In this document: positions 1 through 64,000 of the stretch, piece by piece
How the letters are laid out: every line of letters begins with the position of its first letter
Position numbering within the stretch: position 1 is the stretch's first letter
DNA from: Zoroaster sp. YZ-2022
Taxonomy: Eukaryota; Echinodermata; Asteroidea; Forcipulatida; Zoroasteridae
DNA length: 64,000 nucleotides
Assembly: GCA_029582265.1 (NCBI GenBank)
Contig: CM055819.1
Span: 9,918,135 to 9,982,134 of the forward strand
Reading direction: 5' to 3'
Notes under the pieces: generated by a model
What the model was told of the DNA's origin: nothing
The model's input: only the letters and a program-made list of their open reading frames with translations
Database searches by the model: none
Position numbers and translations under genes: made by a program

Positions 1-706
1 TATGAACGTTTTCCCAATTTGTGAGGCTTCTCTTAGCCACCATACATTGTATATGTGAAATTTGTTCCCCGCGTACACAATGTGAAAAAAAAAATTATTG
101 TTAAGAAATAATAAAGTTGTAAAAAAAAAAAACTATATCCTTGATGAAATGTTGTCACCCTGATCCTTACGCAATGGTAGTTTTAAAATCTTTAAGGACA
201 AACCGGAATGTCATCTTTTGTACTGAGATATTTTGGAGATATGACAGCCCAGAAAATTTGGTTCAAGTTATGCTGTTATAGGAAAGCCTTTCTAATTATT
301 TACAGCTATCTCAATGTCTTGAACAATTTAATCATACTAATGACCACAGTCCCCCTCACAAACCTCATGCCCCACCCTCACCCCGACCTAAGCCCCTGCC
401 CCCATTGACAAATCTTTGTACAGTAAACCGATGCACACATACATGCATTTCTGGAGCCCAGTTTAACCCTTCCCCACCCTGAATCTGTGCTTTCACCCAT
501 CCAATGTCAGCAATTTCCTCATTTACTATAAATACGAAAGTATTGATCGGGTGCCTTCACATAAGAAACAAAACATGCTATATATTTAGCTTGTTTCTAA
601 AATGTATTATTAAAGCATTATTAAGCTGCCCCAGTTGTACTGATGTCAAATTAAAAACGGGTTTCATAAGCATCCAGCAGTGAGCCATGGCTCGCCTTTT
701 CTATTT
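1..706. other. Intergenic, no gene recognised
   Basis: AT-rich sequence with poly-A runs near positions 88 and 121 and a pyrimidine-rich CCCCACCC stretch around 345-405. No coding exon with plausible splice sites and no structured RNA could be supported on either strand. Confidence 0.5.
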
Positions 707-2870
707 TATGTATAAGAGAGCGAGTCTGAATATAAGAGTGAGAGATTTACAATGGTTTTATTCTCGCTATGATAACACTGATTTTTGTTTAAGTATAAGA
801 GAGCGAGTCTGAATATATGGGTGTGAGTTTTACAATGGTTTTATTCTCGCTATGATGAGACTGATTTTAGTTAAGTATATGGAGGAAGAAACTTCCTCCA
901 TGGTATAAGAGAGAGTCTGAATATAAGGGTGCGAGATTTACAATGGTTTTATTCTCGCTATGATGAGACTGATTTTGTTTAAGTATAAGAGAGCGAGTCT
1001 GAATATAAGGGTGCCGAGATTTACAATGCCTTTATTCTCGCTATGATAAGACTGATTTTTTGTTTAAGTATAAGAGAGCTTAGTCTGAATATAAGGGTGC
1101 AGATTTACAATGGTTTAATTCTCGCTATGATAAGACTGATTTTAGTTTAAGTATAAGAGAGCCAGTCTGAATATAAGGGTGTAGATTTACAATGGTTTTA
1201 TTCTCGCTATGATAAGACTGATGTTTGGTTATGTTTAAGAGAGCGAGTCTGAATATAAGGGTGCGAGATTTACAATGGTTTTATTCTCGCTATGATCAGA
1301 CTGATTTTAGTTTAAGTATAGAGAGCGAGTCTGAATTATAAGGGTGCGAGATTTACAATGCCTTTATTCTCGCTATGATAAGACTGATTTTTAGTTTAAG
1401 TATAAGAGAGCGAGTCTGAATATAAGGGTGCGAGATTTACAATGGCTTTATTCTCGCTATGATAAGACTGATTTTAGTTTAAGTATAAGAGAGCGAGTCT
1501 GAATATAAGGGTGCGAGATTTACAATGGTTTTATTCTCGCTATGATAAGACTGATTTTAGTTTAAGTATAAGAGAGCGAGTCTGAATATAAGGGTGCGAG
1601 ATTTACAATGGTATTAGTCTCGCTATGATAAGACTGATTTTTTGTTTAAGTATAAGAGAGCCAGTCTGAATATAAGGGTGCGAGATTTACAATGGTTTTA
1701 TTCTCGCTATGATAAGACTGATTTTTGTTTTGTTTTAAGTATAAGAGAGTGTATCTGAATATAAGGGTGAGATTTACAATGGTTTCATTCTCGCTATGAT
1801 AAGACTGTTTTAGTTTAAGTAAGAGAAGCTGAGTCTGAATATAAGGGTAGATTTACAATGGTTTTATTCTCGCAGATCAGACTGATTTTTGTGTTTAAAG
1901 AGAGTGAGTCTGAAATATAAGGGTGCGAGATTTACAATGGTTTTATTCTCGCTATGATAAGACTGATTTTTGTTTGTTTTAAGTATAAGAGATGAGTCTG
2001 AATATAAAGTAGATTTACAATGGTTTTTATTCTCGCTATGATAAGACTGGATTTTGTTTTGTTTTAAGTATAAGAGAGCCGAGTCTGAATATAAGGTTGT
2101 AGATTTACAATGGTTTTATTCTCGCTATGATAAGACTGGTTTTAGTTTAAGTATAAGAGAGCGAGTCTGAATTATAAGGGTGCGTGAGATTTACAATGGT
2201 TTTATTCTCGCTATGATGAGACTGATTTTGTGTTTTAAGTATAAGAGAGCGAGTCTGAATTATAAAGTGAGATTTACAATGGTTTTATTCTCGCTATGAT
2301 GAGACTGATTTTTTTAAGTATAAGAGAGCGAGTCTGAATTATAAGGTGCAGATTTACAATGGTTTCATTCTCGCTATGACTAAGACTGATTTTTGTGTTT
2401 TAAGTATAAGAGAGCGAGTCTCATTATAAGGGTGCGAGATTTACGTACAATGGTTTCATTCTCGCTATAACGAAACTGATTTTTTTGTTTAAGTATAAAA
2501 GAGCGAGTCTGAATATAAGGGTGCGAGATTTACAATGGTTTTATTCTCGCTATGATAAGACTGATTTTTTGGGGGGTTTTAAGTATAAGAAGAGAGCGAG
2601 TCTGAATAATTATAAGGGTGCGAGATTACAATGGTTTTTATTGTCGCTGTGACTAAGACTGATTTTTTTTTTTAGTTTATAAGAGAGCGAGTCTGAAATA
2701 TAAGGAAGTAGATTTACAATGGCTTCATTCTCACTATGACGAAACAGTCGATTTTTGGTTTAACTAGAGAGCGAGTCTAAATATAAGGGTGCGAGATTTA
2801 CAATGGTTTTATTCTCGCTATGATAAGACTGATTTTAGTTTAAGTATAAGAGAGCGAGTCTGAATATAAA
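707..2870. repeat. Minisatellite array, ~83-bp unit, about 25 copies
   Basis: The unit begins AGTATAAGAGAGCGAGTCTG, continues through GCGAGATTTACAATGG and TTATTCTCGCTATGATAAG, and ends in CTGATTTTAGTTTA. About 25 copies of the TTCTCGCTATGA core can be counted, with small indels, plus a partial copy at the right end. GCGAG and AGTCT in the left half are complementary to CTCGC and AGACT in the right half, so each unit can fold into a weak hairpin. A 27-bp palindromic insert (GGAGGAAGAAACTTCCTCC core) sits in one unit at about 880-902. There is no coding potential. Confidence 0.95.
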
Positions 2871-5060
2871 CCATAAAAATCATGCCAAACAAATAACACT
2901 GCATCATTAACGGCAATAAGGGCAAATCTTTTATTTTGGTTTGATATATTGCTTGTCTCTGCCCCACAGAAAAATACGAACTATTCTATGCCACTGACTG
3001 TTCTAGTTCTTCACTGGTGGAGCCAATTATCACCTTTCCTTAGCCAGCAGAGTGTTAATTGTCTTCACAACGGGTCTACAAGCTTCTGCAGTACCACCAT
3101 ACATATTCATGATATCCTGGTATTGGATTTTCAGGTGTAGTCTGATTGGACAATGCGTGTGTTATCGCCTCAGCAGCTTCATTCAGCACTGCTTCCATAC
3201 GCCAGCGTATGGAAACTGTGCACAATACTTAATGACACTTTTTATCGAAGCCGTCCGACTAATGCAACCTGCCACAGCGATCGCCTCAGTTCTGCCCGTG
3301 ATTCTGCAGGCCCTCCATTGAGGTGAAGTTGGTGAAATTTGCGTTACACTCACAAACTTCTTTGCAAGGGAACCTTGTTTCTGACGATCTTCCTCCATGG
3401 GCACAGCAAAGCTTGGGTTGTGATTTCCTTTTAGGGCACTAATAGAACGGGTCCACCTCAAATGGATAAATCTCTCGGACTCTTTTTACTTGGAAGTTTT
3501 TTTTTCTGCCACTTTGGAGAGCCCCTTGCTCAATACCAGTTTAATCTCAACTTTCCAAATCCTCCAAAATCGTTGCTAAAGTGAAGGATTTTGGAGGATT
3601 CAGGTTATTAGGCATGTTTGTTGTAGTGATTGCTCCATGCATGCAAATGGGCCTAGGTAGTTAGGGTTAATGTTGTGTTTAAGAAATTTGTGGATTTGGG
3701 TGGTGCATTCCTTTCTGCCTGTTTGATTATTATTGCTAATAGTAATTTATATCTTTATCTCGGCCATGGTATGTTTTTGAACAAATGGGCGTATCTGGTC
3801 CTTCACCTCACCCCAGTTTAAATGGTCCGGCAATCAATATACACTATGTTCTAGATACAATGATGTTCATACCTTTCTCCCGGTGGTACGAGTACTTTCT
3901 GGAAAAACGTCCTGAATCGCAGAGCTTACAATTTTTCCTGTGCCTTTAATTGTTTTTAGAAGAACAAGTCAACAGATGAACGTTTGAGCATATTTAATAC
4001 CTGGTAGTTCAATTGAAAAACCACCCCAAGACCACTGGACTTGTCCAGTCATGAGTTTCCTGGTCCCCGAGCCCTCGTCTAATGGTTTTGTGTGTTGGGC
4101 ACACTTTTTGGGAAAGCTTAATTGCCACTGCCTCAGGTTCAAATGAAATTAGCCTGTAAGTAAATAATTTAAGTAATCTAGTGTTTATTATGTTTTACAT
4201 AAAGTTCTAATCCACACTTTGTAAACACTCAGTGCAGTTTATGAATGATAATTGGTATGTGTGTCAGCAAGCGTGTTGAATAAATGCAGTGGTTTAACTG
4301 TGCCAAAAGTCACAATGTTATATTTTCTCGTGGCACCCTCACTGTCGGAACGACTTTCAATACTCTTTTGACGCTGAGCCCCACCACCTCCAGCGCATGT
4401 TTTTGCGTATTAGAAAAATAGGTTATCTTTATCTTTAAACTACACATATCTGACAATTTTAATGCATCTTAGTGGGGCTTAATGTTTCTGGAGATGGACA
4501 ACTTACAATAATTATTTGGTAAATGTGGAAAGTTGTTGGGACAGTCTAGAAGCAAATTTATGCGGTATTGTCACGATGAACAGGGTATGGAATCAGAGAG
4601 GCATACTTTTTGAAGAGAACAAAACATAAACTAGGGTTCTACCTAAATGCCAGTTAAAATCATAAAAATCAAGTACTTAAATCCTAGTTATTTTCACTTT
4701 ATTTTTACAAATCGCATTATCACATAATTTAATATGAAAAGTTTTTTATCAAAAAGGAAAAACCTTCTCAAGTGAAATAGTAAATATATACCATCTAGTA
4801 GTGCGCTGATCATGTTGCTTTAATAATCATTGCTGAAAGGATACAGTGAGAGGACCAGTAGGAAAGTATAAGCCTTCAACTGTTGGGTGATTTTGGTTGA
4901 AAACAAGAAATGTGACTACTGGGTTTTACCAAAGATCGCCCAAGCCTATTCTTCCCTCACCAATATTTAGAATAAGTTTTAAGAAAAAACATGAGATTGA
5001 AAGTGATCCGACTAATTGTATGCCATTGTTAGTTCTTTTAATATAAGAAAAGTCACCACA
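2871..5060. other. Intergenic; no supported gene
   Basis: This AT-rich stretch holds one reading frame on the minus strand at 3183-3461 (92 residues, basic, several Cys) that matches no family I recognise. It is flanked by stops and may be a decayed transposon fragment. A 42-bp hairpin lies at 3559-3600. Nothing else is supported. Confidence 0.4.
3559..3600. repeat. Hairpin with AATCCTCCAAAATC arms
   Basis: Arms AATCCTCCAAAATC and GATTTTGGAGGATT are perfectly complementary around a 15-nt loop containing GCTAAAGTGAA. A second copy with the loop in the reverse orientation lies at 47128-47170, so this is a small dispersed palindromic repeat. Confidence 0.7.
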
Positions 5061-5710
5061 AATCGATATAATATCATCCCACCTTCCTCTCCTCCCCTGT
5101 TCATAATGGTTGGGCAATGAAAATGTTTTGTCTTCTTTTGCATTACAGGTTGTAGCGTTTATTTGAGTCAGTTGATAATGGAGCAAATCACAGAAGATTA
5201 AGAACATGATTATCCCTAGTCAAACAAAATACAGTGGTGAGTGATATTTAAAAAAAAAAAATTTAATACATATTTCCAGTTTTCACCTGACTTTTCTTTT
5301 GTAACATTAAATGTATATCTTGATTAATGTAGAAAGTACAAGCATAGCTCGATGGTAGAGGTTGACATTAGCGGTTTTCCATTGTAGGTGCACTGAATTG
5401 TATGAATTTCAGCATGTGAGGTGCCTTTTACAAAGCAGGGAAAGATTAATGTCACTTCAAATTGTAAAAGTAAGCCTCACTGTTTGAATAAATTGATTTT
5501 TTATATAAACCGCCCAAATCTATTTTGGCATTAATATTTTGAATGTCTAAGAAAAAGAGATTTAAATGTATGCAACTGTTCCATTCTTAGAAATTGCACA
5601 TCGATATAATATCACCACCTTCCTCCTATGTTTCATTACAGATACGCAGTGGTTGATAAGGCACAAATGAAACGATTCTCCCTAGTCAGGCGATAGTGGT
5701 GAGTGATATA
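5061..5710 (+). repeat. Duplicated exon-like cassette (two copies, ~540 bp apart)
   Basis: Copy A (5061-5247) and copy B (5601-5710) both start with TCGATATAATATCA, run through CACCTTCCTC, reach a good splice acceptor (GCATTACAG at 5149; TTTCATTACAG at 5641), and end at CCCTAGTCA followed by AGTG then the donor GTGAGTGATAT. The segments between acceptor and donor would be about 87 nt (5150-5236) and 57 nt (5642-5698). Both contain stop codons in the frames I could follow, so if they are exons they are probably non-coding or untranslated. What is seen is the duplication and the retained splice-like signals; exon status is inference. Confidence 0.45.
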
Positions 5711-6452
5711 TTTTTTAATCTTTCTTTTGAAGGAAGGTAGAATTGTAGAGAGCATGGAATTCAGGCCCCCTTTATTTTGCATGGAATTCAGGCCCCCTTT
5801 TAATGTTTAGACCACCTTTACTCATTTGGTATAAACCTACCACTCATCTTGTATCCACCTCTTAAGATAAATGGAACCTTCCCGTGATACTAATGAGTAG
5901 TTGCCACATCAGCAAGGACCCTTTTGTACTAGAAGAAGTTGGTTCATTGTTCTGCCAGCAATGACCCTTTTGCAACACAATAAAGTGTTTCTTCCGAAAG
6001 TTATACAAATATGATTGCAACTACTTATTATTTATTTACAGGTATGTTGGTTTTATTTCTTTCCATTATTGCTAGCTTACATGTGTATATGTTTATAACT
6101 TTGCCATTCTGCTGTTTTCTTGATATTTTAAAAACTTTTAGTAAAGGAAATAGTTTTAGCTTTTCAAGAATAGACTGGTTTGATTTTGAGAAAATATGAC
6201 TGCATGAGGCATTTTTGAGGAAAAGCAAACAAATAGGCTATTCTGAAAGGGAATTTTATGCTGAATACGAATATCTTGTTTGTGTTTCTCAAAATTGCCT
6301 AATTAGGTCATTAATTAAGGCCAAAGGTCATTAAGTGTAAATTCCATGTTTTCTGCCAAAAATGATTTATTTTACCTTCTAATACAATGGGTAAATATTA
6401 TAGCAATTACTTCCTTATACTAAATCACGAGGAATAAAAAAAATCAAAAATT
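5711..6452. other. Intergenic, no gene recognised
   Basis: A short direct repeat (CATGGAATTCAGGCCCCCTTT, twice near 5755-5800) is the only structure noted. Otherwise it is AT-rich unique-looking sequence up to the assembly gap. Confidence 0.4.
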
Positions 6453-6952
6453 NNNNNNNNNNNNNNNNNNNNNNNNNNNNNNNNNNNNNNNNNNNNNNNN
6501 NNNNNNNNNNNNNNNNNNNNNNNNNNNNNNNNNNNNNNNNNNNNNNNNNNNNNNNNNNNNNNNNNNNNNNNNNNNNNNNNNNNNNNNNNNNNNNNNNNNN
6601 NNNNNNNNNNNNNNNNNNNNNNNNNNNNNNNNNNNNNNNNNNNNNNNNNNNNNNNNNNNNNNNNNNNNNNNNNNNNNNNNNNNNNNNNNNNNNNNNNNNN
6701 NNNNNNNNNNNNNNNNNNNNNNNNNNNNNNNNNNNNNNNNNNNNNNNNNNNNNNNNNNNNNNNNNNNNNNNNNNNNNNNNNNNNNNNNNNNNNNNNNNNN
6801 NNNNNNNNNNNNNNNNNNNNNNNNNNNNNNNNNNNNNNNNNNNNNNNNNNNNNNNNNNNNNNNNNNNNNNNNNNNNNNNNNNNNNNNNNNNNNNNNNNNN
6901 NNNNNNNNNNNNNNNNNNNNNNNNNNNNNNNNNNNNNNNNNNNNNNNNNNNN
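6453..6952. other. Assembly gap, exactly 500 N
   Basis: Positions 6453-6952 are all N. The round length suggests a scaffold placeholder, so the true distance is unknown. The gap ends about 65 bp before a SINE head, so a repeat may have caused the assembly break. Confidence 0.99.
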
Positions 6953-7017
6953 AATAATGATCATTATTGCGTTGGGTTATTTTTTCCCTTTACTTTTTCC
7001 ATTAGGTGCTGCCTTAT

Positions 7018-7283
7018 GGAGTGTCATGGCCGAGCGGTCTAGCGCACCAAACTCAAGTTCTGGTGTTGCCAGCAGCAGGGTGTGAGTTCGAGCCCCGGTC
7101 ATGACACTTGTGTCCTTGAGCAAGGTACTTAACCATAATTGCTTCGTCCTTCGGATGGGACGTAAAGCCGTTGGTCCCGTGTGTTGTGTAATGCACGTAA
7201 AAGAATGCGCCTTGAGCACCACTTAGTTGGTGGATACGTGCGCTATATAAGTCCACACATTATTATTATTATTATTATTATTA
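7018..7283 (+). mobile_element. tRNA-Leu-derived SINE with (ATT)n tail
   Basis: The head reads like tRNA-Leu(CAA): A box TGGCCGAGCGGTCT, anticodon arm CTCAAGTTCTGG, a variable arm, and B box GTTCGAGCCCC. The body carries CTTGTGTCCTTGAGCAAG. The tail carries GCGCCTTGAGCACC, GTGCGCTATATAAG and then ATT repeats. Same subfamily as the copy at 37971-38345. It abuts the truncated LINE at its 3' side, where a possible ORF2 start (minus strand, 7317) is cut off. Confidence 0.9.
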
Positions 7284-7285
7284 TG

Positions 7286-9060
7286 ATTTGATGAACTGGA
7301 TGCCCCAGTTTCCATGGCCATTTCTCTTTGTTTAGGTTTTGATTGTGAACTCTTTCTTTGTGTATCTTGTTTTATAGGTCTGTTTGGTGATTGTGATGTA
7401 TTACGTGACTTACTGATGTTTTGGGTTTTTTCTCTAGGTTTTTTATCTTCAGTTCTATGGGTATGTGTTCAGCCAGAGATTGAATTGCCGTTTTTTTCTT
7501 TCCTTCATTTCTAGTACTTTCCCATATTTGCAAAGCTCCAATTATTAATTCTATTAATGACTGATTTATCAAGTATTGTGGGTTAGGTTCTGTTTGGCAT
7601 CCAACCGCTTCCTCTGTTTGGGTGGATGCCTCCTTTCGGTTGACAGCTGTGGGTTTATTTTGCGTAGATTCTGGATTTTGTTGGGTTTGCATATTTATCC
7701 ATGCTGGTTTTGGTTTTGGTTTTGGGTTAGGTGTGTCCGTATATTTATCTGTTTGAATTGTGATGTTAGTTCGAACCGTCTTTGCTGCTTCCGCATATGA
7801 AATATTATAGGTAACTCTGAATTCCTGGATTTTCTTTTCTTCCTTGTAGGAGTTACACCCAGCATAGGCAGAGGAGTGATTCCCACCACACCTGCTACAC
7901 CTGACTTGCTCTTTTTGAGTGCACTCGTCGTATGTGTGAAAACCACTACATCTGACACACCTCGTCTTGCTTCGGCAATTGTTTGCTGTGTGGCCTAGTC
8001 GTTGACAATTGAAACAACGTATTACTGGTGGAATGTACGGTTTTACAGTAAATGATTCATAACCCAGTTGGATGTGTGTAGGCATATGAGGGGTATTAAA
8101 TGTGAGACATACCGATGAAGTTTTCCCTGTGTGTCCGTTTCTTTTATACATGAGTCTGCGCACATTCTGTAACCCCAAATCTTTTACACTCGTTTTGTAT
8201 TTCTTTATCTGGAATTTCTGATGGAATTCCTGAAATGACGCCTTTGCTTTGTGTTTCTGATTTAGCGTATTCAGTGACCACGTCCCATTGTCCTAATTGA
8301 CTGATTCCTTTTAGTTTGTGTGCTTGAGCTGAAGTATAGCATCTGATACTAATACCTCCTTGGTTGGTTTTAGAAACATTTTTTATGTAATCTTGTCCCA
8401 TTGAGTTAAGAGCTTTAGCTATTTTTATTGGATTAATTTGTGCAAGTTTTACATCTGGGGAGTTTATTATTACTATAGTAGGGTTTACTTGTGGTTCATA
8501 TGTGCTAAGGTTTCTTCTTTTCTGTTGTCTTACATCACTATCAGAGTCACTAGAGGAGCTACTTTTGTTTTGAAATGATTTTGTTCGCTTTCGAGAAATC
8601 TTTGTTGTATATTCTATATCTTCTTCATCATCTTCTTCTTGTGCCTGGCTTATTAGTCTATCTAGAGTAGATCTTGGTTGGTTACTTATTTGTCTGTTTC
8701 TTTTCCGGTTAGATAGTTGTTCTTGAGATAAACTATCCCATGTCATATCATCCTCAGATTCGTCGGACATATTTAGTCCAACGAAGTCCGAGGTCCCCTA
8801 TGCTATGAAAAAACTAGACCGAAGATTTGAAAATGCAAAAGAAAATTTACCTTAATGGGTTGTTTATGAGTAATATAATTTGAAAAGAAAGGAGTAGGTC
8901 TCACCTCTTCTTTTGCCTAAAAAGGAAAAGATTTTAAACTGTTAGGAATACCAAGATTGCCGCTCGCAAAAGCACGTCTCATCTCATTCGCGTCTCGAAG
9001 CGTTCTCTGCTTGGTAGTGGCGGAAGGTCACCGGGACTAGGCCTACATCATTACTGCACT
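7286..9060 (-). mobile_element. Jockey-type non-LTR retrotransposon, 5' portion
   Basis: Minus-strand element with a possible 5' UTR (about 8771-9060), ORF1 (8770-7372) and a short stretch that could begin ORF2 at 7317 but runs straight into the SINE tail. Reverse transcriptase is missing, so this copy ends where the SINE and gap begin. The 5' boundary is estimated from loss of recognisable element features and is not precise. Confidence 0.7.
7372..8770 (-). pseudogene. LINE ORF1 (gag-like, three zinc knuckles), frameshifted
   Basis: Retrotransposon nucleic-acid-binding protein of the Jockey/I type, which packages element RNA. The start is the ATG at 8770. The first ~200 residues are Ser-, Asp- and Lys-rich, followed by a region like the RRM-like ORF1 core. 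One frameshift near 8160, at a GGGG run, moves the frame. Downstream are three zinc knuckles in order: CX2CX4HX4C (CFNCQRLGHTANNC), CX2CX3HX4C and CX2CX3HX6C, then a basic, Gln- and Thr-rich tail ending at 7372. This knuckle trio followed by a Lys-Glu segment is typical of Jockey-clade ORF1. Because of the frameshift this copy should not make full-length ORF1, unless the shift is an assembly error. Confidence 0.85.
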
Positions 9061-9860
9061 AATTAGGGTTTCGGCCTGGTCGCCGAAACCCTATTGTTTT
9101 CGTTCAATTATTTTTTCTTCTTGTTTCCGCCAAAACCCCATAGCTTTAACACGTGAAAGTTGTCGATGGATGATGTCATACAAAACATGCACCATATGAA
9201 AGCCCGTGACGTGAATTAGTGCCTAAAACGAAATACGTCATCATAACGTCAGTAAATATCATGTTATTCACATTTTAGTGTGACGCTGCGGGGGTTAAGA
9301 CGTCTCGACCCTTGTGACGACTCGACAGGAACAACTAGGATTCACGACAGCACTCGAGCCTTGTGACAACTCGACCTACGCAAAACTCGACATACGAGTC
9401 ATACTTCGCATTTTCACATAAATACAAAACATGCAGCATGAAAGCTCGTAATGTGACTCAGTTTGTAGAACCAATTACCTCATCATTACGTCAGTAAATA
9501 TTATTTTATTAACATTTTAGTCTAATCTGCGGGACGTATAGATTGGCGAGAACGGAAAAGCCGACCTAAACAAATACTGAAATAGTGTGACCCTGCGGGG
9601 GTTTAAGACTCGACCTTGTGAAAACTCGACCTAAACAAAACTCGACACACGAGCTGTCATATATTAGCACTTGGCATTTTCGCATAAAAACAAAACATGC
9701 ACCATATGAAAGCCCATAATGTCATGGGCGGATCCAGAACATTTTTAGGGGGGGCTGAGAATCAAAAACAATTATTTTTCAGTACTACAAAAATTACAAT
9801 GAAATAATCAAAGGGAGAGGGGAAAAAAGCACACTGTGGGAATGGGAGTGCGTTCTCCCA

Positions 9861-9875
9861 TCCTCTCTCTCTCAC

Positions 9876-9928
<53 letters not shown>
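9861..9928. repeat. (CT)n microsatellite
   Basis: Nearly pure CT dinucleotide run of about 65 bp inside the outer MITE. Confidence 0.95.
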
Positions 9929-9929
<1 letters not shown>

Positions 9930-9968
9930 TTGAATTTTTTTTTTAACGATTTAAGGGGGGGCTACAGC

Positions 9969-10914
9969 CAGTGGCGCACCCAAGGGGGGGCTTGGGGGGC
10001 TCGAGTCCCCCCCCAAGGGCCCGCTGATGTTTTTTTTTTTTTTAAAGAAGGAGCCAGGAAAGAGAGCAAAATCTGAGCCCAAGTCTTGTCTACAGAGGAG
10101 TTCGGCAAGGAGTATAGGGCAGTGATACAAGGGATGGGGACTCAGGAGACTCAAGCTCCCCTCCAAAAGTTTTCCATTTATTCCACTCACTATTATATTT
10201 TACGGCGTTGCGTATGCATGTGCATGTAAGCTTGAAGGGCCACCAGTATATATAACAAGCATTTTTACACATTCTCTCCCCCCCCCCCTGCCATGGTGCA
10301 CCCTGATCAGGGAGCAGCTTTACTTAATTTTATTTTCATTTTCTGTTGTCCGTTTCTCTTGTTGAGGTCGTTGACTGTCGTTGAGGTTACTCGTAAAATT
10401 TAAACACGCCCGCATTATAATCAACTCCTTTCCAGTTTGTACACAATGGCCCAGGATTGGGTTTTAATTTACAAAGATTATGTGACACTCTTTTAGCAAA
10501 CACCGATTGGATAATATTGGGATTTGGTTTTGCCGCCAAATTCGTGTTTGAAAAAATTTAGCTCCGCCGGAATGATCACAAACTTTACGTCCACGCAATG
10601 AAAGTATTTAACTATAGAAATCTTGCAGACGAAACAAGCTCAAGTTCTTTACATCAAGAGGAGGAAATTATATGGAAGGTAAAACCCTACGAGTCCGAAT
10701 CATGCCATAATGTCTTCTTTTTATGACTAGAAACCACCAGGAAACATTTAACATGTGCCGTAGGTTCACTGACGAGCACGACTAGGGACATGGCTGCAGC
10801 CACGCCAGCGGTTATGGTTTGGGTCAGCCATGTCTCTCCCCATTATTGGATTTCAAATAAAAATATTTTGAGCCCCCCCCCCCCCACCCCAATCAAATCC
10901 TGGGTGCGCCACTG
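9969..10914. mobile_element. Inner hAT-type element, 946 bp, 8-bp TSD
   Basis: Perfect 14-bp terminal inverted repeats CAGTGGCGCACCCA and TGGGTGCGCCACTG are flanked by a perfect 8-bp target-site duplication GCTACAGC (9961-9968 and 10915-10922). CAGNGGCG termini with an 8-bp duplication are characteristic of hAT. Subterminal G- and C-runs are present. No transposase ORF is visible, so it is non-autonomous. Confidence 0.92.
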
Positions 10915-11235
10915 GCTACAGCCCCCCTGGATCCGCCAATGAATGTGACTTAGTTTCTAAAACCAATTACGTCATCATTACGTCAATAAATATTATTTCA
11001 TTAACATTTTAGTCTAATCTGCGAAGATTATGATGTAGTCAATATAAACTTCGAAATGTTATTGCTCGAATTTACCAACATGGCTATAATGAGGTACCGT
11101 CCTTTCTCACCCTTTATCACGATAGCAATAACAAATAGTGCACGCTCTGTTGTCATTCAGCTCTTGTCCGGTGGTGGTTTTGCAGAAAGGGAAATTTCCA
11201 TAGGGATTTTACACGTTGGCACGGTTAAGCGACGC

Positions 11236-11653
11236 ATGCCAGTCAACTAGCCCCCTGTTTTTAAGTCTTACTTAGTCCCCTGTTGATACAAACTCGCCCC
11301 TCACAAAGTCGCCCCCAACAATCTCGCCCCGGCAATCTCGCCCCCAACAAACTCGCCCCGTAATTTTTTGACGCACCTCACGCTAGTGAGGGAGTAAATA
11401 AACATTATTATAAAGGCAGGATGTACGGGGACAAAACTATTTTAATTAATTATTAGGTGCTATTGAGACTGATTTAGTACAAGTAAGACTGAGTAAATCA
11501 AACACAGGGCCTATACAAATAACTTCAATGGGCGTTTTATTTAACAAAAATAAATATTACATGAAATAATTCAACAGGGGCGAGTTTGTATCAACACTGA
11601 TGAGGGGCCGAGTTTGTAAGGGGCGAGTTTGCCAGGGGCGAGTTGACTGGCAT
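11236..11653. mobile_element. MITE with ATGCCAGTCAACT ends and CTCGCCCC repeats
   Basis: Inverted termini ATGCCAGTCAACT and AGTTGACTGGCAT. Both subterminal regions carry reiterated AACTCGCCCC motifs, in opposite orientation at the two ends. The core contains CATTATTATAAAGGCA. A partial relative with the same motifs and core lies at 29752-29975. Length 418 bp, no ORF. Confidence 0.85.
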
Positions 11654-12399
11654 CCTACGTGACGACGTAGTGTTTGTACATAGCTACAGGGTTTGTACCG
11701 ATCGTTTGTACACATGGGTTGATTCTACAATACGATGTTCTTTGTTTTCGTATGTTTTAATCGTTTGAGAATCGTTGCACACATTTAATGGAAGGGCATT
11801 AACTTGATTCGTTACATCCTTTGCATTTATCCACATACAAATTGTCTCAAACGTCTAGGGGACAAAAAATGAAATTTCTGTGTACAATGATTACAGTTCA
11901 TGCGTTTTAAGTTTATTTCAATATATCGTAAATACTAAACAAAGAACTCGGTGTCCCAATAATTATCAATATACATTTAGCCGAAACCCCTGTGTTCGTT
12001 TTCATCAAACACTTTGTTGCAATTTTGTTCTATTGTAGTAATATCTGTACAGATAATACTGCAAACAATATTGTCAATTTCAAACAATAACAAACACCTC
12101 ATCAGTCTCCTGCCACCTACTGTCCCACGGCAAAAAACTCCCACTCACAGTCTCATCTACCCACCCGTCCTGTCGATCGGGTCTTGCCTACCACACAACC
12201 ATGAGGCCCGTCATACTTCAATGTTTTTTGAGCAAAGGAAGTTCTGATGGAAGGAAGATGATATTGTAGGATTTGACGAGTACAATGGTACATCAATATT
12301 CCATGTATAATATTGAAATAATGGAGGACGGTAGAGTATTGGAAACTGATTGATACTTGAGGGACCCAACTTACAATCAGTTTCAAAACCTTATGTTTA
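11654..12399. other. Intergenic, nothing recognised
   Basis: AT-rich sequence without a supportable exon. Short reading frames on both strands near 12014-12479 overlap each other and show no family resemblance. Confidence 0.4.
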
Positions 12400-12720
12400 T
12401 TAAATAGTGGTAAAAAGGAACGTCCGTTTTGAGGATCCGCAACTGCTTCAAAATTCAATGAAATGCAAAGCCGATTCATATAGTTTTGGTTTCCACATGC
12501 ACAGAAAACAGCTTAGACCTACAGCAGACAGAATGTTCATGAACAAAAAATGTACGTCATATACTTCCCTGAATATTTCCCTGAATTTTTCAAGCATGAC
12601 CTAGACAAGTTTATGCAATTAGTAATATGCCATAGTTTTGTAAGTTTCCGAGAAATGCGAAGTCAAAGACAAGTCCGTCATTAAAAGTGCGACGAATCAC
12701 GTACACACGACGATACGTAG
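12400..12720 (+). repeat. Dispersed repeat, copy 1 (direct partner at 15100-15510)
   Basis: Shares GTCCRTTTTGAGGATC, TTTTGGTTTCCACA, ACAAGTTTATGCAA, CCATAGTTTTGTAAGTTT and CCGAGAAATGC in the same order as 15100-15510. The copies are diverged, with indels. No ORF. Confidence 0.8.
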
Positions 12721-13305
12721 CCGGCTCGCCGGTCGCAATGTGTTTCTCGGGTGCTTCTATAATTAATTCACCGATTGTCATGGTAGGCCTACCTAGTAGT
12801 TACTACGCTCAATGTGGGTGATACCGAGATCGAGACATGTTTTGTCAGAATAAAAAAAAATTGTGTTAGGCCTATTATTTTTTGGTTATTATTATTTTTT
12901 TTAATTACAAAATTAATTCAGAAGCAACGATTTTGAAAAGTTGTTTTTGCAAAATATTTGGGGACAAAAGAGCAATCTGATCCTAGCATTAGGCAGCACA
13001 ACTTGATGTATATCTAGATGCAGACCCATCTTGTGTTTAACCTTTTTAGCGGCGGATCTATATATGTTTTTAACATATCACCCCAACAAACTCTTCAACA
13101 ATCTGGCAATGCCCTTACATATACAATAGGAAACACACATGATGAATAACATGGGTCTACTGAGTCTACTGAGATCTGAAAATATTTCAACATTCTGCTA
13201 TTTGATTAGGCCTATAAGACACAAGTATTACGGTTGTTTAGTCTTGTGCCGCTTTCTTTTAACAATCTTGCTCCACCCATTAAAATAAACAGATTAAAAG
13301 AAGGG
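12721..13305. other. Intergenic, nothing recognised
   Basis: AT-rich sequence with a TTATTATT-rich stretch near 12880-12910. No gene or mobile-element boundary is visible. Confidence 0.4.
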
Positions 13306-13313
13306 TCCACACC

Positions 13314-13480
13314 CAGCGGCGTAGCCAGGACTTTTTCAGTGGGGGGGGGGGGGGCACTGCTTTTCAGTGAGGGGGGGGGGGGCAGGCCGGGGGTATGGGT
13401 TTTTCCCTTTTCTTTTTCTCAGTTTCTTTTTTGGGGCACTATGAGGATTTTTCATGGGAGGCACGGGGGCTACGCCGCTG
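13314..13480. mobile_element. hAT MITE, 167 bp, 8-bp TSD TCCACACC
   Basis: Termini CAGCGGCGTAGCCAGG and GGGGGCTACGCCGCTG are inverted repeats, flanked by a perfect 8-bp duplication TCCACACC (13306-13313 and 13481-13488). G-runs lie just inside the left end. No ORF; a hAT-type non-autonomous element. Confidence 0.93.
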
Positions 13481-13601
13481 TCCACACCTGAAATTGTTTT
13501 ACAAAGCTTCATCCTGTTTCCATTTTAGACACAATTTAAACAAACTTTCAATGAAAAGATTTCTAGATTTTGTTGTGTTGCCCACCTACTACGGTAACAT
13601 T

Positions 13602-13690
13602 TAGTCCGAATGCTTTTGTCGCTGTGAGCAGACAAATTACATAATTATTCTAAAAATTGGAGACTGTGAACGGAAGAAGTATTCGGACTA
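13602..13690. mobile_element. 89-bp MITE with 9-bp TSD GGTAACATT
   Basis: Termini TAGTCCGAATGCTT and AAGTATTCGGACTA are 14-bp inverted repeats with one mismatch, flanked by a perfect 9-bp duplication GGTAACATT (13593-13601 and 13691-13699). Nine-bp duplications are typical of Mutator-like elements and also occur in Merlin. Its inner sequence (ACAAATTACATAATTATTCT then GGAGACTGTGAA) recurs in both arms of the foldback element at 36036-36614. Confidence 0.88.
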
Positions 13691-14055
13691 GGTAACATTA
13701 TGCCTATGATCTAGCCCACAAATAGGCCGCGCAGTCTACATCTGAAAATGTTTTTTCTTCATCCTGTTTCCATTTTAAGACACATTTTGAAACAATCTTT
13801 TAATGTCGAACTCATGTTTCTCACAAAGGCTAAACAAGCTATGCAAAGATGGTCCGAAAACCGGACCACTACGCAGGTAGAATATTGGATGTCTAGTTTC
13901 TGGTTCAAACCAAAAATAATGAGCATGTTTGCCGCATAAAATAGAAGAGAACAGACTATACTGTGACAGCAAGGTGAGCTTTTACGAGATATTGTGAGAT
14001 TATGCCGTTGCCAACGCTGATCCAATCACAATCTTTTGTCATTGAAGAATAGCCT

Positions 14056-14069
14056 CTCCATAGCAACCA
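14056..14069 (-). promoter_or_regulatory. Candidate RFX X-box half-site upstream of TEKT4
   Basis: CTCCATAGCAACC reads on the minus strand as GGTTGCTATGGAG, close to the left half and centre of the RFX consensus GTTGCCATGGYAAC. A further GTTGCC lies at about 14005. RFX factors drive many ciliary genes, and TEKT4 starts about 1.9 kb downstream. A 5' untranslated exon would be needed to place this in the promoter; a TTGCAG acceptor-like site sits just before the ATG at about 15931. The second half of the motif is poor, so this is a weak call. Confidence 0.25.
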
Positions 14070-14504
14070 GTAACAAAGGGGCGCTACAGCATTATGTTGT
14101 GGTGAAACACGCGACGTACATGTACGTACACCTGCTAGCTGTAGAGAGCTAGCTAGCTGGCTAGCTAGCTACGACCAAAAATTATCACATTCAGTCAGCT
14201 TAACAACACGGAAGCAGGTGGACACTCATTTTATAGTTGGTAAAGTTTTAATTTTTGTATCCTTTTTATACACTGTTACCTTCATAAATATGTTTATGAC
14301 AAATACTATACTAGCATCATTCTTAAATCGTAAAAGATAAATAACGTTAATGTTATTGTTAGATTACTTTTAAAAAGTACAGACTGTTCAACAGATACAG
14401 AAATTTATCGTTATGTATGAAATTGTTTTTGTTTTTTTCGTGGGAACATGGAGAAGAAAGCAAAACGGTTTTCCTTTGGTGGAAATAAACATATCCTCAA
14501 TTTA

Positions 14505-14960
14505 CCCTAAATGACGCACCTAAGGTTATATAATCAACTGGACAGTAACTTACAAATGAAATTAGCAGTTTGGTGTTTCATTTTGTTTCACTTTCAGTGA
14601 AGGATTCTCTTGTAAAATGCTGAATTTCAATGCATGATCATATGCGTGGACGTCTTGAGCGCCGTTTTTTGAGACGCACAGAATTGTGGTCGTCAAAAAA
14701 TTGATGTTGGTATAATGACTCACCCCCAAACTGTTAAAGTTAATGTACCCAAGAAGAAAAACAATTGAATCATGTTTCATCTTATTCCAGATGGTTGTAA
14801 AATTGTTTTTAATCTTGAAAATAAAAATATTGTTTTCGATTTTTAAAATAAAATGGTATAATTTGGAGAAGCTCTCAAAACTTTTAATCAATATTCTTAA
14901 AAGAACAATAAAATGGAAGGTGGTTAAAATTTTTGCAAAAAGTACTTTAAAACTTTGAAA
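14505..14960 (+). repeat. Dispersed repeat, copy in + orientation
   Basis: Contains AAATGAAATTAGCAGTTTGG, TGCTGAATTTCAATGC and AAGGTGGTTAAAATTTTTGC in order. The reverse complement of the same series is at 28441-28745, with some internal differences. No coding function. Confidence 0.8.
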
Positions 14961-15099
14961 TGTGTAAAAATGCTGTTAACATTTTGTCAAATAAAAGATT
15001 TCTTTTCATAACCATGATATTAATGTTTCATTTTCTCAATAATTTTCCACTACCGTCGAAATAAACACCAACGAATTAAGTAGTCTTCGTTCGCTTCTT

Positions 15100-15510
15100 T
15101 TATAAGGAATGTGTCCATTTTGAGGATCAGCATTTCTTTAAAAAATCATTGCAAATGCAAAGCATTCATATATTTTGGTTTCCACAGACAACAGCTTGTT
15201 GACGGCATAGAACAATAAAATCACAGATGTTCGTGAAAAAAAATTGAGGTCAATGTAAATCTCTTACTATTTGTATCTAATAAAATCAGTGGTTAAACAA
15301 CTTTTTCCACTTTCACAAGCACTAACTTTCCAGTAAATCATACAATTTCACTATAATTTTTATTTCTGTAACAAGTACGACTTAGATAAGTTTATGCAAC
15401 CAGTAATACGCCATAGTTTTGTAAGTTTTCCGAGAAATGCTAAGCCAAAGGTACATGTAGGTGCGTCATTTCACGAGTGCGGCAAATTACGTACATGGAC
15501 GATACTACAG
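15100..15510 (+). repeat. Dispersed repeat, copy 2 (direct partner at 12400-12720)
   Basis: Same ordered motifs as the 12.4-kb copy, ending in GTGCGGCAAATTACGTACA and GACGATACTAC. It lies about 450 bp upstream of the TEKT4 start. Confidence 0.8.
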
Positions 15511-15956
15511 TGATGTCCAGGTTTTTTTAAAAATATGTGTAATATCATATATACAAACTAAATATTTTCATAAATAACTTAATAATTTTTACCTGTGTGA
15601 AGCTGCTGAAACTCAGCACATACTTTTAAATGGAAATCATAGCCTGAAAACGTAGTCAATGAACTTTTCATCCATTGTGTCTTTGTGACACATTAAAACA
15701 AGCATGTGGCAATAGTGAATATTAATTATATTAGGGCCTATAAATATATTAGGCCTATTATGGTGCAGGCCTATTTGGAAAACATGCATATTTGGTGCCA
15801 AAAAATATAAAAAAACTTGAGTCAATCAAATAAATGGGAAAGAGGCAACTAACCTGAATAGACAACCTTGTTGAGGTTTAATCTCTTTTATTTAAGATTT
15901 TTAAAATTGTTATTCCACTTCCAGATTTTGCAGTTTTAGCTCAATCATTCATCAAT

Positions 15957-20629
<4,673 letters not shown>

Positions 20630-21331
20630 AGCACTTACCTGTGATTTGGTCTTGTTTAGGGACATTATAGAGACATGTTCATGGTTACACTACCATAACC
20701 AAGGTATGGGGAGGGGATAGGTTAGATTGATGGTTGTGATTAAACTAATAACAATGTTCACTGTGATGTCAGTTTTTTTTAATAAGAATTATTTATTTCA
20801 TTTTTTCTAGAGTTTTGTTCACAATGTGGATTTTTTAAAGCATTTCTGGACCTATCCCAGTTTGTTGGTATTAGAAGTTGGACCTATCCCCTGTTACTGT
20901 TAATCTAAAATCCCATGCTTATGAAAACAGGTATTCTATGTCAAAAGTTCATAATGCAAAATAAGTCATGATTAAGATGCAATGGCTTAAATATCCTGTT
21001 CCCAAAAACATCACTACAGTTTATCTCAAAATTACATTTACTTATTGGTTTATCTTGTACTGTATCAATTTCCTAAGAGAAATTATGTGATGTGTTTTTT
21101 TTAACAACTGACAAAATTTATTCCGTCCAACTTGTAAATATATGAATAACATAAACGATGCTAATTTTTGTCTTCATGATACTTAACATTTTCGAAAAGA
21201 ATGAGTTGGTAAATATGGGAAAATACCTGTAAATGTTTAACATGAATGCTTGTACATGTACACAATATGTAGTGTGTATTTTTTGGCACACATTTCTTAA
21301 ACTTTTCTGTCTTTTATTAAGCCAGTACATG
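20630..21331. other. TEKT4 3' UTR and flank
   Basis: Sequence after the TEKT4 stop, AT-rich, with no exon or repeat boundary visible. The polyadenylation site could not be fixed; several AATAAA-like words occur further on. Confidence 0.4.
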
Positions 21332-21534
21332 TACACTGAGCAAAAATATAAACGCCCCATGTTTCAACCTGACCCCCACCGTGTCCACGATTGCCAGACG
21401 CCACTATCGTGTTCTAACGGACAGTAATCTGTAGCATATTGAACAACAAAATGAATTTTGTATGATTTTGCAACCTCTAAGGCTAATAAAAGTTTCAAAG
21501 TGCCACATGGGGCGTTTATAATTTTGTTCAGTAT
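21332..21534. mobile_element. MITE with TA ends, GAGCAAAAATATAAACGCCCC termini
   Basis: Left end TACACTGAGCAAAAATATAA followed by ACGCCCCA; right end is its inverse with three differences (TGGGGCGTTTATAATTTTGT then TCAGTATA). Terminal TA dinucleotides fit TA target-site duplication as in Tc1/mariner-type elements. 203 bp, no ORF. Confidence 0.8.
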
Positions 21535-24507
21535 ACATATACTCCATGTACATGGATCCATACTTTCTAAGAATAAAGAGACATGTATAGAAACCAACTT
21601 GATACATGTAGATGATATTTTACGAAATTGATAGCTCTGACACCAACAATTTTGAAACAAAATAACACATGATTTCTAGTTCTGAATGAAGCCTAAAGGG
21701 AAGGTACAACATTGGTAATATTTTCAAAAACTACCATAAAACTTACATGGGAAAGTTTAATTTAAAAAAAGTTGCCCATCTTTATGAGAAAACACAAAAC
21801 TGCTGCATGTTTTTTATGTTTCACAAAAATTGCCAGACTGCAACTTTTTTTTAAATTTGACATAATGCCTTTTTTCTCTAAGATGATTTCTTTATACCAT
21901 GTAAAGCTTTAAGATAATTTGTTCATTGGATAAAATGGTAATTACGTGCACATGTGTGTGATATGCATTTGTACTGTACTTCCACATAAATGTACATGTC
22001 ATTATTGACAAAATAAAGAAACACATTAAAATATCCTATCTTAATAATTTGCAATGCATGTATTTAATAGAATTTGCAGAGTTATTAAATTATGTTTGAT
22101 TTATCAGTTTCACATTGTATCTTGTCTTACATCAATTTTTGTTCAATCATAAAATTGACGACTTGTAGATGTACATAATAATACACAAGTACATGTATCA
22201 TGCTATCTTGTGAATCTTGGTCACTTTGTAATGCACCAGACTGTTTTATCTATTCACTGTTAAGATAAAAATCAAACAGTAATGCAAAATTATTGGAAAA
22301 CTAAAAGAAATTTAACTTTGTCAACATTCTCCAACTGAAAATAAACACAAATGACTCTTGGGCAAACGTCAAACAATATTTTATTCCAAGTAAACACACC
22401 TTATTTAAAAAAGTTAACACCAACTTTGTGCTAAGGCTCATATAAAATGGTTTGGGAGTGCAAATCATTTCACAAGACAAGATGTTCAAGGAAGGAAAAC
22501 TAAATTTCAAGATGGATATAGGCACGTGTCTCTGAAAAAAGTTGGTTTTTTAAAAACTGTATTTGACTTCTAAGAAACATTGTGTGACAGTGGTACACAC
22601 AACTGCAATACAACAAATTCTTGTGTGAAGTGTCTGTATCCATCTTTATACAACATACCAGGGGTAGACCTTAACACTTGCCCACCCTACCACGGGATGG
22701 TTAAACTTCAAAATTACTGACCCTGATGGCTGGTAACATCTAGTGACTGACTATGTACATTATAGTGTCAACAAAGTTGAAGTCCATGCCTGACAGACAC
22801 CTAATACATGTACATGTATCTCCAATCATGCCTAACAAAGGCAGTGCACCTACATTTTGTATTTAAAGCTCAGACATATTTTTTTGACGATCATGAAATG
22901 TCAGCTCAATAAAGTTGCATTTTTGAGACAATTTCATTTACATTTTCAGACCAAAAAGTCAGCACCTCTCACCTTGCCTGTAAAGAAATTATTTACAAGT
23001 GACATTTAATTCTGATTCATAAATATGAACACAATCATGTGCATGTACAGTATAAAGACAGAGGTTTTCTGACAGCTGTATTTATATCAGTAACATTTTG
23101 GTGAATGACCAAAAGTATGGAAGGGCTTTAACATTTCAAAATTAATCAAACTTTCTATCTTACTTTATTATCATAATATGTCATGCAATCATCCTCTTCA
23201 GATACAAATCTTTGAACAAAACAAGTACATCATAACAAAAGCCCATTTGATAAAGATATAACATCCATGTTTGTTGATATGTTTAGTTAATGTACAACCT
23301 GCAAACCTGCCCAACAGAACAAACCTAAAGGGAATAATTATACAACTATGGTTATTACCAGATTTACAAATTATGATCAAAAAGCTTACTTGGTGTAAAC
23401 TTGGTACATGTACATGTATCAATCATCCTGACAAATTAGTTTGTATGAATTGAAGTGTTTTCAAGTTATAGAGAATACAGGAATATTTATGTCAAATTTA
23501 CTATAAAACATGAACAAACATGTACGTGTACACTGTCACATTTGTTTTTTCTCAAAAATGTGAGAATCTAATGTGATGAAATGTTCACAGGTTAGTTTTA
23601 TATTTTTCTTGAAACTACAAGGTTGAAATGAGCATCCACAACAGAGTGGGCAGGTAGTGAGCAATTTTCGTTTTCTACTGAAACATTCTTAATTTAAGAA
23701 AAGGAAACAAACTGTAAAATTATATAATTCACAAAATATTTGTCAGAAGCTTGGTTTTACAGTAATTAAGTGTCCAAATGAATTCATAAAAACACCCAGT
23801 GTTAGATATTGATATAATTTTGCCCTTAACCAAGGTAGCCATGTACTATTATACTACATGTAAGTGCTTTATGTGTGTATGCAGAAAAAAACAAATCCAC
23901 ATTTGACTCAATGAGACTCAAACCCAGTACATGTAACTCCTACTTACTAGTGTAAAAGTTTGATCTTCTTGACTGCAGAGCTTGCCTAAGTATTTCATTA
24001 ATTAATCCACAATCAATTAAATTTAGGACCTAATTACTGTAATACCATGAAATATGTCATTGTTAAATATTTGTTTTCCTTTTCTCAAGTAAACTAGCAC
24101 TGTCCTGATTAAAAAGAAAACTGACATATTTTGGGTAAATGATGAAAAAAGGGTGATACATCTTTAAATGTAATATAAATGCTTCAAGATGCATATTCTG
24201 TATGAATGCCTATTTGACTGGCAAGTTTTGTTTTAATTAATACATGGTTTTTCCCTTGTTAAGGGGTAGATTAATCATTTCACACACAAATTTAGCAAAG
24301 CATTAAAATGTGTAATAGCATATACATAAACCAATTTCTCATTTGAAATTACAATATGCATGTACATGTAATTTATCTTGTTTCTTCAAGGAAAACAACA
24401 CTAAACTGAAAAAAAATGCCAATAAAATAAGGATAGAATATATGCATTTAAGGTTACAATAACTACCTCAATGGATATCTATCTCAACCTTCTTATTGTT
24501 TGGATTA
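21535..24507. other. Convergent intergenic region between TEKT4 and NDUFB10
   Basis: About 3 kb of AT-rich sequence with many ACATGTACATGT clusters and no supportable exon on either strand. The right part may include the NDUFB10 3' UTR (minus strand). Confidence 0.45.
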
Positions 24508-24515
24508 CATGTACT

Positions 24516-24748
24516 CAGCGGCGGCACCAGACCTGTTAAACTGGGGGAGGGGGGGCAAGCTTAAATTTAAGGGGCAAACATTAATCTTTAACCCTAACTC
24601 CCTAGACAACAAAGGCAGTTGGAGGATTTTGAAAGATTTTTATTGTTCAGTAACAATGCTTAGGGAGTTAGGGTTAATGTAATTTTGTACTGCTGAAAAA
24701 GCATTGACACCATCGGGGAAAAAAATGGGGGGGCATTTGCCGCCGCTG
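24516..24748. mobile_element. hAT MITE, 233 bp, 8-bp TSD CATGTACT
   Basis: Left end CAGCGGCGGCACCAG, right end GCCGCCGCTG, flanked by a perfect 8-bp duplication CATGTACT (24508-24515 and 24749-24756). Inside is a second inverted pair, TTAACCCTAACTCCCTA and TAGGGAGTTAGGGTTAA, which could be an older inner element. It ends about 118 bp past the NDUFB10 stop codon, so it probably lies in or near that gene's 3' UTR. Confidence 0.9.
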
Positions 24749-24865
24749 CATGTACTCCTTTAACATTCTTTCTATTGTGGTTGATTTTCATCAACCTAAA
24801 TTTCAATCCAACTAAAACCATCAAATGATACATGTATCATTTAATCTCAAGTGATGTCACTTGAT

Positions 24866-27800
24866 TCACACTGCACTTTCTTTTCTTTTCTTCCTCTCAT
24901 CCAATAAGCGATATTTCTGTTTCATCATGCATCGGACAGAGGTGCCAGCAGCACCCAGACCACCATCTGTGTGGAATAAAAATTTTTTAGTTTTTAAATA
25001 ACCTAAACAAAGATGATACAGGGAAAGTATACAATTGGTATACATGTATGTCCGTTATTCTGTGTCTCACTTCATGTGAATAAAGATATACATGTCTAGT
25101 AATACTGTATATATACACATAACAACTAACCTGTTTCTGCTTATTATGTTCAGTTGTTAATGAGAAAATAGTGAAAATTGCATTCAGATATTTTGATTGG
25201 CAAGAATATTGATGACATATTGTTATACAAATTCTGATGTACATAATTGGGGAATAACATTTGACTATTGTTTAAACATCTCAGACAGAAAGATTACAAG
25301 ATATACCATCAACTTTAAGTACATGTATGTTTCATGTAAAATTGTGATCGTTTATTTTCTTTGAGAATTTCTAATGTATACATGACCTTTAAATGAACAA
25401 ATTCTTAACTCTCACATTTTCTGTAGATCTTACTTGAATGACATTAATGATTCTAACTTTTCATAATGTTACAAATATTATTCCCATTGTGAAGATTAAC
25501 ATTGTAATTCACAATAACTATTAATAATATGAATCACAAATTATTATATGATCTAGCATCACAAAGTGGCAAGCAAATAAATGTACATGTACTGAGATTG
25601 TAGTATGATTGCATTGAGTAGACTTTCCATTTCTATATCATACTACGAGAAGGGGGTCTTTAAATGGAGGTTACATTTTTGATAAATTGCTTTATGTTTT
25701 GATAAATTGCTTTTGCTTTGTGTTTGCTTAAGCCCTTTTCACACAACGAAAAAAGTGCCTACACTCCTTGAGACAAATTTTATGAACGCCGATTTATCAT
25801 TCCACGTTGGACCACGTTGGACCACTTTCGCGAGCTTTCACATGACACGATGTAATAATCGACCAATGTTCCTTGAGACGAGAGCAGTACCAGTGAAATG
25901 ATGACGTATCACTTGCATGCGTGTGTGTACGTCACGTCATCACATACGTAAATCTAAACAAGCAAACTTCATTCGCAAAAAAGAGTTGTTCTGACAAGAG
26001 TTCTCACAAGCGCCCTCCTCCAATAGTCCATCTTTCTCCATTAATCAAGCTTTCTTTTATGCTTTATTTGGAGTTTTTTTTACTCGGTTTCCTCGACAAA
26101 CAAAGTCAAGTAAATGCAGCAAGAAAAGCAAAGTGTGGACATCACTGTCAGCCATTTTGAGGGTGCACATGGTACGTATGCAAACGACAGATGCACATAC
26201 ACCCGAGACCAATCATGTGATGCTTTGCTACACCAAAGGTCGTGCATGAAGGGTCTTCACACATGCATAATAAGACCACTGTCGCATGGAACGTTGGTCA
26301 ATAAACAACAGATCGTTTTTCACACGAGGGAGTGTACTAGGTTCCATGAAAAAAATTTTCGCTTGCGTAAGATTTTGTTGTAGGTCGGGACCTCCGACAA
26401 AATCTCTCAATGTTTGAGACAAACTCTCAAGTACTGTAGGACGGTCTCAAACATTGGTCTCCTTTCACACAAAGCTCATTTTGTAATATTTCTCAAACAT
26501 TGAGAGAATCTCTCAAGAAATGTTGGGTTTTTTGTTGTGTGAAAAGGGCTTTACTTTCAAGCAAACTGGAAAGTTTCAGCTTATTAATTGAAAATACATT
26601 ATAAAGTTTGGAATGTTTGTCTCAGGAAGTGGAAAATTCAGTTGATTCAAATTCAAAAGATTTTATTTATTGTACCGATAGCTAGGCTTGGGCGATATAT
26701 ATCGGCAAACATATATCACGATTTTTGATAGTATTGCGATTTTTTTTTTTCATTCACACATGATTGCTTTAGAGCCGATAACCACATGTATGTACCCCTC
26801 TACAAGCATCACAATCAATTGCAAATTCGTTTGCATAGTGTGTATGTGCTTTTGAAGTAGTTTCTCACTTCCGAAAGCTGAAAAGACTGTCCTAATTTTT
26901 GTTTCCATGGAATTTCTGACTTGACTCACAATGGCAATTTTTTTTAATCGTGATATATTTTTTAATCTCGATATCGTAATCGAATAAAAAAGGTATCGTG
27001 ATATTCGATATTATCGTGTTATCGCCCAAGCTTACTGATAGCATCTCAGACAAATACATTGTATATTAAGGGATGTATGATACCATTATCAAGTTTTATG
27101 TTAAACTGGGATCATTTATTTCTTTTGATATGTACATGTACAGTGTACATGTTATACAAAATATTTTTCCTCCCTCTAAATGGCTGTGCTAGAAAATTAC
27201 ACCAGGCAACTTTCCCTCATTCTGATGCTGAGTGATATAAATTGTATATAATTATTAGTCTTGAAGTCTTATTAGTCAATGGGCTACCAGCACCACCCTC
27301 CCCCTCCCCCCCGGGGATTTTTCAAGACATATATTTTTGTAAACCTTGACCATAGAGCTATTGAAATCAGGTTGTCTGCAAGTTGCCTGTTGGTGGATGA
27401 GGCTGTGAGGGCGCTTTTTCAAAATGGCCGCCAAAATCCCGGTAATCGACTGTGCCACATAGGAAGATTTTTTATTTTTTAGTGCCCACCCCCTGGGAAT
27501 TTTTCAAGACAATTATTTTTGTAAACCTTGACCATAGAGGTACTGAAATCAGGTTGTCTGCAAGTTGCCTGTTGGTGGGTGAGGCTGTGAGGGCGCTTTT
27601 TCAAAATGGCTGCCAAAATCCCGGTAATCGACTGTGCCGCATAGGAGGATTTTTTATTTTTTAGTGCCCACCCCCTGGGGATTTTTCAAGACAATTATTT
27701 TTGTAAACCTTGACCACAGAGGTACTGATGTCAGGTTGTATTCAAATTGCCAGTTGGTGGGTGAGGCTGTGTGGGCGATTTTTCAAAATGGCCAAAATCC

Positions 27801-30800
27801 CAGTAATCGACCATGCCACATAGGAGGACTTTTTATTTTTTAGTGCTCACCCCCTGGGAAGGGGGGGGGGAGGGTTTCGGTCCATAGCCCATGGACTATA
27901 TAGGATTATTTTAATCTATTTCATACGTTTATGCATAGAGCATCCCTTGTACTTACATTTAATTTCATAATTATTGGCAGCAATTTCATACTCCTCTAAG
28001 AGAGGTTTGCATGCAAACTTTGCATTGGGCCCTTCTCTTGTGGAACATTCCCCTAGACCTTCTTGAAGAATAACGATAATCTCTTGATCAACCAACCTGA
28101 AATCAACAACAAACATACAAGATTATCGATGCTCCTGCCACAAAATGGTGGTAAACTAAGTTAATATTATTAATGGGTATGAAGGCCAAGTACCAGCCAT
28201 TGTGGCCTACAATGTGGTGTCAAAACACTTAGAATGACTATAAAATTACCTATCTCTTCTATACTGCATCTCAGCCTCATACAAGCACACATAGTCACCC
28301 ATGTTGCAGTCTTCAACAGGAGTCACATGTCTGTATTGCCTATGGTAGTAGTAGTATGGTTGCCGATTCTGCTGCTTTTCTACAAAATCTGTTCAAATAA
28401 ATAAATTTGTGCACAAAACTATCATTGAAGGAGAATTTTAACTCATTTCAAAGTACTTTTGCAAAAATTTTAACCACCTTCCATTTTATTGGTCTTTCAA
28501 AAATAAACATTTTGAAAACTTCTCCAAATTATACAATTTTATTTTTTTTTAAATGTAAAAAATATTTTAATTTTCAAGATTAAAAACATTTTTACAACCA
28601 TCAAAACGGGCACTCAAGAAGTGCATGCATATGATCACGCATTGAAATTCAGCATTTTACAAGAGAATTCTTCACTGAAACAAACTGAAACACCAAACTT
28701 CTAATTTCATTTGTAAATTACCGTCCAGTTGAATATGTAACCTTAGTTTATTTTTTTTATTTATTATATTTATTTTGTTTTTTATTTCACAAAATTATGT
28801 ATGTACTGTATGGTACTTGAACTTATATATCAAAGTATATCAATGAATTTCAACTCTTATGTAATGTTAGGCTAGGGTCAAAGGGGGCAACATGACTGGC
28901 ATGTGCTAGCTGGGTCATTCCATGAACGTGGGACCCAAAGTGTGACATGGAGGTCAACATTTCAAGTTCATTAAATAAAGGAAAAATATATCAGTTTTGT
29001 TACCTTATTTATCATAGTTTTGTAGGTTGTCATCTTTTAAAATAATAGATACAAACATTAAAACTGGTGTCATGTATTTACTTCCTGCTTCACCTGATAA
29101 GAGGTTAACGATGTAACAAAATTACAAGGGGACACCGTGTCTTGTTACGTTGTGTAATATACTGACTAAAGTTAATGGATCAAAATAGGGGAGACCCAAG
29201 AAATTTTTGTTTGTTGTCATAGTAGGTCTGTATGAGATGCAACAATAGGTGAAAGTTATAATCATCAGCTCGTACGATGTAAGGAATAGGGGCCTGCCCC
29301 AATATCTGAAATACATGGAAAACACAATTGTCCCACGTTCATGGAATGACCCAGCTACTAATAATAATAATAATGTGGACTTATATGGCGCACGTATCCA
29401 CCAAACTGGTACTCAAGGCGCATTACATTATTACCCCTGCTCATGAGGCGCATAAATCATTCCTGAAACCATCTCAGCTCCCTGGGGAGTATACAGCTCA
29501 ATTGCTGCCATTTCAGCGCATATGGGCTAATCAAACACAACAACCTCACAGGTACATGTACCCATTTACCCCTGGGTGGAGAGAAGCAATTATGGTAAAG
29601 TGTCTTGCTCAAGGACACAAGCACCCCGGTCGCGGTTGGGATTCGAACCCACATTCTGACGACTCGGGCATCAGAATAAAAACCGATGCACTAAACCGCT
29701 CGACCATGGCACTCCATGTAGTAGTACGTCAAACTAGCAAAAGTGTCCCTTATAAGCTCATCCCTTACAAACTCATCCCTGTTGTTATAAACTCGCCCTC
29801 TGACAAACTCGGCCCTCACAAAGTCATCCCCTGACAAACTCGCCCTCCTTCCCCTTCTGGCAAAGTAATGTTTTAACTGGTTTATTATTCGAGAGTAATT
29901 AACACATTATTATAAAGGCAAGATATAACTATTTTAATGAATCCAATTATTATTTTGAGTCTTATAACTCTGTGGTAAATTATTTGGTGATGTATCGCCC
30001 ATGTTTGGGCTGATCTGACGGTAAAATATAGATTTAAATTTTAAATTGCTATTTGTCTGGGGTTTAGGAAGTTATAAGCTATCATTTGAGACATTGAATG
30101 AACAAAATCCGTCAAGGATTAGTACCAGTAAAATAAAAATTAAAATGCTGAATCCTCAGCTTGCACGTGACCATACAATTTATTGTACTTAATGGTCATG
30201 GGCATGTGCAGTCCTCTGATTGGCCAGTGTGGCTGTCAATCAGAATCAATCGCATTTGAAATATCACTTTTATGAACATCAGAACATGACTCCTACCCCA
30301 CACGCTAAATAACATGTTGAGCAAATTCTGTAACTCGTAAACATATGATTTTCTCCCTTCCAGAAAATCCCTCCACTTCCAACTTTACATACAATCATTT
30401 TCAATTATTGGCCATTACTATAACTCCTCACTTACTTTCAAAAAATGTTTTTATCAGGTACTTTTCTGCTCGCCAAATGTCAGCATCTTCAACATGGTTT
30501 CGTACACATCTCTCTCTGTGATAGCACCATTTTAAAATCAGACGCCGAGTGCACAAAAATATGCATATATGCAATGACATTGGCGCTCACATGTTCGCGT
30601 GCTTTTTATAATTGTTACGAATCTTACCCTTCTATTTCACTTCTTTCACTATTAAATATTTTGCTTACGATGCAATTTCTAGCACTCTAAGTCCCAGGGA
30701 TTGTTTCCCCGGACCCTCGATTGTCCGCTATGAATATATGCAATCCATACAAGGCCGCTACTTTTGCTCATCCATATCCAGCACCAACGCAATGCATAAT

Positions 30801-33800
30801 GCAACACCAGCAAGAGCCTTGTGTGCGTGCCACACCCTCCCGCCACGTGGCTTGGAGCCCTCCTTTTTTTCGCATACTTTCCTCGGAGTCCATCATACAC
30901 ACTGAACACAGTTCGTGGGTGTAGCATGGCTAAACAGTCACCGTGACTGACCCGCTCCGTCATAGGCCTTGGTCCGTGCTCCCATACGCAACCGCTGCTC
31001 CCCTCATGCAATAGCTTAGCACCCCAGTAAGCATTGTCCCCTTGAACACGCCCTCCTTTCTGAGTTGTCACTCACTTTACTTTCGTCAAATACCTTTCCT
31101 TATATGGAACAAGGACCTGTTGTATAACCCGATTTTGCACACGTTTCTACCCTTAGACGCAGAAGGCAAGCTTCTCATTGGCTAAGACGCTAAACTAGGC
31201 TAATGTTTTATTCATTCCTAGGCCCCAGATTCCTATATAAACCCAGAGATTTCCTGATCTCGGCGGGAAATGCGGTTCCGAATGATATCTGTGCGGTTCG
31301 ACCTATGAGAGTGTGATATACCGAACTATGACTTGTTGCAACAGTCCAGTGGCTTGTTCGTTGAACCAATGGTGCAGTGCGTCAATTGACCATTGGTTCG
31401 TCTAGCTGATGCGGTCTGGCCCCGTCCAGACACCCCATGTAGTCAAGCCCTGGTGGTCCCCATCGTCGAGACTGACCAGCCGTCCGTCTCTCAGTGCAGC
31501 AGTGCCCGTACCATATACCGAGTGACAAGCCGCATGAACAAATGTTGGTCCAACTGGCTGTATGCGATCCCTTTATACATGTAGTTGATACTCGTACACA
31601 CCATTCGGAACTTGTATATGTAAAGTACAAGACAAGTATTAAGTCTAACTATTGACATGTACCTGAACTACGTGTACACTACCACTCTTGTCATTCATGT
31701 TATTAGTGCCTTTATTGTTGTTGAATCGAGAGAATTTAATAAACCAACCCCATTTGATAGTCACAACAAAGTTTGTGTCTGCCCTTATTATTTTGTTGAC
31801 CCACAATAGTGGGAATGCAACATAATAAACAAAGTTTACACAATATTTATTAGTGTGCGAGTCATGGGAATTGCATACAATGTATTCATTGTAAATGTCA
31901 CTGCATAAATGCATGTATTGGGTCATTCCATGTCAAATCACCCCCCCCCCCCAAAAAAAAAAGAAAGGAAATTTAAACCCTACCCCCTTCAAATTGGTTC
32001 ATATTTGGTGTATGGGGTAATTTTGCCTCAAAAAGCTGAAATTTCAAGTTTTAGCCCCATTGGACGAACGGTTTTCGAGCTACGGCTGGCCATTTTTTGG
32101 CGATTTTGGTCAAAATGGGCATGACCACCCATTTTCAAATGACCATATCTCCCTAACGGGTAGGCCAAATTTGTTGATATTGGTGTCCTTGGAAAGGTAA
32201 TATCATAAGGAATACAAATTTGCCATTTTCTTATGTAGGAGCAATTTAAAGTGTGATGACCTTTTGACCTTTACTTTGACCTTGAATTTAACCTTGAGAT
32301 GAACTTGGGTGAAAATTATACCCCAACATATTTCTACAAAAACATCAAAAAATTGGAGGTATAATATTTTTGGTTTGCTTTCCAGCTCTTCTCAAAGTTG
32401 GCATACACCATGTACTTGATGCAAAAATGTGAGTTCCTATGCAATGTACATGTGTACATGTACAATGTACATTGTACATGTTGTACATTGTAAATTTATG
32501 TATGAGATCAAGTTCCAATTATATAGTCCTTGTTGCAGCCTGAGTGAGAATGAATTAACTACTTTTAAAGTGACAATCTTAATGATCTTTCAATCTATGC
32601 ATTTACCATGTTTTCAGTTATCATATGATAGCGTAGAGTCATCATTTGCAAATTTGGTCACTCCTGCTCATGAGAATTTCATTTCTCCATTCTGATTTTC
32701 AACCTTATATGCCATGTACAATTTATTAAAACCATTCAAATTGGGATCAGAACCTGAACCAATGTTGCAATTGGAAATAAAGGAACAAAACTTTGTCTGC
32801 TGTCTTTATGACAGCTTTCCATGGATTGGTATGGTGGACAAAGTTTCTGAGGAGTTTGGTGACTACCACATCAATTTCATCCATCCTCATGGACCAGCCA
32901 AGCAATTCAATTGGCCATCGCAAACAGACAAATGCTGGGATACAGAAGATAATATTTTGTGCAAGATTAACACTCCATCTCTGACATCATTTATATCAAG
33001 GATTTCATCCACCTACATGTATAACGGGCTCCATGGGACTTGTGATGTGTTCGGGGCTCCATCTATTAATTATTTCCGTACTCAGGTTTTCCGTGCCTTA
33101 GCCAGTACCAGCAACTGATATGTATTTTAGTGTCTTAACATTTTTTGCAATCTATTGTTATGTAATTTTTAATTCATTGTTTTTATATTTATATGTATCA
33201 TTTATCATTTATATTTATCATTTATATTTATCATTTTTCATTTATCATTTATATTTATCATTTATCATTTATATTTATCATTTATATTTATATTTATCAT
33301 TTATATTTATATTTATCATTTCCTGTAATTGGCGGCTCGTCTGCTGTTGGAATTGGACAATAAATAAATAAATAAAATAAATCATCCTCTTCCAGAAAGT
33401 ATTTTATCTCAGCAAATAATACAGCGTGTGCCCAGACTGGATCATTGACCAAGTTGATAATTGAAAACATGGTACATTTAAATGATTAATCTTTAGCCTA
33501 CTGAAGGATCATTAAGATTGCTAATGCACTTTAAAAATAGTTAATTCATTCTCAATCAGGCTGCAAAATTACCCCATACACCAAATATGAACCAATTTGA
33601 AGGGGGTAGGGTTTAACCCATTGGTGATCTGACACGAAATGACCCTATTATGATGTCACACTGTAAGAACTCGGCAACCGATTTAAAGATGGCGTTGTCG
33701 CTGAAGGTGTTTACGTAAAAACATGTCAAAGACACTGACATTTGGCGATCAATAAAGTACCCAATAAAACAAATTTGAAAGTAAGTGACGAGTTATAGTA

Positions 33801-36800
33801 ATGGCTAGGCTTGGGCGGTTCCGGCTGGTACCCGGTTCTACCTGATTCTAAATTGAGAATTGGAACCATGGTTCCACTCTTTTAAAGAACTGGGTACCCG
33901 CAAGAGTTGGTTCCGGAACCGAGTCCTTCAAATACCCGGTTCCCAGAGCCGCGGCTCTAGTAAAATACCCGAGTCCCAGATAAGCAACCGACAAAATGTA
34001 ACTCTAAAGGCGCCACACACAGCTGATGCAAACCGCAATGTCTGTGCATTAGTAGTATGCATTGTGTGTCACTGAGTTGTTTCTAAATTGGCCCCATAAC
34101 ATGGATACTTTGGTTATGGAGATAATAATAATAAAGATTTTTAGCGCGCACATATCCACCCTGCTGGGTGCTCAAGGCGTGGAAACAAAGAAAAAACATG
34201 AATACAAACAATATACAATGATAGCATAGGGGAAAAAATAAATAAATAAATGTACCGAGATACATGTACCTACAATGCAATTACAAATATACATCATCTT
34301 TGAAGAGTTGTGACATAAGATGAGTTTTAAGCATCGACTTAAATCTGGTTATACTATGACAAGATTTGAGTTTAGTTGGAAGATGTTTCCAGAGTCTCGG
34401 AGCTGCGACAGAAAACGACCTATCACCCCAGTTCCATTTTGAAGTTGGTTCCTTTAGGAGTGACATGTTGCTGGAGCGCAAATTGCGTGATGGTGTGTAG
34501 ACTTTAAGCAGTTCAGAAATATAAATTGGAGCAATGTTATTAAAAGATTTGTGAACAATTAGCATAAGTTTAAAAACAATTCTCTGTGAAACAGGAAGCC
34601 AGTGCAGTTCTTTCAAGATTGGCATGATATGGCATGACTTTCTGGACAAAGTCACAACACGAGCTGCTGTGTTTTGTATGTGCTGAAGACGAGATATTTG
34701 ATTCTGCAGGAGACCGTAAAGGAGAGCATTCCCGTTATCGAGCCGTGATGTGACAAACGCATGTATAATTTGTTCAGCAGCACTTTTATTCAAGTATTTC
34801 CTAATTAAACATATTTCTGATATGAAATGATGATATGCGAACAATGTTGGAGATATGTGGTTTTAAAGTCATTGTCAAGTCAAATATAACACCCAAATTA
34901 TGTGCATGTAATGAGGGGGTTATCTGCGAGTCACCAATTGTAATAAATGGAAGAGAAACTTTAGACAATTGCTGATGTGATCCAAATAGAACAAATTCTG
35001 TTTTTTCATCGTTCAATTTCAGGAAGTTTTGTCTCATCCAACTTCGAATCTCTTGAATACATTTCTCCAGTGTTTTAATGCAGGAATCAGCAGGTTCTTG
35101 AGAAGATTTAAAAGTAATGTAAAGCTGCGTGTCATCAGCGTAAACATGGTAATTTAAATTATACTTCAAAATGATATCACGAACTGGCAAGGTATAAACA
35201 GTAAACCACTGTGGGCCGAGCACAGAGCCTTGGGGTACAGAGATGTTGTTAAAAATGTTAACACGTTTCTTGAGAAGTAGAATGATCAAGGTGGCCCCGT
35301 AATATGGATAAACTTGTGACGAAGTTAACAGTCATGATGCTAGTGTTTTTCATGTACTTTCAATGGCATGGACTATAGTACGGTACCTTGTGTAGAGGGG
35401 TGGTACAACTGCTTAATTGCTCCAACCCGTTTATAAATTGGCCCCGTAACATGGATACTTTGGTCATGGAGATGTTAAAAATGTTGACAGCACATGTCTT
35501 GAGAATTGGAATAATCAAGGTTGCCCCGTAATATGGATAATCTTGTGAGGAAGTTAGCCATGTTGCTAGTGTTCTTAATGTACTTTCAAGAGGCATGGAC
35601 GGTAGTACGGTACCTTGTGTATAAGGGGTGGTACAATTGCTTAATTGCTCCAACGTCTGAAGCATGTGCAAAGCCATGGCATGTAAAACACGGCTTGCAA
35701 AGTTGCTTGCTAATGGTAGGATAATGGAAACAAATCTCTAAGTCTAACTTAGGTAACATTTCCATAAAGTTTCCTTAAAGTTTCTGAAACATATTTTAAA
35801 CATTATCATCACCGCATTTGCGGTTGAAAATTGAAACTCCTTCATATCAGGGCGCGGAAACAAGTTTTTTTGTGGAAACGAACCGGCTCCAGAAATTGTG
35901 GAACCGCCCAAGCCTACATGTAGTAATGGGCAATAATTGAAGATGATGTAAAGTTGAAAGCGAAGGGATTTTCTGGAAGGGAGAAAGCATAGGTTTACGA
36001 GTTAGAGAATTTGCTCAACATGTTGTTTAGCGTGTGGGGTAGGAGCCATGTTCTGACGTTCACAGCGACAAATTACATAATTATTCTAAAAATAGGAGAC
36101 TGTGAATGGAAGAAGCATTTGGACTAGGGCCAATACACTGGACTCCCTCCGTATCCTTTGCCCTAGCGCCTCATGTACAAAAAAGGAGCGATTTTTCAAC
36201 TTTTGATCTCCAAATTGTTACAATCTAAAATTTGTGATTAGGTAAGCTTGCTTGCCCAAGCAGACACTTTTGGCATGAAGTTTACTATTGTGAGATCAGT
36301 AATTTTGGTGAAATTTTAATTTAAAAAAATGTTTCGAAAATTTAATGAAAATGAGATATCCTAGAATAACAGATTTTATGCCAAAAGTGTCTGCTTGGGC
36401 AAGGTTACCTCATTACTAAGTTTTAGGTTGTAATAATTAGCAGATCAATTAGCAGAAAAATCACTCCTTTTTTGTACATGTGGTGCTAGGGCCAAGGATA
36501 CCGAGGAGTATAGTGTATTGGCCCTAGTCCAAATGCTTCTTCCATTCACAGTCTTATATTTTTAGAATAATTAAAAATTTGTCGCTGTGAATGTCAGAAC
36601 ATGGCTCCTACCCCAGAATGGGGCTAGCATGCCCCCCGAACTTATAGCCCGATAGGACCCTATCTACAGTGCAAAGTACACTTCCGATAGGCTCCTGACC
36701 AAGAGTTCTTCCCATTCGTACATTGTTGTATACCTGTAAAGTTTGCACTGAATTTTCTCCTTTTTTTGCCTGTTTTCGTTGGCTGAACTGAGGAAATGCA

Positions 36801-37970
36801 GGCACTGTAACTTCTTAACTGCTTCTTGGAGAAACGATTTTTGCTGAAAGATGTCTAAAAAAGAGGAAAATTTCCCCCGACATTTCTCAGAACAACGGCC
36901 AATCTGTGTACAAACTTTTCATGCCATTCATCGAGCAATGACCTTGTCACCTTGGGGTCAGAACATCGATTGCACGGCAGAACATCGATTGCGCAAGGGC
37001 AACAGGACTTTACTGACAGTGCAGGCAATTTAATGAGACGTGTTCTGCCGCGCAATCGATATTCTGACCCCAAGGTCATCGCTCAGGCGCATTATTCATA
37101 ATAATAATAATAATAATAATAATGTGGACTTATATAGCGCACGTATCCAAACTGGTGCTCAAGGCGAATTATATTATTACCCCTGGTCATCAGACTCATA
37201 AATCATTCCTGAAACCATCTCAGCTCCCTGGGGAGTATACAGCTTAATTGCTGCCATTACAGCGCATATCGGGCTAATCAAACACAACAACCAACTCTGC
37301 CCTCACAGGTACCCATTTACCCCTGGGTGGAGAGAAGCAATTATGGTAAAGTGTCTTGCTCAAGGACACAAGCACCATGGTCGCAGTTGGGATTCGAACC
37401 CACATTCTGACGACTCAGCCATCAGAACACAAATCCGATGCACTAAACCACTCGACCATGGCACTCAGCATGAACGGCATGAAAAGTTTGTACACAGAAT
37501 GGCCATTGCTCTGAAAAATATCAGGGAAATCCTCTTTTTTTAGACACATTTCAGCAAAAATCGTTCCACCAAGAGGCAGTTAAGAAGTTATCATGCCTGC
37601 ATTTCCTCGGTTCAGCCAACGAAGACAGGTGAAACTAGAGAGAAGTGTTTGTATTGACAAACACTAGGTGTTCGGGAGTGACGGTAATTGGTGACCTCAT
37701 CAATTGGGATCGTTGAAGAAATGTGACGTTACAGGATCCGCTGTGATTTGATAAACCAACCGCCACTGCGGGCGCCATTCATTCCTGTCCACGGCCACGC
37801 CACCTTGCCTTCCAGATTAACGTCTTGGCCTGTTTGCATGGTCGAGGTATGTGACCTTTTCATGCATATTCAACTTGCGGTTTAAGAGAATACTACGCAA
37901 GTGCACACATGGCAACAGCTCACCGCATAATCAGCAGGCCAGCCTGGTAACTTGCTACATTGTTATGTAC

Positions 37971-38012
<42 letters not shown>

Positions 38013-41000
38013 TGTGGATTTATATAGCGCACGTATCCACCAACTAAGTGGTGCTCAAGGCGCATTATATTATTATCCCTGCTCATAAGGCTCATAAGGC
38101 TCATAAATCATTCCTGAAACCATCACAGCTCCCTGGGGAGTATACAGCTCAATTGCTGCCATTTCTAGCGCATATAGAGCAAACCAACTCTGCCTTCACA
38201 GGTACCCATTTAACCCCTGGGTGGAGAGAAGCAATTATGATTAAGCGTCTTGCTCAAGGACACAAGTGTCACGGCCGTGATTCGAACCCACATTATGTTG
38301 CTAACACCAGAACTTGAATCCGGTAAGCTAGACCGCTCGGCATGTAATGTACTACTGTACATTGTACATTATACAATACATACATACACTGTGTGTGTGC
38401 TTGCTGCTAGTCCGTGAACACTGTCAAACCTTATTACGTTTGTATACGAAGTACATGCACAGTACATTTACAGGTCAAAATGAGTTGGCCATTTTGACTA
38501 GTAAAAGCGTTATCTTGTATTGTTGAGGGTGGTGAAAATGACATTTAAACCCAGTCAACGATTCTCCCGTATGCAGTGACCACAGTTCAACAGTCAAAAA
38601 CAGTTAGTTGACTGATTTTGACCACTGTAGCTACTTGAGCACTACAAAAGTTCAGCTACAGTAGGAGGGTACACAATGATAGACTAGTTACTTTATGTAA
38701 CATACTTGAGGCATTTATTTATAAAATTTCTGTACTCGAATTGCAAATACAAAATGAATTTGCCATAGTGCCATGTTTTGATTGGTAAATTTTTCTGATC
38801 CATACTTTGCCCATCTTAAGTTGTTTACTCCTCCAGCTGATTACAAGAAAATTTATTCCCGTGCAGAGTTTTCAGAAGTTTTTAAATACCACTCATTCGA
38901 GGACAGTTAGACCGCTGAAGCAGTCTGCGGTTCGGGAATTTGGTCAGTGGATAACTCGTTTTGAATGGCTGGATGTTTATTCTTCTGGGGGCACTCAGCA
39001 GAAATGTGATGTATTTTACAGTATTTTGAATAATGCGATTAAGGAGTATTTTCCTATAAAAACCATTAAGTTACATGTAAATGATATGCCATGGATGACA
39101 TCGGAAATAAAGAGTTTGATTGTACGTAGACAAGCTTTATTTGCACATGGTAATTTGAGATGGAAAACTGTAAGAAACAAAATTATCAGACTCATAGCTT
39201 TGGCAAAGAAAGATTATTACCATGGCCGTATACAGAGGTTAAAGACTAAAAATCCAACCGCATGGTATCGTACAATTAAACTAATGACATCCGGTGTTAC
39301 ATCTGAACTTTCAATTGTTCCTCCGCCTGGTGTTGACATTAATGATAATTTGGCCATTGCTAATAGTATTAATGATATTTTTACTTCAGTTGCTGATGAT
39401 TTGGGTCCTCTTGATTTGACAAGCCTTCCTGCTTATTTACCATCTCCTGAACCTTGTTCTTCGGTTCATGTTTGGGAGGTTTACAAACAACTTAGGAAGA
39501 TTAAGTCTCGGAAGGCTGGGGGTCCCGATGGTATCCCAGTTTCTCTTATTCATGAATTTGCTTATGAACTGTGTAAACCTCTGACTAACATTTTTAATTC
39601 ATCGTATCAGGAAGGTTTGGTTCCAAATCAGTGGAAAAAGGCTATTGTTATTCCCTTGCCAAAAAGTTTTCCCCCTTCTTGGAATAACCTTCGACCTGTG
39701 TCCTTAACTGACCATTTTGCAAAAATTTCAGAACATTTTATTGTTCAATGGATTACCTCAGATATACACATTAATTTGGATCCAAACCAGTTTGGTAGTA
39801 GGAAAGGGGTTTCAACAGCTCATTATCTTGTCAAATTAATTGATAATTTATGTTCCCATGCTGAGTTATCTAAGAGTCATAGTAGTCTAGTGGTTACAGA
39901 TTTTAGTAAGGCTTTTGATCATATTGACCATAACATTCTTGTAAAGGACTTGATTCGTCTAGGAACGCGTCCTTCTATAATTCCTTGGATATGTAGTTTT
40001 TTGTCCGAAAGATCTCAATGTGTCAGGTACAACAATTTGTTGTCCAATTTTAACATTTTTAACGGTGGTGTACCACAGGGAACGAAATTTGGTCCATTGG
40101 GTTTCCTTGCAAAGTTTAATGATGTATTAAGTCCGTGTAATGATATGGTCAATAATGGTAAAGTTCTTTGTCTGAAATATGTAGATGATATGACTATTGT
40201 ACAGAACCATTTTAACAATGAACGAACTATCATTCAGGATTCTTTGGATGTATTTGGTGACTGGGCACAACAAAATAACATGAACATTAACTCATCTAAA
40301 TGTGCCAATATGAATGTGTGCTTTATGAAAAATGTTCCCCAGTATGAGCCCCTTTTTATCATGGGTTCTGCTCTTGAGGTGGTGGATTATGTAAAAATTC
40401 TTGGAATCTGGATTAGTTCTAACCTTAAATGGGATAAACACATAGATCATATTTATCGTAAGGCCAATAGTAAGATATACATGCTGAAACTGTTGAAAAA
40501 ATTTAACTTATCTCTACCAGATTTGTTAACTGTATACAAAGGTTACATCCGCCTTTAACTGAATATGCAACTCAAGCATGGAATGCAGGTTTAACTAAAG
40601 CTCAGAATGATAAATTAGAATCCATTCAGAAACGAACCCTTAAAATTATATTGGGTAAAGATTATGGTGATTATCATTCGTCTCTTTCTAAATGTAATAT
40701 TGTATCCTTGCAAAATCGGAGAAAGGATTTATGCCTGAAGTTTGCTACTTCATTGCAAAACTCTGATTTATTTGGAGATTGGTTGCCACAACAAAGACAT
40801 ACTACTGTGCAATATCAGCTTAGACATGCTAACAAATTAACTCAATTTAAGTGTAAGACTAATCGGTTTAAAAATAGTCCTATCCCTTATTTTGTCAATA
40901 TTTTGAATGGTAATTAGTTTTGTGTCCTATTTTGTGCATGTATTTTTAATGTTTTATTATGTATTTAGTATTTGTTGAGTGTGGTTAATTGTATACTTTG

Positions 41001-44000
41001 CCTCAATTTAGCCTTTGGCTACAAGTGCAATGTTTTAATAAACCAGAAATAAATAAATAATAATAATTCTTTGTAAACCGTTTCAAAAAGCAAAACAATG
41101 CAACCTATGTATGGTACATGTATTTGTGCATAGAACATATAATAAACAAAAAATAAGACATGATATTAAAAGCTTAACCAGTTCGCACCGGGAATAAAAA
41201 AGTTTTTCCGAACCCCGTGGCGGGTTTATTTTTACCGCACAAACACGACCAATGGTGCTCACCAGAGCGTGACCGGGGAGACCGCGTCTTCCACCGTATG
41301 CTTATGGCTCGTTGCCACGTCGACCGGGAATCTATACAAATATTCCCGAGAATCCTGTGGCGTGTTTAGATGCTCTCCGATCCGCTGTCCAAAAAATAAT
41401 TGTGTGTATACACGGCCTCCGACGCGAACTGGTTAAAAGATGTAAAATACTTTTGTAAATGATATGTTGCCAACTAATATCCCTGTTTTCACTGTACTTC
41501 ATTTGACCGTATCTTCCGTTTTGGATACACGATTGCGTTGAAACATCAGAATTAGATTGTTTTCTTTATTTTCTATCCATAAAAAAGTATTTGGGCTATT
41601 TCGGAAGGATTTTTGAGATGGCAAAATAATATTTATTTTTCTGTGATGTAGTGATGACGTCATCAATGATATTTTTGAAAAGGTCACATGTCAATAAAGA
41701 TTTCATTCACAGAAACCATGTTGAAATTGCCTAACATATTGGCTCTAGAATTTTTCTTCTTTTCAACTTCCAGTTTGGACCGGAAGACAATGTCAAAATG
41801 GGGTCATATCTATGCAAATGTTGTTTGATAATTCAAGACCTTTCCGATGATGTATAGATTATAAGTTAAGGATTTATGATTTTTTTAAATATTAAACTTT
41901 GATTTTAAGTAATTCAATATCTGATGATATCACCATGACGTCACAACTTCTGTTTCATCTACACATTAGGGTCTAAGTATATGTCAATTTCCAAGTTCAT
42001 GTGAAGTACGGAAGTATGCGGCCGAAGAAGAAGAAAGAAAAAAAACGTACAAAATCAATAGGTTTTCGCCGAGGTCACGACCCCCAGCTTATGCTCGCCA
42101 AATAAGTTTCGCAGTTGGTTAGTTTCTGGTTGGTTTTTGAAGAGAGCAGACATCTCGGCAGCGGATACGACATTTTTATACTTAAACGCAGAAGGCTAGA
42201 TAATTTGTAAGATAATCCAGATGAATTAAAAGTAAGTAGTGGTTGAAGTAGTGGTACTACGAAAAAAACAGATGTTATCCTTTCACCGTTAAAATATGTG
42301 TTGGAGTCCTGTAATTTACTTGTTTGTGTGTTTTGCTACCCGTAGTTTGTCTGATAGACGGCCCTGTTAAGACTTGTTGAGGCATAGAGACTTGGTGAGG
42401 CATAGAGACCCGCAACGGCACGTTACACTGCCGGCAGCAGCGGGATTAGTCCTGTATTCCAGAAATTCTCGAGGAATTGCCTTTTAGCAACGAGAGGGCT
42501 GTTAAGAAAACCAAAGTAGACGACACCAAACTGACCAAGCCAGCGAGAAAACAGCAAAGCACGGCAGTGGTGTCAACCGAGCCGAGGCTTAAAACTATGG
42601 GTTCATAGGCAGCACAACACGGTAGTGATGTCAACCGAGCCGTGGTGTGTGCAACGGTAGACAGACATACGTACGACTATACGCCTGCCCGGAATACTTC
42701 CATCGGAATACGTCCGCCCGGAATACTCCCGCCCGGAACATTGCCTCCGGAGCATTCCAGTCGGATTGACTTTTCCGTCCGGATCACAGAAATCCGCTTA
42801 TATTGGTTACAGACTGAATAAATATAATTGGATTGTGCTATGGAAAGTTTTTTGGGAACAAGTCAGAGGGAGTTTGGCCCGAATTCAACAAAAGGTATGC
42901 AGGCACTGTGCAACTACTGTATCTACATGTAGAAGAGCAATGTAGAAGGGTGTCCAGGGAAATTGAAACTGTGACACAGAGTTTGAGGTACATGCGAACA
43001 AGTCCCCCACCCCAGGAAATACAAAATAGGCCTAGAACCGAAGAAAGAGGGAATGTTGGAAGTGATGGGGCTACTGAAGTACAAAAGCTACCAGAATTAA
43101 ATGGCCCTGTCAAGACCGTTGATAAAATAGCTGCTGGGGAAGGATCTTTCCAGGCGGGAGGGAGACGTGAAGGTACCCCAGTAGGGGGAAATAGGCCCCA
43201 AGGGACAATACCAGGGAATAAGCCCGTAGATAGGAGAAGCATTTTGTGTGATTCGGGGGTTGGTATGACCGAATTATACTCGGGGAATTGCAGACCTACT
43301 CTAGCGAATCTGGAAATTCCAACCCAAAATACAGCATGGCAGAAAGAAAGTGATAATGCGGGTTATAGTGCCCCCGTGTCCCATTCCTTATTCACTCGAG
43401 ATCAACTAAAAATTCAAGAATGGGTGAACAGTGATCCAGGTGGCAACGCTAATGGACAGTTAGCCACAGCAGGATACCAGCAAGATGTTCAAATGTGGGA
43501 TTCCCGCCGTGAACAGTTTGACCTGGTGACAAAACCCTGGCAGCTTGGCCAAGTGGGAATACAGTCGCGTGCACCGGGACACGAATTTGTGGCGGAATGA
43601 AGGAAGCAGCCAACTGGGAGGAGGGATGATGAGGCTCGCCGTGACAGCCCGGCTGAAGACATCCTGTTTGTACAGCCGGTTTCCCAGCCAGCATGGAATC
43701 ATCCCTTGACCCGGAGACCTACAAGCTCACCACTTAGCCCAGCAGCTCAGCTGCAACCGCCGGAGCCTGACTGGCATTTCCGGGGTACAGAGAGTGGAAT
43801 TGGAACTATTCTCGCACCACATCCGCAGCACAGCGGTGGCCAGTGCTTCTACTGTGGCAGCGGCTTCTGTCAAGCAAATTCTGCCAAGCAAATTCACAGA
43901 GGAAAATCAATTTAAGCATGGAAGACAAAGGCCCATCATAAAACGTGACCGTTATGACGGAAAAAGGTCGTGGGATGCTTACATCAAACATTATTTTCGA

Positions 44001-47000
44001 AATGCGTGCGGCAATCAATGGTTGGAATAAGGAGGACAAGTGCCAGTACCTTGCTGTGCTATTGACAGGCCCTGCTCAAGAAAGTCTGCGTAGTCTACAA
44101 GCTGGGGCCAACGATTATGAAGAACTTGTGAAATCCTTACAAGCAAGATTTAACCCGACAGGGAGGAGGGAACTTCATCGATCCCAGCTAAGGAACCGCC
44201 GACAGAAGTCCACTGAAAGCATGGCAGAGTTGGCAGAGTTGGCAGAGTTGGCAGAAGAAACCCGACGGCTGGTGGACAAGGTTTATGGTGACTTACCTGC
44301 AGATAGTAGGGACAGGATGGGCCGCGATCATTTCCTCGATGCGCTCAGCGACGGAGAGATAAGGACTAGGATTATTCAAATGAGGACCAATAATCTTGAT
44401 GAAGCTGTTGCAGCTGCTGTCGAATTGGAGGCCCTTTACAAAGCTGAGAAGGAACGGCGGTCATCGGATCTACGGAAAGTGAGGAGTGCTACTGTAGAAG
44501 CAGTTCACACAGGGGAATCCGTGATTGAAGTAAACCCAGGCATGTCTGACATACAGTGACAGCTTGCCGAGATTATGGAAAAGATGAAGTCACTTGAGGA
44601 CAAAGTCAAGACCAGAAAACCAAACTGGAATAACCGGAATAAATTCACAAAAAGGGACATTGAGTGTTACAACTGCCATGGATTTGGCCATGTGAAAGCT
44701 AATTGTCCCCTACTAATGAAGAACACAGAGACGAGTGACCAAAGAGATAAATGTTCGGAAGCGAAGAGTTCTGAAAAGATACAGGGAAACTTGTAGGAGC
44801 TGCGCCTGGGGGCCAAGGAACAGCTCATATGGAAGGGCCCAATATTGACTTACTTAATACTGAGTGTGTTTCTGCAGTAGTTGGCAAAGGCCTTCGTTTA
44901 GATGTTGTAATCAACGGAGTGCATGTGGACACATTGGTAGATACCAGAGCGACAGTATCACTTCTCTCAGACAGAGTTGTCAAACAATGGTCAAATGAAG
45001 ACCAGGGAAAAGTGGGAACCACTGATGTTCAAGTTCTACTAGCTGACAGCAAGGTTTTGCCTGTGTCTGGGGAGTTAGAAGCAGAAATGCAAATTGGCAG
45101 GAATAGTGTTCAACATCGGTTCATAGTAGCATCTATAGGAAATGACATGCTACTGGGTTTAGATTTCTTGCACAATAAGCGGTGCGTTATTGATGTCACC
45201 AATAAATGTCTGGAATGGGGAGGGCTGGTTTTGCCACTTTGTGAAACGGCAGAAAGACAGAGGAGCTGTCGGGTGACCGTAGCTGAAACGGCCACAATCC
45301 CTCCATGGACAGAGATGATTATTGCAGGAAATCTGGAAGACGAAGCAATGACAGTGCCCTACGGGATAATGGAACCTGTAGAAACGTTGACCAAGAGGAG
45401 CAACATTATGGTAGCACCGTCAGTTGTTAATACTTGTGCCAATACGATACCCCTCCGCCTTGTGAACCCCAGTGATGACCATGTGACCAATTATAAAGGA
45501 ACAACCGCAGCCAGATTATGTGCAGTAGATGCAATAGGCCCTGAGCTTTCAATGCTAGAAAGCCATTATGGAAACAACGAGTTTGTAAGAACTGCCAAAG
45601 AAAACACAGTAGCAACGGAAGGCAGTGCAGTACCGAGTCATTTACAAGACCTATATCAAAGATCCTCCACGCTTCTCACAGACCAGGAGTGTTATGAACT
45701 TAAGGAAATCCTAAACAAGTATCAGCACCAATACGCAACCCAAGACGGAGATCTCGGGCGGACAGAATTGATGAAACACCGAATAGAAACAAGTGACTGT
45801 GCTCCTATCAGGCAGCGGCCAAGACGCCTACCACTCCATCAAAGAGAAGTGGCGGAAGCAGAGATCCAGTCTATGCTCAAGAAGGGCATAATAAAGCCAG
45901 CAACCGGTCCTTGGGCCTCGCCAATAGTGTTGGTGCGCAAAAAGAATGGGAAGGTCCGGTTCTGTGTAGATTATCGGCGACTAAACAAGTTACCCGGAAG
46001 GATGCGTACCCATACCACGGATTGACAAGACAATTGACAAGCTGGCTGGATCCAAGTTCTTCTCTACGTTTGATCTTGCTTCTGGATATTGGCAAGTTCC
46101 TATGGAAGACGAGCATAAACTTTACGAAACTATTTCCCTGGGTGAAGCATGCACTGCAGGGTTTCGTTTGTAAGAACCATTTTATTTATAGTTTTGTCAA
46201 GTTTCATTTAAAGTAGGCATAAGTCAAGGCATACATTGTAATGTATTGTATGGAATTTTTTTAATCATATCTGGCTTTGAATTATTGATAAAAACGATTA
46301 ACTTTACTCACACGTTTAAAGCTACAATTACTAACAACAATCCAATGTAAAGTGAATAAAACAATAATTAAAACAATAACAACATGAGTCCTGTAGGCCC
46401 TACTCCATTTTAAATTTAAAAATGGGTTTGATATTACTTGAGAAAAATGTGACAGAATTACATGAGCACATGTAAACATGTTAAAACCTACCAATTGAAA
46501 AGCAAGAAATATTTTTATGTATAATTATGACAAATTATATTATGCAATATGCCCCTAAATAGCCTCAGATTGCACCAGAGAGCATCTACAACCTAAAAGT
46601 TTCCCAGGGTCCTTAAGCGGGCCCCGGACCCCACGTTGTTGTGGCTTCGCGCTACGTGCTTGCAGATTCGTGTCATACAAATGCCCCTACGCTATAATTT
46701 CATCCTGGCTAGAACACTGGATAGGATCATCCTAGCTAATACACACTGTACACACGCGTTGTGGTAGCGTATTGTACGTATACATGCAGCAAGGATATTG
46801 GCTCATGTGCAACAAGTCTCTCAGTCGGACTGCCGTGGTCGGTGTCCCTCTCAAAGATTTCAATGCCTGAAATGTCTGTCGTAGCGGTGAGTAACGAGGC
46901 CAGTGCTGAAGCAGGTGATGCTAAAGCTCTTTCACCGCTGCCACCATGAAGTGATAGGTGTCCGAGACTTGAATAAAGTTAGTAAAACGATGGCTGTTTT

Positions 47001-50000
47001 CCTTGCTCCCGACCACGGGACTTTATTGTTTCACAGCAAGTTCTGAAAGCCCCGTGACAGTGGTGATGTACAGTACGCATGAGCGAAATAAAATAGTTCC
47101 CTATCACAACAGCATGTAACCTCAATGCTCCAAAATCCTTCACTTTAGCAAAGAGGATTTTGGAGGATTTGGGAAACGTTAGTCTGTTTTCCTTTGTTAA
47201 CGTTAACATTAGCATTACTAGCGAACTTTAATATTTAGGTATGTGCGTATCCCACGCATTGCCGCAAATCTTTTTGGCCGCGGCCTCAATCTCATGTTGA
47301 ATCGCCGTGGCGAAGACACCGTGGAAATAGCGCTTTGTTACGTTTCGCTGAGGCCGTTCTTTTTGATGTACCCAGTAGCTTTTTTTTCGAAGACGTAGAT
47401 CACATATTCTACTTCAACCTCGTTCTCGAATTTTCTGAATGCGGCATCTAGAAGATTCCAAAAAAAAATCTCGAAATTTGGGTAAAATACCTTATCAAAC
47501 CACAAAAATAATTTTTCTATACTTTTCTATACTCTTGACCAATTTTGACGGCGATTGGACGATTCCCAGTTGTTTTTTTGATTCCCAAACATCGATGTCA
47601 ACCAAAGATTGTATTGCACCACGTTCAGCGCGCGATAGACCTACCAATTTTCAGTCCGATAAATCGTCCGTTTAAACCTAATATACATCGGCGTAACACA
47701 ATAATATTAGTTCGCATGAACTTATTTCATTTTTTTTCTTCATATTTCCAGTCCAATATCATTTATTAATTTTTATGTTTAATTAAATCAGGGATAAGAA
47801 TTTCTCGCGGATTTCAGTATAAATATTTAAAATTCTCAGATTTGAGTAATTTGTTTTCCTATTTTTTAAAATTTATTTTCATTATTTTGTTTCATCTTTC
47901 CAGTCCAATATAATTTATAAATTGTTCTAATGTTTAATTAAATCAGGGATGAGAATCTTTCGCGGATTTCAGTGTAAAAATATGAAAATAATCCTCAGAT
48001 TTGAGTAATTATTTTTTTCATTATTTTTTTAATTTATTTATTTTTTTAACACATTTTTTTTGTATTTCTTATTTGTAAATCAGCACTACAAAACAAACTA
48101 ATCATTGAATTAGCCTGGAAATAGGTTATTATTCTTCCTCTTTTCCCAAGCATTCCAGTGATACCAACCTTTTGAAAATCGGACAAGAATTAAGAAAGTT
48201 ATGATATGGAATCCGAGAAAATCTAAGAAACGGGTCACAAGTCAAATTTACATTTCTTTTGTTTTTCCTTATAAAATAATTGACATTTACGGGCCTAAAA
48301 TTGCCGGATTCAACATGTCATAATTTCCTTATTTTTGGTCACAGGCAGATGATCCTTATATCATTGCAATCGTCTATTCAAGACCTTGACAATGATACTT
48401 GATAGGCCTAGTACTACCATGGAGGAAAAAATAGATTTTTTCCTCCATGGTTTTCCTCCATGGTACTACCACTAAAGGGTGCACGCCACTAAATAGTGAG
48501 GAATTCATGCGCCGAGCTATTTATCATAAAGTGTATGCCCTCAAATTTTTCTGAAAAACAAAGATTTGAGGCCCATTCATTTGATAGATTGTGTAAAAAT
48601 GGCCCACTATCATAACCTGGGGGTCCTTGGCTTCCAACTGTTAGTATTTTGGACACACTAGGCCCTGAAAAAGTGGTCCTAATTTGATTTCAAGCGTAAG
48701 GCCTTTTTCCAAAATGGCTGCTTTTCAGTGTGGACGTTTTCACTACTGTAGAGGGTGGTTTTCATTGGGATGAGAATAACTCCCTGGAAACCTGGACTTT
48801 AGACAGTAAATAGAGAAGAAAATAAAAGGTTATATATCGATCAATATTTTTTCTTTTGGTTTTAAAAACTGTGGGACTTCTAAGTATTTTTTAATGATTT
48901 TTTAATATTTTTTATTTAGCACTGTTTACTATGGGAGTTTATTTAGTGCGGTGCACCCTATATATTCAAAATGGCAGCGTCCATGGTTTGTTTTGATGGT
49001 GGAATTTAAACGTGTGCTTTTGTTTACAGTATCAGTAAGGCTGATAATAAATGAAAAATCTTTACACATTAAATTTTCCCATTCAATATCCTTGTATTTC
49101 AGGTCTTTATTGGATGAATACAGTACTGTTACAACAAAAAGGTATGTGGAATTGTGAAATTAATACCATAGTCTGCATGTGCTCTTTTTCGGCTATTGAA
49201 ATTGTTTATATTTGCCATTTATTGTTTACAAACAATACTTTTTTCTTCATTTATATATATCAAATCAGGTTTTAATTATTTTTAAGTTTTTAAACAAGTT
49301 TCTGTCCTTCATTTATGAACTTTAATAAGATCTGATTACTGGTGTACATGGGTAACTGAGGTAAAACTTCTAGCCAATAGTTTTACTGTGGTTTGCTACT
49401 AATGCTAGTTGTAAACATGGAGGCTTTTTGTGCCAAAATAAAGAGTTCTCTCGACAAGAACACACATTTGTTTGAATCTACGGGGTGTGTCATTTGGCAG
49501 GGATTCAAAAGGAAGAACTATGGACTAATGAATATCAAATTACCAGAATCAAACAAACGCACAATGATGCATGTGCACAGAGTGGCTTACATGGCACACT
49601 CTGGAATCTCTAATTTACCAGAAGAGTGTGATGTAAGTCACCTGTGCCATCATACATTGTGCGTTTGTTTTGAACATTTATCTCTTGAACCGCGATCTGT
49701 TAATAATTCTAGAAAAAGATGCAAACGACGAAGACGTTGCGCAGGCCATGGGACCTATAAGAATTGTATAATTTAGCTGCATGTAAGTCAGTCATACCAT
49801 TTTCTGTCCAAGCCTAAGCCTAACCCTAACCCCTAACCCCTAACCCTAACCCTAACACTAGGTATTGGGAAAAAAGCGATGGAAAAATAAGTATGGAATA
49901 AGCACTCAAAAAGCCTGTAATTAGTTTGGGAACTGTTTGCAATAATTGTGTTCATATTGAATTCTTTGCCAGTCGCTGTTGTCATTATTTTGCTTGGGAT

Positions 50001-53000
50001 CTAGTTGGCCACGTTTATACAGCGCCTGTGAAGCATAATACAAATGAAATCGTTTTGATTGACATTGTGCCCTACGTTTTTTGTACTGTTTTCCTTGGCC
50101 CTTTTAGAGTAGTATTTCTGTTTCTTTTCCATTTCAGCAAGGGCTTTGGCAGCTGGTGAGCCAGCAGTTACTGGGCAACCAGCAGATTCGCATTTTTACT
50201 ATTGAATTTGCGTGTCCATTATTGACCAAGTGTACTGCGCTGTGATCTCTACAGTCACCATTTCTTGAAAAGGTAATTGTCCCTTTTGGGTTTGTCATTG
50301 CAAAAGCATGATTCATAGATTCGGCTTTCTGATTGCTTGTTCCATATTTTGTTTTCTCCATCGCTAATTCTTTCCCAATTCGTTTGTCCAGTAGTTTCAA
50401 AACAGTCTGTTCATCATTTGATGACATTTTCAACTTTGATCTTACATCAGCAGGCAGGTATGGAAATTGATAGGTTGATGTAGCACCACCATGGCAAATG
50501 TATGATACTCTTTTGCACAGCCCATGGTTGCCCATGTAGCATTGTGGAATTGCGCTTGCTGCTTTGGCGGCCATGGTGGTAATCTGAGAATGGGCCCCCC
50601 TGTGCTCTTTAAGGATAGCAGCCGCCTCGGCCTGTGCCCTATGGCTTAGGTCATCAGCAAAGCGATCCTGCAGTTTACTCTTTTCCCGTCTCGTTTTACC
50701 AGGAAACATATCTGGACTAAATTTTGCACGACTTACGGCTGCACAAAGTGATCTGTTAAGATGAGGGGGTCTAGTGAATGTTCAATTTCCATACCTGCCT
50801 TGCTATGTGTATAATATGATTGTATACCCTCTGCCAGACAACCGTCGGCATCAGTGGTGACCCTATTAATTGTCAGAGGCTCCTTACAGTTCAAGAGTTT
50901 TTTGGCACATTGAATTCCGCCTTCATGTTCATCACCCATGTTGAAATTTGCTGGACGAGTGGCTGTGCATTTATCTGCATGTTTGTGTTCATTCTTGCTG
51001 ATGTCACATTTTTGGCACAGCTTGTTCTCATGGTTATACATTACAATGTATTTTTGGGTTGTCACATTTTCACAAACAATGTCCCTTGTTTGAGTTGATT
51101 GAACGAACAGTGTCTTCTTGCGGCAGTTCCTAAGGGGATTGTTATATTGTCGATCAACTTCCACAGCTACTGCACTTTCCCTATTGTAACCTTGCAATTC
51201 ATGAATGTCTTTGACAATTTTTCTCTTATCGCTCATATCCTGTTTATTTTCAAAAGTTATAATTTCCCCACATTTATTTGATAATTTCTGCAGGGCATTT
51301 CCTGAAGGAACAGTTGTATCCATTGCAGACAAGAGTTTCCTCACACCAGCAGTTGCTATCCCGGTATTGTGAAGACCAACCTGCAAAGCCATGTTGGGAG
51401 TGGCAGTGCGTCTCCCTCTCCCTGTTTGAGGAATTTCTGTGTACAGTTTTGTCTTGTCTGTATGGAACCTGCACTTTTTGCAGGACATCATCTCGGACAC
51501 GGCTAAACCTCGACGAACCTCTACATGCGGCATGAGTTCTGGTTGACCATCACACTCGGGTTTTGCTCGTTGGTGATCCAGCATGGCCTGTACCCCCAAG
51601 TTAACAGCAGCATTGACATTTACGAACCGGTAACCTCCTCTCCCATCCTGGTGATTGTCTCCACTTGTTTGCTGAAGTTGTGCTCCGCTCTTGGTTTGGA
51701 GTTTTTCAACTGGAGTTTTTCAGCAATTTTGGGCGAAGTAGCATGACGCCTCTTGTTGGCTCTGCATTGGGTGTCATACAAAAGAATCCCTGTACATCTC
51801 TGGTGACAGCTAACTCCATCTGCTCATATGATGGCCTAATATAGACAGTTGGTGAGTCTCTCTTCGTATATTCATATTTGACTTTGCCTTCTAACTTTGG
51901 AGTGATGACTGATGGATTTTTTTCTGGTACCAGCCTTTTTTCTTTTTGTAGATTCCACGCCCAACAAGACCCATTTTGCAACTGATATGCTCACAGCTGG
52001 CTTATTGCAAGTAGTGAATTAACTACATAGTGAATTATACATAGCTTCTTATACATCACCAGTGCATGTGCTCATCATTACTTAATAGTATGCATGTTTT
52101 GAACAATGAAGTGAAACCAGTTTTTCTTAGGAAAACACAAACACAGCTTGGGAGAGCACACAATGGGCATCCTCATTTAAGGTTGTTTTTTTTATTGGGG
52201 GAAGAGTGAGGCTTAATGAATTGACCAACTACTAAGCAGCTTAATCCATTGAGTGTTTCACACAGTGCATTATCATTGGAAGTTGGTTGTTATTTGTTGT
52301 CTTTAATTAGTGTTACATGTGTGTTGCATTAGTAAAATTCACAAAACTATTACAAGTAGTTGTTTCTAAAATAGTACTGGTTCAGGAATGCATGCATTAA
52401 TAATGAAGGTTTTGAAATTGTGTACAACTGATTGTACCATTCCCTGCCCCCTCTCCATCACCTCCATGTAATTTCACTTCCACCATCCAATCCCCCACCT
52501 ACAGTAACCTTTCAGAAAAACAGATCTGACACAAAATAACAACAAATTAATTTGAAAAATAACAATTTGTTTGACATGTCTGCAGTGTCTGTAGTGAAGA
52601 AAAAACTGTATATACTCTTTAAATATCTGTTTTTATCAACAATTTTTGATCAACTCTCTTTGCAAGGACCTGTATATACATGGGGGATGTATGCAGGGTT
52701 GGGGATGTTTCTTTCTCTTTGTGGTCTGTTTACCATGAAACAATTTACATTTTACATTTTCTTCTCAGCACATCATGTGAAGAAAGGCTCGTGATTTGCC
52801 CCCTCAGCGTATGATTCATTGTGTATGAGGCCCCATTTTCTGTCAACCTGGATCCGCCCCTAATAAGGTTAATTTTGTAAAACTGTCTGAAATTGCCTTT
52901 AGATAATATCTCAGATATTGTTTAAATATTAAAGGAGGAAACTAATTGTTATTTAAAGAAATTTTTAAAGAAAAACATTGCACCCAAGAAATACAATAAT

Positions 53001-56000
53001 GCATACACAATGCATGGTTATCCATTGCAAACTGCACAGAAACATCATAGACGAACCAAGTATGTTTAAAGCTGTCATTTTGCAGTGGAGTAATATTTTT
53101 AATTTTTTTTTCAGAAACATGACCTCTGCAATATACTGGATGTCCTTAGTGTGTTCCCAAGTCAAATTGAAAAAAATCATCTCTTTAAAGGGTGCACCCC
53201 ACTAAATAGTGAGGAATTCATGCGCCGAGCTATTTATCATAAAGTGTATGCCCTCAAATTTTTCTGAAAAACAAAGATTTGAGGCCCATTCATTTGATGG
53301 ATTGTGTAAAAATGGCCCACTATCATAACCTGGGGGTCCTTGGCTTCCAACTGTGAGTATTTTGGACACACTAGGCCCTGAAAAAGTGGTCCTAATTTGA
53401 TTTCAAGCGTAAGGCCTTTTTCCAAAATGGCTGCTTTTCAGTGTGGACGTTTTCACTACTGTAGAGGGTGGTTTTCATTGGGATGAGAATAACTCCCTGG
53501 AAACTAAGCTTGGGCGATGACACGATAATATCGAATATCGTGATATTTTTTTTTACGCGATTATGATATCGATAACTTTTTAAATCATCGAGATATCGGC
53601 AGATCGTGATGAAAAAAAATATATCGCGATGAAAAAAATATATCGCAATGAAAAAAAATTATCGTGAAGAAAAAAATATATCGCAATTAAACAAAATCCT
53701 CGATTGTCATTTGGGCCATAAATTCCCTGGGAAAAACCTTAGGAAGTCTTTTCAGCTTTCGTGAGAAACAAAATCGAACTACTTCTGTAGTAAACCGACT
53801 GTCAAGATCACAAAGGAGCCACCTGACAGGGTGTTGTTTAATAATCCACCGCCACTCAAAGAATTCTATTAAGACTGATTTAAGTGTTGGGATTGAGTGG
53901 GGTATTTGATCCAACAATGTGGAGACAATGTTTACGTCTCACTGTCTATCCATGGTGGTCTGTGACTCTGGCTGGCGCACCACGGGCGAGAATATTATAT
54001 CATACATATTTAAATATATGCAGAATATGGGCGTTGCCTTAAAAACACATAGTCATGAATTAATCAAAGCATGGATCGGCAGCGGCTCGATCAAAGTTGG
54101 GATTAGGACACTATTATGTTGTACCATACTGGGACTCTTGTCTTGTGTGACAAAACACATACACGTACTCTTGATAAACCATGTGACGTTTATTTAAAAT
54201 AGTGTGACTACAATCCACATTTTATGAATCATATGGTTTTATTCTCCACGGTACTATATGCAGGAATAAACCTAGTCACGTGTTTATACTATGACCCAGT
54301 TACGTGAACGCGTGAATCACGTGAACTCGGGCTGATGATTTTATTGGGACACACGACGCAGTAACCGTCCCACATAATTATTATGCAAACGATTTGCCAA
54401 TAGCGATGGGTGCGTTTTTGCGACCGTAACCAGAAACGTGTTTGGGCTTTGGTCATTGGTTGCCGCCGCAAGTTCGGTTGTGCATGCTGCGATGACATCG
54501 ATATCATGGTTCTGACCAAACGCACATAAACCGAACTTTGTGATCGGTTACGCTTAGTTTCAAGCTGGCGGATTGTAAAAAGTGTTAAAACATGATTAAG
54601 TGATTGTTCGTATACCAGTATATCTTTCAAGTTACTAGCACTCGCGAGTAAGTTCTATTTTGAGAAACGTTGATGACTGAACATGTCACAAACTGAAAAC
54701 AATTGTCTGGTTACGTTCGCATTTTCGCGTAGCTGTGCCGTTTTGTTTCTGGTTAGGGTAGCGTAAACCCGCCCCATATGTTGCACTCGTGAACGGCGCA
54801 ATTGCACGTGTCTCTCAGGTAAGCACTGGCAATTTATTGTGACACTTGTAGTAGGCAGGTCAAACACACTCACAGCACAGCTTGCCGTGTGCACGTTCCT
54901 CGTAAATACACTCGGTATGAAAAAATTGCCAACTTTTGACATGTTGTTACGATGTGAAATAACAATAAAATGAAGAAATAAATACCAGTATAGTGATGTG
55001 TGTTGTTTTATCATTCCATCGTGTGTTTTTGGGGTTGATTGGGTCCGAAAATCTTGTACTAAACACCATTTGAAAAACACCTCCGATCGACCGTGAATCG
55101 CGGAAGTGCCGTTTATCGTTGAGGGACTTCAGCACCGGGCGATTTTGGTCCCCCGATAGCCAGCAAAATTGTAGATTCCGATGCTCCTGTCAACGTAAGC
55201 GATCCAGAATCTAAAATAGACTCGAAAAGCCCAAGCTTTCATGGGTATGGTCCAAGAATTTTCAAAATGGCGTCCCGGAATGGCAAACGACGATTTGATA
55301 AGGAATTAATGTTTTTCCCCAAAAATACCTCGAAATATAACATTTCCGAATAATTATGTTAAAGTAGAGGAGTTGAACTTTATTTTACTTTTTAGTTTGT
55401 AAAGAAATTCAATGAAGAACGCTACGAAATCAGTTTCGGAAACCACTGACTACGACGACGAGTTGGATTTTTGTAACGCGGTCGAGCGCGTGTCGGGATG
55501 GAGCAGCGATGAACTCGAGCTTCTGCTCTCAGAATATCGACTTCCATGTTAGTTTCTTGTTTTTAAGTGTGCAGTTACTTAATTACTTGCAATCTTGTAA
55601 AATATATCCTAGTTCAACACAGAAAATAAGATTAAACGAGGAAAAAAATCAGAAAAAAAATGTACGTTGTTTTTCATACTGCATGGGGGTCATGCACAAT
55701 AAACGAAACGGCAATGTAAGGAGTCACGTGATATCTTGTAACTACAAACGCAATGCATACGTCACCGTCATTGATTTGTCGGCTGTTCTATCCTGTAGTG
55801 TTACTCCCGTAATTTTGAAAAAAAAATTATACTTGTTATTAAAATTAAATTTTAAAAAAGGCAGAATTTTTCATCATAAAATTAGCTTTATTTCCAACAT
55901 GTACTGTTTAAAATTTTAAAGGAATTTTTCACTTATGGAAAAACGATATTTTCTTTTTCAATTACCTTGACTTATTAAAAAAAAATTGACTTTTATCATG

Positions 56001-57118
56001 GGAAACACGAATAAAATTTATGAAGATTTAATTTTAAAAATGTTTTCTTTATTTTTTTATTTTCAACAGATCACTGGCAAGGAGTTCCAAACTTAGATTT
56101 TAGTACAAACAATACTTGTGCCAAATTTCAGGCTTGTCAGATGATCCGTTCTCAAGTTAGAGCATTTATGCATATTAATTAGTTGGACTTAGTCATTTTT
56201 CACGAAATCCATCTTGTCCCGTGATAGGACCATAGCATAATGGACCATATTTAACGAGCCCTATGTCCAAAACTAAAAAGAAATGTGGCATTATTATTTT
56301 TTTGGGATTAATTTCCCTGCCCAAATATTGGTAAAATTTAAAACTTGATTGACCAAATCTGCTAATTGATGTTGAAATATTAAAAGTAAAAATGTAAAAT
56401 ATTCAAATTTCCTCTTTTTTGACCAAAATGGCTAAAACCGCTATTTAAATTTGACCTCATTAATTTGCCATAACTCAAGAACGGAAGGTCCGATTTCATT
56501 TTTTTTTTCAGATTTGTGTTTCTTTCATCAAGCCCTTCAAGTTAAGATCCATTTGAAATGATTTACGCACAATATTAAAATTTGTGTGACCTGCCTACTT
56601 GTAGACGGGTACATCCCTGTCATTACCGGCTCTAAAGCACTCATGCGTGAAAAACAAAAATAATCGCGATATTATCGAATATCGCGATATATGTTTGACG
56701 ATATATCGTGGATGAAAAAAATCGATATCGCCCAAGCCTACTGGAAACCTGGACTTTACTAGACAGTAAATAGAGAAGAAAATAAAAGGTTATATATCGA
56801 TCAATATTTTTTCTTTTGGTTTTAAAAACTGTGGGACTTCTAAGTATTTTTTAATGATTTTTGAATATTTTGTATATTTAGCACTGTTTACTATAACTAT
56901 GGGAGTTTATTTAGTGCGGTGCACCCTTAAGTAGGCCTACCAGGCAGTTGTATTGGAATCTGTTGATTTTGAAAATTTTTGTCACATACTTATCTATAGC
57001 TATAATATTCACCAATCGAACAATAGAGCAAATACATTGGCTTACCTCTGATGAAAGTAACCGGTCCATCTACTGTGTAATAGAAAGCTTTTCCTATGAA
57101 TTCATCAAGAACACCCAT
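24866..57118 (-). CDS. NDUFB10: NADH dehydrogenase 1 beta subcomplex subunit 10, four coding exons, 150 residues
   Basis: Accessory subunit of mitochondrial respiratory complex I, in the membrane arm on the intermembrane-space side. Minus-strand coding exons: 57118-57046, 28388-28250, 28096-27957, 24966-24866. All introns are GT/AG and the frame is continuous at all three junctions. Family hallmarks: GPVTFIR at the end of exon 1; QPYYYYHRQYRHV and a CX6C pair in VEDCNMGDYVCLYEAEMQ (exon 2); RLVDQEIIVILQ and a CX11C pair (exon 3); YGGLG and a basic KQKYRLLDERKKRKE tail (exon 4). These Cys spacings match the disulfide-forming cysteines of the family. The start at 57118 gives a short N-terminus, as in some invertebrates; an in-frame ATG at 57226 is possible but its extension does not look like the family. 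Intron 1 is 28.7 kb and full of transposons. The exon 1 assignment, so far away, rests on sequence fit and splice phase. Confidence 0.9.
25729..26552. mobile_element. TIR element with AAGCCCTTTTCACACAAC ends
   Basis: Left end TAAGCCCTTTTCACACAACG and right end TTGTTGTGTGAAAAGGGCTT are inverted repeats. The interior has several CTCAAACATTGAGA palindromic motifs near the right end and GGACCACGTTGGACCACTTT near the left. About 824 bp, no transposase. Located in NDUFB10 intron 3. Confidence 0.85.
26683..27034. mobile_element. hAT-like MITE with TAGGCTTGGGCGATA ends, 352 bp
   Basis: Termini TAGGCTTGGGCGATA and TATCGCCCAAGCTTA, flanked by 8-bp CCGATAGC and CTGATAGC (26675-26682 and 27035-27042; one mismatch). 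The AT-rich interior has reiterated ATATCG words. GCTTTAGAGCCGATAA and GAAAGCTGAAAAGACT match, in reverse orientation, the two end regions of the 3.2-kb element at 53505-56740, so this is an internally deleted relative. Confidence 0.9.
27274..27900. mobile_element. TIR element made of three ~182-bp tandem units
   Basis: Ends TAGTCAATGGGCTA and TAGCCCATGGACTA are near-perfect inverted repeats. Between them lie three tandem units (about 27300, 27483, 27665), each with CCCCTGGGRATTTTTCAAGA, TTTTGTAAACCTTGACCA, a GAGGCTGTGWGGGCG block and AAATCCCGGTAATCGAC. Units 1 and 2 are closer to each other than to unit 3. C- and G-runs mark the two junctions with the ends. No coding function is claimed. Confidence 0.8.
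28441..28745 (-). repeat. Dispersed repeat, inverted copy of 14505-14960
   Basis: Reverse-complement match to the copy near 14.5-15.0 kb, with GCAAAAATTTTAACCACCTT and GCATTGAAATTCAGCA as anchors. It begins about 50 bp upstream of NDUFB10 exon 2, in intron 1. Confidence 0.8.
28911..29353. mobile_element. TIR element with TGGGTCATTCCATGAACGTG ends
   Basis: Left end TGGGTCATTCCATGAACGTG, right end CACGTTCATGGAATGACCCA, perfect over 20 bp and continuing to GGGAC. The terminal GGGTCATTCCATG is shared with the larger element at 31919-33646, so both may be mobilised by one transposase. 443 bp, no ORF. A SINE follows immediately. Confidence 0.85.
29357..29716 (-). mobile_element. tRNA-derived SINE, full length
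   Basis: Minus-strand copy: (ATT)n tail at 29357-29370, CTTGAGTACCAGTTTGGTGG, the central GCTCCCTGGGGAGTATACAG block, then B box and A box complements (GGGATTCGAACCCACA, CCGCTCGACCATGG). Closest to the copies at 18474 and 37098. Confidence 0.92.
29752..29975. mobile_element. Partial relative of the 11236-11653 MITE
   Basis: Reiterated ACAAACTC(G/A)(C/T)CC motifs followed by CATTATTATAAAGGCA, as in the left half of the 11.2-kb MITE. The opposite end is missing, so this is a truncated copy. Confidence 0.7.
30285..30560 (+). repeat. Dispersed repeat R, uninterrupted copy
   Basis: Contains CATGACTCCTACCCCACACG, ATTATTGGCCATTACTATAA and CTCGCCAAATGTCAGC. The reverse complement lies at 33660-33805 plus 35921-36060, where a 2.1-kb element splits it exactly in the GGCCATTAC segment. 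This copy therefore shows the empty target site. Confidence 0.85.
30561..31918. other. Unassigned 1.3 kb; possible LTR-like segment
   Basis: Moderately GC-rich compared with its surroundings. A TATATAAACCCAGAG TATA-like box lies at 31235 and an AATAAACC polyadenylation-like word at 31738, the spacing of an LTR. No terminal TG..CA pair with a duplication could be established, and no gag or pol lies next to it. Open frames here resemble nothing known to me. Confidence 0.3.
32714..33118 (+). CDS. Conserved-looking 134-residue protein inside TIR element
   Basis: I do not recognise a named family, but the segment YDSFPWIGMVDKVSEEFGDY followed by INFIHPHGP, FNWPSQTDKCW and a later TS-containing tail resembles, from memory, a C-terminal module seen in predicted invertebrate proteins: an aromatic W-x-G-x-V strand, then a MHPHGP motif, then W-P-x-x-D-x-CW. 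That layout suggests a small beta-barrel, Tudor/SH3-like fold; this is inference. The frame is open with an ATG start and a TGA stop. It could be the last exon of the autonomous element's protein, kept in a deletion derivative, or a captured host exon. Confidence 0.5.
   Translation: MYNLLKPFKLGSEPEPMLQLEIKEQNFVCCLYDSFPWIGMVDKVSEEFGDYHINFIHPHGPAKQFNWPSQTDKCWDTEDNILCKINTPSLTSFISRISSTYMYNGLHGTCDVFGAPSINYFRTQVFRALASTSN
33175..33325. repeat. ATTTATC/ATTTATATTTATC minisatellite
   Basis: About 150 bp of alternating TTTATCATTTATA and TTTATATTTATCAT units between the small ORF and the right end of the TIR element. Confidence 0.95.
34122..35247 (-). mobile_element. CR1/L2-type LINE, 5' truncated
   Basis: Inserted at GGAGAT/AGAGAT in a unit whose uninterrupted duplicate survives at about 35430-35550 (CATGGAGATGTTAAAAATGT), giving the pre-insertion sequence. 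The 3' tail on the minus strand reads CGCCTTGAGCACCCAGCAGG, GTGGATATGTGCGCGC, then TTTATTATTATTATC. It starts in the palm of the reverse transcriptase, so it is about one third of a full element. Confidence 0.9.
34281..35247 (-). pseudogene. LINE reverse transcriptase C-terminal part, one frameshift
   Basis: Begins at NNISVPQGSVLGP (palm motif B), continues through the catalytic YADDTQLY box and the thumb segment SWMRQNFLKLNDEKTE. A frameshift at about 34820-34840 then leads to CLIRKYLNKSAAEQIIHAFV, a segment ending in LYGL, and HWLPVSQRIVFKL. It ends in FKSMLKTHLMSQL, the usual C-terminus of CR1/L2-like ORF2. The catalytic DD pair is present, but the copy is truncated and shifted, so it is dead. 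Confidence 0.92.
36036..36614. mobile_element. Foldback (long inverted repeat) element, ~580 bp
   Basis: The outer arms, about 105 bp each, start TGGGGTAGGAGCCATGTTCT and run through CAGCGACAAATT, AATTATTCTAAAAATA, GAAGCATTTGGACTAGGGCC and CAATACACT, with the inverse ending at CTCCTACCCCA. A second inner inverted pair, AAGCAGACACTTTTGGCAT, lies around 36260 and 36380. No ORF. The arms include sequence of the 89-bp MITE at 13602. Confidence 0.85.
36769..37629. mobile_element. Inverted-repeat element with a SINE in one arm
   Basis: Arms CCTGTTTTCGTTGGCTGAAC (36769) and its inverse ending at 37629 extend for about 170 bp (36769-36940 with 37466-37629). An inner inverted pair around CCTTGGGGTCAGAA and TCGATTGCRCGGCAGAAC (36950-36981 with 37039-37076) forms the hairpin centre. 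The 370-bp SINE at 37098-37468 sits between the centre and the right arm and is the younger insertion. Confidence 0.85.
37098..37468 (-). mobile_element. tRNA-derived SINE, full length
   Basis: Minus strand; (ATT)n tail at 37098-37122, GCGCACGTATCC, GGTGCTCAAGGCG, the central TCAGCTCCCTGGGGAGTATA block, TACCCATTTACCCCTGGGTG, and the head ending CACTCGACCATGGCACTC. Nearly the same as the 18474 copy. Confidence 0.93.
37971..38345 (-). mobile_element. tRNA-derived SINE, second subfamily
   Basis: Minus strand; long (ATA)n at 37971-38010, then TGTGTGGATTTATATAGCGC, CCACCAACTAAGTGGTGCTC, the central block and a head reading (on the minus strand) GCCGAGCGGTCTAG and AACTTG-type anticodon arm sequence like tRNA-Leu(CAA). 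Contains a small tandem duplication CATAAGGCT. Confidence 0.92.
38346..38780. other. Short spacer before LINE
   Basis: ACATTGTACATT-rich stretch and a CAGTCAAAAACAGTTAGTTG hairpin near 38590. No gene. Confidence 0.4.
38790..41062 (+). mobile_element. Non-LTR retrotransposon (Jockey/CR1 superfamily), 5' truncated
   Basis: Covers the ORF2 linker, reverse transcriptase and C-terminus, then a 3' UTR ending in GTTTTAATAAACCAGAAATA and an (AATA)n/(AAT)n tail. The endonuclease domain is absent, so the copy begins within ORF2. The 5' border is approximate. Confidence 0.88.
38807..40917 (+). pseudogene. LINE ORF2 reverse transcriptase, one late frameshift
   Basis: The long frame 38807-40558 (583 codons) carries the RT domain in order: KAGGPDGIPVSLIHEFAYEL (motif 1/2a), RPVSLTDHFAKISEHFIVQW (fingers), VVTDFSKAFDHIDHN (motif A with catalytic D), GGVPQGTKFGPLGFL (motif B) and KYVDDMTIV (motif C, YVDD), then NNMNINSSKCANM and LGIWISSNLKWDKHID (thumb). 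A frameshift after YKGYIRL near 40550 moves the C-terminal 120 residues (TEYATQAWNAG, LESIQKRTLKIIL) into another frame, ending at 40917. VPQGTK and YVDD point to a Jockey/CR1-superfamily lineage other than the L2-like copy at 34 kb. The missing endonuclease and the frameshift make it non-functional. Confidence 0.93.
41178..41432. mobile_element. TTAA-flanked MITE, copy 1 (255 bp)
   Basis: Flanked by TTAA (41174-41177 and 41433-41436), with inverted ends CCAGTTCGC and GCGAACTGG. GC-rich interior with CACCGGGAATAAAAAAG, CGTGGCGGGTTTATTTT, GAGCGTGACCGGGGAGACCG and CACGTCGACCGGGAATCTAT. A copy about 96% alike by eye lies at 63167-63420 in the same orientation. TTAA specificity is the mark of piggyBac-type transposition. 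Confidence 0.92.
41437..42100. repeat. Dispersed repeat, TGATGACGTCATCA-containing
   Basis: Segments such as AACTTCCAGTTTGGACCGGA, GATATCTGATGAT, GACGTCACAACTT and GGTCTAAGTATATGTCAA recur in diverged form near 59725-59790 and 62010-62130. No gene. The left part of the gypsy element may start beyond this, about 42060-42830, but an LTR could not be delimited. Confidence 0.55.
42840..43600 (+). pseudogene. Gypsy gag N-terminal extension, low complexity
   Basis: Open mainly in one frame after an early shift near 42890. It holds a helical segment (LHVEEQCRRVSREIETVTQS) followed by a Pro-, Gly- and Gln-rich region to the stop at 43600. No domain recognised; attributed to gag because it runs directly up to the gag core. 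It could also be an unrelated leader ORF. Confidence 0.45.
43860..44796 (+). pseudogene. Gypsy gag core and zinc knuckle, interrupted
   Basis: Starts in one frame with RDRYDGKRSWDAYIKHYF and shifts near 44000 into the frame carrying INGWNKEDKCQYLAVLLTGP, AQESLRSLQAG, ARFNPTGRREL and the usual retrotransposon gag helices. A triplicated LAE unit (about 44226-44255) is a slip duplication. A TGA at 44557-44559 interrupts the frame, which then resumes in phase with a CX2CX4HX4C knuckle (CYNCHGFGHVKANC) and ends at 44796. One shift plus one stop make this copy defective. Confidence 0.85.
44829..46175 (+). pseudogene. Gypsy protease and N-terminal reverse transcriptase
   Basis: In a different frame from gag. 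The aspartic protease region has VDTRATVSLLSD at about residues 37-48, where the active-site triad is D-T-R rather than the usual D-T/S-G, and LLGLDFLHN further on as the flap-distal motif. The RT begins with RQRPRRLPLHQREVAEAEIQ, MLKKGIIKPATGPWASPIVL and VRFCVDYRRLNKL, typical of Ty3/gypsy. A frameshift at about 45990 then continues in another frame through DKLAGSKFFSTFDLASGYWQ, and the sequence is lost after about 46175. The YxDD box is absent. Protease lesion, shift and truncation all mark it as dead. Confidence 0.92.
46176..47744. other. Intronic spacer, no gene recognised
   Basis: Contains the GC-rich patch GCGGGCCCCGGACCCCACG near 46620 and the small hairpin at 47128-47170. No element with both ends visible and no coding frame of note. 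Confidence 0.4.
47128..47170. repeat. Hairpin, inverted sister of 3559-3600
   Basis: CTCCAAAATCC and GGATTTTGGAGGA arms around TTCACTTTAGCAAAGA; the loop is the reverse complement of the loop at 3.57 kb. Confidence 0.7.
47745..48015. repeat. Two tandem copies of ~155-bp AT-rich unit
   Basis: Copy 1 from 47745 and copy 2 from 47897 share TTTCCAGTCCAATAT, TTTAATTAAATCAGGGAT, TCGCGGATTTCAGT and CTCAGATTTGAGTAAT. Confidence 0.85.
48016..48476. other. Intronic spacer with CATGGAGGAAAA palindrome
   Basis: AT-rich. A palindrome CCATGGAGGAAAAAATAG / TTTTTTCCTCCATGG with a repeated arm is at 48417-48462. No gene. Confidence 0.5.
48477..48960. mobile_element. 484-bp TIR element GGGTGCAC, copy 1
   Basis: Left end GGGTGCACGCCACTAAATA, right end TTATTTAGTGCGGTGCACCC. 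Nearly identical (about 98-99% by eye over the left 300 bp) to the copy at 53190-56926. The outer bases allow a TA or TTAA-like target, but the duplication is not clear. No ORF. Confidence 0.85.
49417..49776 (+). CDS. His-Cys-box (I-PpoI-like) His-Me finger endonuclease, 119 residues
   Basis: Small predicted DNA endonuclease. The start is the ATG in AAACATGG (good Kozak context), with a second in-frame ATG at 49402. The N-terminal half has GCVIWQGF, YGLMNIKL and HVHRVAYMAHSG, the usual strand-helix lead-in of zinc-binding His-Me nucleases. The core SHLCHHTLCVCFEHL places His (general base), Cys +2, Cys +7 and His +12 exactly as in I-PpoI. Asn at +21 (the metal-binding Asn of I-PpoI) and Cys +27 also match, followed by a second metal cluster C-x2-H with a later Cys at the C-terminus (CAGHGTYKNC). 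All the expected catalytic and zinc residues are therefore present and the frame is intact. Its 3' end faces the Mutator-like transposase gene 144 bp away. The function is inferred from motif spacing. It could be part of that transposon or an independent homing-type gene. Confidence 0.85.
   Translation: MEAFCAKIKSSLDKNTHLFESTGCVIWQGFKRKNYGLMNIKLPESNKRTMMHVHRVAYMAHSGISNLPEECDVSHLCHHTLCVCFEHLSLEPRSVNNSRKRCKRRRRCAGHGTYKNCII
49810..49858. repeat. Interstitial telomere-like (CCCTAA)n tract
   Basis: About 49 bp of CCTAA, CCCTAA and CCCCTAA words, i.e. imperfect TTAGGG repeats on the minus strand, in the 144-bp gap between the endonuclease and transposase 3' ends. Confidence 0.9.
49921..51974 (-). 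pseudogene. Mutator-like (MULE-type) DDE transposase, several frameshifts
   Basis: DNA transposase of the Mutator-like family common in predicted proteins of cnidarians, echinoderms and molluscs; the family is recognised from memory. Reading from about 51974: a short basic start (MGLVGRGIYKKKKGW), a region ending GVMLLRPKL, then GGYRFVNVNAAVNLGVQAML, SEMMSCKKCRFHT (zinc-like CX2C), NMALQVGLHNTGI and VRKLLSAMDTTVPSG. The likely catalytic residues are D in VAVEVDRQYNN, D in VTTDADGC, and E in NQKAESMNHAF. It ends with FSRNGDCRDHSAVHLVNNGH, KCESAGCPVTAGSP and a basic tail to the stop at 49921. Frame changes at about 51920, 51710, 50768 (C-run), 50190 (A-run) and 50100 (A-run) break it. The catalytic triad is intact, so this is a recently dead copy or one with sequencing indels. 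Confidence 0.88.
51975..53189. other. Upstream flank of the transposase; no gene
   Basis: Expected to hold the transposase promoter and the right end of its element. I could not find an inverted partner for any part of it in 48960-49400. AT-rich, with no exon supported. Confidence 0.4.
53505..56740. mobile_element. hAT-like 3.2-kb element, TAAGCTTGGGCGAT ends, 8-bp TSD
   Basis: Ends TAAGCTTGGGCGAT and ATCGCCCAAGCCTA, flanked by a perfect 8-bp duplication CTGGAAAC (53497-53504 and 56741-56748). Copy 1 of the host repeat at 48.7 kb has a single CTGGAAAC, an exact empty site. Both subterminal regions are rich in ATATCG/CGATAT words. No hAT transposase domain is seen on either strand. Its two ends match the 352-bp MITE at 26683-27034. 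Confidence 0.93.
55412..55552 (+). CDS. Short acidic ORF, 46 residues, exon-like, inside the hAT-like element
   Basis: Open from ATG 55412 to TAG 55552. Composition is unlike random AT-rich frames: an acidic stretch TTDYDDELDFCNAVERVSGW then SSDELELLLSEYRLPC. A donor-like CCATGTTAGT coincides with the last codons, so it could be a first coding exon (splicing at 55547/55548) rather than a complete gene. I do not recognise the family. It may be a captured host exon or a relic of the element's own protein. Confidence 0.35.
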   Translation: MKNATKSVSETTDYDDELDFCNAVERVSGWSSDELELLLSEYRLPC

Positions 57119-58039
57119 CTTTCTTTTCGGAAGCACAGCAGATAACAGCCGGCCGCAAGAAACACGACTTTCACACAAAAAATTAAATACAAGTATAAGT
57201 AGAATTCGGGGGGGTGCTTGGGTCAAAGGTTAATCAATGATTATGCTTTTACTGGTTTTAGAAATTATTTGTGTACAAATAAAAATTCAAGTAAATTTTT
57301 TTTAATTTATAAAATATTTTAATACAATTTGAGCCCAATATTTAATAAAATTATTTAAAGGATAGGCCTAACCACAAATAGTTTAGAAATTTTTGGAAAA
57401 CTGACACATATGACCCTAGCGCGCGCTAGTGCTTGTGATGGTCTGGTCTGGTATCCTAATACAACTGTATTCACTACACATTGCTTTAGGAGGTGATCAC
57501 TGTTAATCGGTCTCTTTCCAAGTCCTTCGTGTGCAACATGGTAATATACTTTTTGGGTGAATTTTAATCAGTCTAAATGTGTTCGTTTTATTCCCCATCC
57601 GATTTGTAGAATACACTTGTTGGTAGTTTTATTATATGCTTTTTGTATTAAATACAATATTTTTAGAATTAAAAGCTTCGAAGTGTAGTATTTGGTGGGT
57701 ATTATTGTCGACTAGGACAAGATGTACATGTACTATTGCTAAGGCAATTTACATCTATACGACTAGCATACGGTTCAATGAAATTATCATCGATAATGTC
57801 ACAATCATATTTTTCAAATGTGGATCATCTTTTATTATAAAAATATCACGAAAGAATGTCGTATCCGACCGCCACTTTTTAAGGGGATTTTTGGAATTTT
57901 TTTGCAACCACTATTGATTGCACTAACCAGTTAAAAAATTAATATTCTAATTTAGTAAATCTAATCTATCCCAGACCAGTATCAGAAAGCGAAAATTATC
58001 TTTAAAACCCAATTTTATGATTGTTTTCGGACTTTATTT
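57119..58039. other. NDUFB10 5' flank / promoter region
   Basis: The stretch just upstream of the NDUFB10 ATG (to about 57175) includes GGCCGGCTGTTATCTGC and is the likely 5' UTR. No TATA box is obvious. Further on there is no exon. Positions 57851-57940 form the left arm of a large inverted repeat with 61901-61976. Confidence 0.4.
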
Positions 58040-59504
58040 CCCTTAGGCCATGACGGCATGAGAATTGAAAGTCATAGATTTGCGTCCACCGCCCGCACGT
58101 CCCGAAAGCTACCGCCTAAATTTTTCATTATTTGCCAAAAAAATATTATTTGCACAAAAAAGGTATTTTCACCAAACAAATTTAGTTCCAAATCATCCAC
58201 ATCAGTAAAACGAAGTTTTTACAAAATTTCCACCAGTATGTGCGCTATAAAATAATCATTAGCACATGTTCTCTTACAGTCTTAGTCCCGCGTACGTCGT
58301 TCACAAAAAAGGTTGCATCGTGCTAAAACTGTATGGTAAACTCCGTCCGATCCGCACCTGCAACTGTACCGCCTTCACATGCACAACACGTTCGCTGTTG
58401 AGCCTAGTGAGTAGTACTAGTATTAGGGACCGCAAACGAACTACCGCGCATCGCTACTGCGCATGCCGCTGCCGAAAAAACGCGTGTACAAAAAATGGTA
58501 CACCGCGGGTCGCATGGCTTCCGTTCGTTTAGCGCAAAGCAATGTGGGATATAATCACGTTCGTGGACGCCATTTTGTTTACCGATAATTTTTGAGGATA
58601 CTGCCGAAAGAATGACGAAAATCGACCAATTTTTCACCAAATTCTAAGGAAATTGAAGGGTTATTAATTTTCAATGTCAAATTTGAAGTATAAGGGGGCT
58701 TTTGATTTCAAAAAGAAAGGCAGAAATGGAAAGATTGACGTCGAAATAGGGTAGAGACGATGTTTTCTAACCGGGGGAGACTAGCGCAAAAGTGCGCCGG
58801 CGATTTTTTCAACATGGGTCAAGCTTTCAGAGGGAGTAAGTTTAACTAATATAATTGGTAACTGTTTGTTGCAAGCCAACAATTATCAGGGTTTTGGCTG
58901 TTCTCTTTGTTTAACTTACCTTTACTCAACCGGTGATAATTAAAAAAAACTTTTTAATAAAATCTTTTGATGTTTTTCACACAAAATACATTTGAAATAC
59001 ACAAAATTTAATTAAACTACATTTCAGAAAAGTGGAAACTATAGTATTTACAATATGGCAGTTTCCTTTTGTTTACCAACTTGTTTACAATGGTAAACAA
59101 TACCAAAATGCCACCTCTTGAACCGAAAGCTCCATAGGAAAATTGAACCAAAATTTCATGAAAACAAAACCAGTAAAAAGGGAATAACTTGATAACCGTA
59201 AGTCCGATTTTAATGATTCAAAAAGAATTTCAATTAGAACTATATTCTCTATCATAATATATCAAAAGATTCAGCATAAAAGGACATTTCAGAAATGGGT
59301 TGCGGTCCCTACTAGTATGCCTGTGTGTGCGGCCCGCACGTATAATGATGCATGTACGTATACAGATTAGAAGAAACATCTTGTGATTGCGCTGTTATTA
59401 ATGATCAATGGGAATAATGAATAATGAATAATGAAAAAAAGCCTCATGTGTTTTCAAAATTTCCCGGACGCAAATCTATGACTTTCATTCTCTTGGCCTT
59501 AGGG
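58040..59504. mobile_element. TIR element CCCTTAGGCCA, 1.46 kb, with nested element
   Basis: Left end CCCTTAGGCCATGACGGCAT and then AATTGAAAGTCATAGATTTG; right end CAAATCTATGACTTTCATTC then CTTGGCCTTAGGG, inverse to the left. A duplication could not be fixed. Most of its interior is the nested insertion 58424-59310. Confidence 0.78.
58424..59310. mobile_element. hAT-like element, TAGGGACCGCAA ends, 8-bp TSD ACTAGTAT
   Basis: Left TAGGGACCGCAA, right TTGCGGTCCCT, flanked by a perfect 8-bp ACTAGTAT (58416-58423 and 59311-59318). 887 bp; the left end is GC-rich with GCGCATCGCTACTGCGCATG. No transposase frame. Confidence 0.85.
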
Positions 59505-59555
59505 ATCCTAGTAAGTATTATAGTTGCCACTGCGTACATACAAGGACCGTGTTTG

Positions 59556-59985
59556 AGGAGTTGACAAGATCAGACTGACATGACTGAGGATGTCATCATA
59601 TACCAAAAATGCCTGATTTTTCATGAAATAAATATCCTGGAATAATTTGAAGTATATGTCCATCATCCCAAATACCATATCGTGTTGGCTGCAGAATATA
59701 AAAGTGCTTCAGAATATTTTTTTCACTTAAACTTCCGGTTTCGACCGGAAGGAGAGGTCAGATTGGGTCATGTCTGTGTACGAAATGGGGTAGAATGTCG
59801 TATCCGACCGCCACTTAATAATGTAAGTTAATGTAATCTTACCTACCTAGTAAGGTGGAGAACATATATGATGGACATATACTTCAAATTATTCCAGGAT
59901 ATTTATTTCATGAAAAATCAGGCATTTTTGGTGTACGATGACTTCCTCAGTCATGTCAGTCTGATCTTGTCAACTCCCCCATAAG
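59556..59985. repeat. ~110-bp inverted repeat with ~200-bp spacer
   Basis: Left arm 59556-59660 (GAGTTGACAAGATCAGACTG, CCAAAAATGCCTGATTTTTC, AATTTGAAGTATATGTCCAT) and right arm 59868-59985, its near-perfect inverse. The spacer includes AAACTTCCGGTTTCGACCGG, shared with the dispersed repeat at 41.7 kb. A transcript through here would form a long hairpin. Confidence 0.85.
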
Positions 59986-60836
59986 TGACCAACACGGTCA
60001 TTGTACATGTTTTCAGTTCGTACGTGCTTGACCGAAGCCCTCCACACGCACAATGCATTGCCCGCAACAAAAAACATCAAAATTTTAATCTCAAAAAATT
60101 CTACTACTTTTACCTGTCGAAATCTTACATGTAATAGCTCATTGGAAAGCTTATAGTTTCAGCTATCCAACAATGTACAAATAGCAATCGGAAGTACGTG
60201 CGAAAGCCTAGGTTTTTATGAATGAACCACTCTCGCCCTGCCCAGCCTTTCGCGAAGTGTTCCGAGATCGCGCGCATTCGGCCCGTAAAATTTGCCGCGC
60301 TCTGCTGAGGGCATCCACTTAGGAGCTGTCTCCGCACCCGAGTACATTGTGATTGACATGAAAACGGGTTTCCCTATTGAGTCAAAGGGCTCCTTTACAT
60401 ACCCATGCTTGCTCGATCTCCATAGCTACTCTACAACCGAAGTTACGCAGAGATAAAAAGTAAACACTGTTTTTCGAGGTGAAATCTTCAAGTTGAAAGG
60501 TAAGAGCAGTGTCTGAATGAATTTTACACCCTTTCTATCATATGTGAAAGTTTTGAGCCATAATTGTGTTTAGTTTTGAGCGGAGTGTATTTTTTACACC
60601 CTTTCAAAAGCTCTTATGAGGGAAACAAACGCTGTGCGTGTGTATAGGCTGATTCAACCGTTTTGGTGCCATTAGGGATGTACACAGTGTATGGACAGTC
60701 GGGCTTCATCGAATGCTGTATACTTGATTAAATAAAACAGGATTCCTCAAAAAATACTCGTCCGATTTTCTTGATTTAAAAACCATTGTATTTCTTTCAT
60801 CAAGACCTTTAATTTGATATAAATATTGAGCATATG
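59986..60836. other. Intergenic, nothing recognised
   Basis: ACACCCTTTC occurs in two nearby copies around 60527 and 60596. No exon or element ends. Confidence 0.4.
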
Positions 60837-61762
60837 TAGGGCCAATGATTTTCCGCGATCGTGGAAAACGGGCGGAATTTGCTCCTCGAAACGGAAAACG
60901 GGATTTGAATCTGAAGGAAATAACTTCTGCAATTTTATTGATAAAAAACATAATTTTGTAAAATTTATTGGTCCAAAACGAATTGTTGATGATTAATTCA
61001 ACAGATGAGCCACATAACAAATGCGCGTTGGCAAGATTAGAGCAACAAATCATGTTACGAATCACCGTTAGTGAGCGTGACAGACATGGGGGAGACCCGA
61101 CATGTACGCCGTAGCTTTCGGCCAGCGCACGGGTGAAAATCATCACACTTACGCTACGATCTCGCAGGTGTCTTTTGCAACATCGGCAGGTTTATTTTTC
61201 TCCGTTCAATCATCAACCATTCATTTATATCTAACTTTGGCTCTAGTGAAATGTATGTTGTGCTTATTCACTTATACAGGTCCAAAAACCTACCATAAAC
61301 TATCCTATTTTGAAACTAGTTAATGTGAAAAAAATTGCGGACATAAATTTCGCTTCGGCTACATACAACAATCATGTGATGTGTGTGTGACGTCGTGGCG
61401 TATATGGCTGTTGCATGTTTCTTATGTGTGTGTGGTGGCGGTGGTGGTGGCGGTGCAGTATTAATGACTGAGGCAGTTAAATACTACGTCTGTAAATAGA
61501 TCGGCCGTTGATAAACAACTGGCAATGAATAAGACACATTTCTGGCATAAAACAACTGTGACCCTTTGCTAGTTAATTATTAAACAATGCATTATCCTTT
61601 CACATTTACAATTTTATGTACTGTCTGTATACAGGGTGTATGTTTAAATGCACTTTTATGTATTGAAAAAAATGTGAAGCGGAATTTTTCAGCCTGAAAC
61701 GGAATTTAAGATTTTTGAAAACGGAATTTGCACTTTTCTGAAACGGAAAATCATTGGCCCTA
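60837..61762. mobile_element. TIR element TAGGGCCAATGATTTTCCG, 926 bp
   Basis: Ends TAGGGCCAATGATTTTCCG and CGGAAAATCATTGGCCCTA, perfect over 19 bp, flanked by CATATG (60831-60836 and 61763-61768). Several CGGAATTT / AAACGGAA words lie inside both ends, and a (GGT/GGC)n stretch at about 61434-61458. No transposase. The TAGGG end and subterminal motif repeats are hAT-like, but the duplication seen is 6 bp. Confidence 0.85.
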
Positions 61763-63166
61763 CATATGGGTTTAGGAATAATATTTCACCTGAAAACCCT
61801 ACTGTAATAGGATCCTTCAATTTTCTGAAGGGGAAGGTTTTTAGAAGGGAAATCAAGTCTGAAAACCATCGCTTTCTGTACCCCCAAAAATAGATTAAAT
61901 CATTTTTTAACTGGTTAGTGATTGCAAAAAATTCCAAAAACCCTTAAAAAGTGGCGGTCGGATGTGACATTCTTTCCTATGATTTTTTTGTAATATTCAA
62001 ATTGGATTTTAGTGTATTTCGATATCTGATGTCACAACTTTACCTGAAACTATTTGTCATAAATGTATTGACAACTACATGTTATGGTCTAAGTATGTGT
62101 CAAGTTTGAAGGCTCTGTGAACTTTGGAACTATGTTTTTTTTGTTAGATAACACACTGATTTCACGCTGTCGCACGAACACCTAATAATAACTGTTAATG
62201 TTTTATTTATTAAATAAATTTGATAATTTATATTCGAATGATCATCATGCGCAAACATTGTCAACACTTCATATGAACATGCAAAGCACGCAATTGTCAT
62301 TAACTGCACGTCGACACGAAAATCCATCCACAGCGTTGACGTCACTGTTAACTGCCGCGGTGATCGGACCGTGTTGAACCAGTACACCAGAAAAACAATG
62401 CGGCAACAAAATGATTAGTGGAAACTAGGTGAATTCTGAAACCTCCATTCATTACATTACAATAAAAGTGTAAGCAAACTGATGTAACTGAATCAGCATC
62501 AATACAAAAGTAGGAAATGCAATTAAGTAAAATGATAAGAATTAAACAATCAGAAAGAAAGTAAAATAATCCAGTCACAATTAACTGAATCAACTCTAGG
62601 TCAACATCCAATATAAAAATGTACGTCTCAACTAAATCAGAAAAACAGAAGGAAAGTAACACTATAAATGAAGTATTAATAAATGTCAAAACAATTTTTC
62701 ATGATTGGCAATTCTTTAAATACAACTGGTCATCAACTTGAAATTAACTATTTATTACACTTTTTATAGCAGACACGTATTCCTCAAACCTTGAGTCTGA
62801 GTCATTTTATATGGTGATTGAAGTCAAAGTTACAATGAAAGTCGAAAGACACTTTTCAGAAAATATATAAAAAAAGTTTTTTTTGAATTTTACCAGGATT
62901 TCCAGGTTAACAATTAAGACTTAATTTTAGCTTTGAACTCGTGAACTGTAAGAAAGTCTTTTCTGTAGTAAAAACAAATTCTGTCAGGAATGTATTTCTT
63001 GATGCATAACTCCAACCTATGAAAGCTTCAGCAGTAGTGAAAATATGTTCAGGTTGTTTGTATTTATTATGTGAAATTCAGTTTGTCTCATAAACTTAAC
63101 AAATTTATTTGGAAAAAATAGTTATACTGAAATTATAGACAAAAAACATAATGGTTGATGCTTTAA
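61763..63166. other. Intergenic; part of dispersed repeat, no gene
   Basis: 61990-62130 matches the 41.9-kb dispersed repeat (GATATCTGATG, GTCACAACTTTACCTG, GGTCTAAGTATGTGTCAAG). The rest is AT-rich with no supportable exon on either strand. Confidence 0.45.
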
Positions 63167-63420
63167 CCAGTTCGCACCGGGAATAAAAAAGTTTTTCCGA
63201 ACCCTGTGGCGGGTTTATTTTTTCTGCACAAACACGACCAATGGTGCTCACCAGAGCGTGACCGGGGAGACCGCGTCTTCCACCGTATGCTTATGGCTCG
63301 TTGCCACGTCGACCGGGAATCTATACAAATATTCCCGAGAATCCTGTGGCGTGTTTAGATGCTCTCCGATCCGCTGTCCAAAAAAAATTGCGTATATACA
63401 CGGCCTCCGACGCGAACTGG
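63167..63420. mobile_element. TTAA-flanked MITE, copy 2 (254 bp)
   Basis: Flanked by TTAA (63163-63166 and 63421-63424), with ends CCAGTTCGC and GCGAACTGG. Differs from copy 1 (41178-41432) by a handful of substitutions and a short indel near the right end. Confidence 0.92.
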
Positions 63421-63424
63421 TTAA

Positions 63425-64000
63425 ACAAGTTATAAAAATAGAATCATCTGATTTGTATAATTTGTTTGTGTCCTTTTTGCTTTTAAATATCTTTCATCTA
63501 GCCCCCACCCCCATATAATTACATTATTGTGTGCATATGAATTTAGGGTATGGTTCTGTGTTAAATAGCTTGTTGTGAAAAGAGGCATCAGTATATAAAA
63601 CGTACAATTATTTTTAACCACGTTATTTCAACTCAGTACCACCATATAGAAAGCCTATATGCATAGCCTATGGTACCACTAAGTTATTTCAACTCGATCA
63701 GTACATACATGTAAGTTATTTCATTTAACTACATGTACATGCACATTGCATTTGGATTACATTGCGCTGAGTTGACTACGCACTAGTTCTTATGAATCTA
63801 GCTGCAAGAAGTTCATACATACTGTACACTGTACATGTACATGTACATTACATTTATATACATGTACAAATACTGTAAATAATCAAATATAATATGCGCG
63901 CGCGCACTTACTGATCAGTGTGCCTAGCCTGCATCTAATATGCATATGTTAATAATATCGTACGTCATCTTAAAAACGTGCCATGTGATTGGCTGAAATA
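63425..64000. other. Intergenic; ACATGTACATGT-rich
   Basis: Dense ACATGTACATGT-type palindromic words between 63700 and 63870 and a GCGCGCGCGC patch at 63896. No gene. Confidence 0.5.

Follow-up and report, generated by a model that had tools for sequence, protein, structure and literature searches.

A convergent transposase and His-Cys-box nuclease gene pair in Zoroaster sp. YZ-2022 most probably lies within a decayed KolobokP-type composite transposon

Within a 64,000-nucleotide stretch of the Zoroaster sp. YZ-2022 genome (referred to here as the window), an intact nuclease gene and a broken transposase gene face each other, with 144 bp separating their stop codons, raising the question of whether the two form a single mobile unit or are neighbours by accident. 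Copies of both genes were compared across the genome, and the window element was found to represent, with a probability of about 95 %, a decayed copy of a composite DNA transposon of the KolobokP type, in which two long terminal direct repeats (LTDRs) flank an internal region (INT) that carries both genes (Table 1). The original prediction of a two-nuclease transposon was borne out in substance, as the pairing of the genes was confirmed and the two are linked. It was incorrect in holding that no such element had been described, since KolobokP, a transposon type with a transposase and a convergent nuclease, was published in 2022 (Kojima & Bao 2022, Mob DNA 13:24, PMC9587614), and no novelty is claimed here for the pair.

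Table 1. Positions of the features of the window element
Feature	Position	Strand	Basis or remark
Left LTDR, 482 bp	48477..48958		Fetched copies have this repeat at either end
INT	48959..53189		Begins TATA, finishes TTTAAA
Nuclease ORF (His-Cys box, I-PpoI-like), intact	49417..49776	+	ORF call, Pfam, PDB profile match
Telomere-like minisatellite (CCCTAA/CCCCTAA)n, separating the stop codons	49813..49857
DDE transposase gene, broken (Kolobok type; PF20700)	~49921..52001	-	Pfam 2.5e-36; match to open-frame copy; 8 indel events
Right LTDR, first part	53190..53504
Later insertion splitting the right LTDR, foreign to the element	53505..56740		Ends TAAGCTTGGGCGAT / ATCGCCCAAGCCTA
Right LTDR, second part	56749..56926		Terminates in GCGGTGCACCC

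The full limits of the element (48477-56926) are wider than the interval first noted (49417-51974). Its direct repeat, detected at 48473-48772 and 53186-53485, exhibits 99 % identity, and the left LTDR possesses its own inverted ends, which read GGGTGCACGCC...GCGGTGCACCC in the window, GGGTGCACCCCACTAAATA being the commonest form in the family. The 3.2-kb insertion in the right LTDR, which we infer to be hAT-like, is accompanied by an 8-bp duplication (CTGGAAAC), with the duplicated target at 56741-56748. The element is flanked by TAAA and TTAA and displays no exact 4-bp duplication; with the ends taken as A...T, a duplication of only 3 bp (TAA) is obtained. As the transposase frame is broken and the right LTDR is split, the window copy is probably immobile.

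Of 20 stretches retrieved from the surroundings of the best nuclease matches, 18 contained a complete two-gene unit. These 18 units, of ~4.9-5.3 kb, are colinear end to end and have the same ends, so that the shared terminal inverted repeats predicted to lie outside both genes were indeed found; the LTDR ends read GGGTGCACCCCACTAAATA... / ...TATTTAGTGGGGTGCACCC, varying between copies, with inverted ends of up to ~19 bp. Target duplications were counted for monomers and solo LTDRs. Among 13 monomers, including that of the window, nine are flanked by exact 4-bp duplications (TCAG twice, CTCT, ATAT, ATAA, AGCA and ATCA three times), and four are not (the window copy, L017, L021 and L027). Two of the ATCA copies have common flanks, and one of these two is without a G at its start. 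Seven solo LTDRs were identified in a set of 18 fetched stretches, and five of the seven exhibit an exact 4-bp duplication (absent at L041 and L042). Tandem units, mostly spaced 4.4-4.5 kb apart, were observed on C6, C9 and C16. The outer ends of the C6 cluster (ATAT on the left, AGCA on the right) argue neither for nor against insertion as a single array, because the cluster is interrupted (L012). A single chromosome-scale assembly of a large animal genome thus holds a multi-copy KolobokP-type family in the form of monomers, solo repeats and arrays.

In PMC9587614, with which 228 KolobokP families were published, KolobokP elements are described as bearing LTDRs of ~450 or ~660 bp at both ends, each with its own short inverted repeats (5'-RR ... 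YY-3'), and as generating target duplications of 3-5 bp and variable sequence. The nuclease is described as a downstream, convergent His-Me finger protein with eight conserved His/Cys residues, and the elements as also occurring as solo LTDRs and (LTDR-INT)n-LTDR multimers. The present family resembles this description in its LTDR-INT-LTDR organization, its LTDR length (482 bp here, near 450 bp), its inverted ends (5'-GG...CC-3') and its short, variable target duplications, as well as in its transposase with a convergent downstream His-Me nuclease, its solo LTDRs and its (LTDR-INT)n arrays; an INT beginning with TATA is shared with KolobokP-1_MeMe. The assignment was made by matching features to the published description (LTDRs, inverted ends, 4-bp duplications, a C/DxxH motif with a finger, a convergent nuclease, solo LTDRs and tandem units). 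As in bacterial composite transposons, to which PMC9587614 compares KolobokP, two copies of a mobile end-unit flank an internal region and can move jointly or singly, whereas the KolobokP transposase is encoded in the internal region and not in the flanking units.

The present units are longer than those of the KolobokP families of oysters (4,022-4,748 bp), and the family further differs in its telomere-like minisatellite and its palindromic inverted LTDR end. A word search of the main text of PMC9587614 returned no mention of either feature, palindromes being referred to there solely in connection with I-PpoI-like sites and with ends that abut. The minisatellite, with 2 to 17 CCCTAA words, is present in every script-matched unit of the main family, and decayed remnants of it persist in older copies with deletions.

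The original prediction regarded the transposase as Mutator-like, and a Mutator-type (MuDR) element that acquired a nuclease is the alternative that fares best, although it is very unlikely. It draws on Pfam, where the best name for ORF 50733-51599 is PF20700 'Mutator' (2.5e-36). Mutator target duplications are usually 8-11 bp in length, as opposed to the 4 bp that predominate here, and direct repeats with GG...CC ends also speak against a Mutator-type element. A stretch at ~49924-52001 is homologous to a transposase copy with an open frame, compared with which the window gene has suffered six deletions and two insertions and is therefore broken. In an alignment of 14 transposases, D284, D385/D387, H415 of a DPPH motif, C489, H494 and C497 are invariant, while C504 and E561 are nearly so; the sequences thus display a C/DxxH motif (DPPH) and a Cys/His finger ahead of the last E, the catalytic and finger roles being assigned by eye following PMC9587614. 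In that paper, Kolobok transposases are described with the C/DxxH motif followed by a zinc finger that precedes the last E, whereas MuDR is said to have no such finger separating its second catalytic residue from its third. The transposase is accordingly placed with Kolobok here, 'Mutator' being only the Pfam name of PF20700. For KolobokP, the paper further describes a CCHC zinc finger that follows the first catalytic D. Such a finger is readable in the transposase family of the window (C330, C333, H and C346), C330 and C346 being invariant in the alignment, but its second Cys is unaligned across relatives.

A second alternative, namely that a homing-type nuclease gene landed by chance beside a dead transposon at this place only, has next to no probability left. 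The search of the 1.0-Gb genome listed 152 nuclease and 148 transposase matches, and a convergent nuclease was located within 2.5 kb at 56 of 63 transposase loci. The near-constant spacing between the matched parts (876-1262 bp in 55 of the 56 pairs and 70 bp in the other), together with the colinear units and their common ends outside both genes at many places, indicates that both genes move as parts of a single transposon. In favour of chance, 52 of 108 nuclease loci were without a transposase match, a circumstance bearing on what the original prediction had named as grounds for its refutation. Of the 13 such loci inspected, five derive from one old transposase-deleted insertion copied along with its surroundings. 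Another three, namely L022, L036 and the second unit of L011, are truncated or broken but retain transposase pieces. The remaining five represent a second family of nucleases, near which no transposase match was located. An independent nuclease-only unit was considered for unpaired copies on C16, C22 and C5 and was rejected: the five that were checked are missing an identical part of the transposase and have flanking DNA in common, as expected of one old insertion that was copied. Long flanks are likewise common to L035 and L055-L057.

A non-autonomous LTR-retrotransposon-like element with two captured genes, its LTRs copied via reverse transcription, is equally close to negligible. The direct repeats resemble LTRs in their length, in their occurrence as solo copies and in the accompanying 4-bp duplications, but the inverted ends begin with GG and do not conform to TG...CA. 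Inspection by eye revealed neither a primer-binding site nor a polypurine tract where the INT begins and ends, nor did any reverse transcriptase become apparent within the units, and the main text of PMC9587614 treats KolobokP as a DNA transposon, excluding on that ground template switching during reverse transcription as a source of its arrays.

The reading frame of the nuclease is open from ~49381 to the stop codon at 49774-49776, with candidate starts at 49393 (TTG), 49402 (ATG) and 49417 (ATG), and matches PF05551 (8.1e-11) and PF13392 (3.8e-6) in Pfam. A nine-sequence nuclease profile matched I-PpoI chains in the PDB over the His-Cys box (E 0.0015-0.0037), the match being weak when the single sequence was used as query (E 0.11-0.15). 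I-PpoI was also the top PDB fold match of the AlphaFold2 model (pLDDT 80.5), albeit with a weak score (E 0.02; TM 0.53 by query length). The alignment revealed eight candidate His/Cys ligands, among which the zinc-binding residues are presumed to be those indicated by I-PpoI. These comparisons support a relationship to I-PpoI in both sequence and predicted fold, in agreement with the original prediction of an intact I-PpoI-like gene facing the transposase. Like I-PpoI and other eukaryotic His-Cys-box homing endonucleases, the protein has the catalytic His-Cys box together with candidate ligands for zinc, but it is shorter (119-131 aa, against 162-163 aa) and rides a DNA transposon rather than a group I intron. 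A virus-like origin was rejected, as viral_contigs yielded no relative in three scans that used the nuclease and profiles of both proteins as queries.

Judging from related families, the transposase would bind the inverted LTDR ends and mobilize the element in its entirety or one LTDR by itself. In the model given in the main text of PMC9587614, the nuclease, as an I-PpoI-like homodimer, would cut within or at the ends of LTDRs, and repair of the cut against another repeat would add or remove LTDR-INT units, thereby generating arrays. A candidate site for such cutting is the 10-bp perfect palindrome GGGTGCACCC. The 18 complete units have 72 LTDR ends, of which 59 bear this palindrome and 70 its 8-bp core; the palindrome is absent from the internal regions of all 18. 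The palindrome is not a fixed feature, as the 10-bp form occupies all four ends in only 11 of the 18 units; the window copy carries it at one end only (53190), three of its four ends having the 8-bp core. It would fit an I-PpoI-like homodimer, and cutting of the transposon's own ends at this site is a tentative and rather unlikely proposal drawn from the sequence pattern; the palindrome lies within the end repeat to which the transposase is expected to bind, and may therefore be conserved for reasons unconnected with the nuclease. If the proposal holds, each element would be open to cutting at as many as four sites, all centred on TGCA, and the nuclease would drive array growth, LTDR-LTDR fusions and LTDR-INT circles. 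Fusions of this kind, with spacers of 4-6 bp, were observed at L037 and L038. The question of the nuclease target posed by the published model can thereby be narrowed to one specified palindrome.

Identity over 393 bp was observed among several nuclease copies whose transposases differ. A sliding profile of 19 aligned units revealed similar diversity in the two genes. Ratios of non-synonymous to synonymous variants in the nuclease were 22:4 (single-copy) and 1:1 (shared), and in the transposase 65:21 (single-copy, plus two stops) and 22:6 (shared), against a neutral expectation of 2.6-2.7; purifying selection is thus not apparent on either gene within the family, as decayed copies would give. 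Indels per kb per copy amounted to 1.55 in the nuclease, 3.82 in the transposase and 2.90 in non-coding INT 487-908. The lower nuclease rate was not taken as selection, because the share of bases in homopolymer runs is also lower (2.5 %, compared with 4.5 % in the transposase) and in view of the non-coding value. A homing or selection signal in the nuclease within the family was accordingly rejected. Between families, selection on the nuclease is likely, the window and L033 nucleases differing by a dN of 0.385 with saturated dS.

The original prediction described an intact nuclease open reading frame facing a transposase gene, with 144 bp between the two stop codons, and this arrangement was confirmed in the window (G000:C4:9918135-9982134, within a 1.0-Gb assembly of 616 contigs). 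Comparison of the predicted nuclease structure with the PDB ranked I-PpoI first, albeit as a weak match, and the transposase gene was shown to have accumulated eight indel events relative to a copy with an open frame. A telomere-like CCCTAA/CCCCTAA minisatellite is located between both stop codons (49813-49857), the length of which varies among matched units and which persists in older deleted copies.

Features of the composite element in the window
Feature	Coordinates	Strand	Length	Remarks
Left LTDR	48477-48958		482 bp	
Nuclease ORF	49417-49776	+		Frame intact; Pfam PF05551 8.1e-11, PF13392 3.8e-6
Transposase gene	about 49921-52001	-		Pfam PF20700 'Mutator' 2.5e-36
Right LTDR, split in two	53190-53504 + 56749-56926			
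Insertion splitting right LTDR	53505-56740		3.2 kb	Ends TAAGCTTGGGCGAT / ATCGCCCAAGCCTA; 8-bp duplication CTGGAAAC

The gene pair is flanked by a direct repeat of 99% identity (48473-48772 and 53186-53485). Element limits were set by aligning the window copy to 20 other stretches of the same genome, picked around the best nuclease matches, which revealed a 482-bp long terminal direct repeat (LTDR) at both element ends. The LTDR starts with GGGTGCAC and ends with GGTGCACCC, and in the commonest form these termini are inverted repeats extending up to about 19 bp; the shared ends outside both genes for which a search had been proposed are present. The insertion in the right LTDR looks hAT-like. 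Adjoining the element, positions 44829-46025 contain an ORF resembling a retrotransposon protease and the start of a reverse transcriptase (Ty3/gypsy-like by eye).

The nuclease and the transposase constitute one system. Merging of the matches listed for each, which represent a lower bound as more matches exist, yielded at least 108 nuclease and at least 63 transposase loci. Among the matches listed, 56 of the 63 transposase loci have a convergent nuclease within 2.5 kb, with a spacing between matched parts of 876-1262 bp in 55 of these pairs and 70 bp in one. Together with complete units in 18 of the 20 stretches, this upholds the suggestion that the pair travels together. Full-length transposase copies lacking the nuclease, or the nuclease at unrelated sites without the transposase, had been named as evidence against such linkage; nuclease loci without a transposase match were encountered among the matches listed. 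Regarding the seven unpaired transposase loci, one starts at a distance of 315 bases from the beginning of a contig, another (on contig C20) is a diverged copy with 53% identity, and the remaining five are short fragments, two of which adjoin a nuclease match. Among the 52 of 108 nuclease loci that are unpaired, 13 were inspected: eight are transposase-deleted or broken copies, and five belong to a second nuclease family.

Five of the eight deleted or broken copies (L029-L032 and L034) lack the same transposase stretch, about 50123-52991 in window coordinates, and represent a single insertion duplicated within a larger segment, because flanking DNA is common to all five. This old transposase-deleted copy lies inside a repeatedly duplicated genomic segment (contigs C16, C22 and C5); many nuclease matches are located on C16, at 26 to 33 Mb. 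The other three comprise L036, with a different internal deletion and a retained piece of the transposase; L022, a truncated copy in which the transposase gene survives at its 3' portion; and the second unit of L011, which is broken and carries transposase pieces. Members of the second nuclease family (L033, L035 and L055-L057) exhibit 31-48% protein identity to the window family across the main match, and the 3-6 kb retrieved at each locus contained no match to the transposase. Long flanks are common to four of these loci (L035 and L055-L057). The family sits in a common stretch of about 660 bp (L033:2531-3186), and the L033 nuclease has an open frame of 137 aa.

By architecture and motifs, the window family is very probably KolobokP (PMC9587614), with the window copy as a decayed representative of this KolobokP-type family. 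The published elements have LTDRs that measure about 450 or 660 bp and carry short inverted ends, an internal region (INT) encoding a transposase plus a convergent downstream His-Me nuclease, solo LTDRs and multimers as well as 3-5 bp duplications, and occur across seven animal phyla. Those features that could be compared are present in the window family, except for the CCHC finger, which was only partly readable in an alignment of 14 transposases; the DxxH motif and the finger preceding the last E were legible. These are Kolobok-type characters, and the earlier Mutator-type assignment reflects the name of PF20700. Nor does the claim that no such element had been described hold, since KolobokP carries the same gene pair.

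Complete units with both genes were identified in L009-L011, L013-L021 and L023-L028, and partial units in L012 and L022. An open transposase frame (690-694 aa) was observed in two of the 18 complete units, and a nuclease frame of at least 128 aa in 15, as well as in the window copy. Tandem units occur on C6, C9 and C16, with a spacing of mostly 4.4-4.5 kb. Exact 4-bp duplications flank nine of the 13 monomers with both outer ends visible (L016, L018-L020, L023-L026 and L028) and were absent from L017, L021, L027 and the window copy; L024 and L025 have flanks in common and may represent one event. In an LTDR search of the genome, 40 of 2801 candidates were scored and 18 stretches fetched from that list, comprising seven solo LTDRs, seven right LTDRs bordered on the left by INT, a single left LTDR, one short non-autonomous composite (duplication AGCA) and two LTDR-LTDR dimers. 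Exact 4-bp duplications were found at five of the seven solo LTDRs and were absent at L041 and L042. The dimers have spacers of 4 bp (TATA, L037, with non-matching flanks) and 6 bp (TATATA, L038, flanked by TCAA), and direct joins of this kind possibly derive from circle junctions or from loss of INT.

Architecture, past mobility, tandem units and solo units are established. The transposase would act on the LTDR ends, and breaks made by the nuclease would lead to unequal exchange between LTDRs, as proposed in PMC9587614, where the candidate nuclease sites are abutted ends or a site internal to the LTDR. Based on sequence, we add the palindrome GGGTGCACCC as a further candidate. Across the 18 complete units, it is present at 59 of 72 LTDR ends (at all four in 11 units) and absent from all internal regions, while its 8-bp core GGTGCACC is found at 70 of 72 ends. 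The window copy has the 10-bp palindrome at one LTDR end and the core at three. Among older relatives, the palindrome is retained at the right end of the left LTDR in L029, L032 and L034, with one base altered in L031 and L036. Given the location of the palindrome within the end repeat, its conservation may be due to the transposase alone. GCGGTGCACCC, observed at the right LTDR end in some copies and in the window (53190 versus 48477, 48958 and 56926), reduces the palindrome to the core and is possibly a subfamily mark.

The protein database yielded six nuclease and 21 transposase relatives. For eight of the latter, the longest contig measures 4.1-4.5 kb, near the size of one LTDR-INT unit, which would fit collapsed arrays or circles.
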